Source of the DNA: a bacterium
GTDB taxonomy: Bacteria > Desulfobacterota > Binatia > HRBIN30 > CADEER01
Direction of reading: 5' to 3'
Assembly: GCA_019637795.1 (NCBI GenBank)
Contig: JAHBUY010000001.1
Span: 517,001 to 581,000 of the forward strand
DNA: 64,000 bases
In this document: piece after piece, positions 1 to 64,000 of the stretch
How the letters are laid out: each line of letters starts with the position of its first letter
How positions within the stretch are numbered: position 1 is the first letter of the stretch
Translations under genes and position numbers: made by a program
The notes under the pieces: generated by a model
Told to the model about the DNA's origin: nothing
Database searches by the model: none
The model's input: only the letters and a program-made list of their open reading frames with translations

Positions 1-661
1 TGGCGATCGCGGTGGTGAAGCCGCCGGGCCCGTACCGCAGCACCTGCGCGCCGCGCAACCGCAGGTAGGTCTCGATCACCTGCATGCGCCCGCGGCCGTA
101 GGCGTGGGTGTTGGTGACGTAGAAGCGATCGACGCCGACGGCGACCAGGTCGTTGGGCATCACCAGCCGCGGGTCGGTGAGCGTCGCGCGGTGCGTCAGG
201 GTGTCGCCGGCGAGGTCGTAGATCTCGATCGTGTGCTCCGGCCAGCCGTGTCCAGGCGCCGGGTGATTGACGGCGAACAGCACCTCGCGTCCGTCGGGTT
301 CGCGCCACAGGCTGATCCCGTGCGGCTGCAGGTAGAGCCCGGCGTCGGGCGTCAGGTTCACCGGCACCGCGTCCACCGCGTCGAGCGAGTACGACCAGAT
401 GCCGCCCGGCACCGGCCGGCCCGACCGCGCGGCGCGCCGGTCGTAGGCCGAGATGATGGCCCGCCGCGCCGGCGCGTCGATGGTGAGATCCTCCGGCCCG
501 ACCGGGCCGGTAACCAGCCGGCAGTGGCCGTCGAAGTGCGGCGTGATGCGGATGAACATCCCCCCGACCCAGGCGAGGCGGGCGAGTGCCGCGACCACCA
601 ACGTGGCGATGGCGAGCAGGGCGACGAGGACGATGCGCCGGCGCCTGGGCATGCTCCTCAT
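1..661 (-). CDS. Paraoxonase/arylesterase-like lactonase (3' part cut off by window edge)
   Basis: The visible 220 codons begin with a short basic stretch and a hydrophobic segment (about residues 8-26), so the protein is probably membrane-anchored or exported. The following sequence has the pattern of the serum paraoxonase / SMP-30 six-bladed propeller family: a GPEDLTID-type blade start, ISAYDRR, then PHGISLW followed by VNHPAPGHGWPEHTIEIYDL, and MPNDLVAVG with FYVTNTHAYG. In this family Asn and Asp side chains in NDLVAVG-type turns bind the central calcium, and members hydrolyse lactones and esters. The start is the ATG at 659-661; an internal ATG at 650-652 is possible. The gene is divergent from the PLP enzyme at 737, leaving about 75 bases for both promoters. 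The rest lies beyond base 1. The family is fairly certain; the substrate is not known. Confidence 0.78.
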   Translation of the reverse strand, partial: MRSMPRRRRIVLVALLAIATLVVAALARLAWVGGMFIRITPHFDGHCRLVTGPVGPEDLTIDAPARRAIISAYDRRAARSGRPVPGGIWSYSLDAVDAVPVNLTPDAGLYLQPHGISLWREPDGREVLFAVNHPAPGHGWPEHTIEIYDLAGDTLTHRATLTDPRLVMPNDLVAVGVDRFYVTNTHAYGRGRMQVIETYLRLRGAQVLRYGPGGFTTAIA

Positions 662-736
662 GTGGCGGCCATGGCATGGAAGTCAATGCGCCGCCGCGAC
701 TTGCCGCTGGCGTTGGCCACGTGGCAATGCACGGCG

Positions 737-2188
737 ATGCGCATTCCCGCCAGAGGTCTACCGAAGGACGAGATCTTCCGCCGCCTGGAAGCGTTCCGCG
801 CCGACGACGTGAGCTGGCGCAGCGGCCGCACCTGGGCCTACGTCTACGATCCGGGCGCGGAGGCGGAGGCGGTCATCAAGCAGGCATACACGATGTACCT
901 GTCGGAGAACGGGCTCGACCCGACCGCGTTTCCGAGCATGCTGCGACTGGAGAACGCGCTGGTCGGCATGGGCGCCGCCCATCTCAACGCCACCCCGGGG
1001 GTGGTCGGCAATTTCACCAGCGGCGGCACCGAGAGCATCATCCTGGCGGTGAAGACGGCGCGCGACCACGCGCGCGCCCATCGGCCGCAGATCACGGCGC
1101 CGGAGATCGTCCTGCCGGTCACCGCGCACGCGGCCTTCCACAAGGCCTGCCACTACCTCGACGTGCGCCCGGTGCTGGTCGAGGTCGATGCGACGACGTT
1201 CAAGGCCGACGCCGAGGCCATGCGGAGGGCGATCACGCCCAACACCATCCTGCTCGTCGGCTCCGCGGTGTCCTACGCGCACGGCGTCGTCGATCCCATC
1301 CCCGCGCTCGCCGCGCTGGCGCAGGAGCACGGGCTGCTGCTGCACGTCGACGCCTGCATGGGCGGCTTCCTGCTGCCCTACTTCCGCCGCCTCGGCGTCG
1401 ACGTGCCGCCGTTCGACTTCAGCGTCCCGGGCGTCACCTCGATCTCGATGGATCTGCACAAGTACGCCTTCGCCGCCAAGGGCGCGTCGCTGATCCTGTA
1501 CCGCGACAAGGAGCTGCGGCGGCACCAGATCTACGCCTGCGGGCAGTGGACCGGCTATTCGATCGTCAACCCGACGGTGCAGAGCACGAAGTCGGGCGGC
1601 CCGCTCGCCGCCGCCTGGGCGGTGCTGCACTTCTTCGGCGACGAGGGGTACCTGGCGCTCGCCCGTCAGGCGCTGGAGGCGACGCAGGCGATCGTCGCCG
1701 CCATCGACGCGATGCCCGATCTGCGCCTGCTCGGCCGGCCGCAGATGAATCTCATCGCCTTCACCTCCGACACGGTGAACGTCTTCCACATCATCGACGA
1801 GATGAAGACCCGCGGCTGGTACATCCAGCCGCAGCTCGGCTTCCACGGCTCGAAGGAGAACATCCACCTGTCGGTCAACCCGGCGAGCGCCCGCTGGGTG
1901 GAGCCCTTCCTCGCCGATCTGCGCGCGTGCACGGCGATCGCCAGGACGCTGCCGAGCGGCGCCATCGCCGCCGGCATCCGCGACGCCTTCGCCACCGTGC
2001 GGCCCGATCAGGTCACGCCCGAGATGCTCGAACAGATGCTCGCCATGGCCGGCGCCGGCGGCAACGCGCTCCCCGGCCGCATGGCCGAGATCAACGAGGT
2101 GCTCAACGCGCTGCCGCCACAGCTCACCGAGCGCCTGCTGACCGAGTACATGAACCTCCTGCAGGTGCCGCCCGAGGATGACGGTTGA
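737..2188 (+). CDS. PLP-dependent group II decarboxylase / sphingosine-1-phosphate lyase-like enzyme
   Basis: This 483-residue protein has the fold-type I PLP layout of the glutamate decarboxylase / S1P lyase family. It has the phosphate-binding turn TSGGTES (94-100), the cofactor Asp in LHVDACMGG (Asp205) and the Schiff-base lysine in SMDLHKYAFAAKG (Lys242). HKYxxxxKG is more like sphingosine-1-phosphate lyase than bacterial GAD. Such enzymes cleave or decarboxylate phosphorylated long-chain amino alcohols or amino acids; the substrate here cannot be read. The ATG at 737 is chosen because homology begins at once (LPKDEIFRRL), while the long in-frame extension upstream is the shadow of the paraoxonase gene. 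A transmembrane helix, found in many eukaryotic S1P lyases, is absent, so the protein is probably cytosolic. The gene stands alone, divergent from the lactonase. Confidence 0.87.
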   Translation: MRIPARGLPKDEIFRRLEAFRADDVSWRSGRTWAYVYDPGAEAEAVIKQAYTMYLSENGLDPTAFPSMLRLENALVGMGAAHLNATPGVVGNFTSGGTESIILAVKTARDHARAHRPQITAPEIVLPVTAHAAFHKACHYLDVRPVLVEVDATTFKADAEAMRRAITPNTILLVGSAVSYAHGVVDPIPALAALAQEHGLLLHVDACMGGFLLPYFRRLGVDVPPFDFSVPGVTSISMDLHKYAFAAKGASLILYRDKELRRHQIYACGQWTGYSIVNPTVQSTKSGGPLAAAWAVLHFFGDEGYLALARQALEATQAIVAAIDAMPDLRLLGRPQMNLIAFTSDTVNVFHIIDEMKTRGWYIQPQLGFHGSKENIHLSVNPASARWVEPFLADLRACTAIARTLPSGAIAAGIRDAFATVRPDQVTPEMLEQMLAMAGAGGNALPGRMAEINEVLNALPPQLTERLLTEYMNLLQVPPEDDG

Positions 2189-2471
2189 TCGGCGCCCGCC
2201 GGGCGCGAGCGGCCCCCACCGCCGAACAGGCGGCTGCGCGGCGCGCGCCGTCCCGGCGGCGCCGAACCGATCCGTCGGGTGAGGAGGACACGGGCTCGGC
2301 CCCGACTGGATCGGCGATCGTGGCCGCCTGTGCGGATCCGCCGCCCGCATGGTCGCGAATCCGTCACCGCGCGACATCAGAACATCACCGCGGCAACAAC
2401 CGGCGGTAACATCGGCGCGATATGTGGCCGAGCGAGGGAACCGCCTGGAGGACCCCGGGGGGGGATGGGCG
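2189..2471. other. Intergenic, no gene recognised
   Basis: There are 283 bases between the PLP enzyme and the sulfotransferase. No convincing coding frame, tRNA or strong terminator is visible. The last 80 bases are slightly less GC-rich (around 2376-2430) and are a plausible promoter or leader for the sulfotransferase. Confidence 0.4.
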
Positions 2472-3449
2472 ATGCCTCGAGGGATGATCAGCCGGTCGAG
2501 CGCCGCGCTCGGCCGATGGTGGGGGATCCGCATGGAGTCCATGGATGCGTGGGCGGCGCCGCCGCCCGCACGCCTCGTCCTCGTCTTGAGCTCGGAGCGA
2601 TCGGGATCGACGCTGCTGCGCGTGATCCTCGGCGAGCACAGTCGCATCGTCGCGCCACAGGAGCTGTTCCTGCTCCGCTATCCGGACTTCGACGCCTGGC
2701 GGGCTCGCAAACCCGAGGCGCTCGAGAGCCTGCTGGAATTCTTTCTCCTCGCCGGCCACCCGCTCTCGGAATCGGCGATCGAAGCGGCGTGCCGAGGACG
2801 GGCGACGACCGACGTGTACGAATGGATGTTGACGCATCTGCCGGCGGGCGGCCTGTTGATCGACAAGACGCCCGCCTATGCCAACGACTCGATCGCGCTG
2901 GTGCGCTCGGCGTCCCTGCGGCCATTCTACATCTGGCTCATCCGCCACCCGCTCGCGGTCGTCGACTCGCACGTCCGCCTCAAGGAGGCCGCGCCGGACC
3001 GCCGCCCGCTGCCGCGGCGCGTCCTGCGCCCGATCCGCGCCGCGGTGGAGCGGCTGGTGGGCGGCATGAGCGCCCTGGCGCGGGAGCGGGAAGCCAAGTG
3101 GGTGGTGCAGAACCTCAACATCCAGACCTTCCTGCGGCGGATCCCGGGCGCGCGACGGGCGACGGTGCACTACGAGGATCTGGTGCGACAGCCCGACGCG
3201 GTGATCGCGTCGCTCTGCGCGGCGATGGGCATCGCGTTCGAGCCCGGGATGCTCCAGCCAGAGACGCGACAGCGCCAGAATCCGCACCTCGGGGATCCGA
3301 ACTTCCACCGGCACGCCGGCATCGACAGGCAGACGGTCGAGAGCTGGCGGAACCGCTACGAGGAGCGCCACCTGCGCCCCGAGACGCTGCAGTTGATGCA
3401 GCAGATCGGGGTGCGCCGGGCGGACGCCCTCCACGCCTCCGCGGCGTGA
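2472..3449 (+). CDS. Sulfotransferase family protein
   Basis: The protein has the PAPS-dependent sulfotransferase pattern. A beta strand (LVLVLSSE) leads into the 5'-phosphosulfate loop SSERSGSTLLR (about residues 40-50), followed by a His- and Glu-containing segment (GEHSRIVAPQELFLL). A second motif with Arg-His-Pro after a strand (WLIRHPLAVVDS) resembles the 3'-phosphate-binding loop. The C-terminal third carries a VHYEDLVRQPDAVI segment, typical of the family, where the Tyr-Glu-Asp-Leu turn packs near the active site. The length (325 aa from 2472, or 305 aa from the ATG at 2532) is normal. Both starts have a G-rich ribosome site; the longer one is listed without strong preference. The acceptor (carbohydrate, lipid or small molecule) cannot be told. 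The next gene converges from the opposite strand. Confidence 0.82.
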   Translation: MPRGMISRSSAALGRWWGIRMESMDAWAAPPPARLVLVLSSERSGSTLLRVILGEHSRIVAPQELFLLRYPDFDAWRARKPEALESLLEFFLLAGHPLSESAIEAACRGRATTDVYEWMLTHLPAGGLLIDKTPAYANDSIALVRSASLRPFYIWLIRHPLAVVDSHVRLKEAAPDRRPLPRRVLRPIRAAVERLVGGMSALAREREAKWVVQNLNIQTFLRRIPGARRATVHYEDLVRQPDAVIASLCAAMGIAFEPGMLQPETRQRQNPHLGDPNFHRHAGIDRQTVESWRNRYEERHLRPETLQLMQQIGVRRADALHASAA

Positions 3450-3494
3450 CGCGGGCCGCCGCCGGGCGTGCGCCGGCCTCGGCGCGCGCCGCGA

Positions 3495-5858
3495 TCAGGG
3501 CCCGCAGCCGTCGTCGAGGGCGTTGTTCAGCGCGGCGATGAGCTCGTCGATCGTCACCTCGCCGCTGCCGTTGCGGTCCATGGCCGGGCAGGTGGAGACG
3601 GGCAGCGAGCCGAGGGCGATCGACACGCCGCGGATCAGCTCGTCGACGCGGACGACGCCGTCGCCGTCGCAATCGCCGACGCAGGGGATCGCGGTCGCGG
3701 TCGGCGACGGCACCGGCGTCTCGGTCGGGGTCGGCGAGGCGGTGTCGCTCGGCGTCGGCACGGCGGTGTCGGTGGCGGTCGGCGCCGGCGTCTCGGTCGG
3801 AGCGACGGTGTCGGTCGGTTCCGGCGTCTCGGTCTCGACCGGCGCCTCGGTCGGCGTCGCCTCCTCCTCGACGGTGGCGGTCGCCGACGCCTCGGGCGTC
3901 GGGCTCGGCGACGGCGTCTCGATCTCTCCGGTCGGGGTGGACGGCGCTTCGGTAATCGTCCCTTCGGCCGTCGCGGTCGGCGTGCCGGTCTCGACTTCCG
4001 CCGTCGGCGACGGCGTCGCGGTGCGGGTGACGGTGCGCGTGTAGGTCGGCGTCCGCGACGCCGTCGCCGTCCGCGTGCCGGTCGCCTCGGGCGTCGCGGT
4101 GCGGGTTTCCGTCGCCGTCGCGGCGCGAGTGGCGGTGCGGGTGGCGGTGTCGGAGGGGGTCGCGGTCGCGGTCCGCGTCGCGGTGTCGGTGCGGGTCGCG
4201 GTCGGCGGCAGCGAGCCGGTGATGACCGGCGTCGGCGTGCGCGTCGCGGTCGCGGTGCGCGTTCCGGTCACGGTGCGGGTGGCCGTGACGGTGACCGTCG
4301 CGGTGATGGTGGGCGTGACCGAGCGGGTGACGGTGAACGTGCGGGTCGCGGTCGGCGTGCGGGTGACCGTCGCGGTGCGGGTGTTGGTGGGGGTCGGCGA
4401 ATGGCTCGGGGTGGCGGTGATGCTCGGGGTCAGCGTGATGGTGCGGGTCGGCGTGATGGTGCGGGTCGGGGTCTCGGTGCTGGTGCTGGTGATCGTCGGC
4501 GTCGCCGTCGGCGCGGTCGAGGTCACGGTCGGCGTCTGGCTCGGCGTCAGGGTGATGCTCGGCGTGCGGGTCACCGTGCGCGTGCTGGTCGGCGACAGCA
4601 TGCCGACGACGCGGACGACGCCGTTGTTGCTCGAGGTGAGCAGGGCGTTGCCGGTGGCGCCGAAGGCGATGGCGAGCTCGTTGAGCAGCCCCAGGTTCAC
4701 CTCGGTCGGGGCGTCCGCGGCGATGATGACGTGGCAGGAGTACACCAGGGTCGCCGGCAGCGGGTCGGCGCCGAACTGGCGGAAGACCGTCGCCCGCACG
4801 GTGCCGCAGGCGTCGTCCTGACAGACGAAGGTCGGCGGCACCAGGGCGGAGAGGCCGGGGTTGACGGCGCAGTCGGGCGCGCCGCCGCCGAGGCGCGCCA
4901 CCGGCAGCAGGGGGTCGAAGACGATGTCGTTGCGGATGCCGACGACGACCTGGTCGCCGGGGTCGAGCGAGACGCCGATGCTCACCTGGGAGCCGGGAAC
5001 GCCGAGCGCGTTGCCGACGGTGATCAGGGGCTTGGTGTTCATCGCCGAGGAGTCGGTCGGGGTCGGCGAGGCGAACGCCGGCGAGGTGCGGGTCGGCGTG
5101 GCGGTGCGCGTCGGCGTCAGCGTCAGCGTGACCGTCTCGGTCGCGGTCGGCGTCGGCGTATCGGTCGGCCGGGTCGGCGTCGCGGTGCGGGTGTCGGTGG
5201 GCGTCGCGGTGATGCCCATGGTGGGCGTGATGGTCGGCGGCACGGTGTCGGTCGGCGTCGCGGTGACCGACGGCGTGCGGGTCGCGCTCGCCGTCGGCGA
5301 CGGCGGCACCTCGCTCACCACCTCGACCACGCCGGCGGCGCCGTCGGACGGCAGCGTCTGATTGACGTTGTCGCGCACCTCGACCGCCACGGTGGACAGC
5401 GGATAGCTGCCGAGCGGCGCGGCGGCGTCGACGGCCGCGACGCAACTGTAGAGCAGGCCGCCGGGCAGCGGCGGGCCGCTGCTGCGAAACACGATCACCC
5501 GCGTCTTGCGGCAGCCGCCGGCGACGACCTCGAGGCAGTTGCGCGAGATGGCGGTGTTGGCGGCGAGGTCCGGATTGAGGCTGCACTCCGGCTCGCCGTT
5601 CGGCAGCCGTTTGAACAGCACCGACGACTGCAGCTCGGCGACGATGTCGTTGCGCGCGTAGTAGACGGTCTGCGCGCCGGGATCGAGCGCGACCGGCACG
5701 TCGACCTCGCTGCCCGGCTGCGCCGAGGCCTTGCCGACGGCGACGATCGCCGGCACCACCGGCGTCCGCGTGCGGGTGGCGGTCGCCGACGGCGACTGCG
5801 CGAGGGCCGCCGCGGCCAGCCACGGCGCCGCGACGATGAAGCCGATGGTCAGGCGCAA
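3495..5858 (-). CDS. Secreted Thr/Pro-rich protein with two cohesin-like domains and a C-terminal dockerin-like pair
   Basis: This is a 787-residue exported protein. The signal peptide covers about residues 1-20 (cleaved near ALAQS). A cohesin-like beta domain (about 30-165) opens with a PGSEVDVPVALDPG strand pattern. After a short Thr/Pro linker, a second copy (about 270-405) begins PGSQVSIGVSLDPG. Both copies contain the pattern of paired Cys around CSLNP/CAVNP and a YSC turn. About 280 residues of Thr-Pro-Thr-rich linker follow, then a C-terminal module with two Ca-binding loops, DCDGDGVVRVDELI and DRNGSGEVTIDELI, framed by Cys residues. That module resembles type I dockerin repeats. The linker is long, low in complexity and probably O-glycosylated or extended, consistent with a surface or released protein. 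The stop of the upstream esterase lies 4 bases before this start, so the two are probably co-transcribed. Its partner is unknown; a second dockerin-like protein lies at 35713. Confidence 0.8.
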   Translation of the reverse strand: MRLTIGFIVAAPWLAAAALAQSPSATATRTRTPVVPAIVAVGKASAQPGSEVDVPVALDPGAQTVYYARNDIVAELQSSVLFKRLPNGEPECSLNPDLAANTAISRNCLEVVAGGCRKTRVIVFRSSGPPLPGGLLYSCVAAVDAAAPLGSYPLSTVAVEVRDNVNQTLPSDGAAGVVEVVSEVPPSPTASATRTPSVTATPTDTVPPTITPTMGITATPTDTRTATPTRPTDTPTPTATETVTLTLTPTRTATPTRTSPAFASPTPTDSSAMNTKPLITVGNALGVPGSQVSIGVSLDPGDQVVVGIRNDIVFDPLLPVARLGGGAPDCAVNPGLSALVPPTFVCQDDACGTVRATVFRQFGADPLPATLVYSCHVIIAADAPTEVNLGLLNELAIAFGATGNALLTSSNNGVVRVVGMLSPTSTRTVTRTPSITLTPSQTPTVTSTAPTATPTITSTSTETPTRTITPTRTITLTPSITATPSHSPTPTNTRTATVTRTPTATRTFTVTRSVTPTITATVTVTATRTVTGTRTATATRTPTPVITGSLPPTATRTDTATRTATATPSDTATRTATRAATATETRTATPEATGTRTATASRTPTYTRTVTRTATPSPTAEVETGTPTATAEGTITEAPSTPTGEIETPSPSPTPEASATATVEEEATPTEAPVETETPEPTDTVAPTETPAPTATDTAVPTPSDTASPTPTETPVPSPTATAIPCVGDCDGDGVVRVDELIRGVSIALGSLPVSTCPAMDRNGSGEVTIDELIAALNNALDDGCGP

Positions 5859-5862
5859 TCGA

Positions 5863-6750
5863 TCACCCGAGATGGCGGCGCAGGAACTCGCCGATGCGCG
5901 CCTGCGCAGCGCGCGCCTCGGGCAGCAGGCCGAAGGCGTGCCACACGTGGATCATGTCGTCCCACACCTCGAGCGTCGCGTCGACGCCGGCCGCGCTGGC
6001 GCGGGCGGCGAAGCGGCGCGCGTCGTCGAGCAGGGTCTCGGCGCCGCCGACGTGCAGCAGCAGCGGCGGCAGGTGGCGCAGGTCGGCGAACAGCGGCGAG
6101 GCGAGCGGCGTCCGCGGATCGGCGCCGGCCAGGTAGGCGTCGGCCATGCGCTGCAGGCCGTCGCGCTGCACCATCGGATCGAGCGCCGCGCGGCTGGTCA
6201 TCGACTCGCCGGACTGGCTGAGGTCCAGCCACGGCGACAGCAGCGCCGCCGCCGCCGGCAGCGGCACGTCGCGGTCGCGCAGGGCGAGCAGCGTTGCGGC
6301 GGCGAGGCCGCCGCCGGCGGAATCGCCGGCGATGGCGAGCCGTCGCCGGTCGAAGCCGGCGTCGAGCAGAAAGCGGTAGGCCGCCACCGCGTCCTCCACC
6401 GCCGCCGGGAACGGGTGCTCGGGCGCCAGGCGATAGTCGAGCAGCAGCGCGCGCACGCCGGCGGCGCGCGACAGGTCGGCGGCGAGCAGGCGGTGGCTGT
6501 TGATCGAGCCGATGCAGTAGCCGCCGCCGTGCAGGTAGAGCAGGGCCCGCTGCGGATCGGCGCCGGCGGCGCCCACCCACTCCGCCGGCCGGCCGCCGAC
6601 CTCGCACGGGGTGCAGGTGACGCCCTCCGGCGGCGGCGCCAGCGCCGTCAGGTTCTCCATCGCCGCCCGCTGCTCGACGAAGCTCGCGTCGCGCGGAATG
6701 GGCTGGCCGCGCAGGAGATCGATCACCATCTGCAGCTCGGCGCTCGCCAT
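5863..6750 (-). CDS. HSL-family (family IV) alpha/beta-hydrolase esterase
   Basis: The 295-residue protein has the hormone-sensitive-lipase motifs in order: the oxyanion-hole HGGGYCIGS (about 74-82), LDYRLAPEHPFP, the nucleophile elbow GDSAGGG (Ser about 145) and a C-terminal Asp/His region (HVGGAETLLDD ... DMIHVWHAF) that supplies the rest of the triad. Members hydrolyse short- to medium-chain acyl esters. No signal peptide is seen, so it is cytosolic. It is first in a probable two-gene unit with the cohesin/dockerin-like secreted protein, 4 bases downstream. The start ATG at 6750 follows a purine-rich stretch (GGGGGAGAGC on the minus strand). The gene is divergent from the GH3 gene at 6882. 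Confidence 0.88.
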   Translation of the reverse strand: MASAELQMVIDLLRGQPIPRDASFVEQRAAMENLTALAPPPEGVTCTPCEVGGRPAEWVGAAGADPQRALLYLHGGGYCIGSINSHRLLAADLSRAAGVRALLLDYRLAPEHPFPAAVEDAVAAYRFLLDAGFDRRRLAIAGDSAGGGLAAATLLALRDRDVPLPAAAALLSPWLDLSQSGESMTSRAALDPMVQRDGLQRMADAYLAGADPRTPLASPLFADLRHLPPLLLHVGGAETLLDDARRFAARASAAGVDATLEVWDDMIHVWHAFGLLPEARAAQARIGEFLRRHLG

Positions 6751-6881
6751 GCTCTCCCCCGGGAAATCAACGATTTGTTGCCGTCGCGGAGAACGCAGCT
6801 AACCACACGCGCGCGGAATTGAGAAGGCGGCGACCGACGTCGCGATTGGGGCGCGCGCGGCCCCGTGGTACGAGCCCGGCC

Positions 6882-9212
6882 ATGACGGATCGGGTGGACG
6901 ACCTCCTGGCGCGGATGACGCTGGATGAGAAGCTCGCGCAGCTCGGCTGCGTCTGGTCGACGCAGCTCGTGGCCGACGACGCCTTCTCCCTGCCGCGGGC
7001 GAAAGAGCTGCTGCGCCACGGGACCGGCCACATCACGCGCATCGGCGCCTCGACCGGTCTGCGGCCGGCGGAGAGCGCCGCCTTCGCCAACGCCATCCAG
7101 CGCTTCCTGGTCGAGGAGACGCGGCTCGGCATCCCGGCCATCATCCACGAGGAATCGACCGCCGGCTTCACCGCCCGCGATGCCACCCAGTTCCCGCAGG
7201 CGATCGGCCTCGCCAGCACCTGGAACCCGGCGCTGCTCGAGGAGGTGGGGGCGGTGATCCGGGCACAGATGCTGGCGGTGGGGGCGCGGCAGACGCTGGC
7301 GCCGGTGCTCGACATCGCCCGCGACCCGCGCTGGGGGCGCACCGAGGAGACCTACGGCGAGGATCCGTACCTGGCCAGCCGCCTCGGCGTCGCCTACGTG
7401 CGCGGCGTGCAGGGCGACGACCTCGCCCGCGGCGTCGCCGCCACCGGCAAGCACTTCCTCGGCTACGGCGCCTCGGAGGGCGGCCTCAACCACGCGCCGG
7501 CGCACCTCGGACCGCGCGAGCTGCGCGAGGTCTACGCGCGGCCGTTCGCGGCGGCGATCCGCGAGGCGGGGCTGGCGTCGGTGATGAACGCCTACAACGA
7601 GATCGACGGCCTGCCCTGCGGCGGCTCGCGCGCCATCCTCGACGAGCTGCTGCGCGGCGAGCTCGGCTTCGACGGCGTGGTGGTCGCCGACTACTACACC
7701 ACGGCGCTGCTCTGCGCCTTCCACGCCGTCGCCGCCGACAAGGGCGCCGCCGGGCGCCTGGCGCTGGCGGCGGGGCTCGACGTCGATCTGCCGCAGCTCG
7801 ACTGCTTCGGCGAGCCGCTGAAGGCGGAGGTCGAAGCGGGCCGGGTGGCGCTGGCGCTGGTCGACCGCGCGGTGCGCCGGGTGCTGCGCCTGAAGGTCGC
7901 GCTCGGCCTCTTCGAGCGGCCGCTGGTCGATGCGGCGGCGGCGCCGGCGGTCTACCAGACGCCGGCGCAGCGGGCGCTGGCGCGCCGCGTCGCCCAGCAG
8001 TCGATCGTGCTGCTGAAGAACGACGCCGACCTGCTGCCGCTGTCGCCGTCGCTCGCCCGCCTCGCCGTCATCGGCCCCGCCGCCGACGACGTCCGCCTGC
8101 TGCAGGGCGATTACAGCTACCCGGCGCACCTCGAGATCATCTACCAGGGCGGCCGCCGCCGCCCGGCGGCCGACATCGCGCCGCGCCCCGACGCGGTCGC
8201 CTTCCGCCCCGGCCCCTACTTCGTGCCGATGATCACGCCGCTGGCGGGCATCAGCGCCGCGGTGAGCCCGCGCACCGAGGTGCGGCACGTCGCCGGCTGC
8301 GCGATCACCGGCGACGACGACAGCGGGATCGCCGCGGCGGTCGCGGCGGCGCGCGCCGCCGAGGTCGCGGTGGTGTGCGTCGGCGGCCGCTCCGGACTGC
8401 GACCGGAGTGCACCAGCGGCGAGTTCCGCGACGCCTCCGACCTCGGCCTCACCGGCGTGCAGCAACGGCTGGTCGAGGCGGTGGTCGCCAGCGGCACGCC
8501 CACCGTCGTCGTGCTGGTGAACGGCCGCGTCTTCGCGCTGCCCTGGATCGCGGCGCACGTGCCGGCGATCGTCGAGGCCTGGCTGCCCGGCGAAGAGGGC
8601 GGCGGCGCCATCGCCGACGTCCTCTTCGGCGCCGTCAATCCGTCCGGCCGGCTGCCGATCTCGATGCCGCGCACCGTCGGCCAGGTGCCGGTCTACTACG
8701 GCCACAAGTCGGGCGGCGGCCGCAGCCAGATGCTCGGCGATTACAGCGACGGCCCGACGACGCCGCTCTTCCCGTTCGGGCACGGGCTGTCGTACACGCG
8801 CTTCACCTACGCCGACCTCGCCATCGCGCCCGAGCGCGCCGACGCGACGGCGCCGATCGACATCCGCTGCGCGATCAGCAACGCCGGCCCGCGCGCCGGC
8901 GAGGAGGTGGTGCAGCTCTACGTCCGCGACGTCGTCGCCCGGGTCACCCGGCCGGTGATGCAACTGGTCGGCTTCGCCCGCGTCGGCCTGGAGGCGGGCG
9001 CCACCCGACACGTCACCTTCCGCCTCGACCCCAGTCAGCTCGCCTTCTTCGACGAGGCGATGCGCTGCGTCGTCGAACCCGGCGACTTCGACGTGCTGAT
9101 CGGCGCCTCGGCCGCCGACATCCGCCTGCGCGGCCGCTTCACCATCGACGGCCCCGAACGGACCCTGACCATCCCGGACCTGGTCCCCACCGCCGTGACC
9201 TGCGCCGGCTGA
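6882..9212 (+). CDS. Glycoside hydrolase family 3 (beta-glucosidase/beta-xylosidase type)
   Basis: The 776-residue protein shows the full GH3 domain order. The N-terminal TIM barrel begins MTLDEKLAQLG and carries KHFLGYG (Lys190/His191, substrate binding) and GFDGVVVADYY, where Asp270 should be the nucleophile. The alpha/beta sandwich domain (from about 370, with SIVLLKNDADLLPL) and the C-terminal fibronectin-III-like domain (about 665-770, with GEEVVQLYVRD) follow. No signal peptide is present, so it acts inside the cell on imported oligosaccharides or glycosides unless exported by another route. The start ATG at 6882 is where GH3 homology begins; about 20 upstream codons in frame lack family similarity. 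Sugar specificity (glucose or xylose) cannot be assigned. The divergent promoter region with the esterase spans 6751-6881. Confidence 0.93.
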   Translation: MTDRVDDLLARMTLDEKLAQLGCVWSTQLVADDAFSLPRAKELLRHGTGHITRIGASTGLRPAESAAFANAIQRFLVEETRLGIPAIIHEESTAGFTARDATQFPQAIGLASTWNPALLEEVGAVIRAQMLAVGARQTLAPVLDIARDPRWGRTEETYGEDPYLASRLGVAYVRGVQGDDLARGVAATGKHFLGYGASEGGLNHAPAHLGPRELREVYARPFAAAIREAGLASVMNAYNEIDGLPCGGSRAILDELLRGELGFDGVVVADYYTTALLCAFHAVAADKGAAGRLALAAGLDVDLPQLDCFGEPLKAEVEAGRVALALVDRAVRRVLRLKVALGLFERPLVDAAAAPAVYQTPAQRALARRVAQQSIVLLKNDADLLPLSPSLARLAVIGPAADDVRLLQGDYSYPAHLEIIYQGGRRRPAADIAPRPDAVAFRPGPYFVPMITPLAGISAAVSPRTEVRHVAGCAITGDDDSGIAAAVAAARAAEVAVVCVGGRSGLRPECTSGEFRDASDLGLTGVQQRLVEAVVASGTPTVVVLVNGRVFALPWIAAHVPAIVEAWLPGEEGGGAIADVLFGAVNPSGRLPISMPRTVGQVPVYYGHKSGGGRSQMLGDYSDGPTTPLFPFGHGLSYTRFTYADLAIAPERADATAPIDIRCAISNAGPRAGEEVVQLYVRDVVARVTRPVMQLVGFARVGLEAGATRHVTFRLDPSQLAFFDEAMRCVVEPGDFDVLIGASAADIRLRGRFTIDGPERTLTIPDLVPTAVTCAG

Positions 9213-9508
9213 ACCGGCCCTTGCCCGGCGGGGCCGTGGGGGAATCGAAGCGGCGCGCGGATCGGCCGTCGGCGTCCCGCGGGATGCCAGGGGCGTGCGC
9301 TGCAGCAGCCGCCCGGTCCGGGCCGTCGGCGTTCGCCGCTTCCCAAAGGCGAGAAAAACTCCTTGAGACAGCTCTGCGCCGATGGGTATCGCTGGCGGTA
9401 GCTGGCAGTGGGCAGCGCCGGCCGGGGGGAACATTCGAGTCAACGGGGAGCCTCGAGGGGGGCCGTCCGGCCGGACTGACGCATCACCATCCCCAGGAGT
9501 GATCTGTG
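9213..9508 (+). other. Leader/intergenic region upstream of the Cys-rich secreted protein
   Basis: This stretch of 296 bases has no gene. The first part after the GH3 stop is GC-rich with short inverted repeats (GGCCC...GGGCC type near 9214-9233) that may end the GH3 transcript. The segment around 9348-9375 is locally AT-richer (AGAAAAACTCCTTGAGAC) and may hold the promoter of the next gene. A good ribosome site, AGGAG at 9495-9499, precedes the start at 9509. I tried to fit known riboswitch cores here and none fitted. Confidence 0.4.
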
Positions 9509-10459
9509 ATGAGGAAGAGCATCGGATTGTTCACCGCCGCCGCACTGACCCTCAGCGGGTCGGTCACTTTCGCTCACGTCATCGACCCGGCCACGGACAA
9601 GGCCGCCGCCAAGCTGCGGGCCGACGTCGCCAAGCAGGTGGCGAAGTACACCTTCTGCCTCGTCAAGGCGGCGGCGGGTTGCGAGAAGGGCGGGGCGACC
9701 TCCGCCGTCGAGTGCAACCTCGGCACCGGCGCGGTCGCCTACGAGATGCCGGCCGGCGCCGCCACCGCCAAGTTCAACGCGGCGATCGGCAAGTGCGACG
9801 ACAAGATGGTGCTGAGCAAGAAGGGCAACGACTACATCGGGATCGGCTGCCCCGGCGACTGCGACGCGGGCACGCCCGGCGTCCAGCAGTGCGCCGGCAT
9901 GAGCGCCTTCGAAGCCTCGGTCGAGTCGGCGGCGGCCAGCAGCGCCAAGGGCCAGCTCGGATTGTTGGCCACCCTGATCGACCTCGCGTGCGGCACCGAT
10001 CTGGGGGTTCCCAACACCGACCCGGCTCGCATCAAGTGCGCCACCGACCAGGCGAAGCTGATGAGCAAGTACGCGCAGGGCGTGTTCAAGTGCCAGGCCA
10101 AGTGCGAGAACGATTTCAAGAACAGCAAGGGCAATGGCGGCCCGAGCAACGGCGCCGAGTGCAAGGCCGGCGACGTGGGCGCCGCCCCGGCCTTCGCCAC
10201 CTGCGTCAGCGCCGGGCTGGGCAAGGTGTCGCCGAAGTTCTCGCCCAGCGTGGCGGCGCTGGTGCCGGCCATCAACGCCGTGGTCAACGACGCCACCGGC
10301 GGCCTCTACAACCGCTTCGACCCCACCACGGCCGATCCCAGCGCCAGCCCGTGCGGCACCTGCGGCAACGCGACCCGCGAGGGCGCGGAGCAGTGCGACG
10401 GCGCGGACGACGCCTTCTGCGGCGGTCCGGCGTGCAAGCCGGATTGCACCTGCCCGTAA
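9509..10459 (+). CDS. Secreted Cys-rich protein with myxobacterial-type Cys-rich C-terminus
   Basis: The 316-residue protein has a clear signal peptide (MRKSIGLFTAAALTLSGSVTFA, predicted cleavage about residue 22). The mature chain holds about 20 cysteines in pairs (KYTFCLVKAAAGCEKG, KCATD, FKCQAKCEND) and several short Lys-rich helices. It ends in a CGNATREGAEQCDGADD...CKPDCTCP tail, like the Myxococcus Cys-rich repeat often found at C-termini of secreted proteins in delta-like lineages. The body is not a family I can name. The cysteine pattern suggests a disulfide-stabilised extracellular or periplasmic protein. The ribosome site AGGAG lies 9 bases before ATG 9509; a GTG at 9506 is also possible. 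A 12-bp stem at 10481-10508 follows the stop, so the gene is probably monocistronic. Confidence 0.75.
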   Translation: MRKSIGLFTAAALTLSGSVTFAHVIDPATDKAAAKLRADVAKQVAKYTFCLVKAAAGCEKGGATSAVECNLGTGAVAYEMPAGAATAKFNAAIGKCDDKMVLSKKGNDYIGIGCPGDCDAGTPGVQQCAGMSAFEASVESAAASSAKGQLGLLATLIDLACGTDLGVPNTDPARIKCATDQAKLMSKYAQGVFKCQAKCENDFKNSKGNGGPSNGAECKAGDVGAAPAFATCVSAGLGKVSPKFSPSVAALVPAINAVVNDATGGLYNRFDPTTADPSASPCGTCGNATREGAEQCDGADDAFCGGPACKPDCTCP

Positions 10460-10480
10460 GCCATCGTCGGCGCGGCTCCA

Positions 10481-10508
10481 GGGGTGGCGGCCTTTCGGCC
10501 GCCACCCC
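10481..10508 (+). terminator. Strong hairpin after the Cys-rich protein
   Basis: A perfect 12-bp stem GGGGTGGCGGCC / GGCCGCCACCCC with loop TTTC starts 21 bases after the stop codon. No U-run follows, so it is either a Rho-assisted terminator or an mRNA 3'-end stabiliser. It also insulates the guanidine operon that begins about 160 bases downstream. Confidence 0.6.
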
Positions 10509-10667
10509 GTCCGCGGCCAGCGGCGCGGGCGGCGCCCCCGCATCTCCGGCGCCTCGCCACGACACGCTCCCCGGTCCTGCCCACGATTCGAGCAGGACTG
10601 ACTAGCGAAGGGGCATCGCCGCGAGCGTGATTCGAGTTCGCCGGGGCGGCTGGAACCCGTCCCGGGG

Positions 10668-10683
10668 TGGCATGCATCTCGCT
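10668..10683 (+). promoter_or_regulatory. Sigma-54-like -24/-12 promoter of the guanidine operon
   Basis: TGGCATG-N4-TCGCT fits the TGGCAYR-N4-TTGCW consensus with a single mismatch (C for T in the -12 element). The invariant GG and GC dinucleotides are present at the correct 10-base separation. Counting 12 bases past the GC puts transcription start near 10694, the 5' edge of the riboswitch. This is inferred from sequence only; no NtrC-like site was identified. Confidence 0.6.
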
Positions 10684-10694
10684 CTCCGGTGCCT

Positions 10695-10797
10695 TCGCGA
10701 CTAGGGTTCCGGCCGGCTCATACCCCGGCGACTGGTCCGAGGGTCGCGATCCGGCGACGTGCCGGACACACGGCGGGACAAAAGCCCGGGAGGAATG
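10695..10797 (+). promoter_or_regulatory. Guanidine-I riboswitch (ykkC class)
   Basis: The conserved ykkC landmarks occur in order: CTAGGGTTCCG (10701-10711), ACTGGTCCGAG (10731-10741), then ACACGGCGGGACAAAAGCCC (10767-10786) followed by GGGAGGA. P1 can form between GCGAC (10697-10701) and GTCGC (10743-10747). The pairing GGCGGG/CCCGGG-type around ACAAAAG matches the P3 element that contacts guanidinium. Class I guanidine riboswitches turn genes on when guanidine binds. The element sits about 90 bases upstream of the importer and carboxylase operon, exactly the known gene context of the class. The core is almost identical to consensus, so confidence is high. Confidence 0.95.
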
Positions 10798-10880
10798 TCC
10801 GAGTGGGGGAACCCCTCGGTTGGGCCTCCTGACGCGGGGCGCCGCCGGGCGGGACTCCCGTCATCAGCACATGGGAGGAC
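10798..10880 (+). promoter_or_regulatory. Probable riboswitch expression platform (translation control)
   Basis: After the aptamer there is a stem CCGAGTGGGG / CCCCTCGG (about 10799-10819) without a U-run. A CCTCC segment lies at 10825-10829, and a CTCCC (10855-10859) can pair with GGGAG (10873-10877), which is part of the ribosome site of the first gene. The aptamer's own 3' GGGAGGA (10788-10794) could compete for CCTCC. No intrinsic terminator is seen, so control of ribosome access is the likelier mechanism. The pairings were read by eye. Confidence 0.45.
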
Positions 10881-10885
10881 TGGCG

Positions 10886-11965
10886 ATGCGCGAGACGACG
10901 AGGATCCGGATCACGGCGCTGCTCGGCGCGGTGGCGATGCTGGCGCTGCTCGGCGGCGGCACGGCGCGGGCGGAGGAGAAGAAGCAGTTCACCCTCGCCT
11001 GGACGATCTACGCCGGCTGGATGCCGTGGCCCTACGCCGCCGACGCCGGCATCGTGAAGAAATGGGCCGACAAGTACGGCATCGGCATCGACGTCGTGCA
11101 GGTCAACGACTACGTCGAGTCGATCAACCAGTACACCGCCGGCAAGTTCGACGCGGTGACGGTCACCAACATGGACACGCTGACGATTCCGGCCGCCGGC
11201 GGGGTCGACACCACGGTGGTGATCGTCGGCGACTACTCGAATGGCAACGACGGCATCGTGCTCAAGGACGGCAAGACGCTCGCCGACATCAAGGGCCGCA
11301 AGGTCAATCTGGTCGAGCTGTCGGTGTCGCACTACCTCCTCGCCCGCGGCCTGGCGAGCGTGAAGATGAGCGAGCGCGACGTGAAGACGGTCAACACCTC
11401 CGACGCCGACATCGTCTCCGCCGCGGCGTCGCCTGACGTCAACGCGCTCGTCACCTGGAACCCGCAACTGAGCGAAGTGGTCAAGATGCCGAAGATGACC
11501 GAGGTGTTCTCGTCGAAGCAGATCCCGGGCGAGATCCTCGATCTCGCCGTCGTCCACAGCGAGACGCTCAAGGACAATCCCAGCTTCGCCAAGGCGCTGG
11601 TCGGCGCCTGGTTCGAGACGCTGGCGCTGATGGCGAAGAACGACGACGCCGGCAAGGCGGCGCGCAGCGCGATGGCCAAGCTCTCGGGCACCGACCTCGC
11701 CGGCTACGATGCCCAGCTCGCGACCACCGCGATGTACTACGAGCCGAAGGCCGCCGTCGCGTTCACCAACAGCCCCGAGCTGATCAGGTCGATGGACCTG
11801 GTGCGCACCTTCTCCTTCGAGCACGGCCTGCTCGGCGAGGGCGCCAAGACCAAGGACGCCGTCGGCATCGCCTTCCCCGGCGACAAGACGCTCGGCGACG
11901 CCAAGAACATCAAGATGCGCTTCACCAGCCAGTACATGCAGATGGCCGCGGACGGGAAGCTGTAA
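10886..11965 (+). CDS. ABC transporter substrate-binding protein for guanidine (urea-carboxylase-associated family)
   Basis: This 359-residue periplasmic binding protein is of the NitT/TauT type, in the subfamily formerly called urea-carboxylase-associated (ABC_peri_uca). The signal peptide spans about residues 1-31, ending TARAEE. Mature motifs include FTLAWTIYAGWMPWPYA, DYVESINQYTAGKFDAVTVTNMD and NGNDGIV. It is the first gene after the guanidine-I riboswitch. The ATG at 10886 has a perfect ribosome site (GGGAGGA at 10873-10879, spacer 6); the ATG at 10871 lies inside that site and is rejected. With the next two genes it forms a complete importer. Since the riboswitch senses guanidine, guanidine is a more likely cargo than urea, but binding has to be inferred. 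Confidence 0.92.
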   Translation: MRETTRIRITALLGAVAMLALLGGGTARAEEKKQFTLAWTIYAGWMPWPYAADAGIVKKWADKYGIGIDVVQVNDYVESINQYTAGKFDAVTVTNMDTLTIPAAGGVDTTVVIVGDYSNGNDGIVLKDGKTLADIKGRKVNLVELSVSHYLLARGLASVKMSERDVKTVNTSDADIVSAAASPDVNALVTWNPQLSEVVKMPKMTEVFSSKQIPGEILDLAVVHSETLKDNPSFAKALVGAWFETLALMAKNDDAGKAARSAMAKLSGTDLAGYDAQLATTAMYYEPKAAVAFTNSPELIRSMDLVRTFSFEHGLLGEGAKTKDAVGIAFPGDKTLGDAKNIKMRFTSQYMQMAADGKL

Positions 11966-12042
11966 ACGGCGCGGCCACCGATGGACACCGAGCGCTCGTA
12001 TTCGCGTCCGTCGCCGGCCATCGGTGCGTCCGTGGAGGCGTG

Positions 12043-12867
12043 ATGGCGCGCCGCCTGATCAACCGCCGCCTCGACCGCCTCGGGCTGGTCACGCTCGGGC
12101 TGGCGCCGTTCCTGTTGCTGGTCGCGCTCTATGCCGGGGCGTCGGCGCTGCGGCACGCGGAGAACGACGGCGACAAGCTGCTGCCCACCGGGACGGCGTT
12201 CGTCGATGCGGTGCGGCGGGTGGCGATCGAGCCGGACGCGCGCACCGGCGACGTGCTGCTGTGGGCGGACAGCGCGGCGAGCCTGCGGCGACTGGCGCTC
12301 GGCCTGCTGGTGGCGACCACGCTGGGGATGATCGTCGGCGTCGCCACCGGCCTGATCCCCTACGTGCGCGCCGGCCTGTCGCCGCTGGTCGCCGTCGCCT
12401 CGATGGTCCCGCCGATGGCGCTGCTGCCGATCCTCTTCATCGTCTTCGGCCTCGGCGAGCTGTCGAAGGTGGTGCTGATCGTCATCGGCATCTCGCCCTT
12501 CATGATGCGCGACCTCGCCCTGCGCATCGAGGAGCTGCCGAACGAGCAGCTCGTCAAGGCGCAGACGCTCGGCCTCTCGTCGTGGCACATCGTCACCCGC
12601 GTCGTCGTGCCGCAGATGCTGCCGCGCCTGCTCGACGGGCTGCGCCTGTCGCTCGGCCCCGCCTGGCTGTTCCTCATCTCGGCCGAGGCGATCGCCGCCG
12701 AGGTCGGGCTCGGCTATCGGATCTTCCTGGTGCGGCGCTATCTGGCGATGGACGTCATCATCCCCTACGTGGCGTGGATCACGACGCTCGCCTTCCTCAT
12801 GGATCTGACCCTGCGCGCCCTCAACCGCCGCGCCTTCCCCTGGCTCTACGTCGGACGCGAGGCCTGA
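12043..12867 (+). CDS. ABC transporter permease (NitT/TauT type, guanidine importer)
   Basis: The 274-residue inner-membrane protein has about six predicted helices. The EAA loop that contacts the ATPase lies near residues 165-200 ([21 protein letters not shown] and [19 protein letters not shown]). It matches the SsuC/TauC-like binding-protein-dependent permease family. The ATG at 12043 is preceded by GGAGG (12034-12038); a GTG at 12040 is too close to it. The stop codon TGA overlaps the ATG of the ATPase gene by one base (12865-12869), so translation is coupled. It acts with the binding protein at 10886 and the ATPase at 12867. Confidence 0.93.
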
Positions 12868-13736
12868 TGAGCACCGTGTCCGTCCGCAACCTCTGGAAGA
12901 CCTACGACGGCCAGGTGGTGCTCGAACGCATCAACCTCGAGGTCGGCGCGCACGCGTTCGTCTCGATGGTCGGCCCGTCCGGCTGCGGCAAGACCACCTT
13001 CCTGCGCCTGCTCCTCAGCCAGGAGACGCCGAGCAGGGGCGAGATCCTGCTCGACGGCGCGCCGCTGGCGCCCGAGCCGACGCCCGACCGCGGCGTCGTC
13101 TTCCAGCGCTACTCCGTGTTCCCGCACCTGACGGTGCTCGAGAACGTCGCCCTCGGGCTCGAGGTCGAACACTCGCCCCTGCTCGGCCGCCTCTTCGGCG
13201 CCGCCCGCCGCGCGGTGTTCGCCCGCTGCCGCGAGATGCTCGACCACGTCGGGCTGCACGGCGCCGCCGACAAGTACCCGGCGCAGCTCTCCGGCGGCAT
13301 GCAGCAGCGCCTCGCCATCGCCCAGACGCTGGTCAAGCGGCCGGCGCTGCTGCTGCTCGACGAGCCGTTCGGCGCCCTCGATCCCGGCATCCGCGCCGAC
13401 ATGCACGTCCTCATGCGCCGCCTCTTCGACGAGACCGGCATGACGGTGTTCATGGTCACCCACGACCTGCGCGAGGCCTTCCAACTCGGCACGCGCGTCC
13501 TCGCCTTCGACCGCCATCGCACCCGCGAAGAAGAGCGCGAGGCCTACGGCGCGACGATCATGTTCGACCTTCCGCTCGACCGCGACCGGCGTCGCCGCGA
13601 GGCCGAGCGCGAGATCGCGGCGCGGCTCGCCGCCGCCCACGCCAGCCAGGACGACCTGGCGCGCGATGCGGAGCCCCACGCCGGGCTCCACCTCGGGACG
13701 ACCCGACGTTCCCCCGTCCTCGCCGGCGGGCATTGA
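12867..13736 (+). CDS. ABC transporter ATP-binding protein (guanidine importer)
   Basis: The 289-residue ATPase has Walker [10 protein letters not shown] (about 38-46), Q-loop [12 protein letters not shown], signature [13 protein letters not shown], Walker [13 protein letters not shown] and the H-loop VTHDLREAF. The C-terminal 60 residues after the H-loop are longer and more charged than in TauB/SsuB. They include [19 protein letters not shown], a tail seen in the urea-carboxylase-associated ATPases. It is the third gene of the operon and overlaps the permease stop. The stop at 13736 is followed 11 bases later by the start of the deiminase fusion, which has its own GGGAGG site within this gene's end. 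Confidence 0.95.
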
Positions 13737-13747
13737 GGGAGGTTTTC

Positions 13748-15172
13748 ATGGTTACCGAGGCGGCTCTGTTCGAGGACGAGCTGGCCGGCGGCGCGCACTG
13801 GTCGTTCGTCGTGCGCCGCGGCACCATCCTGCGCCTGATCGACGTCGTCGGCGGCGCCAACGTCGGCATGCTCCTCTACAACCCGGCCAATCCGCTCGAG
13901 CGCTACAACATGCCGGACACGTTGAAGTGCCAGCACACCTTCAAGCTGACGCGCGGCCACTGCCTGTACTCCGACATGGGACGCATCTTCTGCTCGATCG
14001 TCGACGACAGCGTCGGCTGGCACGACACGGTCGGCGGCAATTCCACCCGCGCCGGCGTCGCCGCCCGCTGGGGCCACCGCTCCTACCAGGAGGCGCGCAA
14101 CGAGTGGACGCAGAACGGTCACGACAGCTTCCTCGTCGAAGCGGCCAAGTACGGCCTCGGCCGCCGCGACCTCGCCGCCAACGTCAACTGGTTCAGCAAG
14201 GTGAGCGTCGCCGACGATGGCGCGATGACCTTCCACCCCGAGCACTCGCGCCCCGGCGACCACGTCGCGCTGCGCTTCGAGATGGACACGCTGGTGCTGC
14301 TGCACACCTGCGCCCACCCGCTCGACCCCGCGACCACCTATCCGCGGCGCCCCGTCCGCTACCAATTGCTCAGGGCGGAGCCGGTCGCCGCCGACGACTA
14401 CTGCCGCAACGTCCGCCCCGAGAACTGGCGCGGCTTCGAGAACACCCGCCTCTACCACCTCGACCCGCCGCTGCCCGGCGACCCGCCGGCGCTGCCGCGC
14501 CCCTCCGAAAAGGCCGAGCCGCTGCGCGTCCGCACGCTCGCCAGCCCGCGCCTCGCCGCGGACGCCGTCTTCCGCCACGTCATCCCCGCCGGCGACTACT
14601 GGCTGCACCAGGTGCGCGAGGGCCAGGCGCTGCGCATCGTCGACCTCGAGGGCAACCAGTCCGCCGATACCCTCTTCTACGCCGCCGCCGATCCGGCGGA
14701 GCGCTACAGCGCCGTCGACACGCTGCGCGCGCAGCACAACATCTACCTCGGCGTCGGCACGCCGCTGCGCTCGACCGCCGGCCGCGTCATGCTGGAGATC
14801 GTCGCCGACACCGTCGGCCGCCACGACACCCTCGGCGGCGCCTGCGCCACCGAGTCGAACACCGTCCGCTACGCGCTCGAGAAGAAGACCATGCACGCCT
14901 GCCGCGATAGCTGGCTGCTCGCCGTCGGCGAACGCCCGGAGGTGGGCATCGGCAAGCGCGATTTCGGCCCCAACATCAATTTCTTCATGAACGTCCCGGT
15001 GACGCCCGACGGCGGCCTCACGTTCGCCGACGGCGTCTCCGGACCCGGCCAGTACGTCGAGATGAGGGCGGCGATGGACGTGTGGGTGCTGATCTCCAAC
15101 TGCCCGCAGCTCAACAACCCCTGCAACGCCTACAATCCAACGCCGATCGAGGTGCTGATCTTCGATTCCTGA
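13748..15172 (+). CDS. Fused two-domain DUF1989 carboxyguanidine deiminase (CgdB-CgdA-like single chain)
   Basis: This 474-residue protein carries two consecutive DUF1989 domains, joined by a Pro-rich linker near 235-255. The N-terminal copy (about 1-230) has [18 protein letters not shown] and the C-terminal copy (about 255-474) has [32 protein letters not shown] and [18 protein letters not shown]. These correspond to urea-carboxylase-associated proteins 2 and 1, which elsewhere are separate genes whose products form the heteromeric carboxyguanidine deiminase that turns carboxyguanidine into allophanate and ammonia. Both copies keep the Cys/His-rich WHD/RHD-G-x-C-type motif, so neither looks dead. 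The ATG at 13748 has a GGGAGG site (13737-13742). The gene is immediately upstream of the carboxylase, which fits a step between carboxylation and allophanate hydrolysis. The fusion is unusual as far as I know. Confidence 0.9.
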
Positions 15173-15233
15173 GCGGCGCCACGGAGGCGCGCGGCGACCG
15201 CCGCGATCCTCCGTGCTGCTCGATGGTTGACCC

Positions 15234-18854
<3,621 letters not shown>

Positions 18855-18876
18855 TCGCGATGCGCGGAGCCGACGG

Positions 18877-20643
18877 ATGACGATCGAGTCCCTGCGGGCC
18901 GAGTATGACGGGGGGCGATCGCCGCTCGACGTGGTCGACGAAACCTTCGCCCGCATCGCGGCGAGCGCCGATCCCGCCGCGTGGATCGCGCTGCGCGATG
19001 CGCACGCGGTGCGCCGCGAGGCGGCGGCGCTGCGCGACGCGGACCGCGGGCGGCTGCCGCTGTGGGGCGTGCCGTTCGCGGTGAAGGACAACATCGACGT
19101 CGCCGGCATCGACACCACGGCGGCGTGCCCGCCCTTCGCCTATCGGCCGCGCGCCGATGCGACCGCCGTCGCGCGGCTGCGCGCCGCCGGGGCGCTGGTG
19201 ATCGGCAAGACCAACCTCGACCAGTTCGCCACCGGCCTGGTCGGCGTGCGGTCGCCGTACGGCATTCCGCGCTGCGTCTTCGACCCCGCGTACGTGTCCG
19301 GCGGCTCGAGCTCCGGCTCGGCGGTGGCGGTGGCGCGCGGCGAGGTCGCGTTCGCGCTCGGCACCGACACCGCCGGCTCCGGCCGCGTGCCGGCGGCGTT
19401 CAACCACGTCGTCGGCGTCAAGCCGACGCGCGGCCTGATCGGCGCCGGCGGCGTCGTGCCGGCGTGCCAGTCGCTCGACGTGGTCAGCGTCGTCGCCGCC
19501 AGTTGCGGCGAGGCCGACCTGGTGCGGCGCGCCGCCCAGGGCGCGGATCCGCGCGATCCCTACTCGCGCTCGGCGCCGGCGCGGCCGTTGCCGCGGTGCG
19601 GTCTGCGCGTCGGCGTGCTGGCGGCGCGCGACCGCGACTTCGAGGGCGACGCGGCGGCGGCGGCGCAGTACGACCGGGCGGTTGCCGGCGCCGCCGCGCG
19701 GTGGGAGACGCGCAAGATCGACTACGCGCCGTTCCGCGAGACGGCGGCGCTGCTGTACGACGGCCCGTGGCTGGCGGAACGCTGGCTCGCCCTCGCCGAC
19801 GCCCTGGCGCGCCACGGCGAGGCGGTCGACGCGACGGTACGGGCGCTGGTCGAGCCCGCGGCCCGCCTCACCGCCGCCGACGCCTTCCGCGGTCTGCACC
19901 GCCGCGCCGCCCTGGCGGCGCGCGCCGCCGCGGTGTGGGAGGCGGTCGACGTGCTGCTGCTGCCGACGGCGCCGACCCAGCCGCGGGTCGACGCCGTGCT
20001 CGCCGATCCCATCCGCCGCAACGCGCCGCTCGGCCGCTACACCAATTTCGTCAACCTGCTCGACTACTGCGCGGTCGCCGTGCCGGCGGGCTTCCGCCCC
20101 GATGGCCTGCCCTTCGGGGTGACCCTGATCGCGCCCGCCTTCGCCGACGACGACCTCGCCGCCATCGCCGACCAACTGCACCGAGCGCTGGAGCCGACCT
20201 GGGGTCTGGCGCGCGCGCCGCTGCCGGAAGGGCTCCCGGCGGCCTGCCGCGGCGGCGGCGTGCGCCTGGCGGTGGTCGGCGCGCATCTCACCGGCCTGCC
20301 GCTGAACCACCAGCTCGTCGAGCGCGGCGCCGCGCTGGTGGCGCGCACCCGCACCGCCGGCGGCTACCGGCTCTACGCCCTCCCCGGCAGCGCGCCGCCG
20401 AAGCCGGGCCTGGTGCGCGACGCCGCTGCCAGCGGCCCCGGCATCGAGGTGGAAGTGTGGGAGCTGTCGATCCCCGCCTTCGGCGCCTTCGTCGCCGAGG
20501 TCCCGCCGCCGCTGGCGATCGGCACCGTCGTCCTCGCCGATGGCGACCGCGTCAAGGGCTTCGTCTGCGAGCCCGCCGCGGTCGTCGGCGCCGAGGAGAT
20601 CACCCGTTTCGGCGGCTGGCGCGCCTATCTCGCCGCCCGTTGA
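18877..20643 (+). CDS. atzF: Allophanate hydrolase
   Basis: The 588-residue protein has an N-terminal amidase-signature domain (about 1-440) and the C-terminal domain of AtzF/DUR1,2-type allophanate hydrolases (about 465-588; LAVVGAHLTGLPLNHQLVERG). The catalytic Ser-Ser-Lys set is visible: Lys70 in FAVKDNID, cis-Ser near 144 in SGGSSSGSA and nucleophile Ser168 in GTDTAGSGR. It converts allophanate into two ammonia and CO2, the last step of guanidine (or urea) breakdown by this route. The ATG lies 22 bases after the carboxylase stop. It is last in the operon. The C-terminal domain is complete, which suggests the full two-step hydrolysis. Confidence 0.95.
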   Translation: MTIESLRAEYDGGRSPLDVVDETFARIAASADPAAWIALRDAHAVRREAAALRDADRGRLPLWGVPFAVKDNIDVAGIDTTAACPPFAYRPRADATAVARLRAAGALVIGKTNLDQFATGLVGVRSPYGIPRCVFDPAYVSGGSSSGSAVAVARGEVAFALGTDTAGSGRVPAAFNHVVGVKPTRGLIGAGGVVPACQSLDVVSVVAASCGEADLVRRAAQGADPRDPYSRSAPARPLPRCGLRVGVLAARDRDFEGDAAAAAQYDRAVAGAAARWETRKIDYAPFRETAALLYDGPWLAERWLALADALARHGEAVDATVRALVEPAARLTAADAFRGLHRRAALAARAAAVWEAVDVLLLPTAPTQPRVDAVLADPIRRNAPLGRYTNFVNLLDYCAVAVPAGFRPDGLPFGVTLIAPAFADDDLAAIADQLHRALEPTWGLARAPLPEGLPAACRGGGVRLAVVGAHLTGLPLNHQLVERGAALVARTRTAGGYRLYALPGSAPPKPGLVRDAAASGPGIEVEVWELSIPAFGAFVAEVPPPLAIGTVVLADGDRVKGFVCEPAAVVGAEEITRFGGWRAYLAAR

Positions 20644-20762
20644 GACCTGTCGGCGCGCCGCTGCCCACGATTGCGGCACCGCCGCGCCGCCGAATTGGGC
20701 ACCCTCGCGGCATCGGCCGAGAAAATCGCACCCACCGCGCCAGGCAAATCCGCGCCGCCCGC

Positions 20763-20778
20763 TGGTATGGGCGTTGCT
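20763..20778 (+). promoter_or_regulatory. Consensus sigma-54 promoter of the TorF-type porin
   Basis: TGGTATG-GGCG-TTGCT matches the sigma-54 -24/-12 consensus TGGYAYR-N4-TTGCW at every fixed position, with the right spacing. It is 94 bases upstream of the porin ATG at 20873, so the transcript would start near 20790 with an 80-base leader. It suggests nitrogen or other enhancer-dependent control in common with the guanidine operon just upstream. Confidence 0.75.
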
Positions 20779-20872
20779 CTCTCACGGGGCAAACACAACG
20801 CGGCTGATCGTGCGGCGCCCGGGTGCGTGGGAGCGCGCGCGGTCGGCTCAACCGGGAGAGAGGGGGCACTGA

Positions 20873-21703
20873 ATGAGCACCACCACACGTATCGCCGTGA
20901 TCGTCTGCAGCGTGCTGGCGATCCACGCCACACGCGGCTGGGCGCAGGAGCCAGGCGGCGAGGCCGAGTCGACGGAGACCGCCGGCCAGGTCAAGGCGGA
21001 GGACAAGGCAGCGTCGGAGAAGACCAGTTGGCTTCCCGGCGGCCTGTCCGGCAACGTCGCGGTCTACAGCGACTACTCCTTCCGCGGCATCTCGCAGACC
21101 AAGCGCAACGCGGCGATCCAGGGCGGCATCGACTGGAACCACGACAGCGGCATCTTCCTCGGCACCTGGGCTTCGCCGGTCGATTTCGGCGACGCCTACA
21201 TGGAGAGCGACTGGTACGGCGGCTATCAGGGGGCGATCGACAACTTCTCGTACAAGGCGAGCGTCACCTATTTCTACTATCCGAACTTCGCCACCGCGAA
21301 CTACTGGGAGTTCGGCGCCTTCTTCGGCTACGACTTCGGCGTCCTGTCGGTGAACACCGGCTTCATCGGGTCGCCGGACTACTTCGGCTCGCTCGGCACC
21401 GGCGAGTACGTCCCCTTCGGCTTCGCGATCCCGATCGGCACCGTCTCCTGCCCCTTCCCTGGCAAGGAGTGGGAGAACTGCTTCGACCTCGGCTTCAGCG
21501 CCAATGCCGGCTACACGCACAGCGACGAACAGATCTTCCCGAACACGCACCACTACTGGGACTACAACGCCGGCCTGACGGCGACGATGCCGTTCAATCT
21601 GGCCCTCGACTTCCGCTTCGTCGGCACCGACGTCGAGAACTTCTCGGGCTTCGACAACGCCGGCGGCAACCGCTTCGTCTTCGGCGCCAAGTACAGCTTC
21701 TGA
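20873..21703 (+). CDS. TorF-family putative outer-membrane porin
   Basis: The 276-residue protein has a signal peptide (about 1-24, ending RGWAQ), a short charged linker, and then alternating amphipathic beta strands rich in Tyr, Phe, Trp and Asp. It starts at GNVAVYSDYSFRGISQTKRNAAIQGGIDW, and that opening is the hallmark of the TIGR02001 / TorF family. It ends with FGAKYSF, a C-terminal aromatic as in outer-membrane barrels. A loop with two Cys (VSCPFPGKEWENCFD) is probably disulfide-linked. The cargo is unknown. It directly follows allophanate hydrolase but has its own sigma-54 promoter and a perfect terminator, so it is a separate unit. A role in letting guanidine or other nitrogen compounds through the outer membrane is inference from place and promoter. 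Confidence 0.85.
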   Translation: MSTTTRIAVIVCSVLAIHATRGWAQEPGGEAESTETAGQVKAEDKAASEKTSWLPGGLSGNVAVYSDYSFRGISQTKRNAAIQGGIDWNHDSGIFLGTWASPVDFGDAYMESDWYGGYQGAIDNFSYKASVTYFYYPNFATANYWEFGAFFGYDFGVLSVNTGFIGSPDYFGSLGTGEYVPFGFAIPIGTVSCPFPGKEWENCFDLGFSANAGYTHSDEQIFPNTHHYWDYNAGLTATMPFNLALDFRFVGTDVENFSGFDNAGGNRFVFGAKYSF

Positions 21704-21726
21704 TTGCGGCCGCCGCGCGGCGCCAC

Positions 21727-21761
21727 GAGGGGCACGGAGACATCCGTGCCCCTCTTTTTTT
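21727..21761 (+). terminator. Intrinsic terminator of the porin transcript
   Basis: A perfect 12-bp stem GAGGGGCACGGA / TCCGTGCCCCTC with loop GACA is followed directly by seven T residues (21755-21761). It lies 23 bases after the porin stop. It is the clearest Rho-independent terminator in the window. Confidence 0.97.
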
Positions 21762-21767
21762 CGCGTC

Positions 21768-21793
21768 AGAAACAATCAGGCTTGATTGTTTCT
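21768..21793. promoter_or_regulatory. Palindromic operator for the TetR regulator
   Basis: Perfect inverted repeat AGAAACAATCA-GGCT-TGATTGTTTCT (11-bp arms, 4-base spacer). It is AT-rich in very GC-rich surroundings and 23 bases before the TetR start. Palindromes with AAACAATCA-type arms are typical TetR targets. A possible -35 TTGATT (21782-21787) lies inside the right arm, so binding would block the promoter. Confidence 0.8.
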
Positions 21794-21816
21794 TTTGGAT
21801 CGCCTAGATCCGACGC

Positions 21817-22431
21817 GTGGCTCCCACCCGCCGGACCCAGGCCGAACGCAGCGCCGCGACCCAGGCGAAGCTGCTCGACGCGGCGCTCGACTGCCTGGTC
21901 GAGCTCGGCTACGCCGGCACGACCACGACCGTGGTCGCCGAGCGCGCCGGGGTGTCGCGCGGCGCCCAGTTGCACCACTTCCCGACCCGCGCCGCCCTGG
22001 TCGCCGCCGCCGTCGAGCATCTCTACCGGCGCATGACGGCGGAGTATCAGCGCGGCTTCGCCGCCCTGGCGCCGCGCGCCGAGCGGCTGCGCGGCGCCAT
22101 CCGGCTGCTCTGGTCGATGTATTCCAGCCGCCACTTCCCGGCCGTCCTCGAGCTCTTCACCGCGGCGCGGTCGGATGGCGAATTGCGGGCCCATCTCGAG
22201 CCGATCGCCAGCCGGCACGAGCGCAACGTCCATCGCCTGGCGCGCGCGTACTTCCCCGAGGCCGCCCGCCTGGGGCGGCGCTTCGATGCGACGCTGGCGC
22301 TGGTGCTCGATGCGATGCAGGGCATGGCGTCGAGCGATGCGCGGCGCGGACCGGTGAGCATCGCCGCCCGTCTCGATTTCCTGCACGACATCGCCGCCGC
22401 CGCCCTGGCGAGCGCCACGGAGCCTTCGTGA
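21817..22431 (+). CDS. TetR-family transcriptional regulator
   Basis: The 204-residue protein has an N-terminal TetR DNA-binding domain: RRTQAERSAATQAKLLDAAL, then a helix-turn-helix at about 37-56 (TTVVAERAGVSRGAQLHHF). A helical ligand domain follows, without a pattern I can assign. It starts with GTG at 21817, where homology begins. If the -35 at 21782 and the weak -10 TAGATC at 21805 are used, transcription would begin at or near the start codon, that is, a leaderless mRNA. It overlaps the desaturase gene by four bases (GTGA), so the regulator controls its own operon. The palindrome at 21768-21793 is its likely site. Confidence 0.9.
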   Translation: MAPTRRTQAERSAATQAKLLDAALDCLVELGYAGTTTTVVAERAGVSRGAQLHHFPTRAALVAAAVEHLYRRMTAEYQRGFAALAPRAERLRGAIRLLWSMYSSRHFPAVLELFTAARSDGELRAHLEPIASRHERNVHRLARAYFPEAARLGRRFDATLALVLDAMQGMASSDARRGPVSIAARLDFLHDIAAAALASATEPS

Positions 22432-23309
22432 ACCGCCTCGACCTCGACCTCACCCTCTACGCCGTCCCCGCCTTCTTCGCCCTCATGGCGCTCGAGGCGG
22501 CGCTGCTCGCCGGCACCGCCTGGCGCGGCTACGAGCGGCGCGACACGGTCGCCAGCCTGACCATGGGCAGCGTCAACGTGCTCATCAGCATCGCCGGCAA
22601 GGCGCTGCACTTCGCCCTGCTGGCGCTGGTCGCCCGCGCGGCGCTGTTCGACATCGCGCCGTCGTGGTGGAGCTGGCCGCTGCTGCTGCTGCTCGGCGAT
22701 CTCGCCTACTACTGGTTCCACCGGCTGTCGCACGACGTCCGCTTCCTCTGGGCGGCGCACGTCAACCACCACTCGAGCGAGCGCTACAACCTGTCGACGG
22801 CGCTGCGCCAGTCGTGGACGACGCCGTTCACGCTGATGCTCTTCTACTGGCCGCTGGCGCTGCTCGGCTTCCCGCCGGCGATGATCCTCACCGGCATCGC
22901 GCTCAACACCATCTACCAGTTCTGGATCCACACCGAGCTGATCGACCGCGTCGGCCGGCTCGAAGCGGTGCTCAACACCGCCTCGCACCACCGCGTCCAC
23001 CACGGCACCAACGTCCAGTATCTCGACCGCAACCACGGCGGCATCCTGATCCTCTGGGACAAGCTGTTCGGCACCTTCGCCGCGGAAGGCGAGCCGGTCC
23101 GCTACGGCCTGACGCGCAACATCCACACCTTCAACCCGCTGCGCATCGCCTTCCACGAATGGCAGGCGCTGTGGCGCGACGTGCGCCGCGCCGCCACCTG
23201 GCGCGATCGGCTCGCCTACTGCCTCGCCCCGCCGGGCTGGAGCCCGGATGGCTCCTCGCTCACCTCGCGCCAGCTCCAGGCGCGCGCCGCCGCCGAGGCG
23301 GCGCGGTGA
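22428..23309 (+). CDS. Membrane di-iron hydroxylase (sterol desaturase / fatty acid hydroxylase superfamily)
   Basis: The 293-residue membrane protein has about five helices and the three histidine clusters of the superfamily: His98-x3-His102, His111-x2-His114-His115 and His187-His188-x2-His191-His192. It belongs to the sterol desaturase / alkylglycerol monooxygenase / fatty acid hydroxylase group, which oxidises lipids in the membrane using O2 and two irons. The substrate is unknown. Start GTG 22428 overlaps the TetR stop; the end overlaps the acyltransferase start, also GTGA. The three genes are a tightly coupled lipid-modification operon under a TetR regulator that probably senses a lipid or acyl-CoA. 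Confidence 0.9.
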   Translation: MNRLDLDLTLYAVPAFFALMALEAALLAGTAWRGYERRDTVASLTMGSVNVLISIAGKALHFALLALVARAALFDIAPSWWSWPLLLLLGDLAYYWFHRLSHDVRFLWAAHVNHHSSERYNLSTALRQSWTTPFTLMLFYWPLALLGFPPAMILTGIALNTIYQFWIHTELIDRVGRLEAVLNTASHHRVHHGTNVQYLDRNHGGILILWDKLFGTFAAEGEPVRYGLTRNIHTFNPLRIAFHEWQALWRDVRRAATWRDRLAYCLAPPGWSPDGSSLTSRQLQARAAAEAAR

Positions 23310-24136
23310 CCCACCCCTCGCCCGTCGAGCTGGCGGCGGCGAAAGTGCTGCTCGAGCCGTGGCGTTGGCTGACCGCGCCGCGCTTCAGCGGCCTCGAGCA
23401 CCTGCCGCGCGACCGGCCGGTGCTGGTCGCCGCCAACCACACGCTGATGGGCGTGCTCGACGCGCCGCTGCTGGTGCTCGGCCTGCACGACCACACCGGC
23501 GTCTTCCTGCGCGCGCTCGGCGACCACCTGCACTTCCGCGTCCCCATCTGGCGCGACCTGCTCGCCCACTTCGGCACCGTCGACGGCAGCCGCGCCAACT
23601 GCCGGCGCCTGATGCGCGCCGGCGAGTCGATCCTCGTCTTCCCCGGCGGCGGCCGCGAGGTGTTCAAGCACAAGCGCGAGCAGTACCAGCTCATCTGGAA
23701 GGAGCGCGTCGGCTTCGTCCGCCTGGCGGTGCAGTTCGGCTACCCGATCGTGCCGCTCGCCGCGGTCGGCGCCGAGGAGTGCTACGACATCCTGGTCGAC
23801 AGCGACGAGCTGCTGCAGACGCCGCTCGGCCCGCTGCTGCGCCGGATCGCGCCGCGGCCGGACGAGATCCCGCCCCTGGTCCACGGCATCGGCCCGCTGC
23901 CGCGACCGGAGCGCTTCTACTTCCACCTCGGCCGGCCGATCGAGACCGCGCCCTGGCGCGGCCAGCAGGACGACGACGCGCTCTGCCTGCGCCTGCGCGA
24001 ACGCGTCCGCCGCGCCATCCAGCGCGGCATCCGCCAGCTCCTCGCCGACCGCGCCCGCGATCCGCAGCGCTCGCTGCCAGCGCGCCTGCTGCGACAGGTG
24101 CGTCGGGCGACGCGCCCGCGCTCCCGTCCCCGGTGA
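23306..24136 (+). CDS. Lysophospholipid/glycerol acyltransferase (PlsC superfamily, TMEM68/DAGAT-like)
   Basis: The 276-residue protein has the acyltransferase block I as ANHTLMGVLDAP (His at about 41, with the acid spaced a little wider than the usual HX4D). Block III FPGGGREVFKHKREQYQLIWK is typical of the TMEM68/diacylglycerol acyltransferase-like branch, and IVPLAAVGAEECYDIL follows. It transfers an acyl chain from acyl-CoA or acyl-ACP to a lipid alcohol. No signal peptide is seen; a hydrophobic N-terminal part may sit on the membrane. The Arg-rich tail (about 245-276) is unusual and probably binds acidic lipids or is dispensable. The start is GTG, overlapping the previous stop. Confidence 0.85.
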   Translation: MTHPSPVELAAAKVLLEPWRWLTAPRFSGLEHLPRDRPVLVAANHTLMGVLDAPLLVLGLHDHTGVFLRALGDHLHFRVPIWRDLLAHFGTVDGSRANCRRLMRAGESILVFPGGGREVFKHKREQYQLIWKERVGFVRLAVQFGYPIVPLAAVGAEECYDILVDSDELLQTPLGPLLRRIAPRPDEIPPLVHGIGPLPRPERFYFHLGRPIETAPWRGQQDDDALCLRLRERVRRAIQRGIRQLLADRARDPQRSLPARLLRQVRRATRPRSRPR

Positions 24137-24168
24137 TCCGCCGCCAGCCGCCGTGGTAGGGTCGCGGC

Positions 24169-25314
24169 ATGCGCGTCGTCGACAGCGATCAGCATCTCTA
24201 CGAACCGCGCACCCTGTGGCGCGACCACATCGATCCCGGGCTGCGCGACGAGGCGCTGCGCATCGAGGACGACGCCGGCGGCACGCCGCGCCTGCGCTGG
24301 CGCGCGCACGAGCTCGGCATCGCCGAGGTGCAGATTCCCGGCCGCTCGGACGAGGTCGGCGAGCGGCACCGCCGCGCGCGCGCGGGCCTGCCGGCCGGCG
24401 AGCGCTACGACGACGTGCTGCCGCGCGACTACTGGGAGCCGGCGGCGCGGGCCGCGAAGCTGGCGGCGCTCGGCGTCGACGAGGCGGTCCTCTTTCCCAA
24501 CTACGGCCTGCTCTGGGAGCGCGCGTTGCACGCCTCGCTGCCGGCGCTGCGCGGCAACATGGCGGCGTGGAACCGCTGGTGCGCCGCGGTGGCGCGCGAC
24601 GGCGGCGGCGCGCTGCACCCGGTCGGCCACTGCACGCTGCGCGATCCCGACTGGCTCGAGCGCGAGCTGGCGGCGTTGGCGCGCGCCGGCGTGCGCCTGG
24701 CGATGATCGCCCCCTCGCTGGTCGACGGCCGTCCGCTCTCGCATCCCAGCCACGACCGCCTGTGGGCGGCCTTCTGCCGCCACGGCGTGACGCCGGTCTT
24801 TCACGTCGCCGACCAGCCGCGCCCCTTCGCCGATGCCTGGTACACCGACCAGGGCACCGCCTTCGTGCCGGCGCTCGAAGCCGTCTTCCTGCACGTTCCG
24901 CCGGCGCTCGGCTGCGCCGACCTCATCCTGAACGGCGTCCTGGAACGCTTTCCCGACCTGCGCCTCGGCATCGTCGAGCTGTCCGCGATGTGGGTGCCCA
25001 TGTTCCTGATGATGCTCGACGGCGCCTGGGCCTTCACCCGCCAGATCAGCGGTCTGCGCGCCGACGCCCTGCCGCTGCAGCCGAGCGACTACTTCCGCCG
25101 CCAGGTGCGGGTCTCGTCGTTCGCCTACGAGATGCCGTCGCGCGTCGTCGAGCAGCTCGGCGGCAACGACCTGCTCATGTGCTGCTCCGACTACCCGCAC
25201 TCCGAGGGCACCGCCACCCCGCTCGCCGACTACGCCGCCTTCGGTCTCGACGCCACCGGCGCCACCGCGCCGGCGTTCTTCGCCGGCAACGCCGACTTCC
25301 TGCTCCGCCGCTGA
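24169..25314 (+). CDS. Amidohydrolase-2 (ACMSD-like) family protein
   Basis: The 381-residue protein has the amidohydrolase-related fold. DSDQHLYEP replaces the usual D-x-H-x-H opening, so only one of the two N-terminal metal His residues (His9) is plain. FHVADQ supplies a further His, VELSAMW lies after the conserved LGIVE strand, and the C-terminal CSDYPHSEG gives the last Asp/His motif. It belongs to the large set often annotated amidohydrolase or predicted TIM-barrel hydrolase. Members include decarboxylases of aromatic acids and lactonases. It follows the acyltransferase by 32 bases on the same strand and may share its operon. The substrate is not known. Confidence 0.85.
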   Translation: MRVVDSDQHLYEPRTLWRDHIDPGLRDEALRIEDDAGGTPRLRWRAHELGIAEVQIPGRSDEVGERHRRARAGLPAGERYDDVLPRDYWEPAARAAKLAALGVDEAVLFPNYGLLWERALHASLPALRGNMAAWNRWCAAVARDGGGALHPVGHCTLRDPDWLERELAALARAGVRLAMIAPSLVDGRPLSHPSHDRLWAAFCRHGVTPVFHVADQPRPFADAWYTDQGTAFVPALEAVFLHVPPALGCADLILNGVLERFPDLRLGIVELSAMWVPMFLMMLDGAWAFTRQISGLRADALPLQPSDYFRRQVRVSSFAYEMPSRVVEQLGGNDLLMCCSDYPHSEGTATPLADYAAFGLDATGATAPAFFAGNADFLLRR

Positions 25315-25360
25315 TCCCGCCTGGCAAGCCCGCCGCGTCCGGTCTACGTAGGGAAGGGCG

Positions 25361-25666
25361 ATGAACGGGCACAACAAGACCGAAGCGTGGATCTTCGATG
25401 CCAGCGGCACGCCGCGGCACGGCTGGCTGGAGATCGTCGAGGACGGCGGCGAGCTGCGGCCCGCCGACCGCGGCTGGCAGCGGGTGAGCGGCTATCCGCT
25501 CGAAGGCGGCGCGGCGCGGCTGGCGCTGTGGGCCGACCAGCGCGACAAGTACGTGCTGCGCCTCGACCTCGGCAGCATCCAGCGCTGGCTGATCTGCGAG
25601 CGCTTCCCCGCCCTGCTCCACGCCGCCGGCTCGTTGAGCGCCCTCATCCAGCTCGGCCGCGCCTGA
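25361..25666 (+). CDS. Small hypothetical protein (101 aa)
   Basis: This short ORF has a good ribosome site (GGGAAGGG before ATG 25361). The product is acidic at the start and has alternating beta-like stretches (EAWIFDASG, WLEIVEDG, YVLRLDLGSIQRWLICERF). I do not recognise the family. It has one Cys, no signal peptide and no membrane segment. It lies 46 bases after the amidohydrolase and ends facing the kinase gene, 58 bases away. Between the two stops a GC-rich inverted repeat (CCGCCCGCCG near 25667, CGGGCGGGCGG near 25711) may serve as a shared terminator. Coding is supported by the ribosome site and regular codon use. Confidence 0.6.
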   Translation: MNGHNKTEAWIFDASGTPRHGWLEIVEDGGELRPADRGWQRVSGYPLEGGAARLALWADQRDKYVLRLDLGSIQRWLICERFPALLHAAGSLSALIQLGRA

Positions 25667-25724
25667 CCGCCCGCCGCGGGGCGGGTCGGTGGGGTCGTTC
25701 CCGAGCGGCCCGGGCGGGCGGCGC

Positions 25725-27467
25725 TCAGTGCACGGTCGCCGCCGCCTCGCGCGCCGCCGGCACCGCCGCGGCGCGCGGCAGGGTGAAGCGGAAGGTGGTG
25801 CCGCGCTCCGGGTTGGGCGTCGCCCACAGCAGCCCGCCGTGGCTCTCGATGATCGATCGGCTGATCGCCAGCCCCATGCCGAGGCCCGCCGGCTTGGTGG
25901 AGAAGAAGGGATCGAAGATGCGCGGCGCGAGCGCGCCGAGGCCGCACCCCGGATCGGCGACGGCGACCTCGAGCTGTCCGGCGGCGTCGGCCCCGATCGA
26001 GACCGTGATCCGATCGCCGTCCGCCGCCGCCGTCACCGCCTCGAGCGCGTTCAGCAGCAGGTTGACGATCACCTGTTCGATCTGGATGGCGTCCACCGAC
26101 GCGAACCATTCGCCGCGCGGCGCGGCGATGGCGATCGGCAGCCTGGCGCGCGCCGACTCCGCCGCCACGGTGTGCGCGGCCTGCGCCACCAACGCGGCAA
26201 CGTCGACGATCTCGCGCTGCGGCGGCCGTTTGGCGACATAGGAGCGGATGCGGCGGACGATCTCGCCCGCCCGCAGGCCCTGCGCCGCGATCAGCTCGAG
26301 CCCCTGCAGCAGCTTGGCGCGCTCGTCGCGGCCGCTGCGCACGTAACGGGCGCAGGCGCTGGCGTAGTTGACCATCGCCGCCAGCGGCTGCGTCAGCTCG
26401 TGCGCCATCTCGGCCGCCATCTCCCCCATGCTGCTGAGGCGCAGCACGTGCGCCAGCTCCGCCTGCTGCTCGCGCCGCTCCTCCTCGAGCCGCTTGCGCT
26501 GGCTGATGTCGCGCAGGATGGCCTCGAAGCCGATCACCGCGCCGCTGCCGTCGCGCAGCGTCGAGCCGGAGATGGACACGGTGAGCTCCGTGCCGTCGCG
26601 CCGGCGCCAGCGCATCTCGACGTCGCCCAGCGGGTCGCGGCTGTCGATCAGCGCGCGGCCGCGCTCGACGTCGGTCGGCGCGAACAGCGCCGCGGCATTG
26701 GTCCCGAGGAGCTCGTGCGGCTGGTAGCCGAACCTGGTCACCGACGGGCTGATCATCTCGATGCGACCGCTCGTGTCGACCCGCAGGTACACGTCCTGGA
26801 TGCGCTCGAAGATGCCGCGGAAGCGCCGCTCGCTCTCGCTCGCCCGTGCCGTCGCCGCCCGCAGTTGCGCCTTCTGCCGCCGATCGCGCGCCCGCCGCTG
26901 CTCGGCGCGCAGCCGCGCCTCGTCATTGGCGCGGTGGATGAACAGCGCCACCGGGGTGGCGACCAGGAAGATCGGCAGATACTCGTTCACCCAGGGGCTG
27001 CCCGAGAGCACGTGGCCGGCGAGCCACCCGAGGTCGACGGCGGCGATGAGCGGGTACGCCCACGCCGCCGAGACGCACAGGTAGCCGACGGCCAGGATGA
27101 CCAGCGCCAGGAAGCCGATCTGGCTGTCGTCGCCGATCAGCGCCCACCCGAGCAGCACGCGGACGACGAGGACGGCGAGCGCCAGACCGAGCGCCAGGTG
27201 GGCGCGGCGGTGCGGCAGACGGCGGCGGGCCTGCGCGCGGCGCAGCCACAGCATGGCGCACATCGCCACGAGGGTGACCGCGAACAACACGCCGCCGCGT
27301 GGCAGGCCAGCGCGCAGCAGCGGCAGCGGCGCGGTGACGGCGTAGGTAGCCGCCAACCCGCCGGCGACGTTCCACGCCATCCGATAGGCGGCGGCGCGGT
27401 GGATCGCCGCCCGTCGCAGCGGCGACAGCTCGGTCGCCTCGTCTTTCTTCGCTCCGCCCGTCGACAT
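25725..27467 (-). CDS. Membrane-bound PAS-domain sensor histidine kinase (orphan)
   Basis: The 580-residue protein has about five or six hydrophobic helices (33-175) and a coiled, Arg-rich linker (180-212). A PAS domain follows (about 212-325, RIQDVYLRVDTSGRIEMISPS ... RDISQR), then a HisKA domain with the phospho-acceptor His356 in AHELTQPLAA. The HATPase_c domain has its N-box in QVIVNLLLNALEAV, DPGCGLG and a GLGMGLAIS loop. The domain order is like FixL-type kinases. No response regulator is next to it, so its partner is elsewhere. The PAS ligand cannot be identified. The gene is divergent from the beta-lactamase-like esterase (27619) and convergent with the small gene at 25361. Confidence 0.92.
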   Translation of the reverse strand: MSTGGAKKDEATELSPLRRAAIHRAAAYRMAWNVAGGLAATYAVTAPLPLLRAGLPRGGVLFAVTLVAMCAMLWLRRAQARRRLPHRRAHLALGLALAVLVVRVLLGWALIGDDSQIGFLALVILAVGYLCVSAAWAYPLIAAVDLGWLAGHVLSGSPWVNEYLPIFLVATPVALFIHRANDEARLRAEQRRARDRRQKAQLRAATARASESERRFRGIFERIQDVYLRVDTSGRIEMISPSVTRFGYQPHELLGTNAAALFAPTDVERGRALIDSRDPLGDVEMRWRRRDGTELTVSISGSTLRDGSGAVIGFEAILRDISQRKRLEEERREQQAELAHVLRLSSMGEMAAEMAHELTQPLAAMVNYASACARYVRSGRDERAKLLQGLELIAAQGLRAGEIVRRIRSYVAKRPPQREIVDVAALVAQAAHTVAAESARARLPIAIAAPRGEWFASVDAIQIEQVIVNLLLNALEAVTAAADGDRITVSIGADAAGQLEVAVADPGCGLGALAPRIFDPFFSTKPAGLGMGLAISRSIIESHGGLLWATPNPERGTTFRFTLPRAAAVPAAREAAATVH

Positions 27468-27618
27468 CGCGTGCGGGCGCCCGGCGCCCGCTCCAGATGG
27501 CGACCACTACACAGCAAATCGCCACTCGTTGCCAGCGCGGAAGCGGGCGAGGCCGCGCCCACGGAGGACGCGGGGCGGCCTTGCTCGCCGCGCCTCGCAT
27601 GCGAAAGGAAGGGCAGAC

Positions 27619-28779
27619 ATGGGCGTACCCGAGGGGCTCCCGATCGAGGGATTCTGCGACCCCGCCTTCGCCGCGGTGCGCGACGAATTCGTCGCCAACT
27701 TCACGGCCCGCGGCGACGTCGGCGCCGCGGTCGCCATCACCGTCGGCGGCCGGCCGGTGGTGGACCTCTGGGGCGGCTGGTTGGACGGCGCGCGCCGCCA
27801 CCCCTGGCAGCGCGACACGCTGGTCAACGTCTTCTCGGTCAGCAAGGCGCTGAGCACGCTCTGCGCGCTGCAACTCGTGGAACGCGGCCTGCTCGACCTC
27901 GACGCGCCGATCGCCCGCTGCTGGCCGGCGTTCGCCAACGCCGGCAAGGAGTCGATCACCCTGCGCCAGGTGCTCAGCCACCGCGCCGGCCTGCCGGCCC
28001 TGCGCGCGCCGCTGCCCGACGGCGCGATGCTCGACTGGCCGCGCATGACGGCGGCGCTGGAGACCGAGGCGCCGTGGTGGACGCCAGGGACGGCGCACGG
28101 CTACCACGTCAACACCTTCGGCTTCCTGGTCGGCGAGGTGGTGCGCCGCGCCAGCGGCGACACGCTCGGCGCCTGGCTGCGCGCCCACGTCGCGGCGCCG
28201 CTCGGCGCCGACGTGCACGTCGGCCTGCCGGCCGCCGAGCATCCCCGGGTGGCCGAGTTCCTTTGGCCGGACGGGCTGCGGCCGCCGCGGCCCGAGCGGT
28301 TCGCCGACGAGGACGAGCGCATGCGCTGGAACACCTACTGGAACCCGCCCGGCCTCTCCGGCGCCGGCTGGGTGAACCGCGCCGAGTGGCGACAGGCCGA
28401 GCTGCCGTCGACCAACGGCCATGCCACCGCCCGCGGCATCGCCCGCGTCTACGCGGCGCTCGCCGCCGGCGGCGCGCTCGCCGGCGTGCGCGTGCTGGCG
28501 CCGGCACTGCTCGAAGCGGCGCGGCGCGAGCACAGCAATGGCCCCGATCGCATCCTGCAGCGGCCGTCGCGCTTCGGCATCGGCTTCCAGCTCACCCAGC
28601 CGGAACGGCCGCTCGGCCCCAACCCGGGCGCCTTCGGCCACTTCGGCACCGGCGGCTCGGTCGGCTTCTGCGACCCCGAGGCCGGCGTCGCCTTCGCCTA
28701 CGTCATGAACGATCTCGGCCCGCGCTGGCAGAACCCGCGCAACCGCGCCCTGATGGACGCGCTGTACGACTGCCTGTGA
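27619..28779 (+). CDS. Serine hydrolase of the beta-lactamase / EstB (family VIII esterase) fold
   Basis: The 386-residue protein has the class C beta-lactamase-like SxxK motif in VFSVSKAL (Ser73-Lys76). A Tyr-containing second motif falls around GYHVNTFG (about 162), and a C-terminal HFGTGGSVGF replaces the KTG box. It begins with the EGLPIEGFCDPAF pattern common to EstB-like esterases and DUF-type serine hydrolases. No signal peptide is present, which argues against a secreted antibiotic-degrading enzyme and for an intracellular esterase. The ribosome site AAGGAAGGG precedes ATG 27619. The gene stands alone, divergent from the kinase and followed by the inverted-repeat element. Confidence 0.88.
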   Translation: MGVPEGLPIEGFCDPAFAAVRDEFVANFTARGDVGAAVAITVGGRPVVDLWGGWLDGARRHPWQRDTLVNVFSVSKALSTLCALQLVERGLLDLDAPIARCWPAFANAGKESITLRQVLSHRAGLPALRAPLPDGAMLDWPRMTAALETEAPWWTPGTAHGYHVNTFGFLVGEVVRRASGDTLGAWLRAHVAAPLGADVHVGLPAAEHPRVAEFLWPDGLRPPRPERFADEDERMRWNTYWNPPGLSGAGWVNRAEWRQAELPSTNGHATARGIARVYAALAAGGALAGVRVLAPALLEAARREHSNGPDRILQRPSRFGIGFQLTQPERPLGPNPGAFGHFGTGGSVGFCDPEAGVAFAYVMNDLGPRWQNPRNRALMDALYDCL

Positions 28780-28807
28780 GCCGGCGGCGGGCTTTGCCAT
28801 TGTTGGC

Positions 28808-28995
28808 CTTGATGCGACAAAAGACTTTCACCACGGAGGCACGGAGACACGGAGAGTACTGATCTCGAAGCCCGCCCAGTGGTCCTCCCAAAGTTCATTG
28901 GAAATGGAGTGAGAAGAGGCCCCGCGCCTTCGCTATGGCACCGAGCCCTCCGTGTCTCCGTGCCTCCGTGGTGAGGAGTTTTCTGTCTCATCAAG
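28808..28995. repeat. MITE-like inverted-repeat element
   Basis: A 188-base element has long imperfect terminal inverted repeats. The left arm contains ACCACGGAGGCACGGAGACA and continues to 28854; the right arm at 28948-28972 is its perfect 25-base complement. Outside these, CTTGATG...GACA..AA..ACT (from 28808) pairs imperfectly with the complement at 28973-28995, extending the arms to about 47 bases. The middle (28855-28947) shows no gene. This ACGGAG-rich palindromic family is scattered in many bacterial genomes and, when read through, gives TTEARRHGE-type peptides. It could fold into a long hairpin and may act as a transcript end. The rest of the stretch 28780-29136 holds no gene. Confidence 0.85.
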
Positions 28996-29136
28996 TCTAA
29001 CAACCTGGGGCTGCCTCGCGGGAGCAGCGAATTCTTGGGCAAGGCCCCGGCGGCGGCCGCGAACCGCCCCACTCCCGCGACCGGTTTGGCGGAGCCCCGG
29101 CTGGCAACACACGTCGCGGCCGGCCAGGATCGGGTC

Positions 29137-29451
29137 ATGCGCCGCCGACTTCGCCTGCTCGCCGCCGCGATGCTGCTGGCGGCGTCCGCCTGCGGTGACG
29201 GGACGTTGATCATCAGCTTCAACAGCGGCGTCATCGCCGGCCCGCCGCTGTGCCACGGCCCCGGCGGGCAGTTCGATCTGCGTCAGGCGGGCGGCCTGCA
29301 GGTGCTGGTGGTCATCACCAGCAGCACCACCATCATCCTCGCCAGCAGCGGCGGCGGCACCTGCGCCGATCTCGACGCCGGCCAACTGGTCGAGGTGCGC
29401 GGCCGCGACAGCGGCGGACAGATCGTCGCCTCCAGCATCACCGTCCGCTGA
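29137..29451 (+). CDS. Small lipoprotein (104 aa)
   Basis: The N-terminus MRRRLRLLAAAMLLAASAC is a lipoprotein signal with lipobox LLAASAC, so Cys19 is the lipidated residue. The mature part is about 85 residues of alternating beta-like strands (VLVVITSSTTIILASS, LVEVRGRD, QIVASSITVR), ending with a small OB- or beta-barrel-like feel. Two further Cys residues (PLCHG, GTCAD) may pair. I do not recognise the family. The protein would sit on the inner or outer membrane facing the periplasm. It converges on the formate dehydrogenase gene, whose stop is 54 bases away. Confidence 0.65.
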   Translation: MRRRLRLLAAAMLLAASACGDGTLIISFNSGVIAGPPLCHGPGGQFDLRQAGGLQVLVVITSSTTIILASSGGGTCADLDAGQLVEVRGRDSGGQIVASSITVR

Positions 29452-29505
29452 GGGCGGGCGCGGGCGCGGCTGCGCCGTTCGCGCCGGCCGGATGCGAGCG
29501 CGGCC

Positions 29506-32172
29506 CTACGCCTTGCTGATGCGGACCGCGGTGCGCTTGTACTCCGGGGTGTCGGTGCGGCGGTCGCGGTGCGGGCCGGTCAGCAGATTCACCCAGGTCG
29601 CCGGCTCGTTGAAGGTGGCGAAGAGCTCGCCCTCCCGCGGCGCGTCGTCGATGTGCAGCGGCAGCGTGGTGCTGCCGTAGCGACTGGCGATGCGCACCCG
29701 GTCGCCCTCGGCCAGCCCGTAGCGGGCGGCGTCCGGCGGCGAGATGTCGAGGCGGTCGCCGGGGCGGAGGACGCGGTTCGGCGTCCGCATGGTCATCGTG
29801 CCGGCGTTGAAGTGGTACAGCGAGCGGCCGGTGACCAGCAGCAGCGGATAGTCGGCCGACGTCTCCTCGGGCGACGGCCGATGCTCGATGCAGCGCAGCG
29901 CGGCGCGCGGCCCGGCGGTGAACGATTCGCCGTGCAGGCGCGCCGTGCCCGGATGCGCGGTGTCCGGACACGGCCACTGCAGCCCGCCGCCCTCGAGCCG
30001 CTCGTAGGTGATGCCGCGGCCGGCCGGCCAGACGGCGCGGACCTCCTCCCAGATCGCCGCCGCGGACGCGAACCCGAAGCCGTCGCCGCGACCGAGCGCC
30101 CGCGCCACGTCGCACAGCGGCGCCCAGTCCGGCCGCGCCTCGCCCGGCGGCGGCAGCACCTGGCGGACGCGCTGGATGCGCCGCTCCGCGTTCATGAACG
30201 TGCCGTCCTTCTCGAACGAGCAGGCCGACGGCAGCACGACGTGCGCGTAGGCGCGCGCCGTCTCGTTGAGGAAGATGTCCTGGACCACCAGCAGCTCGAG
30301 CGCCGCCAGGCTGCGGTGGCTGGCCGCGACGTCGGGATTGGTCGGCAGCACGTCGTACCCCATCGCCCACAACGCCTTCAGCTCGCCGCGCGCCGCCGCG
30401 TCCATCATCCCCGGCAGGCGCAGTCCGGGACGCGTCGGCAGCGGCGCGCCCCACGCCGCCGCGAAGCGCGGCGCCGCCTCGGCCAGGCGGGCGGAGCCGG
30501 TGAGCAGCGCCGGCTCGCACCCCATGTGCGCCGAGCCCTGGACGTTGTTCTGGCCGCGCAGCGGATTCACCCCGCTGCCGGGGCGGCCGACGTTGCCGGT
30601 GAGCAGCGCCAGGTTGGCGAGCGCGATCACCGCGTCGGTGCCCTGCACGTGCTCGGTCATGCCGAGGCCGTGGAAGGCGATGGCCGGCGTGTCGGCGGCG
30701 TAGCGGCGCGCCGCCTCGCGCAGCAGCGCCGGCGCCACGCCCGCCGCCGGCCCGACGTCCTCGGGGCGGAAGCGCAGCACGTGGGCGCGGAAGTCCTCCC
30801 AGCCGTCGACGCGCGCCCGCAGGAACGCCGCGTCGACCAACCCCGCCTCGACGATCGCGCACGCCAGGGCGTTGAGCACCGGCACGTTGGCGCCCGGGTG
30901 CAACGGCAGGTGCAGCGCGCCGGGCACGCGCGCCAGCTCGATGCGGCGCGGATCGATGACGATCAGGTTGGCGCCGGCGAGGGCGCGCTGGCGGATGCGG
31001 GCGCCGATCACCGGGTGGCCCTCGCTGGCGTTGGCGCCGCACACCAGGATGGTCCGCGCCAGCTCGATGTCGTCGAAGGCGCTGGTCGCCGCGCCGGTGC
31101 CGAAGACGTCGGCGAGGGCGGCGGCGGAGGGGGCATGGCAGACGCGGGCGCAGCAGTCGACGTTGTTGGTGCCGAGCGCGACGCGGGCGAACTTCTGGGC
31201 GACGTAGTTCTCCTCGTTGGTGGCGCGCGCCGAGCCGAGCACGCCGACCGCGTCGGCGCCGTGCCGGTCGACGATGGCGCGCAGGCGCGCCGCGGTGACG
31301 GCGATCGCCTCGGGCCAGGCGACGGCGCGCCAGCCCGCGTCGGTGCGCAGCAGCGGCGTCGTCAGGCGATCGCCGGCGGCGACGAAGTCGAAGGCGTAGC
31401 GGCCCTTCACGCACAGGTGTCCCTTGTTCACCGCCGCGTCCATCGCCGGCAGCGCCTGCACGATGCGGCCGTCGCGGGTGCCGACCTCGAGCTCGCAGCC
31501 GACGCCGCAGTACGGGCAGACGGTGCGCGTCAGGCGCGTCGGCACGCCGTGCTCGCGGACGCTCTGGTCCTGCAGCGCGCCGCTCGGGCAGGCGGTGACG
31601 CAGGCGCCGCAGGCCACGCAGGAGCTGGCGAGCAGCGTCGTGCCGGAGTCGGGCCGGATCACCGTCCGGTCGCCGCGCTCCCACGCCCGCCAGACGAACT
31701 GGCCCTGGAGGCCGTCGCAGATGCGAACGCAGCGGTAGCAGTCGATGCAGCGTCCCATGTCGACGTGGATGTAGGGGTGCGCGTCGTCCACCGGCGGCGC
31801 GTCGGCGCCGCCGCGCGCCGCGTCCGCCAGCCCGTAGGCGCCGACCAGCCGCGCCAGCTCCGAGGCCGCGGGGTCGCGCAGCGCGTCGGCCGGCTGGCGG
31901 CGCGCCAGCAGCTCCAGGGTGACGCGCCGGTGCGCCTCCAGCTCCGGCGAGCGCGTCCGCACCTCCATGCCGTCCTCGACCGCCGTCGCGCACGCCGGCA
32001 CCGGGTGCGCCACGCCGCCGACCTCGACCACGCACAGGCGGCAGGCCGGCTGCGGCGCCAACCGCGGGTCGTGGCACAGCGACGGCACGTCGCAGCCGAG
32101 CCGGCGCAGCAGCGGCAGCAGCAGATGCTCGCCGCTCACCTCGTGGATCCGCCCGTCGACTCGGATGCGCAT
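29506..32172 (-). CDS. Formate dehydrogenase catalytic (alpha) subunit, Cys-type, with N-terminal iron-sulfur domains
   Basis: The 888-residue protein has the domain order of soluble NAD-linked formate dehydrogenases. A [2Fe-2S] domain comes first (Cys33, Cys44, Cys47, Cys61), then a ferredoxin-like domain with two [4Fe-4S] sites (CIDCYRCVRIC at 142-152, CVACGACVTACP at 185-196). The molybdopterin domain has its own cluster, CPYCGVGC with Cys254, and the Mo/W ligand Cys345 in CARVCHAP, where others use selenocysteine. The C-terminal cap (about 760-880) has TGRSLYHFNAGTM. The start at 32172 is chosen because the ferredoxin fold begins there (MRIRVDGR), 9 codons inside the longest ORF. No beta/gamma (FdhB/G) genes or FdhD are adjacent, so electrons must go to a partner encoded elsewhere. 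Confidence 0.92.
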   Translation of the reverse strand: MRIRVDGRIHEVSGEHLLLPLLRRLGCDVPSLCHDPRLAPQPACRLCVVEVGGVAHPVPACATAVEDGMEVRTRSPELEAHRRVTLELLARRQPADALRDPAASELARLVGAYGLADAARGGADAPPVDDAHPYIHVDMGRCIDCYRCVRICDGLQGQFVWRAWERGDRTVIRPDSGTTLLASSCVACGACVTACPSGALQDQSVREHGVPTRLTRTVCPYCGVGCELEVGTRDGRIVQALPAMDAAVNKGHLCVKGRYAFDFVAAGDRLTTPLLRTDAGWRAVAWPEAIAVTAARLRAIVDRHGADAVGVLGSARATNEENYVAQKFARVALGTNNVDCCARVCHAPSAAALADVFGTGAATSAFDDIELARTILVCGANASEGHPVIGARIRQRALAGANLIVIDPRRIELARVPGALHLPLHPGANVPVLNALACAIVEAGLVDAAFLRARVDGWEDFRAHVLRFRPEDVGPAAGVAPALLREAARRYAADTPAIAFHGLGMTEHVQGTDAVIALANLALLTGNVGRPGSGVNPLRGQNNVQGSAHMGCEPALLTGSARLAEAAPRFAAAWGAPLPTRPGLRLPGMMDAAARGELKALWAMGYDVLPTNPDVAASHRSLAALELLVVQDIFLNETARAYAHVVLPSACSFEKDGTFMNAERRIQRVRQVLPPPGEARPDWAPLCDVARALGRGDGFGFASAAAIWEEVRAVWPAGRGITYERLEGGGLQWPCPDTAHPGTARLHGESFTAGPRAALRCIEHRPSPEETSADYPLLLVTGRSLYHFNAGTMTMRTPNRVLRPGDRLDISPPDAARYGLAEGDRVRIASRYGSTTLPLHIDDAPREGELFATFNEPATWVNLLTGPHRDRRTDTPEYKRTAVRISKA

Positions 32173-32259
32173 CGCTCGCCCTCGCCGGATCCTTCGCACA
32201 TCCCCGCCCGATTTGGAGGGGCGCGCGCCGGCGGCTGGGTCGTCCGCGGAAACGGGCTG

Positions 32260-32718
32260 CTAGGCCGGCGCGCGGACGGTCAGCACCGGCATGCGGGCGT
32301 GACGGACGACCTTCTCCGCCACCGAGCCGAGCACCAGGTGCGCGAGGCCCGTTTTCCCATGCGTGCCGAGCACGACGAGGTGGCAGCCGAGCGCCTCCGC
32401 GGCGCGCACGATCTCGCCCGCCAGGTCCGGCGGCTCGAGGCCGCCGTCGAAGACATGCACGTGGACCTCCTTCGCGGCGGGGAATCTCCGCTCGGCGAGC
32501 GCCCGCAGATGCCGGCGCGCCTCGCGGCGGATCTCGTCGCAGCGATGCTGGCGCCAGGCCGGCTCGCCGCCCGCATCGGTGACCGAGGAGATGTCGACCA
32601 CCGTCACCAGCTCCACGGCCGCGTCGAGCTGGCGCGCCAGCTCGGCAGCGACGCCGGCCGCCGCCTCGGCGCAGGGGGAGAAGTCGGTCGCGACGAGAAT
32701 CCGACGGAACGGTGTCAT
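32260..32718 (-). CDS. Universal stress protein (UspA family)
   Basis: The 152-residue protein has the Usp fold. The first strand RILVATDFSP lies at 6-15 and the ATP-binding loop pattern G-T-H-G-x-T-G-x(9)-G-S-V-A-x-K-V at about 118-138 (GTHGKTGLAHLVLGSVAEKVV). It probably binds ATP. Its ATG overlaps the end of the broken fructose bisphosphatase gene (TCATGA at 32715). It lies between formate dehydrogenase and a CBS-pair protein, a set often found together under energy or oxygen limitation. A second Usp gene lies at 56512. Confidence 0.93.
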   Translation of the reverse strand: MTPFRRILVATDFSPCAEAAAGVAAELARQLDAAVELVTVVDISSVTDAGGEPAWRQHRCDEIRREARRHLRALAERRFPAAKEVHVHVFDGGLEPPDLAGEIVRAAEALGCHLVVLGTHGKTGLAHLVLGSVAEKVVRHARMPVLTVRAPA

Positions 32719-32902
32719 GACGGCTCGCCGTGCGTCCTCAGGATCGCGACGTCGTCGCCGGTGTGGCTGATGTCGTGGTCGCGACCAGGCCGCGGCGCCG
32801 CCCGATCGCCTCGCCGACGCGCTCGATCAGGCGCCGCGACGGCTCGCGGTGGCCGCCGATCGACCCGATGTCCGCCTCGATCACGCTCGGTGTGCTCCTC
32901 AT
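32715..32902 (-). pseudogene. Relic of archaeal-type (class V) fructose-1,6-bisphosphate aldolase/phosphatase
   Basis: From ATG 32902 the frame reads SVIEADIGSIGGHREPSRRLIERVGEAI-like sequence, which matches the N-terminus of class V FBPases (Asp and His of ADIGSIGGH bind Mg). After about 40 codons the frame is lost. The family pattern resumes in the next frame as DISHTGDDVAILRTHGEP, where intact enzymes have ITHxGDDLxLIMTHTRGE. It then stops at 32715, overlapping the uspA start. Only about 60 of the usual 360-390 residues are left, with one frameshift near 32780. No further pieces are seen up to the CBS gene. Gluconeogenic function is therefore lost here. The interpretation rests on two short matching blocks in the right order and spacing. 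Confidence 0.75.
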
Positions 32903-33081
32903 TGGCCGGCCCTCGGCGCTGCCGCGCTCGTCGGATGATTGAGCAAGGCACGCGCCAGGCGTTGGCGGGCCGGGCCCATCCGCAGGCCCGGCATCGCTTC
33001 CCAGCGCTGCCATGCGGCGCATCCCGGGATTGGGAAGCGTCCCGATCGCGTCGTCAGCGCTATGCGGACGCGGTCGAGCGG

Positions 33082-33606
33082 TCAGTCGCGCCGCGGCGCC
33101 TTGGGGCGCGCGCCGCCGGTGGACGCGGACGGCGCGGCGTCGCCCGGCCGCGCCGCGAAGGCGCCCGTCTCGCGCGCCGCCTCGATCTCCTCGAGAACGC
33201 TGAAGGCCTCCAGCACGTCGCTGCGCGTGAGGATGCCGACGACGCGGCCGCCGTCGATCACCGGCAGCGCGCCGATGCGCAGGGTGCGCATCAGCCGCGC
33301 CGCGTCCGCCATCGAGCTGCCGACCGTGATCGCGGTGGGCTCGGGGCTCATCACCAGCTCCACCCGCACCGTCTGCGGATCGGCGGTCGGCACCGGCGGC
33401 CGCTTGCGGCGCGAGCTCGCCGCGTCGAAGACGGAGGGGAACGCGTCGCGCAGGTCGCGATCGGTGACGATGCCCACCAGACGCCCGTCGACGATCACCG
33501 GCAACTGATTGACCCGGTGCCGCTCCATCAGCTCGCGCGCGTGCTGGATCGAGTCGAGCGGCTTCACGGCGTGCACCGGGCTCTTCATCCATCGTCGGAC
33601 TTCCAT
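33082..33606 (-). CDS. CBS-domain pair protein
   Basis: The 174-residue protein is made of two CBS domains: about 5-60 (WMKSPVHAVKPLDSIQHARELM ... LVGIVTDRDL) and about 85-145 (VMSPEPTAITVGSSMADAARLM ... VVGILTRSDVLEAF). A 25-residue basic linker joins them (SSRRKRPP), and the tail is disordered and Pro/Ala/Arg-rich. CBS pairs bind adenine nucleotides and sense energy state. There is no attached enzyme, so it acts alone or on a partner. It is next to the broken FBPase and uspA on the same strand. The start has GAGG-type sequence (GAGGCAGCAA) before it. Confidence 0.92.
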   Translation of the reverse strand: MEVRRWMKSPVHAVKPLDSIQHARELMERHRVNQLPVIVDGRLVGIVTDRDLRDAFPSVFDAASSRRKRPPVPTADPQTVRVELVMSPEPTAITVGSSMADAARLMRTLRIGALPVIDGGRVVGILTRSDVLEAFSVLEEIEAARETGAFAARPGDAAPSASTGGARPKAPRRD

Positions 33607-33665
33607 TTGCTGCCTCCTCGTCTCTGGCGCCCCGGCCGCTGCCGCTCACCGCGCCGCGGCGCTGG

Positions 33666-34100
33666 TCACACCACTTCGATCTCGCACGCCAGCACCGGCC
33701 GCAGGGCCAGCGAGTTGGTGACCAGGCACGCGCGCTCCGCCTTCTCCAGCAGCCGCGCCGCCTTCTCGCGCTCCGCCTCGGCGGAGAGGACGAGATGGGC
33801 GCGCAATGCGATCGCGGTGAAGCGGGTGACGCCCTCGATGCGGTCGAGGGTGCCGTCGCCGTCGCAGGTCAGGCGCACCCAGGTGAGCTTCGAGGCCTGC
33901 GCGATGGCGCGGAAGGTGAGCACGAAGCAGGTCACCACCGCGCCGATCAGCAGGGTCTCCGGCGACCACTGGTCCCCCGGACCGCCGAACTGCGGCGGCG
34001 CAGCGGCAGCGAGCGGCGGCAAGCCGGCGCCGGTGACGGCGATCGCGCCATCGGCGCCACCCGAGCCCTGGACCCGATACTGGTGCGGAAGTGGATGCAT
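33666..34100 (-). CDS. OsmC/Ohr-family protein
   Basis: The 144-residue protein fits the OsmC-like fold: SPETLLIGAVVTCFVLTFRAIAQ has the conserved Cys (about 59) in the central helix, and a C-terminal CLVTNSLALRPVLACEIEV has a second Cys (about 127) where the peroxidatic pair lies. Ohr and OsmC use such a Cys pair to reduce organic hydroperoxides with lipoyl or thiol donors. The usual Glu/Arg partners are not obvious, so a role in peroxide defence is likely but not certain. It is upstream of the CBS gene in the same direction (59-base gap) and divergent from the dehydrogenase gene at 34289. Confidence 0.83.
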   Translation of the reverse strand: MHPLPHQYRVQGSGGADGAIAVTGAGLPPLAAAAPPQFGGPGDQWSPETLLIGAVVTCFVLTFRAIAQASKLTWVRLTCDGDGTLDRIEGVTRFTAIALRAHLVLSAEAEREKAARLLEKAERACLVTNSLALRPVLACEIEVV

Positions 34101-34288
34101 GCCCGGGAATCAAGCAAGCACCTTGCCCGAACCGACGTTCCCCACCAGCGCGGCGCTTCGCGACCGACGGAAGCGCTCGCGTCTCACTTCTCGGAAGATT
34201 CGCCGCCGCCACCCCCTCGGTGGGCGCGGCGCGAGCCCGCACGGCAATGGTCTCCGGATTGCTCCCGCGAACGATCGGGAGAACGGCG

Positions 34289-35389
34289 ATGGCGAGGCAG
34301 TCGGCAGAGGAGCTGGACGCGGCGAAGACGGTGCTGATCCGCGATCGACGCGAGGGGCTGGAGGCGATGGTCGTGGTCGACGACGTCGCCTGCGGACCAT
34401 CCATCGGCGGCATCCGCATGGCGCCGGACGTGACCCTCGAGGAGGTGGCGCGGCTCGCCCGGGCGATGACGCTCAAGAACGCGGCGGCGGGCCTGCCGCA
34501 CGGCGGCGGCAAGGCGGGAATCGTCGCCGATCCGCTCATGCCGGCGGAGAAGAAGGAGCGTCTGGTGCGGGCCTTCGGGCGGGCGATTCGCGGCCTGGAC
34601 GAGTACATCCCCGGCCCCGACATGGGCACCGACGAACGCTGCATGGCCTACCTGCACGACGAGATCGGGCGCGCCGCCGGACTGCCGCGCGTGCTGGGCG
34701 GCATCCCGCTCGACGAGATCGGCGCCACCGGCTTCGGCCTGGCCTGCTGCGCCGAGGTGGCGGCCGACTACGCCGGCATCGCGCTGCGCGGCGCGCGGGT
34801 CGCCGTGCAGGGATTCGGCGCCGTCGGCCGGCACGGGGCGCGCTTTCTCGCCGAGCGCGGCGCGCTGCTGGTGGCGGCGGCCGACAGCGGCGGCGCGGTG
34901 GTCAATCCCGATGGCCTCGATCTGGCGGCGCTGATCGCCTTCAAGGAAGAGCGGCGGTCGGTGCGCGACTTCCCCGGCGGGCGGCCACTGGCGAGCGACG
35001 ACCTGGTCGCCGTCGACTGCGACATCTGGATTCCCGCCGCTCGCCCCGACGTGCTGCGCGCCGACAACGCCGAACGGCTGCGCGCCAGGCTGGTGCTGCA
35101 GGGCGCCAACGTGCCGGCGACGGCCGAGGCGGAGGCGCGGCTGGACGCCCGCGGGATCGTCAGCGTCCCGGACTTCATCGCCAACGCCGGCGGCGTGATC
35201 TGCGCCGCGGTCGAGGTCCGGCACGGCAGCCAGGCCGAGGCGTTCGCGGTGATCGCCGACAAGATCCGCGACAACACCCGTGCCGTGCTCGAACGCGCGC
35301 GCCAGGCGCGCATCCTGCCGCGCGCCGCGGCCGACGAGCTGGCGCGGCAGCGACTCGAGGAAGCGGCGAGCTATCGGCGGCACCGGTGA
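34289..35389 (+). CDS. Glu/Leu/Phe/Val dehydrogenase family protein
   Basis: The 366-residue protein has the amino-acid dehydrogenase layout. The N-terminal substrate domain includes CGPSIGGIRM and MTLKNAAAGLPHGGGKAGI with the two catalytic lysines (Lys about 65 and 77). GPDMGTDERCM follows, then a Rossmann domain with VAVQGFGAVGRHGARFL. It ends PDFIANAGGVICAAVE, as in this family. The GGGK-A and ...NAAAGL pattern is nearer to leucine/valine-type dehydrogenases than to classical GDH. It links an amino acid to its 2-oxo acid and ammonia with NAD(P). ATG 34289 is chosen since homology starts there, with a CGGGAGA ribosome site; the 66 upstream codons have no family match. It is divergent from the OsmC gene. 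Confidence 0.9.
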   Translation: MARQSAEELDAAKTVLIRDRREGLEAMVVVDDVACGPSIGGIRMAPDVTLEEVARLARAMTLKNAAAGLPHGGGKAGIVADPLMPAEKKERLVRAFGRAIRGLDEYIPGPDMGTDERCMAYLHDEIGRAAGLPRVLGGIPLDEIGATGFGLACCAEVAADYAGIALRGARVAVQGFGAVGRHGARFLAERGALLVAAADSGGAVVNPDGLDLAALIAFKEERRSVRDFPGGRPLASDDLVAVDCDIWIPAARPDVLRADNAERLRARLVLQGANVPATAEAEARLDARGIVSVPDFIANAGGVICAAVEVRHGSQAEAFAVIADKIRDNTRAVLERARQARILPRAAADELARQRLEEAASYRRHR

Positions 35390-35712
35390 GAAGCGCCGCG
35401 GCCGTGCGACGCCGCAACATGGCGATCCTGTCCACCTGCGACATCCGCGCGGGAGCGCCGCCCTCCAGGTTGTGCCGGAGCTGGCCGGGCGCCCAGTCGC
35501 GAACCGGGGGGCGGACGGAGCGGCCGGCGGGCGGCCAGGCAACGTCAGTCGATGACGTATCGGCATCCTCGCGCGCGGCGCCGGGTCGGCGCGGGGAAGC
35601 GCTCGCATGCCGGGCTCCGGGCGCGGCGCCAACGCCGCGCCGGTGCGTGCCCATGCGGCATTCTGTGCGCTGCCGCCGGTCGCGGGGAGGCCGCGACGGG
35701 ACGTGGCGCGGC
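35390..35712. other. Intergenic between convergent genes, nothing recognised
   Basis: There are 323 bases between the stops of the dehydrogenase (plus) and the dockerin-like protein (minus). Several GC-rich short inverted repeats occur (for example around 35610-35640, GGCGCGGCGCCAACGCCGCGCC), which may end both transcripts. I see no convincing coding frame, tRNA or known RNA motif. Confidence 0.4.
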
Positions 35713-36534
35713 CTACTGGACCTGGAACGTGGCGGTGATCTGGTTGCTCAGGTGGCCGGCGGCATCGGAGGCGCGCACCGCCGCGGCGCAGGTGCCGAAC
35801 GGCAGCGGGCTGGCGGCGATCGGCGAGGTGGTCTGGATGGAATTGATCAGCCGGTTGCCCGGCACCAGCGCGGTGCAGGTCTGTTGCGGCTCGAGCGGCG
35901 CGCAGGTGATGGCAATGCAGATGCGGTTGATGTCACCGTTCAGGTCGGACACGCCGAAGCGGAAGGCGATGGTGCCGGACCGCGACACCGGATTGGGGAG
36001 GACGGTGAGGTTGCACAGCACCGGCAGCGGCGAGACCAGGCCGCCGCAGACGCTCATCGGGATGGTCGGCGTGCGTGTCGCCGTCGTGGTCGGCTTCGTC
36101 GTGCGGGTCGGCGTCGGGGTCGGGCTGTCGGACGCCGCCGGCGTCACGGTAGCGCTGGCGACCGGCGTCACGGTAGCGCTGGCGACCGGCGTCGCCGACG
36201 CGGTGGCGGTCGGCGGGGCGGTCGGCGGCGCCACGCCGCAGCCGTAGAGCAGATTGCTCACCCCGGCGATCAGCTCGCCGATCGCGACCATGCCGTCGCC
36301 GCCGTCGCGATCGAACGCCGGGCAGACGTCCAGCGGGGCGCTGCCGAGGGCGATGTTGACGCCGGTAATCAGCTCGCCGACGGTGACCACCCGGTCGCGA
36401 TTGCAGTCGCCGACACAGACCGCGTCGCCCGCTTCCGCCGTCGGCGGCAGCGGCGAGGCGACGGCCTGGAGCGCGAGGACGATGAGGCCAAGGCGCAGAG
36501 CGGCGAAGGATCCGTTGCTCGGCTCACCGCTCAT
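35713..36534 (-). CDS. Secreted protein with N-terminal dockerin-like pair, Thr/Pro linker and a beta-domain
   Basis: The 273-residue protein begins with a signal segment (about 10-35, ending TAEAG). A dockerin-like Ca-binding pair comes next (about 40-98): CVGDCNRDRVVTVGELITGVNIALG and, 15 residues on, CPAFDRDGGDGMVAIGELIAGV..LLYGC. A Thr/Pro/Ala-rich linker of about 55 residues contains a direct repeat (ASATVTP twice), and a C-terminal beta domain with four Cys (about 165-273) completes the chain. Here the Ca-binding module leads, whereas it ends the protein at 3495. The start at 36534 has GGAGG just upstream. It follows the pilin-like genes on the same strand after 186 bases that contain a stable hairpin. 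A surface or released protein is likely; the partner is unknown. Confidence 0.75.
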   Translation of the reverse strand: MSGEPSNGSFAALRLGLIVLALQAVASPLPPTAEAGDAVCVGDCNRDRVVTVGELITGVNIALGSAPLDVCPAFDRDGGDGMVAIGELIAGVSNLLYGCGVAPPTAPPTATASATPVASATVTPVASATVTPAASDSPTPTPTRTTKPTTTATRTPTIPMSVCGGLVSPLPVLCNLTVLPNPVSRSGTIAFRFGVSDLNGDINRICIAITCAPLEPQQTCTALVPGNRLINSIQTTSPIAASPLPFGTCAAAVRASDAAGHLSNQITATFQVQ

Positions 36535-36562
36535 GCCTCCATCCCCTCCTCCAGGCTCCGGC

Positions 36563-36588
36563 CCGGCGTCTGGCGAGCCAGGCGCCGG
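36563..36588 (-). repeat. Stable hairpin in the pilin/dockerin intergenic stretch
   Basis: CCGGCGTCTGGC and GCCAGGCGCCGG pair over about 11 bp (one T-G pair) around a four-base CGAG loop. It sits 29 bases before the dockerin-like start and about 130 bases after the PilX-like stop. No T-run is present. It may protect or end the pilin transcript, or lie in the leader of the next gene. Confidence 0.4.
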
Positions 36589-36720
36589 TCGTCTGCTGTC
36601 GCATCTCAGATCGGCCCCCGGCTGTCGAGCCGAGCGCGGGCAGGGGGACCCATGGGGGCAGAGGACGCGGGGTCGCCTTGGCGGATTGCGTGCGGCCGGC
36701 CGAGCCGACCCCACCTCGCC

Positions 36721-37971
36721 TCAGGGTGGCGTCCACTGCGCCGTGAGGCGCAGTGGACCGGGGGTGCTCATGACCGTGCGCAGCGATTGATCGAAGTGGA
36801 TGGTGGCATTGCCGACCATGCTGATGGCATTGCCGTCGAAGGCGCCGTACAGGACTCCGTTGCCGTTCAGCGACAGCGTCGACTGCGGCGCGTAGATGGT
36901 GCCGGCGAAGGTGCTGTTGCCCGAGTAGGTGACGGCGGCGCCGCCGACCTGGACCAGGCTGAAGTTGCTCGGCAGGCCGCTGGTATTGACGATGCCGTTG
37001 CCGCCGATCGACGCCGCGCCGGTGACGTACAGCGCGATCGGCCCCTTGCTCACGTCGGCGGTCAGCGAGGCGCCGCCGCTGATGTCCAGGCTGGTGGCCA
37101 CGTAGGTGCCGGCGGTCAGGGTCTGCTTGGCGCCGCCGCTGAGCTTGATCGCCCCGAGGTTGACCGCGCCCGCCGGAACCGCCGCCGCCGGCAGCAGGCG
37201 CGTCGCCGCGGACTGCTGTCTGAGGCCGCTGACCGTACCGCCGGTGGCGCTGCCGTTCGGACCGGCGATGGCGTTGCCCTTGATGACGGCGTTGGGGCCG
37301 AGGGTGATGTCGCCGTTGCTGCCGACGTCGCCGGTGTTGAACACGTTGCTGCCACCGTAACCGCCCAGGCTGGCGTCGTAGCCGTCGGTCACCCCGTTGC
37401 CGCCGATGCTGACGTACTCGGCGCCGAACAGGGCGGCGGTGAAGAGCGAGGCCTGCGAACGCACCAGGAGCGCGCCGACCCGGCGCTGCGTCGTGCCGAC
37501 GGTCGCCGTCGCCACCACCTCCCAGGTCTCCGGCTGGTAGGCGATCAGCGACGACTCGACGCTGTAGGTGCCGGCGCCGAGGGCCTGCTGGCTGAGCGAC
37601 TTCTTGTAGCTCGCCACCATGCCCGTGCGCGCCTGACCGAGCAGGTCCTTGTAGGCGTCGGGATGGTTCCCCGGCAGGATCACCGCCGCGCTGTTCGCCG
37701 CCAGCTTCACCGGCACGCCGGCGGTGACCAGGGAGCTGGCGGGGAGGCGATAGTCGGCGCTGTCGAACCAACGCACGGCGCGCGCGATGGCGCCCTGGGC
37801 GAGCGCCTCGGCGGCGAGGCGCTGGCGGTCTCGGCCGCTGGCCTGGATCTGGCGCAGGACCAGGCCGTGCACGCCGGCGGCGATGACCAGCAGCACGACG
37901 AGAAAGCCGAGCGCGAAGACCATGATCGAACCGCGCTCATTGCCGCTCCGCTGTCCTCGACGCCGTGTCAT
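36721..37971 (-). CDS. PilX-like pilus assembly protein with long beta-rich C-terminal part
   Basis: The 416-residue protein starts with a short basic lead and one hydrophobic helix (about 15-38, [29 protein letters not shown]-like), in the manner of the PilX N-terminal domain. Next is an alpha/beta region with the GTYSVESSLI..W.VVATATVGTTQRRV pattern. From about residue 165 a Gly/Asn/Ser-rich parallel-beta stretch appears (SIGGNGVTDG, GSNGDITLGPNAVIKGNAIAG, ...NGVLYGAFDG...), like a polymer-forming or bactofilin-like helix. It is probably a minor pilin-associated tip or cell-surface protein. It overlaps the upstream PilW-like gene by 4 bases (ATGA) and is the last of four coupled pilin-type genes. 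Confidence 0.78.
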   Translation of the reverse strand: MTRRRGQRSGNERGSIMVFALGFLVVLLVIAAGVHGLVLRQIQASGRDRQRLAAEALAQGAIARAVRWFDSADYRLPASSLVTAGVPVKLAANSAAVILPGNHPDAYKDLLGQARTGMVASYKKSLSQQALGAGTYSVESSLIAYQPETWEVVATATVGTTQRRVGALLVRSQASLFTAALFGAEYVSIGGNGVTDGYDASLGGYGGSNVFNTGDVGSNGDITLGPNAVIKGNAIAGPNGSATGGTVSGLRQQSAATRLLPAAAVPAGAVNLGAIKLSGGAKQTLTAGTYVATSLDISGGASLTADVSKGPIALYVTGAASIGGNGIVNTSGLPSNFSLVQVGGAAVTYSGNSTFAGTIYAPQSTLSLNGNGVLYGAFDGNAISMVGNATIHFDQSLRTVMSTPGPLRLTAQWTPP

Positions 37972-38753
37972 AGGACGAGATTCGGCGGCGCGATGCGGGC
38001 GCCGAAGGTGACCGTGCGCCGCGCCCGACCGAGATCGGCGGCGCGCGTCTGCACGGTCATGCTGACGTCGATCAGGCGAACGTCGCCCGGCGTCTTGGCG
38101 TCGTAGGTGAACTGGAGCCCGGTGACGTTGGGAATGAAGACGCGGCCGTTGCGCGTCAACGCGCCGTTGACGAGCTCGTAGGTGACCAGCACCGCCGGCG
38201 TCACCAGCGACCCGGCGGCGAAGTTGTACGTCAGCGCGGGCGTCAGCTTCACCGTGTTGCCGCTGATCGCCTGCACCGTGCCGCGATACCAGCGGCTCTG
38301 GTCGCTGAGGTAGACGGTCGCGTCGACTTTCAGTCCGGCCGTCGACAGCACGGTCACGGTCGACGCGTTCATCGCCGCGGCGGCGGTCAGGAAGGTGTGG
38401 GCGGTCGAGACGACCGTCCAGAATTGCACCCGCGAGGGTTCGGCGACGACGATCGAGGGGGCCGACGATGGCACCGCCGGTTTCGGCACGCCGAAGCCGG
38501 CGTTGGCGATCTCCGCCGTCATGTCGTCGAAGGCCAGGCGCCCGGCATGCAGCATCTCGGCGATCATCATCTGGTCGGCGTGGCGGCGGATCTGGGCGAT
38601 CAGGCTCGCGTACGCCGTGCCCGCGGCGAGGGCGAAGATGGCCGCGGCGACCAGCACCTCGATGAGGGTCGTGCCGTCGCAGGCGCGCAGGCGCCGCGCC
38701 GCCGCACCGCGCTGCCGCGGACGAGATGCCGGCTCGCGCCCCGGTCCGGTCAT
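37968..38753 (-). CDS. PilW-like minor pseudopilin
   Basis: The 261-residue protein has a type IV prepilin leader and helix: the basic N-terminus is followed by CDGTTLIEVLVAAAIFALAAG, where peptidase would cut before T/TLIEVLV, with Glu at +5. The C-terminal part is beta-rich and ends with a domain like the PilW-type (VTGLQFTYDAKTPGDVRLIDVSMTVQTRA). The start ATG 38753 overlaps the PilV-like stop (ATGA), and its own end overlaps the PilX-like start. It probably primes pilus assembly as a minor component. Confidence 0.85.
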   Translation of the reverse strand: MTGPGREPASRPRQRGAAARRLRACDGTTLIEVLVAAAIFALAAGTAYASLIAQIRRHADQMMIAEMLHAGRLAFDDMTAEIANAGFGVPKPAVPSSAPSIVVAEPSRVQFWTVVSTAHTFLTAAAAMNASTVTVLSTAGLKVDATVYLSDQSRWYRGTVQAISGNTVKLTPALTYNFAAGSLVTPAVLVTYELVNGALTRNGRVFIPNVTGLQFTYDAKTPGDVRLIDVSMTVQTRAADLGRARRTVTFGARIAPPNLVL

Positions 38754-39205
38754 TTGGCGATCTCGGTCGCGAAGACGCTCCGGCGCTCGCCGCGATCGGT
38801 CCAGCTCATCGTCACCGTCACCGCCCGCAGATCGCTGAGCGCGCCGCTCGCCACCGTCGTGGTGCGCACGAAGATCACGCCGGTGCCCGCGCCGGCCGAC
38901 CACGACAGATCCGTGGTGGTCCCGACGGGGGCCTTGTCGTAGCCGGCCTTGCGCAGATCGTTGATCTTCGCCGCCGCCAGACGACTGGCCTGGTCGATGA
39001 GCCGGGCACTGAGGTTGCCGCGGGTCATGCTCACCACCAGCGCGTTCATGCCGATGATGCAGAGCGCCACCAATCCGAGGCCGACGATCACCTCGATCAG
39101 ACCCATGCCGTGGTCGGAGCGAACGCCGCGCGCCGTGCGGCGTGGCGTCGATGCGGCGCGCGCGCTCCGGGGCGCGCCGCGGCGACCGCCGGCGGGGGCG
39201 CGCAT
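38750..39205 (-). CDS. PilV-like minor pilin
   Basis: The 151-residue protein has a 30-residue Arg/Ala-rich leader before the prepilin cleavage motif HG/MGLIEVIVGLGLVALCIIGMNAL, with Glu at +5. The long basic leader is unusual but typical for GC-rich delta-like pilins. The C-terminal domain is short (SWTDRGERRSVFATEI). The start at 39205 has an excellent ribosome site (GGGAGGGG, six bases before). It is translated next to the DUF4124 gene, whose stop lies right upstream (39207), and overlaps the PilW-like gene. Confidence 0.85.
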   Translation of the reverse strand: MRAPAGGRRGAPRSARAASTPRRTARGVRSDHGMGLIEVIVGLGLVALCIIGMNALVVSMTRGNLSARLIDQASRLAAAKINDLRKAGYDKAPVGTTTDLSWSAGAGTGVIFVRTTTVASGALSDLRAVTVTMSWTDRGERRSVFATEIAK

Positions 39206-39206
39206 C

Positions 39207-39644
39207 TCAGTCCCCTCCCTCGCGCCGGCCCTCGCCGTCGGCACCGGCGCCGGCGCGCAGGGCGTCGATCGCGGCGCGCTCCCGACGCGCCTCGTCGACG
39301 ACCAGATTCTCCTGCTCGCGACGCGCCGCGCTGTCCACCCCGGCCGCCCGCAGGAGCCGCAGGTACGCCTCGCGATCGGCGAGGCGCGCCTCGTGCCGTC
39401 GCAACTGCTCCGCGGCCGCGTCGGCCGGGTTCGGATGCGCCGACAGCGACACCCCCTCCACCGCCTGCGCGCCGGCGGCCTCCGCGGCGGGCGCGGACGC
39501 AGACGCGTCCCCCTGCGGCGGCTGGCGCGGCGCGGGCTGGTTGGTCACGTGCACGACGCCGCGATCGTCGCGCCACTCGTACCATTGGGCCGAGAGCGAG
39601 GCCGGGAGGAACACGAAGGCGAGCCCAAGCCATCGCCAGGTCAT
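39207..39644 (-). CDS. DUF4124-domain periplasmic protein
   Basis: The 145-residue protein has a signal peptide (about 1-19, ending SLSAQ) and then the DUF4124 motif WYEWRDDRGVVHVTNQP (about 20-37). An Ala/Pro-rich spacer leads to a long charged helix (about 75-140, many Arg/Glu), likely a coiled coil. DUF4124 proteins are small envelope proteins of unknown job. It is the first gene of the minor pilin unit and ends one base before the PilV-like start, so it is translationally coupled. Confidence 0.75.
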   Translation of the reverse strand: MTWRWLGLAFVFLPASLSAQWYEWRDDRGVVHVTNQPAPRQPPQGDASASAPAAEAAGAQAVEGVSLSAHPNPADAAAEQLRRHEARLADREAYLRLLRAAGVDSAARREQENLVVDEARRERAAIDALRAGAGADGEGRREGGD

Positions 39645-39875
39645 GTGCTACGGCAGAGCAAAGGCCATACCGCCCGGCCGGTCGCCTCGCGAGCGACCCG
39701 CGGACTCGCCGCGCCGCGTCGCCGCGTCGTCGCCCTCGCCGTTCCAGGGGATTCCGTCGTGGGAGTGGCAGAGGCGCGCCTCGCACGGCGGCGGGCAGGA
39801 GCCACGATGGCGTCTCGCCGGACAACCCCGGCGGGGCGGATCACCTTTCCGCGAGGCCCGCCGGGGGGAGCGGAA

Positions 39876-40799
39876 TCACGCCGCCCAGTAGGCGTCGACG
39901 TCGGCCTGCAGGCGCCGCAGCACCTCGTCCTGGCGCACCGGTTCGAAGAGGTGGCGGTAGCGCGCCTGGCCGCGCAGGTACTCCTCCACCGGACGGCGGC
40001 GGTGCGGCACCACGGTGTGGACGACGGCGCCGTCGCGTTCCTCCTTGACCGGCCAGATGCCGCACTCGACCGCCAGCCGGGCGACCTCGACCGAGCGCGC
40101 CGGCTCGATGCCCCAGCCCGGCGCGCAGGCGGCGAAGCTGAGGAACAGCTTCGGACCGCGCAGCCGGCGCGCCCGCGCCACCTTGTCCATGAGGTCGAGC
40201 GGATGGGCCGGCGAGACGGTGGCGACGAAGGCCGGGCGCTGGGCGCGCCAGAGCGCGAACAGGTCCTGCTTGCGCGCCGTCGTGCCGGCGGGGGCGGCGG
40301 CGCCCGGCGGCGTCGTCGCGGTGCGCGATCCGTACGGCGTCGCCGGCGACATCTGGAAGCCGGTGTTGGCGAAGCCCTCGTTGTCGTAGCAGTAGTAGTA
40401 GAAATCGAGGCCGCGATGGATGGCGGCGAGGGTCGCCTGCAGACCGATGCCGCCGGCGGCGCCGTCGCCGCTCACCACCACCACCGCGAGATCCTCGTCG
40501 GCCGCCAGCGTGCCGCGCGCGATCAGGACGTCGAGCGCGTCGCGGATCCCCTGCGCGCCCGCCGGCGCCGAGGCCATCGCGGTGTAGAGCCACGAGGCCC
40601 GGAACGGCGAGTAGGGAAAGGTGGTCAGCAGGGTCAGGCAGCCGGCGGCGTTGACGAAGACGACGTTGGCGCCGAGCGCCTTGTGGAACAGACGCAGGCC
40701 GAGCAGGCCGCCGCAGCCGCCGCACAGGCCGGTGCCGCCGGCGAGCGGTTCCTCGCGCGGGATCTGCTGGATGCTCGTGTAGATCTCGCGCCGGGTCAT
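39876..40799 (-). CDS. 2-oxoacid:ferredoxin oxidoreductase beta subunit (TPP-binding)
   Basis: The 307-residue protein has the thiamine-diphosphate beta-subunit pattern: GLCGGCGGLLGLRLFHKAL at the start, VVSGDGAAGGIGLQATLAAI as the GDG-x(n) Mg/TPP motif (about 111-130) and YYYCYDNEGFANTGFQMS. It resembles pyruvate or 2-oxoisovalerate oxidoreductases. FAACAPGWGIEP is the typical later Cys-containing segment. With the alpha and gamma-delta genes upstream it makes a complete enzyme that links CoA-dependent oxidative decarboxylation to ferredoxin. The start at 40799 overlaps the alpha stop by 4 bases. The oxoacid (pyruvate or branched-chain) is not fixed by sequence. Confidence 0.92.
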   Translation of the reverse strand: MTRREIYTSIQQIPREEPLAGGTGLCGGCGGLLGLRLFHKALGANVVFVNAAGCLTLLTTFPYSPFRASWLYTAMASAPAGAQGIRDALDVLIARGTLAADEDLAVVVVSGDGAAGGIGLQATLAAIHRGLDFYYYCYDNEGFANTGFQMSPATPYGSRTATTPPGAAAPAGTTARKQDLFALWRAQRPAFVATVSPAHPLDLMDKVARARRLRGPKLFLSFAACAPGWGIEPARSVEVARLAVECGIWPVKEERDGAVVHTVVPHRRRPVEEYLRGQARYRHLFEPVRQDEVLRRLQADVDAYWAA

Positions 40800-42034
40800 C
40801 GCGGCGCCTCCTCGCCGCCACGCGCGATGCGCAGCAGGTCGCGCACCGCCGCGTACTCGTCGGCGGTGAACAGCAGGCGCGGCTCGGCCGACCCGCCCTC
40901 GCGCTCGGCGACGTGCAGGGCGGCGGCGATCTGCTCGAGCTCCTGGTCGCGGAAGCGGCGGCCGCCCAGGCCGCCGACGTACGAGAGCAGCGGCGGCGCG
41001 GCGCGATCGCGCAGCGCGCTCGCCACCTCGGCGAACAGGATGCCCCCCTTGCCGACCGACAGGTTCTGGTCGACCACCGCCACGGCGCGGCGTCCGGCCA
41101 GGCGCGCGGCGATCTCGGCGTGCGGGAACGGCCGCAACAGGCGCAGGCGCAGCAGCCCGATCTTCTCGCCCCGCTGCCGCAGCCGCGCCACCGCGGCGCG
41201 ACCGACGGTGGTGAACGAATTCGACATCACGATCACGTGCTCGGCGTCGTCCAGCCAGGCCCCCTCGGTGGCGCCGTAGCGGCGGCCGAAGCGCTCGCCG
41301 AGCTCGCTGGCGATGGCGGCGTGGGCGTCGAGCGCCGCCTCCATGGCGCGCTGCATCTGGTACTTGAAGAAGGCGTAGGCGCTGCTGCCGAGGACGGCGA
41401 CGCCCTGGGCCATGGCGTGCGAGGCGGCGAAGCGCGCGTGGGTGGGCGCATAGGGCGGCAGGAAGGCGCGCACCGCGGCCGGGTCGGGGATCGCCACCGG
41501 CTCGCGCGTGTACGACAGGTGGAAGCCGTCGAGGTTGACCAGCGCCGGCAGCAGCACGTCGGGGTGCTCGGCCAGGCGATAGGCCATCAGCACCGAGTCG
41601 AGCACCTCCTGGCAGGTCTCGGCGTGCAACTGGAGGAAGCCGGCGTCGCGCGCCGCCAGGACGTCGTTGTGATCCGGCTCGAGGGTGATCGGCGCCGCCA
41701 ACGCTCGCGAGACGTTGACCAGCACCAGCGGCACGCGCCAACCGGCGACGGCGTAGAGCATTTCCAGGGCGTAGAGGAGGCCCTGGCTCGAGGTCGCCGT
41801 GAACACGCGCGCCCCGGTCGCCGCGGCGGCGCCGGCGGCGGTGAGCATGGCGTGCTCGGAGTCGAGCGTCACCAGGCGGGCGGGCATCTCGCCGCGCCCG
41901 ATCCAGTGCGCCAGCGTCTCGATGATCTCGGTCTGCGGCGTGATCGGGTAGGCGGGCACGTAGTCGACGTCGGCGAGGCGCGCCCCCCACGCGGCGGCGC
42001 GGTTGCCGCTCAGCAGGTCGACGGTCGCGCTCAT
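40796..42034 (-). CDS. 2-oxoacid:ferredoxin oxidoreductase alpha subunit
   Basis: The 412-residue protein has the alpha-subunit layout: YPITPQTEIIETLAHWI (about 29-45), the RLVTLDSEHAMLTAAGAAAATGARVFTATSSQG stretch, and the later transketolase C-terminal domain with VVDQNLSVGKGGILF. These match PorA/VorA. It binds the acyl and TPP side together with the beta chain. It overlaps the gamma-delta gene upstream and the beta gene downstream (both ATGA). No beta-subunit iron-sulfur cluster is expected, since the delta part carries them. Confidence 0.92.
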   Translation of the reverse strand: MSATVDLLSGNRAAAWGARLADVDYVPAYPITPQTEIIETLAHWIGRGEMPARLVTLDSEHAMLTAAGAAAATGARVFTATSSQGLLYALEMLYAVAGWRVPLVLVNVSRALAAPITLEPDHNDVLAARDAGFLQLHAETCQEVLDSVLMAYRLAEHPDVLLPALVNLDGFHLSYTREPVAIPDPAAVRAFLPPYAPTHARFAASHAMAQGVAVLGSSAYAFFKYQMQRAMEAALDAHAAIASELGERFGRRYGATEGAWLDDAEHVIVMSNSFTTVGRAAVARLRQRGEKIGLLRLRLLRPFPHAEIAARLAGRRAVAVVDQNLSVGKGGILFAEVASALRDRAAPPLLSYVGGLGGRRFRDQELEQIAAALHVAEREGGSAEPRLLFTADEYAAVRDLLRIARGGEEAPR

Positions 42035-42936
42035 GGCGCGTGCTCCGGCACCTCGGCGATCGCCCGCGGCGGGCACTCCGCGACGCAGATCGCGCAGCCT
42101 TTGCAGTGCTGATAGTCGACCGCGGGGTAGCGCTCGCCGTCGAGCCGGATCGCGCCCTCCGGGCAGAGCGCGAAGCAGAGCAGGCAGCGCGTGCAGCGGG
42201 CGCGATCGATCACCGGCCGGACGACGCGCCAGCCGGCGGTGTCGCGCCGCTGCGAGGTCGGGCCGGCGGTGATCGCCGGCGCCGCCAGGCGCGCCGGCAG
42301 GCGCGGCAGGACGAACGGCGCGCCGGCGGCCGGCGGCGGCGCGGGCGGCGACGCGGCGGCGCGGCCGACGACCGGCGCGGCGTGGAAGGCGCGCCGCATG
42401 GCCGCGGTGTTGCGCTCGACCACGTCGGCGGCGGCGTCGATCTCCGCCAGCTCGACGCGCAGCGCGCCGGCGGCGAGCGGCCACGGCGCGATGCCGGTGG
42501 CGCGCAGCACCAAGCCGGCCATCGGCGCGCTGAGCAGCGCCTGACCGAGCTCGGCGAGGGCGAGCGCCGTGCAGTCGTGCGCCACCGCCGGAGCGTCGCT
42601 GCCGCAGCGCCGCTGCAGCTCTTCGCCGGCGCGGCGGCTGTTGGCCACGATCAACGTGCCGCCGCCCACGCCTTCGAGCACCCCGGCGTCGGGGTCGTCG
42701 AGCAGCGATTCGTCGAAGAGCGCCAGGGCGTCGGGACGCGCGATGTAGCCGCGTTCGCCGATCGGCTGGCAGTCGAGGCGGACGAATGCCGCCACCGGCG
42801 CGCCGCGCCGTTCGGCGCCGTAGAGCGGGAAGTCCTGCACGGTGAAGCCGGCGAGGAACGCGGCGCGGCTCACGATGCGACTCGCCAGGCGAACGCCCTG
42901 GCCGCCGCGCCCGTGGAAGCGCACCTGGTAGACCAT
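42031..42936 (-). CDS. 2-oxoacid:ferredoxin oxidoreductase, fused gamma-delta subunit
   Basis: The 301-residue protein has an N-terminal gamma domain (about 1-190, MVYQVRFHGRGGQGVRLASRI ... RRGAPVAAFVRL) and a C-terminal 2x[4Fe-4S] delta domain (about 235-301, CTRCLLCFALCP and CKGCAICVAECPPRA). A Pro/Ala-rich linker joins them. Many enzymes have separate gamma and delta chains; the fusion saves a gene and fixes the stoichiometry. MVYQ at 42936 is chosen since gamma homology starts there. A longer start at 43032 adds 32 Ala/Arg residues and has a slightly better ribosome site. It is first in the unit and overlaps the alpha gene. Confidence 0.87.
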   Translation of the reverse strand: MVYQVRFHGRGGQGVRLASRIVSRAAFLAGFTVQDFPLYGAERRGAPVAAFVRLDCQPIGERGYIARPDALALFDESLLDDPDAGVLEGVGGGTLIVANSRRAGEELQRRCGSDAPAVAHDCTALALAELGQALLSAPMAGLVLRATGIAPWPLAAGALRVELAEIDAAADVVERNTAAMRRAFHAAPVVGRAAASPPAPPPAAGAPFVLPRLPARLAAPAITAGPTSQRRDTAGWRVVRPVIDRARCTRCLLCFALCPEGAIRLDGERYPAVDYQHCKGCAICVAECPPRAIAEVPEHAP

Positions 42937-43190
42937 GGGGCGCAGGGTGAGCGAGGAGCGTGCCACGCCGGCCGCGGCGACCGCGGCGGACGCGCGGGCG
43001 ACGGGGCGCTCGCGCCGTTGCGTTGCGCTCATCGATCCGGCCGCGGTCTTCCGAGATTCGAGAAGGAGCGCGGCCGATGCTCGCCCGCGGAGGCTTTCGG
43101 ACCCTCTCGATCCCGGGAACCACCCGCCGCCGGATCCGTGCGGTTGGCCGGGTGGCGGGCCCGGCACGTCGGTTGCGTCGCAGCGGTCGT

Positions 43191-43349
43191 ATGACGTTCC
43201 TCATGTTGGAGAGCGGCGCGGTCGCGCTGGCATTCCTGATCGCGGTCGAGATGTGGAACCAGCGCCGATCGTGGGCGTTCATCGTCGGCGGATCCCTGGC
43301 GGTGCTCGGCGTCCTCACCCTCATGATCGGCATGTGGCGCGGACACTGA
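43191..43349 (+). CDS. Small membrane protein (52 aa)
   Basis: The ORF has a 52-residue product with two hydrophobic helices (about 5-20 and 30-47) separated by NQRRSW, so a hairpin in the inner membrane is likely. I do not recognise it. It is divergent from the oxidoreductase unit and 72 bases before the repeat protein, on the same strand. The ribosome site is weak, so this call is tentative, but the clean membrane pattern and proper stop support it. Confidence 0.45.
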   Translation: MTFLMLESGAVALAFLIAVEMWNQRRSWAFIVGGSLAVLGVLTLMIGMWRGH

Positions 43350-43421
43350 CCCCGCCGCGGCGCGCCACGGCGTCCCGCGTCCGACTTGCGCCCCGCCCGG
43401 CCAGCGCCCAGGGTGTGCGCC

Positions 43422-45587
43422 ATGCGACGATTCCTCTCCCTGGTGCTGCCCCTCGGCCTCGTCCTCGTTGCGCTCGCGGCGCGCGCCGACGATGCGGCGC
43501 CGACCTGGCCGCGGACCTTCGCGAACGATGGCGACCAGCTCGTCGTCGCCCAACCGCAGCTCGACACCTGGGCCAACCGCATCGATTTCACCGGCCGCGT
43601 GGCGGTGACGCTGACCCCGAAGGGCGGCGCGGCGGCCAGCGGCGTGCTGCGCATCGCGGCGCGCACGACGACCGACCTGCCGCAGCGGGTGGTGGCCCTG
43701 AACGACGTGCGCGTCCTCGACGGCCAGTTTCCGTCGCTGCCGCCGGCCGCGGCCGCGCAGACGGTGCGGCTGGCGAGCGCGCTGCTGCCGACCCAGGGGC
43801 TGACCGTGCCGCTCGACTACCTGCTGGCGGCGCTGGTGCAGGCCGGGCAGACCGCCGCCTCGACGACGCTCGACACCGCGCCGCCGACCATCTTCCTCGC
43901 CGAGCAGCCGGCGCGGCTGGTGCAGTTCGACGGCGCGCCGGTCTTCGCGCCGGTGGCCGGCACCAACGTCCAGTACGCCGTGAACACCAACTGGCCGCTG
44001 CTGCGCAGCAGCGACGACGCGGCCGTCTACCTGCTCGACGCCACCGGCTGGCTCACCTCGCAGTCGCTGGAGACGGGGGTCTGGCAATACGCCGACCAGC
44101 TCCCGGCCAGCTTCGCCTCGCTCCCCGACACGGCGGAGTGGCAGGACGTCCGCCAGAGTCTGCGCGCGCCGGCGCCGGTCGGACAGGCGCCGCTGCTGAT
44201 CGACGTCGCGACCGCGCCCGCCGAGCTGATCAGCATCGTCGGCGAGCCGCAGTACCAGCAGGTGCCCGGCACCGGCATCTACGTCGTCACCAACACCAGC
44301 AGCCTGGTGTTCTGGGACGGCTACGCGAAGGCGTACTACTACCTGGTGGCGGGGCGCTGGTTCCGCGCCGCCGCCCTCGACGGGCCGTGGACGTTCGCCA
44401 CCACCACCCTCCCCGCGGATCTGGCCAACATCCCGCCGGACGGACCGCTGGCTGCCGTCCTCGCCTCGGTGCCGGGCACCGCCGAAGCGCGCGAGGCGGC
44501 GCTGCAGGCGCAGATCCCGCGCCTCGCGACGGTGAGTCGATCGACCACGGCGACGGTGGCGTACGACGGCGAGCCGCAGTTCGCGCCGATCGCCGGCACG
44601 TCGCTCGCCTACGCGGTGAACACGCCGAACGACGTCGTCCGGGTCGGCGCCGCGTACTACCTGTGCCAGAACGGCGTCTGGTTCACCGCCGCGGCGCCGT
44701 CGGGACCGTGGAGCGTCGCCGCCGCGGTGCCGGATGCGATCTACGCCATCCCGCCCAGCTCGCCGCTCTACCACGTCACCTACGTGCGGCTGTACCAGGT
44801 GAACGACGCGCAGGCGGTGTACGGCTACACCGGCGGCTATCTCGGCGAGTACGTCGCCGACGGCGTGGTCACCTGGGGCACCGGGTACCCCTACGCGCCG
44901 TACGTCGGCAGCGGCGCGGCGCCGATCTACTATCCGCGTCCGTACACCTACGGCTGCGACGCGTTCTACAACCCGCTCACCGGCACCTTCCATCGCGCCG
45001 GTTACGGATACGGACCGTACGGCGGGATCGCCGCCGGCGCGGCGTACGATCCGGCCACCGGCACCTACGCGCGCGGCGCGGCGGTGAACGGGCCGTACGC
45101 ATCGGACACGGCCGCGCAGGCGTACAACCCGCGCACCGGATCGTATGCCGCGGTGGAGACGCGGTCGAATCCCTACGCGGCCTGGGACCAGGGCGTCGTC
45201 TACGGCCCGCGCCGCGCCATCCAGGTCGGGTCGGTGTCGGACGCGCGCGGCACGGCGACCCGGGCGCAGACCGCCGGGGGTGGAGAGGCGGTGGCGGTCC
45301 AGGGCGACGACCGCTCCGCCACCGTCGTGCGCGCGCCCGGCGGCGACTGGTACGCCGGCAGCGACGGCCACGTGTACCAGCGCAGCGACGCCGGCTGGCA
45401 GCGCGCCGACGCCGTGCCCGGTCACGACGCCGCCAGCCGCGAGGTGTGGAACGGGCTCGCCGCCGAGTACGCCGCCCGCCAGCGCCAGATGATGATGCGC
45501 CAGCGCTATGCCGGCTGGGGCGGCGGCGACTTCGCCGGCCTCGGCGGCGGCCGCTACGCCGGCGTGCGCGGCGGCGGCCGCCGCTGA
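43422..45587 (+). CDS. Secreted protein with three internal repeats and a Tyr/Gly-rich tail
   Basis: The 721-residue protein has a signal peptide (about 1-23, ending LAARAD). After an N-terminal domain (about 25-165) three related modules follow, each of about 75-110 residues: (1) VQFDGAPVFAPVAGTNVQYAVNT, (2) IVGEPQYQQVPGTGIYVVTNT, (3) AYDGEPQFAPIAGTSLAYAVNT. Each goes on with a Tyr/Trp-rich strand set (..YYLVAGRWFRAAALDGPW..; ..YYLCQNGVWFTAAAPSGPW..). The last third is Gly/Tyr-rich with short repeats (YNPLTGTFHRAGYGYGPYG, YDPATGTYARGAAVNGPYA, YNPRTGSYA). It is probably an outer-surface or periplasmic structural protein. I know of related proteins only as unassigned secreted or carbohydrate-binding-like proteins, so no function is claimed. 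It is followed by the PqqD gene after 32 bases. Confidence 0.75.
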   Translation: MRRFLSLVLPLGLVLVALAARADDAAPTWPRTFANDGDQLVVAQPQLDTWANRIDFTGRVAVTLTPKGGAAASGVLRIAARTTTDLPQRVVALNDVRVLDGQFPSLPPAAAAQTVRLASALLPTQGLTVPLDYLLAALVQAGQTAASTTLDTAPPTIFLAEQPARLVQFDGAPVFAPVAGTNVQYAVNTNWPLLRSSDDAAVYLLDATGWLTSQSLETGVWQYADQLPASFASLPDTAEWQDVRQSLRAPAPVGQAPLLIDVATAPAELISIVGEPQYQQVPGTGIYVVTNTSSLVFWDGYAKAYYYLVAGRWFRAAALDGPWTFATTTLPADLANIPPDGPLAAVLASVPGTAEAREAALQAQIPRLATVSRSTTATVAYDGEPQFAPIAGTSLAYAVNTPNDVVRVGAAYYLCQNGVWFTAAAPSGPWSVAAAVPDAIYAIPPSSPLYHVTYVRLYQVNDAQAVYGYTGGYLGEYVADGVVTWGTGYPYAPYVGSGAAPIYYPRPYTYGCDAFYNPLTGTFHRAGYGYGPYGGIAAGAAYDPATGTYARGAAVNGPYASDTAAQAYNPRTGSYAAVETRSNPYAAWDQGVVYGPRRAIQVGSVSDARGTATRAQTAGGGEAVAVQGDDRSATVVRAPGGDWYAGSDGHVYQRSDAGWQRADAVPGHDAASREVWNGLAAEYAARQRQMMMRQRYAGWGGGDFAGLGGGRYAGVRGGGRR

Positions 45588-45619
45588 CCCGGCCCCGTCG
45601 ATCGTCCGCGTTGCCCGCG

Positions 45620-45889
45620 ATGGACCCCGCGCGCCCACTCGCCCGCTGTGACGGGCTCGAGGTGATCGCGACGCCGGACGGCTACGTCGTCCACCAGCCG
45701 GCTCGGGATCGGGTGCACCATCTGAATCCCACCGCGGTGCTGGTGTTCGAGCTGTGCGACGGGACGACGCCGGCAGGCGAGATCGCCGCGCGCGTGCAGG
45801 CGGCGTGGGCGCTGGCCGACGCACCGGTCGACGAGGTGCGCCAGTGCCTGGCTCGCCTGCTCGACGAGGGCCTGGTCACCGCCGTCTGA
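45620..45889 (+). CDS. PqqD-family protein (RiPP recognition element fold)
   Basis: The 89-residue protein matches the PqqD/RRE pattern: a first beta strand LEVIATPDGYVVHQPARDRVHHLNPTAVLVFELCDG (the HHLNxTAxxVFELCDG line is diagnostic), then GEIAARVQAAW and an acidic helix with LLDEGLV. Such domains bind the leader of a peptide that is to be modified. Here no radical-SAM gene is adjacent. Instead a 68-aa peptide gene and two glycosyltransferase genes follow within 2.6 kb. The ATG at 45620 has a weak ribosome site. It may bind the small peptide encoded at 46055; that is inference from neighbours. Confidence 0.82.
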   Translation: MDPARPLARCDGLEVIATPDGYVVHQPARDRVHHLNPTAVLVFELCDGTTPAGEIAARVQAAWALADAPVDEVRQCLARLLDEGLVTAV

Positions 45890-46054
45890 ACCCGCGCGCC
45901 GCCGATGGCGGGCCGCTCCGCGGGCGGCGGCGATGACGGCTTGGGCCGGGGTCGCGACGGACCAACGCCGCGACTTTGACTCGCTCGCATCCTTCGCCTA
46001 TCACCGACCCGGCTGGCGGGCGGCGAGACGACGTGACCATCGGAGGACGGCGAC

Positions 46055-46261
46055 ATGGCGACGGCACCGAGCATCGAGCAGATTGAGCGCGCACTGCGGA
46101 CCATCGACCCGGCGAAGCGCCGCCTGGTCGCGAGCCTGGTGAGCGACGCGGAGTTCGCGGCCCCGCTGGTGGCCTCCTTCGCGACCACCGGAGTCTCGAG
46201 CCACGCCGTCCAGCCGCAGAGCGGCTCGAACCTCGGCCGCCGCCTGCGGCAGACCCGCTAG
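46055..46261 (+). CDS. Small peptide, possible RiPP/glycopeptide precursor (68 aa)
   Basis: This short ORF has a strong ribosome site (GGAGG eight bases before ATG 46055). The product has a helical, leader-like first part (SIEQIERALRTIDPAKRRLVASLVSDAEF, about 6-34) and then a Ser/Thr/Gln/Asn-rich part (TTGVSSHAVQPQSGSN), ending in RRLRQTR. There is no Cys, membrane segment or signal peptide. The leader-plus-tail shape, the RRE protein 165 bases upstream and glycosyltransferases downstream suggest a precursor that could be O-glycosylated on Ser or Thr. It could also be an ordinary small helical protein; I do not recognise a family with certainty. Confidence 0.6.
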   Translation: MATAPSIEQIERALRTIDPAKRRLVASLVSDAEFAAPLVASFATTGVSSHAVQPQSGSNLGRRLRQTR

Positions 46262-46337
46262 CGGCACCGCGTTCCCCGCGACGCGACGCGCACCGCGACA
46301 CAGCGGTCACGCGTCGCGCCCGGCGCCTCCCGGCGGC

Positions 46338-47504
46338 GTGCCCTCACCCCCCAACACGGACCTGGCGTCGCCGGACACCGTCCGCCTCTCCGCCGCGATC
46401 ATCGTCAGGGACGAGGCGGCGCACCTCCGGCGCTGCCTCGCCTCGATCGTGCCGCTCGTGCACGAGATCGTCGTCGTCGACACCGGCTCGAGCGACGACA
46501 GCCCACGGGTGGCGGCCGCGTTCGGCGCCCGCGTGTCGTCGTTCCCGTGGCGCGGCGACTTCGCGGCGGCGCGCAACGCGGCGCTCGAGCGCGCCACCGG
46601 CGCCTGGATTCTCTACATCGATGCCGATGAGCGCGCGCAACCGACCGACACCCGCGCGCTGCTGGCGACCCTCGCCGACCCGCGGCTGGTGGCCGCCTCG
46701 GTGCGCTTCCGGCCGCGCGCCGGCGTCACCCGCTACGACGAGTGCCGGCTGTTCCGCAACGACCCGCGCATCCGCTTCCGCAACGTCATCCACGAGACCA
46801 TGCTGCCCAGCGTGCACGCCGTGGCGCGCGCCGACGGCCTGGCGATCGGCCGCACGGCGCTGGCGCTCGACCACCACGGCTACGACGGCGACCAGGGCCG
46901 CAAGCACCGGCGCAACATCCCGCTGCTGCGCCAGCGCCTGGCGCGTGATCCCGATCACGTCTACTCGTGGAATCACCTCGGACAGGCGCTCGACGGCAGC
47001 GGCGACCGCGCCGCGGCGCTCGCCTGCTGGCGCCGGGCGATCGCGATCGTGCGCGCCCGCGGCGTCGAGAGCGCGCTCGACGCGCTGCCCTACGGATCGC
47101 TGCTCCTGGCCGAGGGCGTCGAAGACGCGCCGGCGCTGCTCGACGAGGCGCGCGCGCGCTTCCCCGGCGATCTGCTGTTCCGCTGGCTCGCCGGGCGCCG
47201 GATGGCGCAGGCGGGCGCGTTCGACGACGCCGTCCGCCTGCTCGACCCGCTCGCCGGCATCGACGCCGAGACCTACTGCGCCGAGAGCGGCGTGTCGTAC
47301 GACGCGTCCATCTTCGGCGTGCCCACCTGGGACACCCTCGCCATGTGCCACTTCCAGCGCGGCCGCTACGCCGAGGCCGCGTACTGGTGGGGACGCGCGG
47401 CGGACGCCGAGCCGCAGCGCCTCGAGCTGCGCACCAAGCGCCGGCTCGCCGAGGCGCGGAACGGCGCGCGGCGTCCCGGGCCGCGACCGGAGCCGGATCG
47501 ATGA
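46338..47504 (+). CDS. Family-2 glycosyltransferase with TPR domain (SunS-like layout)
   Basis: The 388-residue protein has a GT-A domain first (about 15-225: LSAAIIVRDEAAHLRRCLASI, EIVVVDTGSSDDSPRVA and the DxD-type IDADER). A TPR-like helical domain follows (about 225-375: DHVYSWNHLGQALDGSGDRAAALACWRRA). This layout is shared by SunS-type peptide S/O-glycosyltransferases and by many bacterial GT2-TPR proteins of unknown acceptor. It starts with GTG at 46338; no better in-frame start is near. Its stop overlaps the next GT's start (ATGA at 47501). The acceptor is probably a peptide or protein, given the PqqD and peptide genes upstream. Confidence 0.85.
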   Translation: MPSPPNTDLASPDTVRLSAAIIVRDEAAHLRRCLASIVPLVHEIVVVDTGSSDDSPRVAAAFGARVSSFPWRGDFAAARNAALERATGAWILYIDADERAQPTDTRALLATLADPRLVAASVRFRPRAGVTRYDECRLFRNDPRIRFRNVIHETMLPSVHAVARADGLAIGRTALALDHHGYDGDQGRKHRRNIPLLRQRLARDPDHVYSWNHLGQALDGSGDRAAALACWRRAIAIVRARGVESALDALPYGSLLLAEGVEDAPALLDEARARFPGDLLFRWLAGRRMAQAGAFDDAVRLLDPLAGIDAETYCAESGVSYDASIFGVPTWDTLAMCHFQRGRYAEAAYWWGRAADAEPQRLELRTKRRLAEARNGARRPGPRPEPDR

Positions 47505-48469
47505 GCGACGCCCCGGTGATCGCGCCGGTGACCGACGGGGCGGCGCGGCCGTTCTGGTCGGTGATGATCCCGACCTACGAGCCCGATCCCGCCTTCCTCC
47601 GCCAGGCCCTCGCCTCGGTGCTGGCGCAGGATCCGGGCCCGGCGGAGATGGAGATCGTGCTGGTCGACGACGCCTCGCGGCGCGTCGACCCGCGCGACGG
47701 CATCCCGGCCGGCGCCCGCGACCGCATCGGCTGGGTGCGGCAGCCGCAGCACGTCGGCATCGGACGCAACTGGAACGCCTGCGTGCAGCGGGCGCGCGGG
47801 CACTGGGTGCACCTGCTGCACCAGGACGACCTGCTGCGCCCCGGCTTCTACGCTCGCCTGCGGGCCGCCAGCGCGCGCTGCCCGCAGGCCGGCGCCGCCT
47901 TCTGCCGCGATGTCATCATCGATCGACGCGGCGAGGTGGTCGCCGCGCAACGGATCCTGCGCCAGCCAGCGGGCATCTTCGAGGACTGGATCGAGCACAT
48001 CTTCGTCGGTCTGCACCTGCGCTGCGTGGCGCTGGTGGTGAAGCGCGAGGTCTACGAGACGCTCGGCGGCTTCCGCCTCGACCTCGACTACGCGCTCGAC
48101 TGGGACATGTGGAAGCGCATCGCCGCCGCCCGCCCCCTCTGGTACGAGCCCGAGGCGCTCGCCTGCTACCGCAGCCACGGCGCCTCGGCGTCGATCGGCT
48201 TCCAGCGGGTCGGCGACAACCTGGTCGAGATCGCGCGCAGCATCGCGCTCTCCGAAGCGCTGCTGCCGCCGGCGACGGCCGCCGCCATCACGCGGCGGAC
48301 GCGCGCGAACTACACCCGCTACGGCGCCGGCCTGGCGTGGCAGGCCCTCGCGGCGGGCGACCTGCGCACCGCCCTCGCCCAGCTCCGCGCCGCCCGCGCG
48401 CTGGGCACGCGGCGGGACATCGCCAGGGCCTTCGTCGCGCGCGCCCGCCGCGCCTGGCACGAGCGCTGA
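47501..48469 (+). CDS. Family-2 glycosyltransferase
   Basis: The 322-residue protein has a GT-A fold: FWSVMIPTYEPDPAFLRQALASVL, EIVLVDDASRR, LLHQDDLLRPGFY as the DxD-type motif (about 107), and ALDWDMWKRIAAARPLWYEPEALACYRSHGASAS as the acceptor-side motif. It has no TPR or membrane helix, so it is a soluble enzyme. It overlaps the TPR glycosyltransferase and so is made with it, perhaps adding a second sugar. A 15-bp GC stem after the stop (48495-48528) ends this run. Confidence 0.88.
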   Translation: MSDAPVIAPVTDGAARPFWSVMIPTYEPDPAFLRQALASVLAQDPGPAEMEIVLVDDASRRVDPRDGIPAGARDRIGWVRQPQHVGIGRNWNACVQRARGHWVHLLHQDDLLRPGFYARLRAASARCPQAGAAFCRDVIIDRRGEVVAAQRILRQPAGIFEDWIEHIFVGLHLRCVALVVKREVYETLGGFRLDLDYALDWDMWKRIAAARPLWYEPEALACYRSHGASASIGFQRVGDNLVEIARSIALSEALLPPATAAAITRRTRANYTRYGAGLAWQALAAGDLRTALAQLRAARALGTRRDIARAFVARARRAWHER

Positions 48470-48494
48470 GCGCGCTGCGCGCCCGCCGGGCCCG

Positions 48495-48528
48495 CGGGCA
48501 GGGCCGCGCTCGCGCGCGGCCCTGCCCG
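48495..48528. terminator. Bidirectional hairpin between convergent genes
   Basis: A perfect 15-bp stem CGGGCAGGGCCGCGC / GCGCGGCCCTGCCCG with loop TCGC sits between the glycosyltransferase stop (48469) and the arsI stop (48546). It lacks T-runs on both sides but its stability and place suggest a shared transcription end. Confidence 0.6.
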
Positions 48529-48545
48529 CCCTCACCGTCGGACGC

Positions 48546-48953
48546 TCAGTCGGTGGCGCAACACGACGCCCGCTGCGGCGTCGGTTGCGGGGTGTCGGCC
48601 AGCACCGTGTAGATCTCCCACTCGCGGTTGTCCGCAGCGGTGATCCAGAACTTGTCCTGCACCGCATAGCAGCACGTGACGCCGTCCTCGTGCCGCGGCG
48701 CGAATCCCTCGCCCGTCAGGCGCGCGGATTCCGTCACCACCTCGCCGGTCGATTCCACCTCGATGCCGAGATGGTTGAGCGAACCCGGCTCACCCATGCC
48801 CTCGATGAGCACCAGCTTCAGCGGCGGATCGGCGATCACGAAGTTGGCATAGCCGGGTCGCCGCTTGGCGGGCTCGGTGGCGAAGAGGCGGCGGTAGAGC
48901 TCGACCGCCGCATCGACGTTGCTGACGTTCAGGGCCAGTTGGACACGCGACAT
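48546..48953 (-). CDS. arsI: ArsI-type C-As lyase (CadI/ArsI glyoxalase-fold protein)
   Basis: The 135-residue protein has the vicinal-oxygen-chelate fold of ArsI. The metal ligands correspond to Gln5, His61 and Glu113. The thiol pair that binds trivalent organoarsenicals is Cys94-Cys95 in GVTCCYAVQDKFW. A further CC pair lies at the C-terminus (131-132). ArsI uses O2 and Fe(II) to split the C-As bond of methylarsenite and aromatic arsenicals. It starts at 48953 with a strong GGAGG site and is divergent from arsR, with a shared operator region. CadI is the near relative, but the arsenic neighbours favour ArsI. Confidence 0.9.
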   Translation of the reverse strand: MSRVQLALNVSNVDAAVELYRRLFATEPAKRRPGYANFVIADPPLKLVLIEGMGEPGSLNHLGIEVESTGEVVTESARLTGEGFAPRHEDGVTCCYAVQDKFWITAADNREWEIYTVLADTPQPTPQRASCCATD

Positions 48954-48977
48954 GGAACCTCCTTCTGTATCGATGGA

Positions 48978-49014
48978 TGTCGATATTGAAACATGCATCG
49001 ACAACTGTCAATAT
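48978..49014. promoter_or_regulatory. Overlapping palindromes in the arsI-arsR divergent promoter (ArsR operator)
   Basis: Two inverted repeats overlap: TGTCGAT (48978-48984) with ATCGACA (48997-49003), and ATATTGA (48983-48989) with TCAATAT (49008-49014). The stretch is AT-rich in GC-rich surroundings and lies 24-85 bases from the two starts, so ArsR bound here could control both units. Confidence 0.65.
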
Positions 49015-49062
49015 GGATTCACCAGGTGGGCGAGGATGGCAGCGATGAAGCAGGAGACAGCG

Positions 49063-49437
49063 ATGAGGAAGAAGGTGGCGACGATCGGCCGCTGTTGCGC
49101 GCCGGTGTTCCACGGCGAGCTCGGCCAGGAGCACGCCGAGCACCTCGCCGACGCGTTCAAGGCGATTGCCGACCCGGCGCGGCTGCGGCTCCTGAGCTTC
49201 ATCGCCGCGCAGCCCTCCGGCGAGGCCTGCGTCTGTCATCTCACCGAGCCGCTCGGGCTGTCGCAGCCCACGGTCAGTCACCACCTGAAGGTGCTGTTCA
49301 CCGCCGGCCTGCTGCAGCGCGAGCGACGCGGCACGTGGGTCTACTACCGCATCGTGCCGGACGAATTGGCGAGGCTCCGCGACGCCCTGGCGGCGCCGGC
49401 CGCCGCCTCGCGCAAGACGAGCGCGGGGACGCGATGA
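49063..49437 (+). CDS. arsR: ArsR-family arsenic-responsive repressor
   Basis: The 124-residue winged-helix protein has the metal site CVC (Cys56-Val-Cys58 in EACVCHL) in the alpha-3 helix, and a Cys-Cys pair (11-12) at the start that may supply a further thiol. The recognition helix is [19 protein letters not shown]. Arsenite binding to such sites releases DNA. The ATG at 49063 is preferred since AGGAG lies six bases before; ATG 49045 and 49036 are in frame but less well placed. It overlaps acr3 by 4 bases (ATGA). The unit arsR-acr3-arsC is a classic ars operon. Confidence 0.93.
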
Positions 49438-50534
49438 CCGCGATGCCCGTGGCGACCCGGCGGCTCGCCGTCCTCGACCGCTACCTGACCGTGTGGATCT
49501 TCCTCGCCATGCTGGTCGGCATCGGCAGCGGCTACCTCGTGCCCGGCCTGGAAGCCTTCCTCGACCGCTTCAGCGTCGGCACGACGTCGATTCCCATCGC
49601 CGCCGGCCTGATCCTCATGATGTACCCGCCGCTGGCCAAGGTCCGCTACGAGACGATGGGCCGCGCCTTCCGCGATGCGCGCATCCTCGCCCTGTCGCTG
49701 GTGCAGAACTGGGTGATCGGGCCGCTGCTCATGTTCATCCTGGCCATCGCGTTCCTGTCGGACCGGCCCGAGTACATGGTCGGCCTCATCCTCATCGGCC
49801 TGGCGCGCTGCATCGCCATGGTGCTCGTCTGGAACGACCTGGCCCAGGGCGACGCCGAGTACTGCGCTGGCCTGGTGGCGTTCAACTCGGTGTTCCAGAT
49901 CCTGTTCTTCTCGCTCTACGCGTATGTCTTCATCACCCTCCTGCCCGCCTGGCTGGGACTGCCGGGCGTCGCGGTCGACGTGACCATCGGCGAGATCGCC
50001 ACCAGCGTGTTCGTCTATCTCGGCATCCCGTTCCTCGCCGGGCTGCTGACCCGCGTCGCGCTGCTGCGCGCCCGCGGCCCGCAGTGGTACCAGGAGCACT
50101 TCATCCCGGCGATCAGCCCGCTGACGCTCGTCGCCCTGCTGTTCACCATCGTCGTCATGTTCTCGTTGAAGGGCGAAGCGATCATCCAACTGCCCTTCGA
50201 CGTGCTGCGCATCGCGGTGCCGCTGCTGATCTATTTCGTGGCGATGTTCCTCCTGTCGTTCTTCATGAGCCGCGCCATCGGCGCGACGTACCCGCAGTCG
50301 GCGACGCTCTCCTTCACCGCCGCGTCGAACAACTTCGAGCTCGCGATCGCGGTCGCGGTGGCGACCTTCGGCATCCATCATGGAGCGGCGTTCGCGGCCG
50401 TGATCGGCCCCCTCGTCGAAGTGCCGGTGATGATCGGCCTGGTGACCGTCGCCCTCTGGTTCCGGCGCCAGTACTTTCGCGACACGGGAGACGCCGCGGC
50501 GCCGTTCCCCTCCGCCGCCGGGCCGCCGAGATGA
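49434..50534 (+). CDS. acr3: Arsenite efflux permease Acr3
   Basis: The 366-residue protein has ten predicted membrane helices and the Acr3 hallmark [19 protein letters not shown] with the essential Cys126. [17 protein letters not shown] in the later half is the other conserved helix. It expels arsenite using the proton gradient. It overlaps arsR upstream and arsC downstream, so all three are translated together. Confidence 0.95.
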
Positions 50535-50941
50535 CCACGGTGATCTTCGCCTGCGTGCACAGCGCCGGCCGCTCGCAGATGGCGGCGGCGTTCTTCAACG
50601 CGCTCGCCGACCCGGCGCGCGCCCGCGCCGTCGCCGCCGGCACGGCGCCGGGCGACCGCGTGCACCCCGAGGTGGTGGCGACGATGCGCGAGATCGGCAT
50701 CGACCTCTCCGCCGCGCGGCCCCGCCGCCTCACCGATGCCCTGGCCGCCGACGCGCAGCTCCTGATCACCATGGGCTGCGGCGAGGCCTGCCCGCTCGTC
50801 CCCGGCCTGCGGCGAGACGACTGGGCCCTGGCCGATCCGAAGGGGCGATCCGCCGACGAGGTGCGGGCCATCCGCGACGACATCCGCGCCCGCGTGTCGC
50901 GCCTGGTGGCCGAGCAGGGCTGGCAGCGGGCGACCGCCTGA
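50531..50941 (+). CDS. arsC: Arsenate reductase, low-molecular-weight phosphatase type
   Basis: The 136-residue protein has the CX5R loop Cys8-VHSAG-Arg14 of thioredoxin- or mycothiol-coupled ArsC proteins, and MGCGEACP (about 78-85), whose Cys residues match the redox pair of that branch. [10 protein letters not shown] carries the conserved Asp-Pro that protonates the leaving group. It reduces arsenate to arsenite for export by Acr3, and overlaps acr3 by four bases. Confidence 0.93.
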
Positions 50942-51041
50942 TCCTCACGGGCCCGTCACGAGCGGCACGCGACGGAGGCGCCCCTTGCGGCCCGCCCGTG
51001 CCGACGGGACACGAACGATCGGCGGCTCCAGCCTAGTCTGG

Positions 51042-53387
51042 CTAGCGGACGCGGAGGATGAGAATCGCCCCGGCGATGCTGAGGACGGCGGCGTACAGGA
51101 GCCCGGCGGCGACGGAGACGTGCGCCCAGAGCGCGCCGACGATGATGCTGGAGAACAGATCGCCGACGCCGTTGACGCTGCCCAGCACGCCGTAGCCCAG
51201 GCCGCGGATCTCGGCCGGCAGGAGCTCGGCGGCGATCGCCCCTTCGAGCGCGTCCTCGACGGCCATGAAGACGCCGGCGGCGGCGAAGAGCAGCGACAGG
51301 TAGGCGAGATCGCTGCTGTCGCGCATGAATCCGACGAAGGTGAGCGCGGCCAGCAGATACCCCGCCGCCAGCAGCGCACGCCGTCCCACCCGATCGCCGA
51401 GCACGCCGACGGGGAAGGCGGCGGCGGCGTAGAGCGCATTGCGCAGCGCGTAGAGCAGGGCCGCCACCTGCGCCGCGTGCGCCATGCCGTGGGTCTCCCC
51501 GAGGATGTCGGTGGCGCGCAGGATGAGCAGCGTCGGCGCGAAGTCCGCCAACCCGAAGACGAACACGCCGACCAGGAAGCGGCGGAAACCGATCGGCAGG
51601 GCGCGCAGGCTACTCCAGAATCCGAGGTTGTGATTCGGCGCCCGCCGGCGCTCCCGCACCATGACGGCGAAGGCGAGCGCCGAGCCGAGGCCGGGAATCA
51701 GCGTCAGCAGGAACACCACCCGGAACGGCATCGCCGCATCGGTGAAGCGGCCGTGCAGCAGGCCGATGGCCACGACGCCGAGGAGCGGTCCGACGACGGC
51801 GCCGATGGTATCGCCGGCGCGATGGAAGCCGAACGCCTTGCCGACGTCGGCGGGGGCGACGGATTCGACCAGCATCGCGTCGCGCAGCGAGCCGCGGACG
51901 CCGCGGCCGAACCAGGCCAGGACGCGCCCGACCAGGACCAGCGGCCAGCCGGCCGCCAGCGCGAACAGCGCCTTCGCCGCGCCGGTCAACGCGTACCCGC
52001 CGACGGTGATCGCCTTGCGGTGGCCGATGCGATCGCTCCACCACCCGCTGCCCAGCTTGGCGAAGCTCGCCACCGCGTCCGAGACGCCCTCGATCGCGCC
52101 CAGCGCGGCGGCCGAGACGCCGAGCGTCGCGAGGAACGCGGGCAGCACGGCGGTGGCCATTTCGTGGCCGGCATCGCTGAGCAGACTGGTCAGCCCCATC
52201 CCCACGACGTTGCGGTTGAGCCAGGAGCGCCGGCCGCTGCCGTCGTCGTGTCCCGCCGACCGCACGGCGGCCCGCACGCGCGCATCGGCGTCATCGGCGG
52301 CGATCGCCAGCAACGCCGAATGGTCGCCATCCCCGTTGCGCTCCAGGCCGCGCACCGCTTGGTAGCGCACGGCCGCGTCGGGATCGCGCAGCAGCGGCTC
52401 GCAACGGGCGGCAAACGCCGCCGGCGCGCCGGCGCTCGCCACGGCGACGAGGCGGCGCCGGGCGCGGCTGCCGAGGGGCACCTCCGCGCCATTCGCGGTC
52501 CGCACCCGGCCGGTGATTGCCGCCTCGAGCACGGTCGGAGCGACGCGCGGCAACAACGTCCGCAGCGCGTCCTCGCACTCGCTCTGCGTCGGCACGTCCG
52601 GCGCGTCCAGTCCGCGCAGCAGCGGCGCGATCCCCGCCGCGTCGCCCGCCACGGCGACCAACGCCAGGGCCGCCGCCGATGCCACGGCCGGGTCATCGTC
52701 GCCCGCCGCCATCCGCAGCTCCGGGACGGCATCGACCGCGGCGAGCTCGCCCAGCAGGCCCGCGGCCTGCGCCCGCCGGATGCGGCTGCCGGGGGGCTCC
52801 AGGCCGCGCACCTGCCGCGGCGTCACCAGCGCGGCGCGCAGCGCCGGGATGGCGCGGCCGCCGAACCGCCGCAGCGCGGCGGCGGCGGGCTCGCGCTTGG
52901 CGTCGTCCTCCAGGCACGCGATCAGCGGCTCGATCGCCGCCTCGTCGCCCAAGCGCGACAGCGCCTCGCCGGCGCCGATGAGATGGGAGCGAGCGAGCGC
53001 ATCCCGCAGGACGGCGCGCGCCGGCCCATCGTCGAAGCGCGCCAACTGCCGCGCCGCGGCGTTGCGCACGGTTTCCTCCGCCTGCCGGAGCACCGGATCG
53101 GCGATCGCGGCGTGATCGCGCGCCACCGCGCCGACGAGGGCCGCCCGCGCCGACGCGCCGCCGAAGGCCCCCAGACACTCGGCCGCCGCCACGCGGGGCT
53201 GCGGAATCACCGACGGCGGCCCGGCGAGCAACGCCGCCAGCGCCGGGATCGTCACCGGCCCGGCGGCCAGGATCTCGCCCTGGATGCGAACCAGCGCGTG
53301 CAGGTCAGCGAGCTGCGCGACCAGCGCCCTGGCGCGCGCGCCAGTGGCGTCGTCGACCTGGGGCTCGCCGCCGAGGACGTCCACCAT
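51042..53387 (-). CDS. HEAT-repeat / MFS transporter fusion
   Basis: The 781-residue protein has an N-terminal HEAT/armadillo-like helical solenoid (about 1-378; repeated D.A(I/V)..L...L.D....VR..A pattern) fused to a full MFS transporter (about 388-781, 11-12 helices). The MFS part has GWWSDRIGHRKAITVGGY as the loop 2-3 motif A and R-D-A-hallmarks in FGRGVRGSLRDAMLVESV. It lies downstream of enolase by 21 bases on the minus strand and convergent with arsC. The solenoid should be cytoplasmic and may recruit a protein. Cargo is unknown; being next to ars genes is suggestive only. Members of the MFS branch with DAxxxxxxP-type drug-efflux pattern are common. Confidence 0.83.
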   Translation of the reverse strand: MVDVLGGEPQVDDATGARARALVAQLADLHALVRIQGEILAAGPVTIPALAALLAGPPSVIPQPRVAAAECLGAFGGASARAALVGAVARDHAAIADPVLRQAEETVRNAAARQLARFDDGPARAVLRDALARSHLIGAGEALSRLGDEAAIEPLIACLEDDAKREPAAAALRRFGGRAIPALRAALVTPRQVRGLEPPGSRIRRAQAAGLLGELAAVDAVPELRMAAGDDDPAVASAAALALVAVAGDAAGIAPLLRGLDAPDVPTQSECEDALRTLLPRVAPTVLEAAITGRVRTANGAEVPLGSRARRRLVAVASAGAPAAFAARCEPLLRDPDAAVRYQAVRGLERNGDGDHSALLAIAADDADARVRAAVRSAGHDDGSGRRSWLNRNVVGMGLTSLLSDAGHEMATAVLPAFLATLGVSAAALGAIEGVSDAVASFAKLGSGWWSDRIGHRKAITVGGYALTGAAKALFALAAGWPLVLVGRVLAWFGRGVRGSLRDAMLVESVAPADVGKAFGFHRAGDTIGAVVGPLLGVVAIGLLHGRFTDAAMPFRVVFLLTLIPGLGSALAFAVMVRERRRAPNHNLGFWSSLRALPIGFRRFLVGVFVFGLADFAPTLLILRATDILGETHGMAHAAQVAALLYALRNALYAAAAFPVGVLGDRVGRRALLAAGYLLAALTFVGFMRDSSDLAYLSLLFAAAGVFMAVEDALEGAIAAELLPAEIRGLGYGVLGSVNGVGDLFSSIIVGALWAHVSVAAGLLYAAVLSIAGAILILRVR

Positions 53388-53408
53388 CGCGCGCCGCTCG
53401 CGGCGGGC

Positions 53409-54695
53409 TCACCCAGCGCGCCGGCCAGCGCCGGCGAAGCGGGCGCGCGCCCCCAGCTCGGCCTCGATGCGCATCAGCCGGTTGTACTTGGCGGTCCGCT
53501 CGCTGCGGCAGGGAGCCCCGGTCTTGATCTGCCCCGCGCCGCACGCCACCGCGAAGTCGGCGAGGAACGCGTCCTCGGTTTCGCCGGAGCGATGCGAGAC
53601 GAGTTGGCGATAGCCCGCGGCGCGCGCCGTGGCGACCGCCTCGAAGGTCTCCGTCACCGTCCCGATCTGGTTCAGCTTGATGAGCACCGAGTTGGCCACG
53701 CGCTCGGCGATGCCGCGGCGAATGATCGCCGGGTTGGTGACGAAGATGTCGTCGCCGACGAGCTGCAGGCGGCCGCCGAGCTCGGCGGTGAGCACCTGCC
53801 ATCCCGCCCAGTCGTCTTCGCCGAGGCCGTCCTCGAGGAGGATGATCGGGAACGCGTCGGCGAGCTCGCGGTAGCGCTGCACCATCGCGGCGGCATCCTC
53901 CGCCGCTCCGCCGGTGCGCTCCAGGACATAGCGTTCGGACTCGCAGAATTCGCTCGCCGCCGCGTCGACGGCGATGGCGATGTCCTCGCCCGGCCGGTAG
54001 CGCGCGGCCTCGATCGCCTCGACCAGGATGGTCAGCGCCTCCTCGTGCGACCGACAGGCCGGGGCGAAGCCGCCCTCGTCGCCGACCGCGACGCCGAGCT
54101 GCCGGCGCAACAGGATGGCGCGCAAGGCCTGATAGGTCTCCGCCGCCATCCGCATGGCTTCGGCGAAGCTCGGCGCGCCGTGCGGCACGATCATGAGCTC
54201 CTGGAAGTCGAGCCCGTTCACGGCGTGGCGGCCGCCGTTGATCACGTTGAGCATGGGGACCGGCAGCAGCGTCGCCTCGGCGCCGCCGAGGTGCTGGTAC
54301 AGCGGTCGGCCGAGGGCCGCGGCGGCGGCGCGCGCCGCCGCCATCGACACGCCGAGGATCGCGTTGGCGCCCAGCCGGCCCTTGTTCGGCGTGCCGTCGA
54401 GATCGCAGAGATGGCGATCGAGATCGCTCTGCAGGCTGGCGTCGCGACCGCGCAGCGCCGGCGCGATCACCTCGACGACGTTGCGCACCGCCCGCTGCAC
54501 GCCTTTGCCGGCGAAGCGGCCGGGATCGCCGTCGCGCAGCTCGACGGCCTCCAGGCGGCCGGTGGAGGCCCCCGACGGAACGGCGGCGCGGCCGCGCGCC
54601 CCACCGGCCAGGATCGCCTCGACCTCGATCGTGGGATGGCCCCGCGAGTCGAGAATCTCCCATGCCTGCAGGCCTTCGATAGCCAACGCTGCCAT
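53409..54695 (-). CDS. eno: Enolase (phosphopyruvate hydratase)
   Basis: The 428-residue protein has all enolase features: EILDSRGHPTIEV, SGASTG (41-46), GDEGGF with Glu207, Mg ligands Asp244, Glu288 and Asp315, signature LIKLNQIGTVTE with Lys340, HRSGE (368-372) and Lys391. It should be fully active. Its start ATG 54695 has GGAGG with a six-base gap; an ATG at 54701 is also in frame. It sits inside a stress-type operon (Usp, GTPase, antiporter), not with other glycolytic genes, so it may be a second or specialised copy; the rest of the genome would be needed to tell. Confidence 0.96.
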   Translation of the reverse strand: MAALAIEGLQAWEILDSRGHPTIEVEAILAGGARGRAAVPSGASTGRLEAVELRDGDPGRFAGKGVQRAVRNVVEVIAPALRGRDASLQSDLDRHLCDLDGTPNKGRLGANAILGVSMAAARAAAAALGRPLYQHLGGAEATLLPVPMLNVINGGRHAVNGLDFQELMIVPHGAPSFAEAMRMAAETYQALRAILLRRQLGVAVGDEGGFAPACRSHEEALTILVEAIEAARYRPGEDIAIAVDAAASEFCESERYVLERTGGAAEDAAAMVQRYRELADAFPIILLEDGLGEDDWAGWQVLTAELGGRLQLVGDDIFVTNPAIIRRGIAERVANSVLIKLNQIGTVTETFEAVATARAAGYRQLVSHRSGETEDAFLADFAVACGAGQIKTGAPCRSERTAKYNRLMRIEAELGARARFAGAGRRAG

Positions 54696-54697
54696 GC

Positions 54698-56515
54698 TCA
54701 TCCTCCATCGCTCGCGGCGGCCACGGCCGCCGCGGCATCGCGCGCGGGCGCCGGCGGGCCACCGCCGACGAGCGGCTCCGCCTGCTGTCGCAACGCATCC
54801 AACCGCGCCACTTCGGCGCGCACCGCGTGCTCCCCCTCCGCCTGCCGCGCCCGCGCCCGCTGCAAGGCGCGTTCGGCCGAGGTCGAGACCTGCTGCAGGT
54901 AGCCGCGGATCTCCGCCTCGAGGCGCCGACGGCTCTCGACCACGCGATCGTCGAAGTCGTTCGCCACCCGCGCCGCGTTCGCCGCCAGCAGGCGTCCCAG
55001 ATACCCGCGCGCTTCCTCGGCGAGCGCGCGCCGCGCCGCCGCCGGCGAGCGCAGGGCGTCGCGCAGCCACTGCTCGATCGGGCGCGCGGAGTAGCGCATG
55101 AGATGGGATTGGAAGAACCGGCGCGCCGTGCGGAAGCCGAGGTCGGGGCTGACCGTCCTGGGCAGCCCGGCCAGCGCCTCGTCGGATGCCGCCAGGCGCG
55201 CGAGCAACCCATTCGCCAGGTCGGTGAAGCGCTGCGCCGCCTGCGTGTAGAGCGCCTCGGCGGCGGGCTCGCAATCGACCAACCAGGCTTTGATGACCCG
55301 CTCGGCGATGTCCCGCGCCGCCTCGAACGCGCGCTCGCGCATCGCGCCGCGGCGGCCCGTGAGCCCGTCGATCACCTGATCGAGCTCGCGCTCGGCCGCC
55401 GGCGCCGCCGTCGCCAGGAAGGCGGCGCTGCGCTCGCCGAACGCCTGGCTCAGTCGATGCTGTTCGGCGCTGAACAGATAGCCGAGATCGTTGAGCGCCT
55501 GGGTCGCGTCGGCGACGCAGCCGCGCAGGGCCGCGGCCCGGCGCTCGGACTCCTCCACCGGCCGCGTCAGGGCGTCGCGCTGCTCGGCGAGCTCGCGCAG
55601 GAGCCGCTCGCTCAGCCGCGCGCGACCGCGCGCGGCGGCCGCGCGCACGAAGTCCGCGCCGGCGGAATCGGCGAGGCCGCGCAGCGTCCGCTCGAAGGCT
55701 TCCCAGTCGCGGGTCGGGCCGCGTTCGAGCCGCTCCAGCGCGCTCACGTTGAAGACGGCGGCGACCGCGACGCCGAGACGCTCCTTCAGCACCCGACGCG
55801 CGAACGTCGCCGCCTCCTGCCGTTCCGCGTCGCTCGAGCGATCGGCCTTGTTGATCACGAACAGCAAGGTCGACACGTGTTCGGCGGCGTGGGCGACCAG
55901 CCCCAGCTCCTCGCCCGAGATCGGCGGATCGGCGCCGAGCACCACCAGCGCGGCGTCGATCTGCGGGACGAACTGCCTGGTCACGTCCGTGTTGGCGCCG
56001 ATCACCGAGCCGATGCCCGGCGTATCCACCAGACACATGCCGCCGGCGAGCAGCGGGCTCGGCACGAACACCTCGACCAAGGTCACCCGTTTGCGATTCG
56101 CCGGGTTCTGCTCCTCGGAGACGTAGGCGGCCAGTCCGCCGACATCGATCTCCTCCCAGGTCGCATCGATCCGCACCCGCGCCCGCGTCGCCGGACCCCA
56201 GCGCAGGATGGTCACCGCCGTGGTGATCGGCACCACCCCGGCGGGGAGCAGCCGCTCTCCGACCAGGGCGTTCAGCAGCGTCGACTTGCCGCGTTTGAAC
56301 TGGCCGACGCAGGCGACGTAGAAGCGGCCTTCCGCCAGCCGCTCGGCGAGCGCCGTCGCGTCCGCCACCAGCTCCGGCGCGTCAGCGGCGGCCGCGAGAC
56401 GAGCGAGCAGTGCCAGCTCGTCTCCCTGCGTCATCGACGCGGCGTCGCGCGCAAGCGGCGCGGGCGCCATGCCCTCCGCCGTCGTCCCGGCGGACGCGGT
56501 GGGGCTCGCGTTCAC
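54698..56515 (-). CDS. Dynamin-like GTPase
   Basis: The 605-residue protein has a dynamin-type GTPase domain: P-loop GQFKRGKSTL (71-80), switch Thr in PITTAVT, DTPGIGS (164-170) and NKAD (222-225). A long helical part follows (about 285-600) with heptads and Arg/Glu-rich stretches. A transmembrane or paddle segment is not plain. Bacterial dynamins bind and bend or protect membranes. It begins with GTG at 56515, overlapping the uspA stop (GTGA), and ends overlapping the enolase start region. Being coupled to Usp and an ion antiporter points to envelope stress, by inference. Confidence 0.88.
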   Translation of the reverse strand: MNASPTASAGTTAEGMAPAPLARDAASMTQGDELALLARLAAAADAPELVADATALAERLAEGRFYVACVGQFKRGKSTLLNALVGERLLPAGVVPITTAVTILRWGPATRARVRIDATWEEIDVGGLAAYVSEEQNPANRKRVTLVEVFVPSPLLAGGMCLVDTPGIGSVIGANTDVTRQFVPQIDAALVVLGADPPISGEELGLVAHAAEHVSTLLFVINKADRSSDAERQEAATFARRVLKERLGVAVAAVFNVSALERLERGPTRDWEAFERTLRGLADSAGADFVRAAAARGRARLSERLLRELAEQRDALTRPVEESERRAAALRGCVADATQALNDLGYLFSAEQHRLSQAFGERSAAFLATAAPAAERELDQVIDGLTGRRGAMRERAFEAARDIAERVIKAWLVDCEPAAEALYTQAAQRFTDLANGLLARLAASDEALAGLPRTVSPDLGFRTARRFFQSHLMRYSARPIEQWLRDALRSPAAARRALAEEARGYLGRLLAANAARVANDFDDRVVESRRRLEAEIRGYLQQVSTSAERALQRARARQAEGEHAVRAEVARLDALRQQAEPLVGGGPPAPARDAAAAVAAASDGG

Positions 56516-56931
56516 CGGACGACCAGCACCGAGCAGGGAGCGTGGTCGACGATCTTGTCGGCGGTCGTGCCGAGCAGCTTCCCCCAGAGCGCCGAGTGGC
56601 CGCTGTGGCCGATCACCAGGAGATCGGCGCCGACGTCCTGCGCGAACTGCGGCAGCAGCACCGCCGGATGTCCGCGCCGCAGCTCGACCCGCGCGGTGAC
56701 GCCCGCGGCACTGGCGCGCGCCAGCGCGTCCTTCTGGATCGCCTTGAAATAGCGCCGCGCCGCCTGCTCCTCGCCATTGATCTCGTCGATCGTATCCGCA
56801 TAGCGCGGCAGCTCCTCGACCGACAGGAGATGGAGCTCGGCGCCCGTCGCGCGCCCCAGGTCGAGCGCCGCGCGCAACGCCTGCTTGGCGCCGTCCGAAC
56901 CGTCCAATCCGACCACGATGCGATGATACAT
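56512..56931 (-). CDS. Universal stress protein (UspA family)
   Basis: The 139-residue protein has the Usp fold with RIVVGLDGSDGAKQAL at the start and the nucleotide loop GHSGHSALWGKLLGTTADKIV (about 111-131), followed by CSVLVV. It starts two bases after the antiporter stop and overlaps the GTPase gene, so it is co-translated with both. It may regulate the antiporter, as Usp domains do in other transport systems; that is inference. Confidence 0.93.
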   Translation of the reverse strand: MYHRIVVGLDGSDGAKQALRAALDLGRATGAELHLLSVEELPRYADTIDEINGEEQAARRYFKAIQKDALARASAAGVTARVELRRGHPAVLLPQFAQDVGADLLVIGHSGHSALWGKLLGTTADKIVDHAPCSVLVVR

Positions 56932-56933
56932 GG

Positions 56934-58121
56934 TTAGCTCCCGGATTCTGCCTGCAGCTCGGAACGCGCCGCCGCCGCGAGCGGCGCCGCCGCCGGCTGC
57001 GGCGCGAAGAACGTCTGCGCGATGAGGGTCGGCACGACGGCGCTGCCGATGACCACGGTGACCAGCACCGTGTACTGCGTCTGGTCGATGAGATGGTTCT
57101 CCAGGCCGAAGAGCGCCGAGATGGTGCCGAAGGTGAGCCCGGTGGCCATCAGGAGCGACGTGTACGTGGCCTCGCGCGCCTCCAGCTTGAAGGCGCGGGC
57201 GGTCGGCCAGACGCCGAGCAGCTTGGTGAAGAGCTTGACCGCCAGCAGCGCGGCGATCAGGCCGGCGCTGCCGACCACCGCCGGCAGCGAGACGTAGAGC
57301 CCGGCTTTGATGAAGTAGAAGGGCGTCAGCATCGTGAACGCGATCGAGCGCATCCGGTTGACCAGGATGCGATCCTGCAAGAAGACGCCCGCCACGACCA
57401 GCCCCACCAGGTACGCCGGCAGCACGGCTTCGCTGCGCGCCGTGGTGGCCAGGCCGCCGAGAAAGAACAGGACGAGGAAGAGGAACTTCACCTCCGGCTC
57501 GCTCACGCGCGCCTCGCCGAAGCGGCGGATGATCAACCGCGTCAAGCGCGGCAGATAGCGCAGCACGACCGCCAGCACGAGGATGAACACCAGCATCCAG
57601 CGGTTGAAATCGGCGAAGAACCCGCCGAGGGCGAGCACGGTCCCGAAGTCGGTCACGAAACAGGCGGCGAGGATCATCTTGCCGATGTCCGTGCTGCTCA
57701 ACCCGCTCTCCACCATGACGGCATAGACGACCGCGACCGACGTGGTCGACAGGGCGATGCCGCAGATGATCGACGCCTGATAGGTCCAGCCGGCGATGCC
57801 ATACGCCACCGCCACCGCCGCCGCGAACGGAACCAGGAACGAGACGATGCCGATGACCAGGGCCGCGACGAGATGCGCGCGCAGCGAGGCGGGGTCGATC
57901 TCGGCGCCGGCGAGGAAGGTCAGCAGACCGGCGCCGAAGGTGGCGAGAAAGCTGATCCACTCCGTGGCGTGGAAGCCGGCGAAGTTGCCGGCCAGGATGC
58001 CGATGCCGATCTCCAGCAGCGCCACCGAGATGCCGGTGCGGATCGAGATCACGCTGGCGAGAAAGGCGAGGAACATCCACGCCGCGGCGATGAACCACAC
58101 GTTGCTCACGTGTTCCATCAT
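56934..58121 (-). CDS. Cation:proton antiporter (CPA2 / KefB-like)
   Basis: The 395-residue protein has about twelve helices with the CPA2 pattern: LEIGIGILAGN, FLATFGAGLLTFLAGAEIDP, ALSTTSVAVVYAVMVE, FVTDFGTVLALGGF (Asp in helix 6 region) and a C-terminal GLTFGTISALFGL. No RCK/TrkA-N domain follows, so it is short compared with KefB/C. It exchanges Na+ or K+ for H+. It starts at 58121 (or 58118) after a GAGAGGG site. Usp follows within 2 bases. Confidence 0.9.
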   Translation of the reverse strand: MMEHVSNVWFIAAAWMFLAFLASVISIRTGISVALLEIGIGILAGNFAGFHATEWISFLATFGAGLLTFLAGAEIDPASLRAHLVAALVIGIVSFLVPFAAAVAVAYGIAGWTYQASIICGIALSTTSVAVVYAVMVESGLSSTDIGKMILAACFVTDFGTVLALGGFFADFNRWMLVFILVLAVVLRYLPRLTRLIIRRFGEARVSEPEVKFLFLVLFFLGGLATTARSEAVLPAYLVGLVVAGVFLQDRILVNRMRSIAFTMLTPFYFIKAGLYVSLPAVVGSAGLIAALLAVKLFTKLLGVWPTARAFKLEAREATYTSLLMATGLTFGTISALFGLENHLIDQTQYTVLVTVVIGSAVVPTLIAQTFFAPQPAAAPLAAAARSELQAESGS

Positions 58122-58188
58122 CCCTCTCCCTCGGCTCCATCGGGTGGCGGCGCCGCGCCCGGGCGCGCCGCCGCCACCGTCACGCGGA

Positions 58189-59472
58189 TCACCTGGTCCC
58201 CCCTTCGCGATCCGCGTTGAGCGCCGCCGCCAGCAGCGCCGGGCGCGCGACGATCCCCACCGGGCGGCCGTTGGCATCGATCACCGGCACCCGCTTCAGT
58301 CCGCGCTCGACGGTCAGGGCCAGCGCCTCGGTCACGCTGGCGGTGGCCGCCACGGCCAGGGCGGGGCTGGTCATGACGTCCGCCGCGCGCTGCCCGTACG
58401 CGCGCTCCACGGCGTGGTGGGCGGCGGCGTTCCAGCGGCTGCGCAGCCGGGTCAGCAGGCCGGGGCGGAGCTCCGGGTCGACGCGCGCGACGAGATCCGT
58501 GTCGGTGACCACCCCGATGAGCTTCCCGGCATCGTCCACCACCAGCACGCGCTTCACCTCGGCGTCGAGGAGGCGGCCGATGAGGTCGGCCACCGGCGCG
58601 GTGCTCTCGACCGTCACGATGCGCGGGTCCATGACGTCGGCCGCGGCGGCGTGTTCGGCCGGCAGGCGGGCCTCCGTCGGCACGGTGCGTCGCGCGAACC
58701 CCGCGGCGACGCTCTTGAGCACGTCGAGCCGGCCCAGCACGCCGACCAGCCGGCGGTTCTCGTCGACGACCGGCAGCCGCTTCAGATTGCGCGTGTGCAT
58801 GAGGTGGGCGGCGTCCTTCAGCGATGTGGAGGATGTGACGGTGATGGCCGGCGTGGTCATCGCCTCGCGCACCGTTCGCCCCTCGCGGCGGAGGCGGTCG
58901 AGGCACTCGCGGACGTGCTGGTCGCCGCTCACCTTGTGGAGACTGACGCTCAACTGCGTCACCCCGGCCGACAGCATGTCGGTGTCGCTGATGATGCCGA
59001 TGACGCGGCGCTCGCGGTCGATCACCGGCAGCGCGGTGTAGTCGCGGGTCGCGAGCTGCTCGACCACCTCGCTGATCGGCACGTCCGCGGTGACGGCATC
59101 GGGCTCCGTCGTCATGAGGTCGCCGACGCGCACGTCGGGCAAGCCACCGCGAAACGCCGCCGAGTGAAAATAGATCTCGACCTCGTCGACGATCACCAGC
59201 CCCCCGGCGAGCATGCCCGACACCTCGGGCAGCAGACGGTCGATGCGCTCCGCCGCGTCGACCGCCGTGATGAGCACCGGCAGGTCCTCGGAGAGCCGCA
59301 GGATGGTCGCGGTGTGGATGCGCGAGTCGGCGCCGAATCCGGCGATGCCATGCAGCACGGTGGCCCCCGCGCACCCCGCGGCTTTCAGTCGCCCGAGAAT
59401 CGCCAGATACAGCGGCTGATGATGCCACTGATCGCTCTCCCCGACGAAGATCGTCATCCGCTTGGCGCGCAT
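58189..59472 (-). CDS. DUF190 (PII-like) and four-CBS-domain regulator
   Basis: The 427-residue protein begins with a DUF190 domain (about 4-112; MTIFVGESDQWHHQPLYLAILGRLKAAGCAGATVLHGIAGFG), a PII-like fold. Four CBS domains in two pairs follow (about 118-260 and 283-420), each with the V.(D/G)..(R/G)..G(I/V)(I/V)(T/S)DTD-type motif. It probably senses nucleotides. It is first in the run with the antiporter, Usp, GTPase, enolase and HEAT-MFS genes and may control the antiporter, much as CBS domains do in other channels. Start 59472 or a few codons inside (MTIF). Confidence 0.9.
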   Translation of the reverse strand: MRAKRMTIFVGESDQWHHQPLYLAILGRLKAAGCAGATVLHGIAGFGADSRIHTATILRLSEDLPVLITAVDAAERIDRLLPEVSGMLAGGLVIVDEVEIYFHSAAFRGGLPDVRVGDLMTTEPDAVTADVPISEVVEQLATRDYTALPVIDRERRVIGIISDTDMLSAGVTQLSVSLHKVSGDQHVRECLDRLRREGRTVREAMTTPAITVTSSTSLKDAAHLMHTRNLKRLPVVDENRRLVGVLGRLDVLKSVAAGFARRTVPTEARLPAEHAAAADVMDPRIVTVESTAPVADLIGRLLDAEVKRVLVVDDAGKLIGVVTDTDLVARVDPELRPGLLTRLRSRWNAAAHHAVERAYGQRAADVMTSPALAVAATASVTEALALTVERGLKRVPVIDANGRPVGIVARPALLAAALNADREGGTR

Positions 59473-59644
59473 GAGCCTTTCTCCGGGCAGGGATCGGACC
59501 CCTACCCGTTCGTTGGCTTCGAGTAGGAGTCATTGATCTGCGTCGGGCGGCCCGAGCGCAGATGGTTGAGGCGGACTCCACCGCCTTGACGCTGCTGGAA
59601 CGATAGGCGGCAGGGATCGGGGTGTCAATCGACCTTCGGCGCGA
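59473..59644. other. Intergenic between RND pump and DUF190-CBS operon
   Basis: There are 172 bases with no gene. On the minus strand an AAGGCGG-tggagt-CCGCCT hairpin (59569-59586) lies shortly after the RND stop and could slow or end transcription, and the segment 59500-59540 is locally less GC-rich and may hold the promoter of the operon downstream. Confidence 0.4.
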
Positions 59645-62600
59645 TCAGGGGTCGGACAGAGGCGACCCGCACGCGTCAGGCGCGGGTGTGCCCGCGCCCT
59701 CGTCGCCCTCGGCGACGAGGGCGCGCGACAGCAGCCGGTAGAACACCGGCGTCGCGATCAGCGAGAGCAGCACGGACAGCGTGAGCGCGCCGATCACCGC
59801 GATGGCCAACGGCCGCAGCATGTCGGCGCCGCTGCCGATGCCGTATGCCAGCGGGAGCATGCCGATGGCGGCGGCGAGCGAGGTCATGAGAACCGGTCGC
59901 AAGCGCCGGCACCCGGATCGCACCAGCGACTCCTCGATGCTGGATCCGCGGGCGCGCCATTCCCCGACGAGGTCCAGCATCAGGATGCCGTTCTTCGCCA
60001 CGATGCCGACGCCGATGATGGCGCCGAGGAACGAGACGATGTTGAGCGACGTGCCGGTGAGCCACAGGGCGACGACGCTGCCGGTGAGCGCCAGGAGGGC
60101 GCCCAGGACGATGGCGACGGGCTCGACGAAGGAACGGAATTCGATCAGCAGCACCGTGAACACCAGCACCACGGCGCTGAGCAATACCAGCAACAGGTTG
60201 CGGAACGACTCCTGCTGCTGCTGAAAGAGCCCGCCGAGCTCGATCGTGCCCGGGGGGATCGACGGATCGTTCGCCAGCCGGGCGCGGATCTCCGCCATCG
60301 CGCTGCCGAGATCGCGCCCCTCGAGGCGCGCGGTCACGGCGACGTCCTGTCGCAGATCCTCCCGGCGCAGCTCGACGTCGCCCGCCACTTCCACGACATC
60401 GGCGACCTGCGAGAGCTTGACCAGGCTGCCATCCGCCGCCTGCAGGGGCAGCTCCTGCAGGGTCGCCAGGCGATCGAGCCCGGCCCCATCGGCCACCACC
60501 CGGATGGCGATGCTGCGGTCGCCCTCGAGGACCGTCGACGCCCGCTGCCCGAGCATGGCGGTGTTCACGGCCGTCGCCACATCGGCCGCGGTGATGCCGA
60601 ACCGCTGCGCGTCCCGCGGCCGGACGCGCAGGCTCAGCGTCGGGCCCGTGAACACCAACCCGTCGAAGGTGTCGACGACCCCCGGCACCTGCTGGAGCTG
60701 CGCCTCGACCTCCGGCGCCTTGCGCTTCAGGAATGCCAGGTCGCTGGAGAACAGCTTCACCTCGATCGGCTTCGGCGACCACGTCAGGTCACCGATGAGA
60801 TCGCTCAGGATCCCCGGGAAGTCCCACTGCACGCCCGGAACGGCGGCGTGGAACTGGGCGCGCAGATCGGCAACCACGTCCTCCGTCGCGCGGGAGCGGT
60901 CGGGACGCAGCTTCACCAGGTAGTCGCCGCTGTTCGGCTCGGCGATCGCCAACGCCAACCGCGCGCCGGTGCGGCGCGAATAGCTCTCCACGTCGGCGGT
61001 CGCGCGCAGGATCTGTTCGGCGCGCTGCAGTTGCCGGTCGGTCTCCGCCAGGCTCGTGCCCCACGGCGTATGGTAGTCGATGACGAAGGCGCCCTCGTCC
61101 ATCGCCGGCAGGAAGTCGCTCTCGAGCCGCCCGTACAGCAGGACGCCGAACGCGACCACCAGCGCGCAACCGGCGACCGTGAGCGCCGGGTGCCGCAGCG
61201 CCTGGCGCGCCGCGGCCTCGTAGGCGCGAATGATCGCGCGCAGCACCCGGCCGCCTTCGTGATCCCCCGCGGCGGCGGCGCCGGGGGTCGGATCGCGCAG
61301 GAACCAGGCCGCCAGCGATGGCGTCAGGGTCACGGCGAGGAGCAGCGAGGTGAGCAGGGACACCACCATGGTGAGCGCCAGGGCGCGGAAGAAGACGCCC
61401 GCGATGCCGTCGAGAAACGCCAGCGGAATGAACACCACGACCGGCGTGAGCGTCGAGCCGACCAGCGGACGGGCGATCTCGCCGATCGCGATCTCGATCG
61501 CGCGCAGGCGCGGCAGGCCGGCGGCGATCCGGGCGTAGATCGCCTCGACGACGACGATGGCGTCGTCGATCACCAGCCCGATGGCCGCGGCGATGCCGCC
61601 CAGGGTCATCAGGTTGAAGCTCAGCCCGGTGAGACGCATGGCGACCAGCGTCATCAGCACGGTCAGCGGGATCACGACGATCGCGGTGAGCGTCGTGCCC
61701 CAGCTCTTGAGAAAGAGAAAGATGATCACGATCGAGAGCAGCAGGCCGAAGATCACCGCTTCCCAGACGCTGCGCACGGAGTCGCGGACGAGCAGCGACT
61801 GGTCGTAGAAGAAGGCCAGTCGCATGTCCGGCGGCAGCTCGGCATGCAGCGCCGCGAGCTCGGCGCGCAGCGCCTCGGCGATGGCGAGGGTGCTGCCGTC
61901 GGGTTGGCTGCGGACGTTCAACAGCACCGCGTTGACGCCATCCGCGGTCACGACGTTGAACGCGGGTTCCGGGCCGCGCTCGACGCGCCCGACGTCGCTG
62001 ATCCGGATCGGCCGCCCGCCGGGCACGGCAAGCACGAAGTCTTCGATGTCCTCGACGCCGTGCACGCGCCCGTCGACGACGGTGAGGTAGAGCGTGTGGT
62101 TCTCCTCGTGCATCCCCGTCGGCGCGACGAGGTTGTTGCGCACCAGCGCGTCGGTCACCTGCGACAGCGTCAGGTGCGCAGCGGCGAGACGCAGCGGATC
62201 GACGATCACGTGATATTCGGGCGTCCGCCCGCCGACCAGGTCCACGCGGGCGACGCCCGGAATGCGCAGGAAGCGCGGCTTGATCTCGTAGCGAGCCGTT
62301 TCCCACAGCGCGGTGATGTCGCGCGTCGGGCTGGTCAGGCTGACGCCGATGATGGGAAAGGCGGAGAAGGTGAGCCGCCAGACGGTCGCCACGGCCGTGG
62401 GCGGGAGCACGCTGCGGATCTGCGCCAGACGGCTGTTCACGTACAGCTCGGACTGGATCATGTCGACGTGCCAGTTGAAGAACACGTTGACCTCCGCCGA
62501 GCCGCGGCCGGTCGAGGAGCGCACCGACACCGCGCCCGGGATGTCCTTCATCGCCTCCTCGATCGGGCGCGTGATGGTCGCCATCATCTCGTCCGCCGGC

Positions 62601-62791
62601 ATCACGCCGTTCTCGACGAGAATGACGCAGCGCGGGAAATTGGTCTGCGGAAACACCGACGAGGGCATCGACAGCGCGGCGTAGACGCCGGCCAGGCTGA
62701 GGGCCATCGTGATGAAGGTGATCGCGACCGCGTGGTGGGTCGAGAATCTGCCGAGAGCGGAGACTTCCCGCTCGACCGTGGACTCGTGCAT
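59645..62791 (-). CDS. RND-family efflux transporter permease (AcrB/MdtF-like)
   Basis: The 1048-residue protein has the full RND plan: one helix (about 19-39), a large periplasmic loop (about 40-335), six helices with GLVIDDAIVVVEAIY (proton-relay Asp pair near 405) and TLTPVVVFIPLAFLDG, a second periplasmic loop (about 560-860) and five to six more helices with GVGIVAKNGILMLDL and LMTSLAAAIGMLPLA. These mark the HAE-like group. It works with the adaptor encoded just upstream. No outer-membrane factor is in view. Substrates are not known. Confidence 0.93.
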   Translation of the reverse strand: MHESTVEREVSALGRFSTHHAVAITFITMALSLAGVYAALSMPSSVFPQTNFPRCVILVENGVMPADEMMATITRPIEEAMKDIPGAVSVRSSTGRGSAEVNVFFNWHVDMIQSELYVNSRLAQIRSVLPPTAVATVWRLTFSAFPIIGVSLTSPTRDITALWETARYEIKPRFLRIPGVARVDLVGGRTPEYHVIVDPLRLAAAHLTLSQVTDALVRNNLVAPTGMHEENHTLYLTVVDGRVHGVEDIEDFVLAVPGGRPIRISDVGRVERGPEPAFNVVTADGVNAVLLNVRSQPDGSTLAIAEALRAELAALHAELPPDMRLAFFYDQSLLVRDSVRSVWEAVIFGLLLSIVIIFLFLKSWGTTLTAIVVIPLTVLMTLVAMRLTGLSFNLMTLGGIAAAIGLVIDDAIVVVEAIYARIAAGLPRLRAIEIAIGEIARPLVGSTLTPVVVFIPLAFLDGIAGVFFRALALTMVVSLLTSLLLAVTLTPSLAAWFLRDPTPGAAAAGDHEGGRVLRAIIRAYEAAARQALRHPALTVAGCALVVAFGVLLYGRLESDFLPAMDEGAFVIDYHTPWGTSLAETDRQLQRAEQILRATADVESYSRRTGARLALAIAEPNSGDYLVKLRPDRSRATEDVVADLRAQFHAAVPGVQWDFPGILSDLIGDLTWSPKPIEVKLFSSDLAFLKRKAPEVEAQLQQVPGVVDTFDGLVFTGPTLSLRVRPRDAQRFGITAADVATAVNTAMLGQRASTVLEGDRSIAIRVVADGAGLDRLATLQELPLQAADGSLVKLSQVADVVEVAGDVELRREDLRQDVAVTARLEGRDLGSAMAEIRARLANDPSIPPGTIELGGLFQQQQESFRNLLLVLLSAVVLVFTVLLIEFRSFVEPVAIVLGALLALTGSVVALWLTGTSLNIVSFLGAIIGVGIVAKNGILMLDLVGEWRARGSSIEESLVRSGCRRLRPVLMTSLAAAIGMLPLAYGIGSGADMLRPLAIAVIGALTLSVLLSLIATPVFYRLLSRALVAEGDEGAGTPAPDACGSPLSDP

Positions 62792-62815
62792 GACGGAAGG
62801 AGCCGACCGGCGCCG

Positions 62816-64000
62816 CTAGGGGCGCGGCTGATACACCCGGATCGCCGCCGGATGCCCCTCGCCGGCCGGCACGGCCAGGAACAGGCGATCCATTTCGGGC
62901 ACGAACAGCGACGTCGACGCGCCGCGGGCCGTCGGCACGCGCGCCACCCGCTGGTAGACGTCCGCTCCGCGCTGCTCGACCACGTCGATGGTGCCGCCGC
63001 CGCACGACACGTAGATCAGATGGCGGGCCGGATCGTAATGGAGACCGTCGGGATCGGCGCCGACCTCGAGGCTCGCCACCACGGCGCCCGACGCCGTGTC
63101 GAGCACCGCCACCACGCCGGCCTGGTCGCTTCCGCCGCCGACCAGAAGCCGCTGATTGGCGCGGTCCAGCGCCAGCGGATCGTTGCCGGTGGCCGGCAAC
63201 GCCGACCAGGTGGCGATCGTCGTCCCGCGGGCGCGATCGACGACGGCGACGCGATCCTCCTTCGGCTCGTTCACGTAGAGGCGGGATCCGTCGAGCGCGA
63301 ACTGCTTCGGCGGACTGCCCAGGGCAATCGTCGGGCCAACCGTTCCGGCGCGCGTGTCGATGCTGGCGATGGCGCCGGTGGTGCGCCCGACCCCGACCAG
63401 GAGATGACCCGACTCGCCATCGAAGCGCAGCGCGTTGGCTTTCTCGGGGAACGAGAATGACGACACGACCGCGAAGCTGGCGGCATCCAGCGCGACCACC
63501 TTGCCGTCGCCGGCCGTCGACACGAAGACGCGTCCGCTGTCCGGCCGATGGACGACCCACTTCGGCTCGTCGAATCCCGGCACGCTGCGGATGCGCGCGC
63601 CGCTCCGCAGGTCGACGACCTCGAGGCTGTGATTGTCCTGCGCCGCCACGAACAACCGCTGGCCTTCGAGATCGACCGCCATCTGGTCGAAATCGCCGCT
63701 GACGTCGGGCAGCGGGATCGTCTGCAGCAACGTCAGCCCCGGCGCCTCGGCCGCCGCCGGAGCCTCGGTCGCCGACGCCTCGGGCGCCCCGCCGTCGGCG
63801 AGCACGCGCACCGTGGTCTCCTCGGGCAGACCGTACGCGCCGGTGGTGACCACCGTCATGCCCTCGCGCACGCCCGGTCCGTCGACCTCCGCCAGGCCGC
63901 GGTCGCGCAGCCCCACCGTGACCGGGATCTGCCGCGCCACCTCGCCGTCGACGACCGCGACGACCGTCCCCGCCGCCGTCTTGACCAGGCTGTCCACCGG
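62816..64000 (-). CDS. RND periplasmic adaptor C-terminus fused to a YVTN-type beta-propeller (5' part cut off)
   Basis: The visible 394 codons run off the window at 64000. The first 70 or so residues are the end of a membrane-fusion (HlyD/AcrA-like) protein: VDSLVKTAAGTVVAVVDGEVARQIPVTVGLRDRG and MTVVTTGAYGLPEETTVRV. After an Ala/Pro/Glu linker a beta-propeller with 7 or so blades follows (about 100-394), with YVTN/NHL-like repeats such as DQMAVDLEGQRLFVAAQDNHSLEVVDLRSG and KWVVHRPDSGRVFVSTAGDGKVVALD. The fused arrangement is unusual; adaptors normally end after the membrane-proximal domain. The RND gene starts 24 bases downstream, so they are one unit. The ATG/GTG at 63997 is not the true start. 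Confidence 0.85.
   Translation of the reverse strand, partial: PVDSLVKTAAGTVVAVVDGEVARQIPVTVGLRDRGLAEVDGPGVREGMTVVTTGAYGLPEETTVRVLADGGAPEASATEAPAAAEAPGLTLLQTIPLPDVSGDFDQMAVDLEGQRLFVAAQDNHSLEVVDLRSGARIRSVPGFDEPKWVVHRPDSGRVFVSTAGDGKVVALDAASFAVVSSFSFPEKANALRFDGESGHLLVGVGRTTGAIASIDTRAGTVGPTIALGSPPKQFALDGSRLYVNEPKEDRVAVVDRARGTTIATWSALPATGNDPLALDRANQRLLVGGGSDQAGVVAVLDTASGAVVASLEVGADPDGLHYDPARHLIYVSCGGGTIDVVEQRGADVYQRVARVPTARGASTSLFVPEMDRLFLAVPAGEGHPAAIRVYQPRP

Follow-up and report, generated by a model that had tools for sequence, protein, structure and literature searches.

Does a row of four genes encoding an RRE protein, a short peptide and two glycosyltransferases represent a functional unit, and if so, which residue of the peptide would receive the sugar? 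The question is raised by positions 45620-48469 of a 64,000-nucleotide stretch of DNA from a Binatia bacterium (the window), which a preliminary description had read as a possible undescribed glycosylated RiPP-like cassette. Re-inspection recovered all four genes on the + strand, in the order and at the positions originally given: a PqqD-family RRE protein of 89 aa (45620..45889), a precursor peptide that is indeed 68 aa long and Cys-free (46055..46261), a predicted SunS-like peptide glycosyltransferase of the GT2-TPR type (46338..47504; 388 aa, GTG start) and a second GT2 (47501..48469; PF00535, 1.8e-16). The peptide frame is preceded by a strong Shine-Dalgarno sequence, ATCGGAGGACGGCGACATG, and the ATG of the second GT2 overlaps the GT2-TPR stop codon as ATGA, congruent with the coupling proposed earlier. 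One flank of the cassette encodes a 2-oxoacid:ferredoxin oxidoreductase and the other ArsR, SBF-family and LMWPc-family proteins, with enolase also among the neighbours; polysaccharide genes are absent among the flanking genes. Directly 3', the arsenic-resistance-like set (48546-50941) comprises a VOC-like ORF, ArsR, an SBF-family transporter and an LMWPc-family ArsC-like gene, and at 51042-53387 HEAT repeats and an MFS transporter are encoded together in a single long ORF. Upstream, 43386-45587 encodes a 733-aa secreted-looking protein without a Pfam or NCBIfam assignment.

A genome-collection search with the GT2-TPR enzyme yielded 80 loci, of which the closest 60 were picked by GT similarity (score of at least 195 bits), and the 20 more distant ones, mostly from other phyla, served as controls. 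Of the 60 closest loci, 57 encode PqqD, 55 a peptide homologue and 39 an HprK-like kinase, as opposed to 0/20 for each of the three in the distant GT2 loci. Just upstream of the GT and on the same strand, we found the peptide in 52 of the 60 (within 1.3 kb), PqqD in 43, both in 40, and both together with the kinase in 26. The co-occurrence in other genomes that had been put forward as a check is hence clearly present: the gene set is linked by more than chance, the window cassette is not a local accident, and RRE protein, leader peptide and SunS-like GT make up a conserved unit. Polysaccharide loci often contain GT2 enzymes, and the two glycosyltransferases might be read as belonging to such a locus, beside a PqqD that has nothing to do with them and a small ORF present by chance. 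We rejected this reading, which we hold to be practically negligible in probability, as contradicted by the linkage data: the arrangement is repeated in at least six phyla with homologous peptides, close GTs, for which polysaccharide loci with no peptide had been named as counter-evidence, nearly always adjoin a peptide, and the neighbours in the window are the ferredoxin oxidoreductase, the arsenic-resistance-like genes and enolase.

The RRE protein agrees with its earlier PqqD/RRE-like designation in both family and modelled fold. It matches Pfam PF05402 (E 1.5e-8; 35.3 bits versus a cut-off of 23.4) and aligns with 33 cassette homologues, and its AlphaFold model (pLDDT 96.1) has the TbiB1-leader complex 5v1v, PqqD 5sxy and the lasso B1-leader 6jx3 among its top five PDB folds. 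As looked for in a RiPP cluster, a winged-helix PqqD-type protein is thus encoded. The peptide, covered by no Pfam or NCBIfam family, shares with its homologues a common leader (residues 1-42 in the window, 46055..46180), consisting of a variable acidic start, R/K-R (KRR in the window), a hydrophobic stretch with an aromatic-x-x-P motif (F34-A-A-P37) and a V/S-F anchor (VASF). In alignment A1 of the family, R22 and P37 are invariant and F34 nearly so, and all 64 peptides contain the aromatic-x-x-P, even though the anchor pattern applied did not require the aromatic residue. The tail of L017, mis-anchored by this pattern, and four L032 and other Dadabacteria peptides with 'PAVLSV', which it missed, were excluded from the counts. 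A recent structure-based survey (PMC12710340) gives W/Y/LxxP/L/I as the motif that many RREs recognise, those of the PqqD and lasso types among them. A conserved leader with a motif of known RRE recognition type and a variable core are encoded beside an RRE gene, as in RiPPs. We predict that PqqD binds the leader, the best reason being that the aromatic-x-x-P is of the reported recognition type and that the PqqD model resembles B1-leader complexes. Similar to PqqD and the lasso B1 RREs (TbiB1, FusE), the protein is small and stand-alone and comes with an aromatic-x-x-P leader; the cassette however differs from these systems in having a glycosyltransferase as partner enzyme, and no radical SAM protein, lasso cyclase or leader peptidase was found with it.

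Since circularity was to be avoided, a second profile, A2, was built from the leader only, with the tail omitted. Across 35 cassette genomes it matched almost solely cassette peptides, and in wider samples it recovered further cassettes, including four tandem peptides (YVTNITG, YVTNLPV, YVTNIPA and YLTNLS) beside PqqD, kinase and GT, as well as cassettes with (SNG)n and SGN-repeat tails. Every newly recovered tail contains Asn. L191, L195 and L196 duplicate sequences already in the set, and the new evidence therefore amounts to about seven loci. Homologues free of PqqD or GT neighbours had been specified beforehand as counter-evidence; strong leader-profile matches adjoin PqqD and/or a GT, with few exceptions. 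L193 adjoins PqqD and has no GT nearby, and L199, which lies on a short contig, has a GT there and no PqqD. The weak matches (E > 1e-6) include apparent ordinary Tat signals, such as L149. Three further weak, Tat-like leader matches (L157, L159 and L171) lie beside PqqD and/or HprK where no gene for a GT2-TPR enzyme is present, which points to a broader group built on PqqD, HprK and leader.

How, then, would the peptide leave the cell? The leaders display twin-arginine-like features, with RR in 42 of 54 loci, K/R-R-x-hydrophobic in 50 and an A-x-A, resembling a signal peptidase site, in 45, and TatC is encoded in the window genome; dedicated Tat models, however, matched only 3 of 23 peptides, and those weakly. 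With such a leader, a dedicated transporter or protease would be unnecessary. The lack of an obvious transporter or protease remarked on in the preliminary description holds in that no ABC transporter-peptidase was present among the scanned neighbouring genes; it is however better explained by the Tat/signal-peptide-like leader than by an incomplete cassette.

The window leader departs from this picture. Two acidic residues lie within its hydrophobic stretch, a feature unique in the family, its hydrophobicity is the fourth-lowest among 64 peptides, and in place of A-x-A it has only S-H-A. Because of the acidic residues, the S-H-A and a core Asn without x-S/T, the window copy may work differently or be degrading. 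That it is a decaying remnant, with the kinase missing and the signal region damaged, would be in line with the two charged residues, with the absence of HprK from the cassette (HprK-like matches elsewhere in the genome are weak and do not adjoin it), and with the cassette being present only in this genome and missing from the other four of the family. On the other hand, all frames are open, the ribosome-binding site is good, the second GT is coupled, the invariant R and P as well as the core Asn are retained, and 14 other loci likewise combine PqqD, peptide and GT without HprK; we judge decay to be distinctly improbable. The HprK-like kinase is dispensable, since those 14 cassettes have none beside the GT; the window cassette, which likewise lacks it, represents a somewhat divergent member of the family.

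The GT2-TPR enzyme matches PF00535 (4.6e-20) and TPR models, and its structure model (pLDDT 95.1) aligns with SunS and ThuS over nearly the full length (VIA Z 24.6/22.4; next Z 18.6), in support of the SunS-like layout attributed to it. Among NCBIfam models SunS TIGR04195 ranks first, at 1.1e-16 and 60.7 bits, far under the cut-off of 350, and the closest PDB sequence match is GmaR, then SunS, each of which glycosylates a protein or peptide. Across 52 homologues, YIDADE and H152-E153 are invariant. The modelled enzyme hence resembles the glycocin GTs SunS and ThuS, with which the cassette shares a short peptide and a predicted cytoplasmic GT2 with a helical C-terminal half. Unlike glycocins, it has a Tat-like rather than a double-Gly leader, a PqqD RRE and a conserved core Asn, and neither a Cys core with disulfides nor an ABC transporter-peptidase with a double-Gly leader was found; the GG site is absent from the window peptide. 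A glycocin assignment was thus rejected, as there is no Cys in the window core and no transporter-peptidase among the neighbouring genes scanned, though the modification step is glycocin-like. SunS acts on Cys and GmaR on Ser/Thr of flagellin, and to our knowledge no GT2 enzyme is known to glycosylate Asn.

The tails nevertheless direct attention to Asn. They are diverse, encompassing short cores of about 6-25 residues, Thr-rich tails (L020, L033), domains such as S74 (L012, L022, L029), pentapeptide repeats (L015, L060), a Hint-like domain (L017) and an IPTL-CTERM anchor (L026), and arrays of PNQYQ (L041), PNQTF (L067) or SNM (L031). In 53 of 54 loci the initial part of the tail contains Asn, versus 19.3 expected from the 2.3% background of neighbouring proteins, and the single exception carries it further along. 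Counted from the residue that follows the anchor Phe, the first Asn comes at an offset of 12-17 in 54 of the 64 peptides; in the window it is N59 of the core motif GSNLG (46223..46237), at offset 16. An N-x-S/T was found in 36 loci, whereas shuffling the tails 2000 times gave 14.8 +/- 3.0 and never more than 25. Of the 90 tail Asn sites only some half (43) take this form, which the window Asn, with NLG, lacks. Both Ser and Thr, present in the tails of 50 and 42 of 54 loci, are enriched, and Cys occurs in 9 of 54 tails. What had been called a Ser/Thr/Gln tail is therefore better described by one family-conserved Asn, the only near-universal tail residue far above background.

These data also bear on Ser/Thr as the acceptor expected at the outset. 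The same RRE-guided cassette might O-glycosylate core Ser/Thr, with the conserved Asn serving recognition or another modification, a reading that draws on the Ser/Thr enrichment, the Thr-rich tails, the Ser adjoining the window Asn, and GmaR, a Ser/Thr O-GlcNAc transferase, being the closest solved relative by sequence, ahead of SunS. The L041 tail, however, consists of ten PNQ units and is free of Ser, Thr and Cys beyond the leader, so Ser/Thr is not the universal acceptor; L052 moreover ends in GNV, and Asn alone is near-universal. We deem O-glycosylation unlikely. In sum, the reading as a glycosylated RiPP-like cassette is partly supported: a conserved unit of RRE, leader and SunS-like GT is borne out, a Ser/Thr acceptor is not.

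Related loci encode additional GTs: GT4-like in 42 of the 60, GT71 (Mannosyl_trans3) in 26, GT62 (Anp1) in 25, GT32-like in 13 and GT10 in 12, along with NTP_transf_5 in 25, all with 0/20 in the control loci. GT71, GT62 and GT32 are families of yeast mannan synthesis, and their presence thus fits glycan extension. The window cassette has its own second GT2 as the sole additional GT; without a close homologue in the 60 related cassettes, it is probably a glycan-extending enzyme specific to the window lineage. The abundance of sugar-extending GTs would also suit a peptide acting as a signal-anchored carrier or primer that replaces a lipid carrier for a surface glycan or glycoprotein, with no free bioactive peptide being made, an alternative that is compatible with Asn glycosylation. 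The S74, pentapeptide and IPTL-CTERM tails point in the same direction, and no immunity or transporter genes were seen. Several mature cores would however measure only about 6-10 residues, and the window cassette, with its one extra GT, lies outside any polysaccharide locus; we regard a carrier role as a minor, if serious, possibility.

Our preferred reading, which we consider probable though by a modest measure, is a system in which peptides are glycosylated in the cytoplasm under the guidance of an RRE. PqqD would bind the aromatic-x-x-P segment of the leader and present the peptide to the GT2-TPR enzyme, whose TPR half may help to bind it. The GT-A half would then transfer a sugar onto the conserved Asn, usually 12-17 residues past the leader anchor. 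Next, the glycan would be extended by the second GT2 in the window and by GT4, GT71, GT62, GT10 or GT32 enzymes elsewhere, and finally, Tat and signal peptidase would probably export the glycopeptide and cut off the leader. The more specific proposal of a new RiPP class, in which a PqqD-type RRE guides a SunS-like GT2 to N-glycosylate an Asn in a peptide whose leader resembles a signal, with GT71, GT62 and GT32 extending the glycan in relatives, we advance tentatively, at somewhat less than even chance. If true, RRE-guided peptide modification and protein glycosylation, so far separate fields, would be joined, N-linked glycopeptides would be made by a GT2-fold enzyme, and the leader, at about 40 residues, would represent a portable tag. 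GT41 N-glycosyltransferases glycosylate Asn in the cytoplasm with a different fold and no RRE or leader; the present system would thus add a cytoplasmic route to Asn glycosylation besides GT41 and oligosaccharyltransferases.

Among systems already catalogued, HPr-rel-A (TIGR04352/TIGR04353) is similar in the HprK-like kinase and PqqD of most related loci and in weak model matches. All matches are however far below the curated cut-offs (TIGR04353 in the window: 24.8 bits versus 35), the window cassette has no kinase, and an HprK-related kinase A with a PqqD_rel_X above cut-off was not found. RRE-GT fusions were noted by RRE-Finder (PMC7470986) and by the 2025 structure-based survey (PMC12710340), the latter with PF00535; in the available parts of both, RRE-GT2 fusions are listed without a described system, while here the genes are discrete and accompanied by a defined peptide family. 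Our literature search, covering few subscription journals and preprints, returned no description of an RRE-leader-GT2 cassette, an absence that is no proof of novelty.

The distribution of the GT is patchy in the tree, where the nearest relative of the window enzyme is a Rokubacteria sequence (61% identity, support 100). Many carriers are uncultured bacteria, but named strains of Devosia, Bradyrhizobium and Pseudonocardia are also among them. In Alphaproteobacteria, leader searches at class and family level showed the system to be rare, and a plasmid-collection search with the GT gave distant GT2 matches only, and no cassette. Elsewhere in the window genome (C1:820327-822045, L117), a second GT2-TPR-like region, 38% identical, resides in a 1213-aa ORF with no PqqD or peptide nearby. 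Among relatives from the order and family to which the window belongs, L118 (1367-1708) and L116 (1977-2045) have a Tat-like peptide with a Ser/Thr-rich tail near a PqqD or PqqD-HprK locus. Finally, Peptidase_S74 (endosialidase chaperone) domains are unusual outside phage tail proteins, and in L012, L022 and L029 they are fused to the leader peptides.
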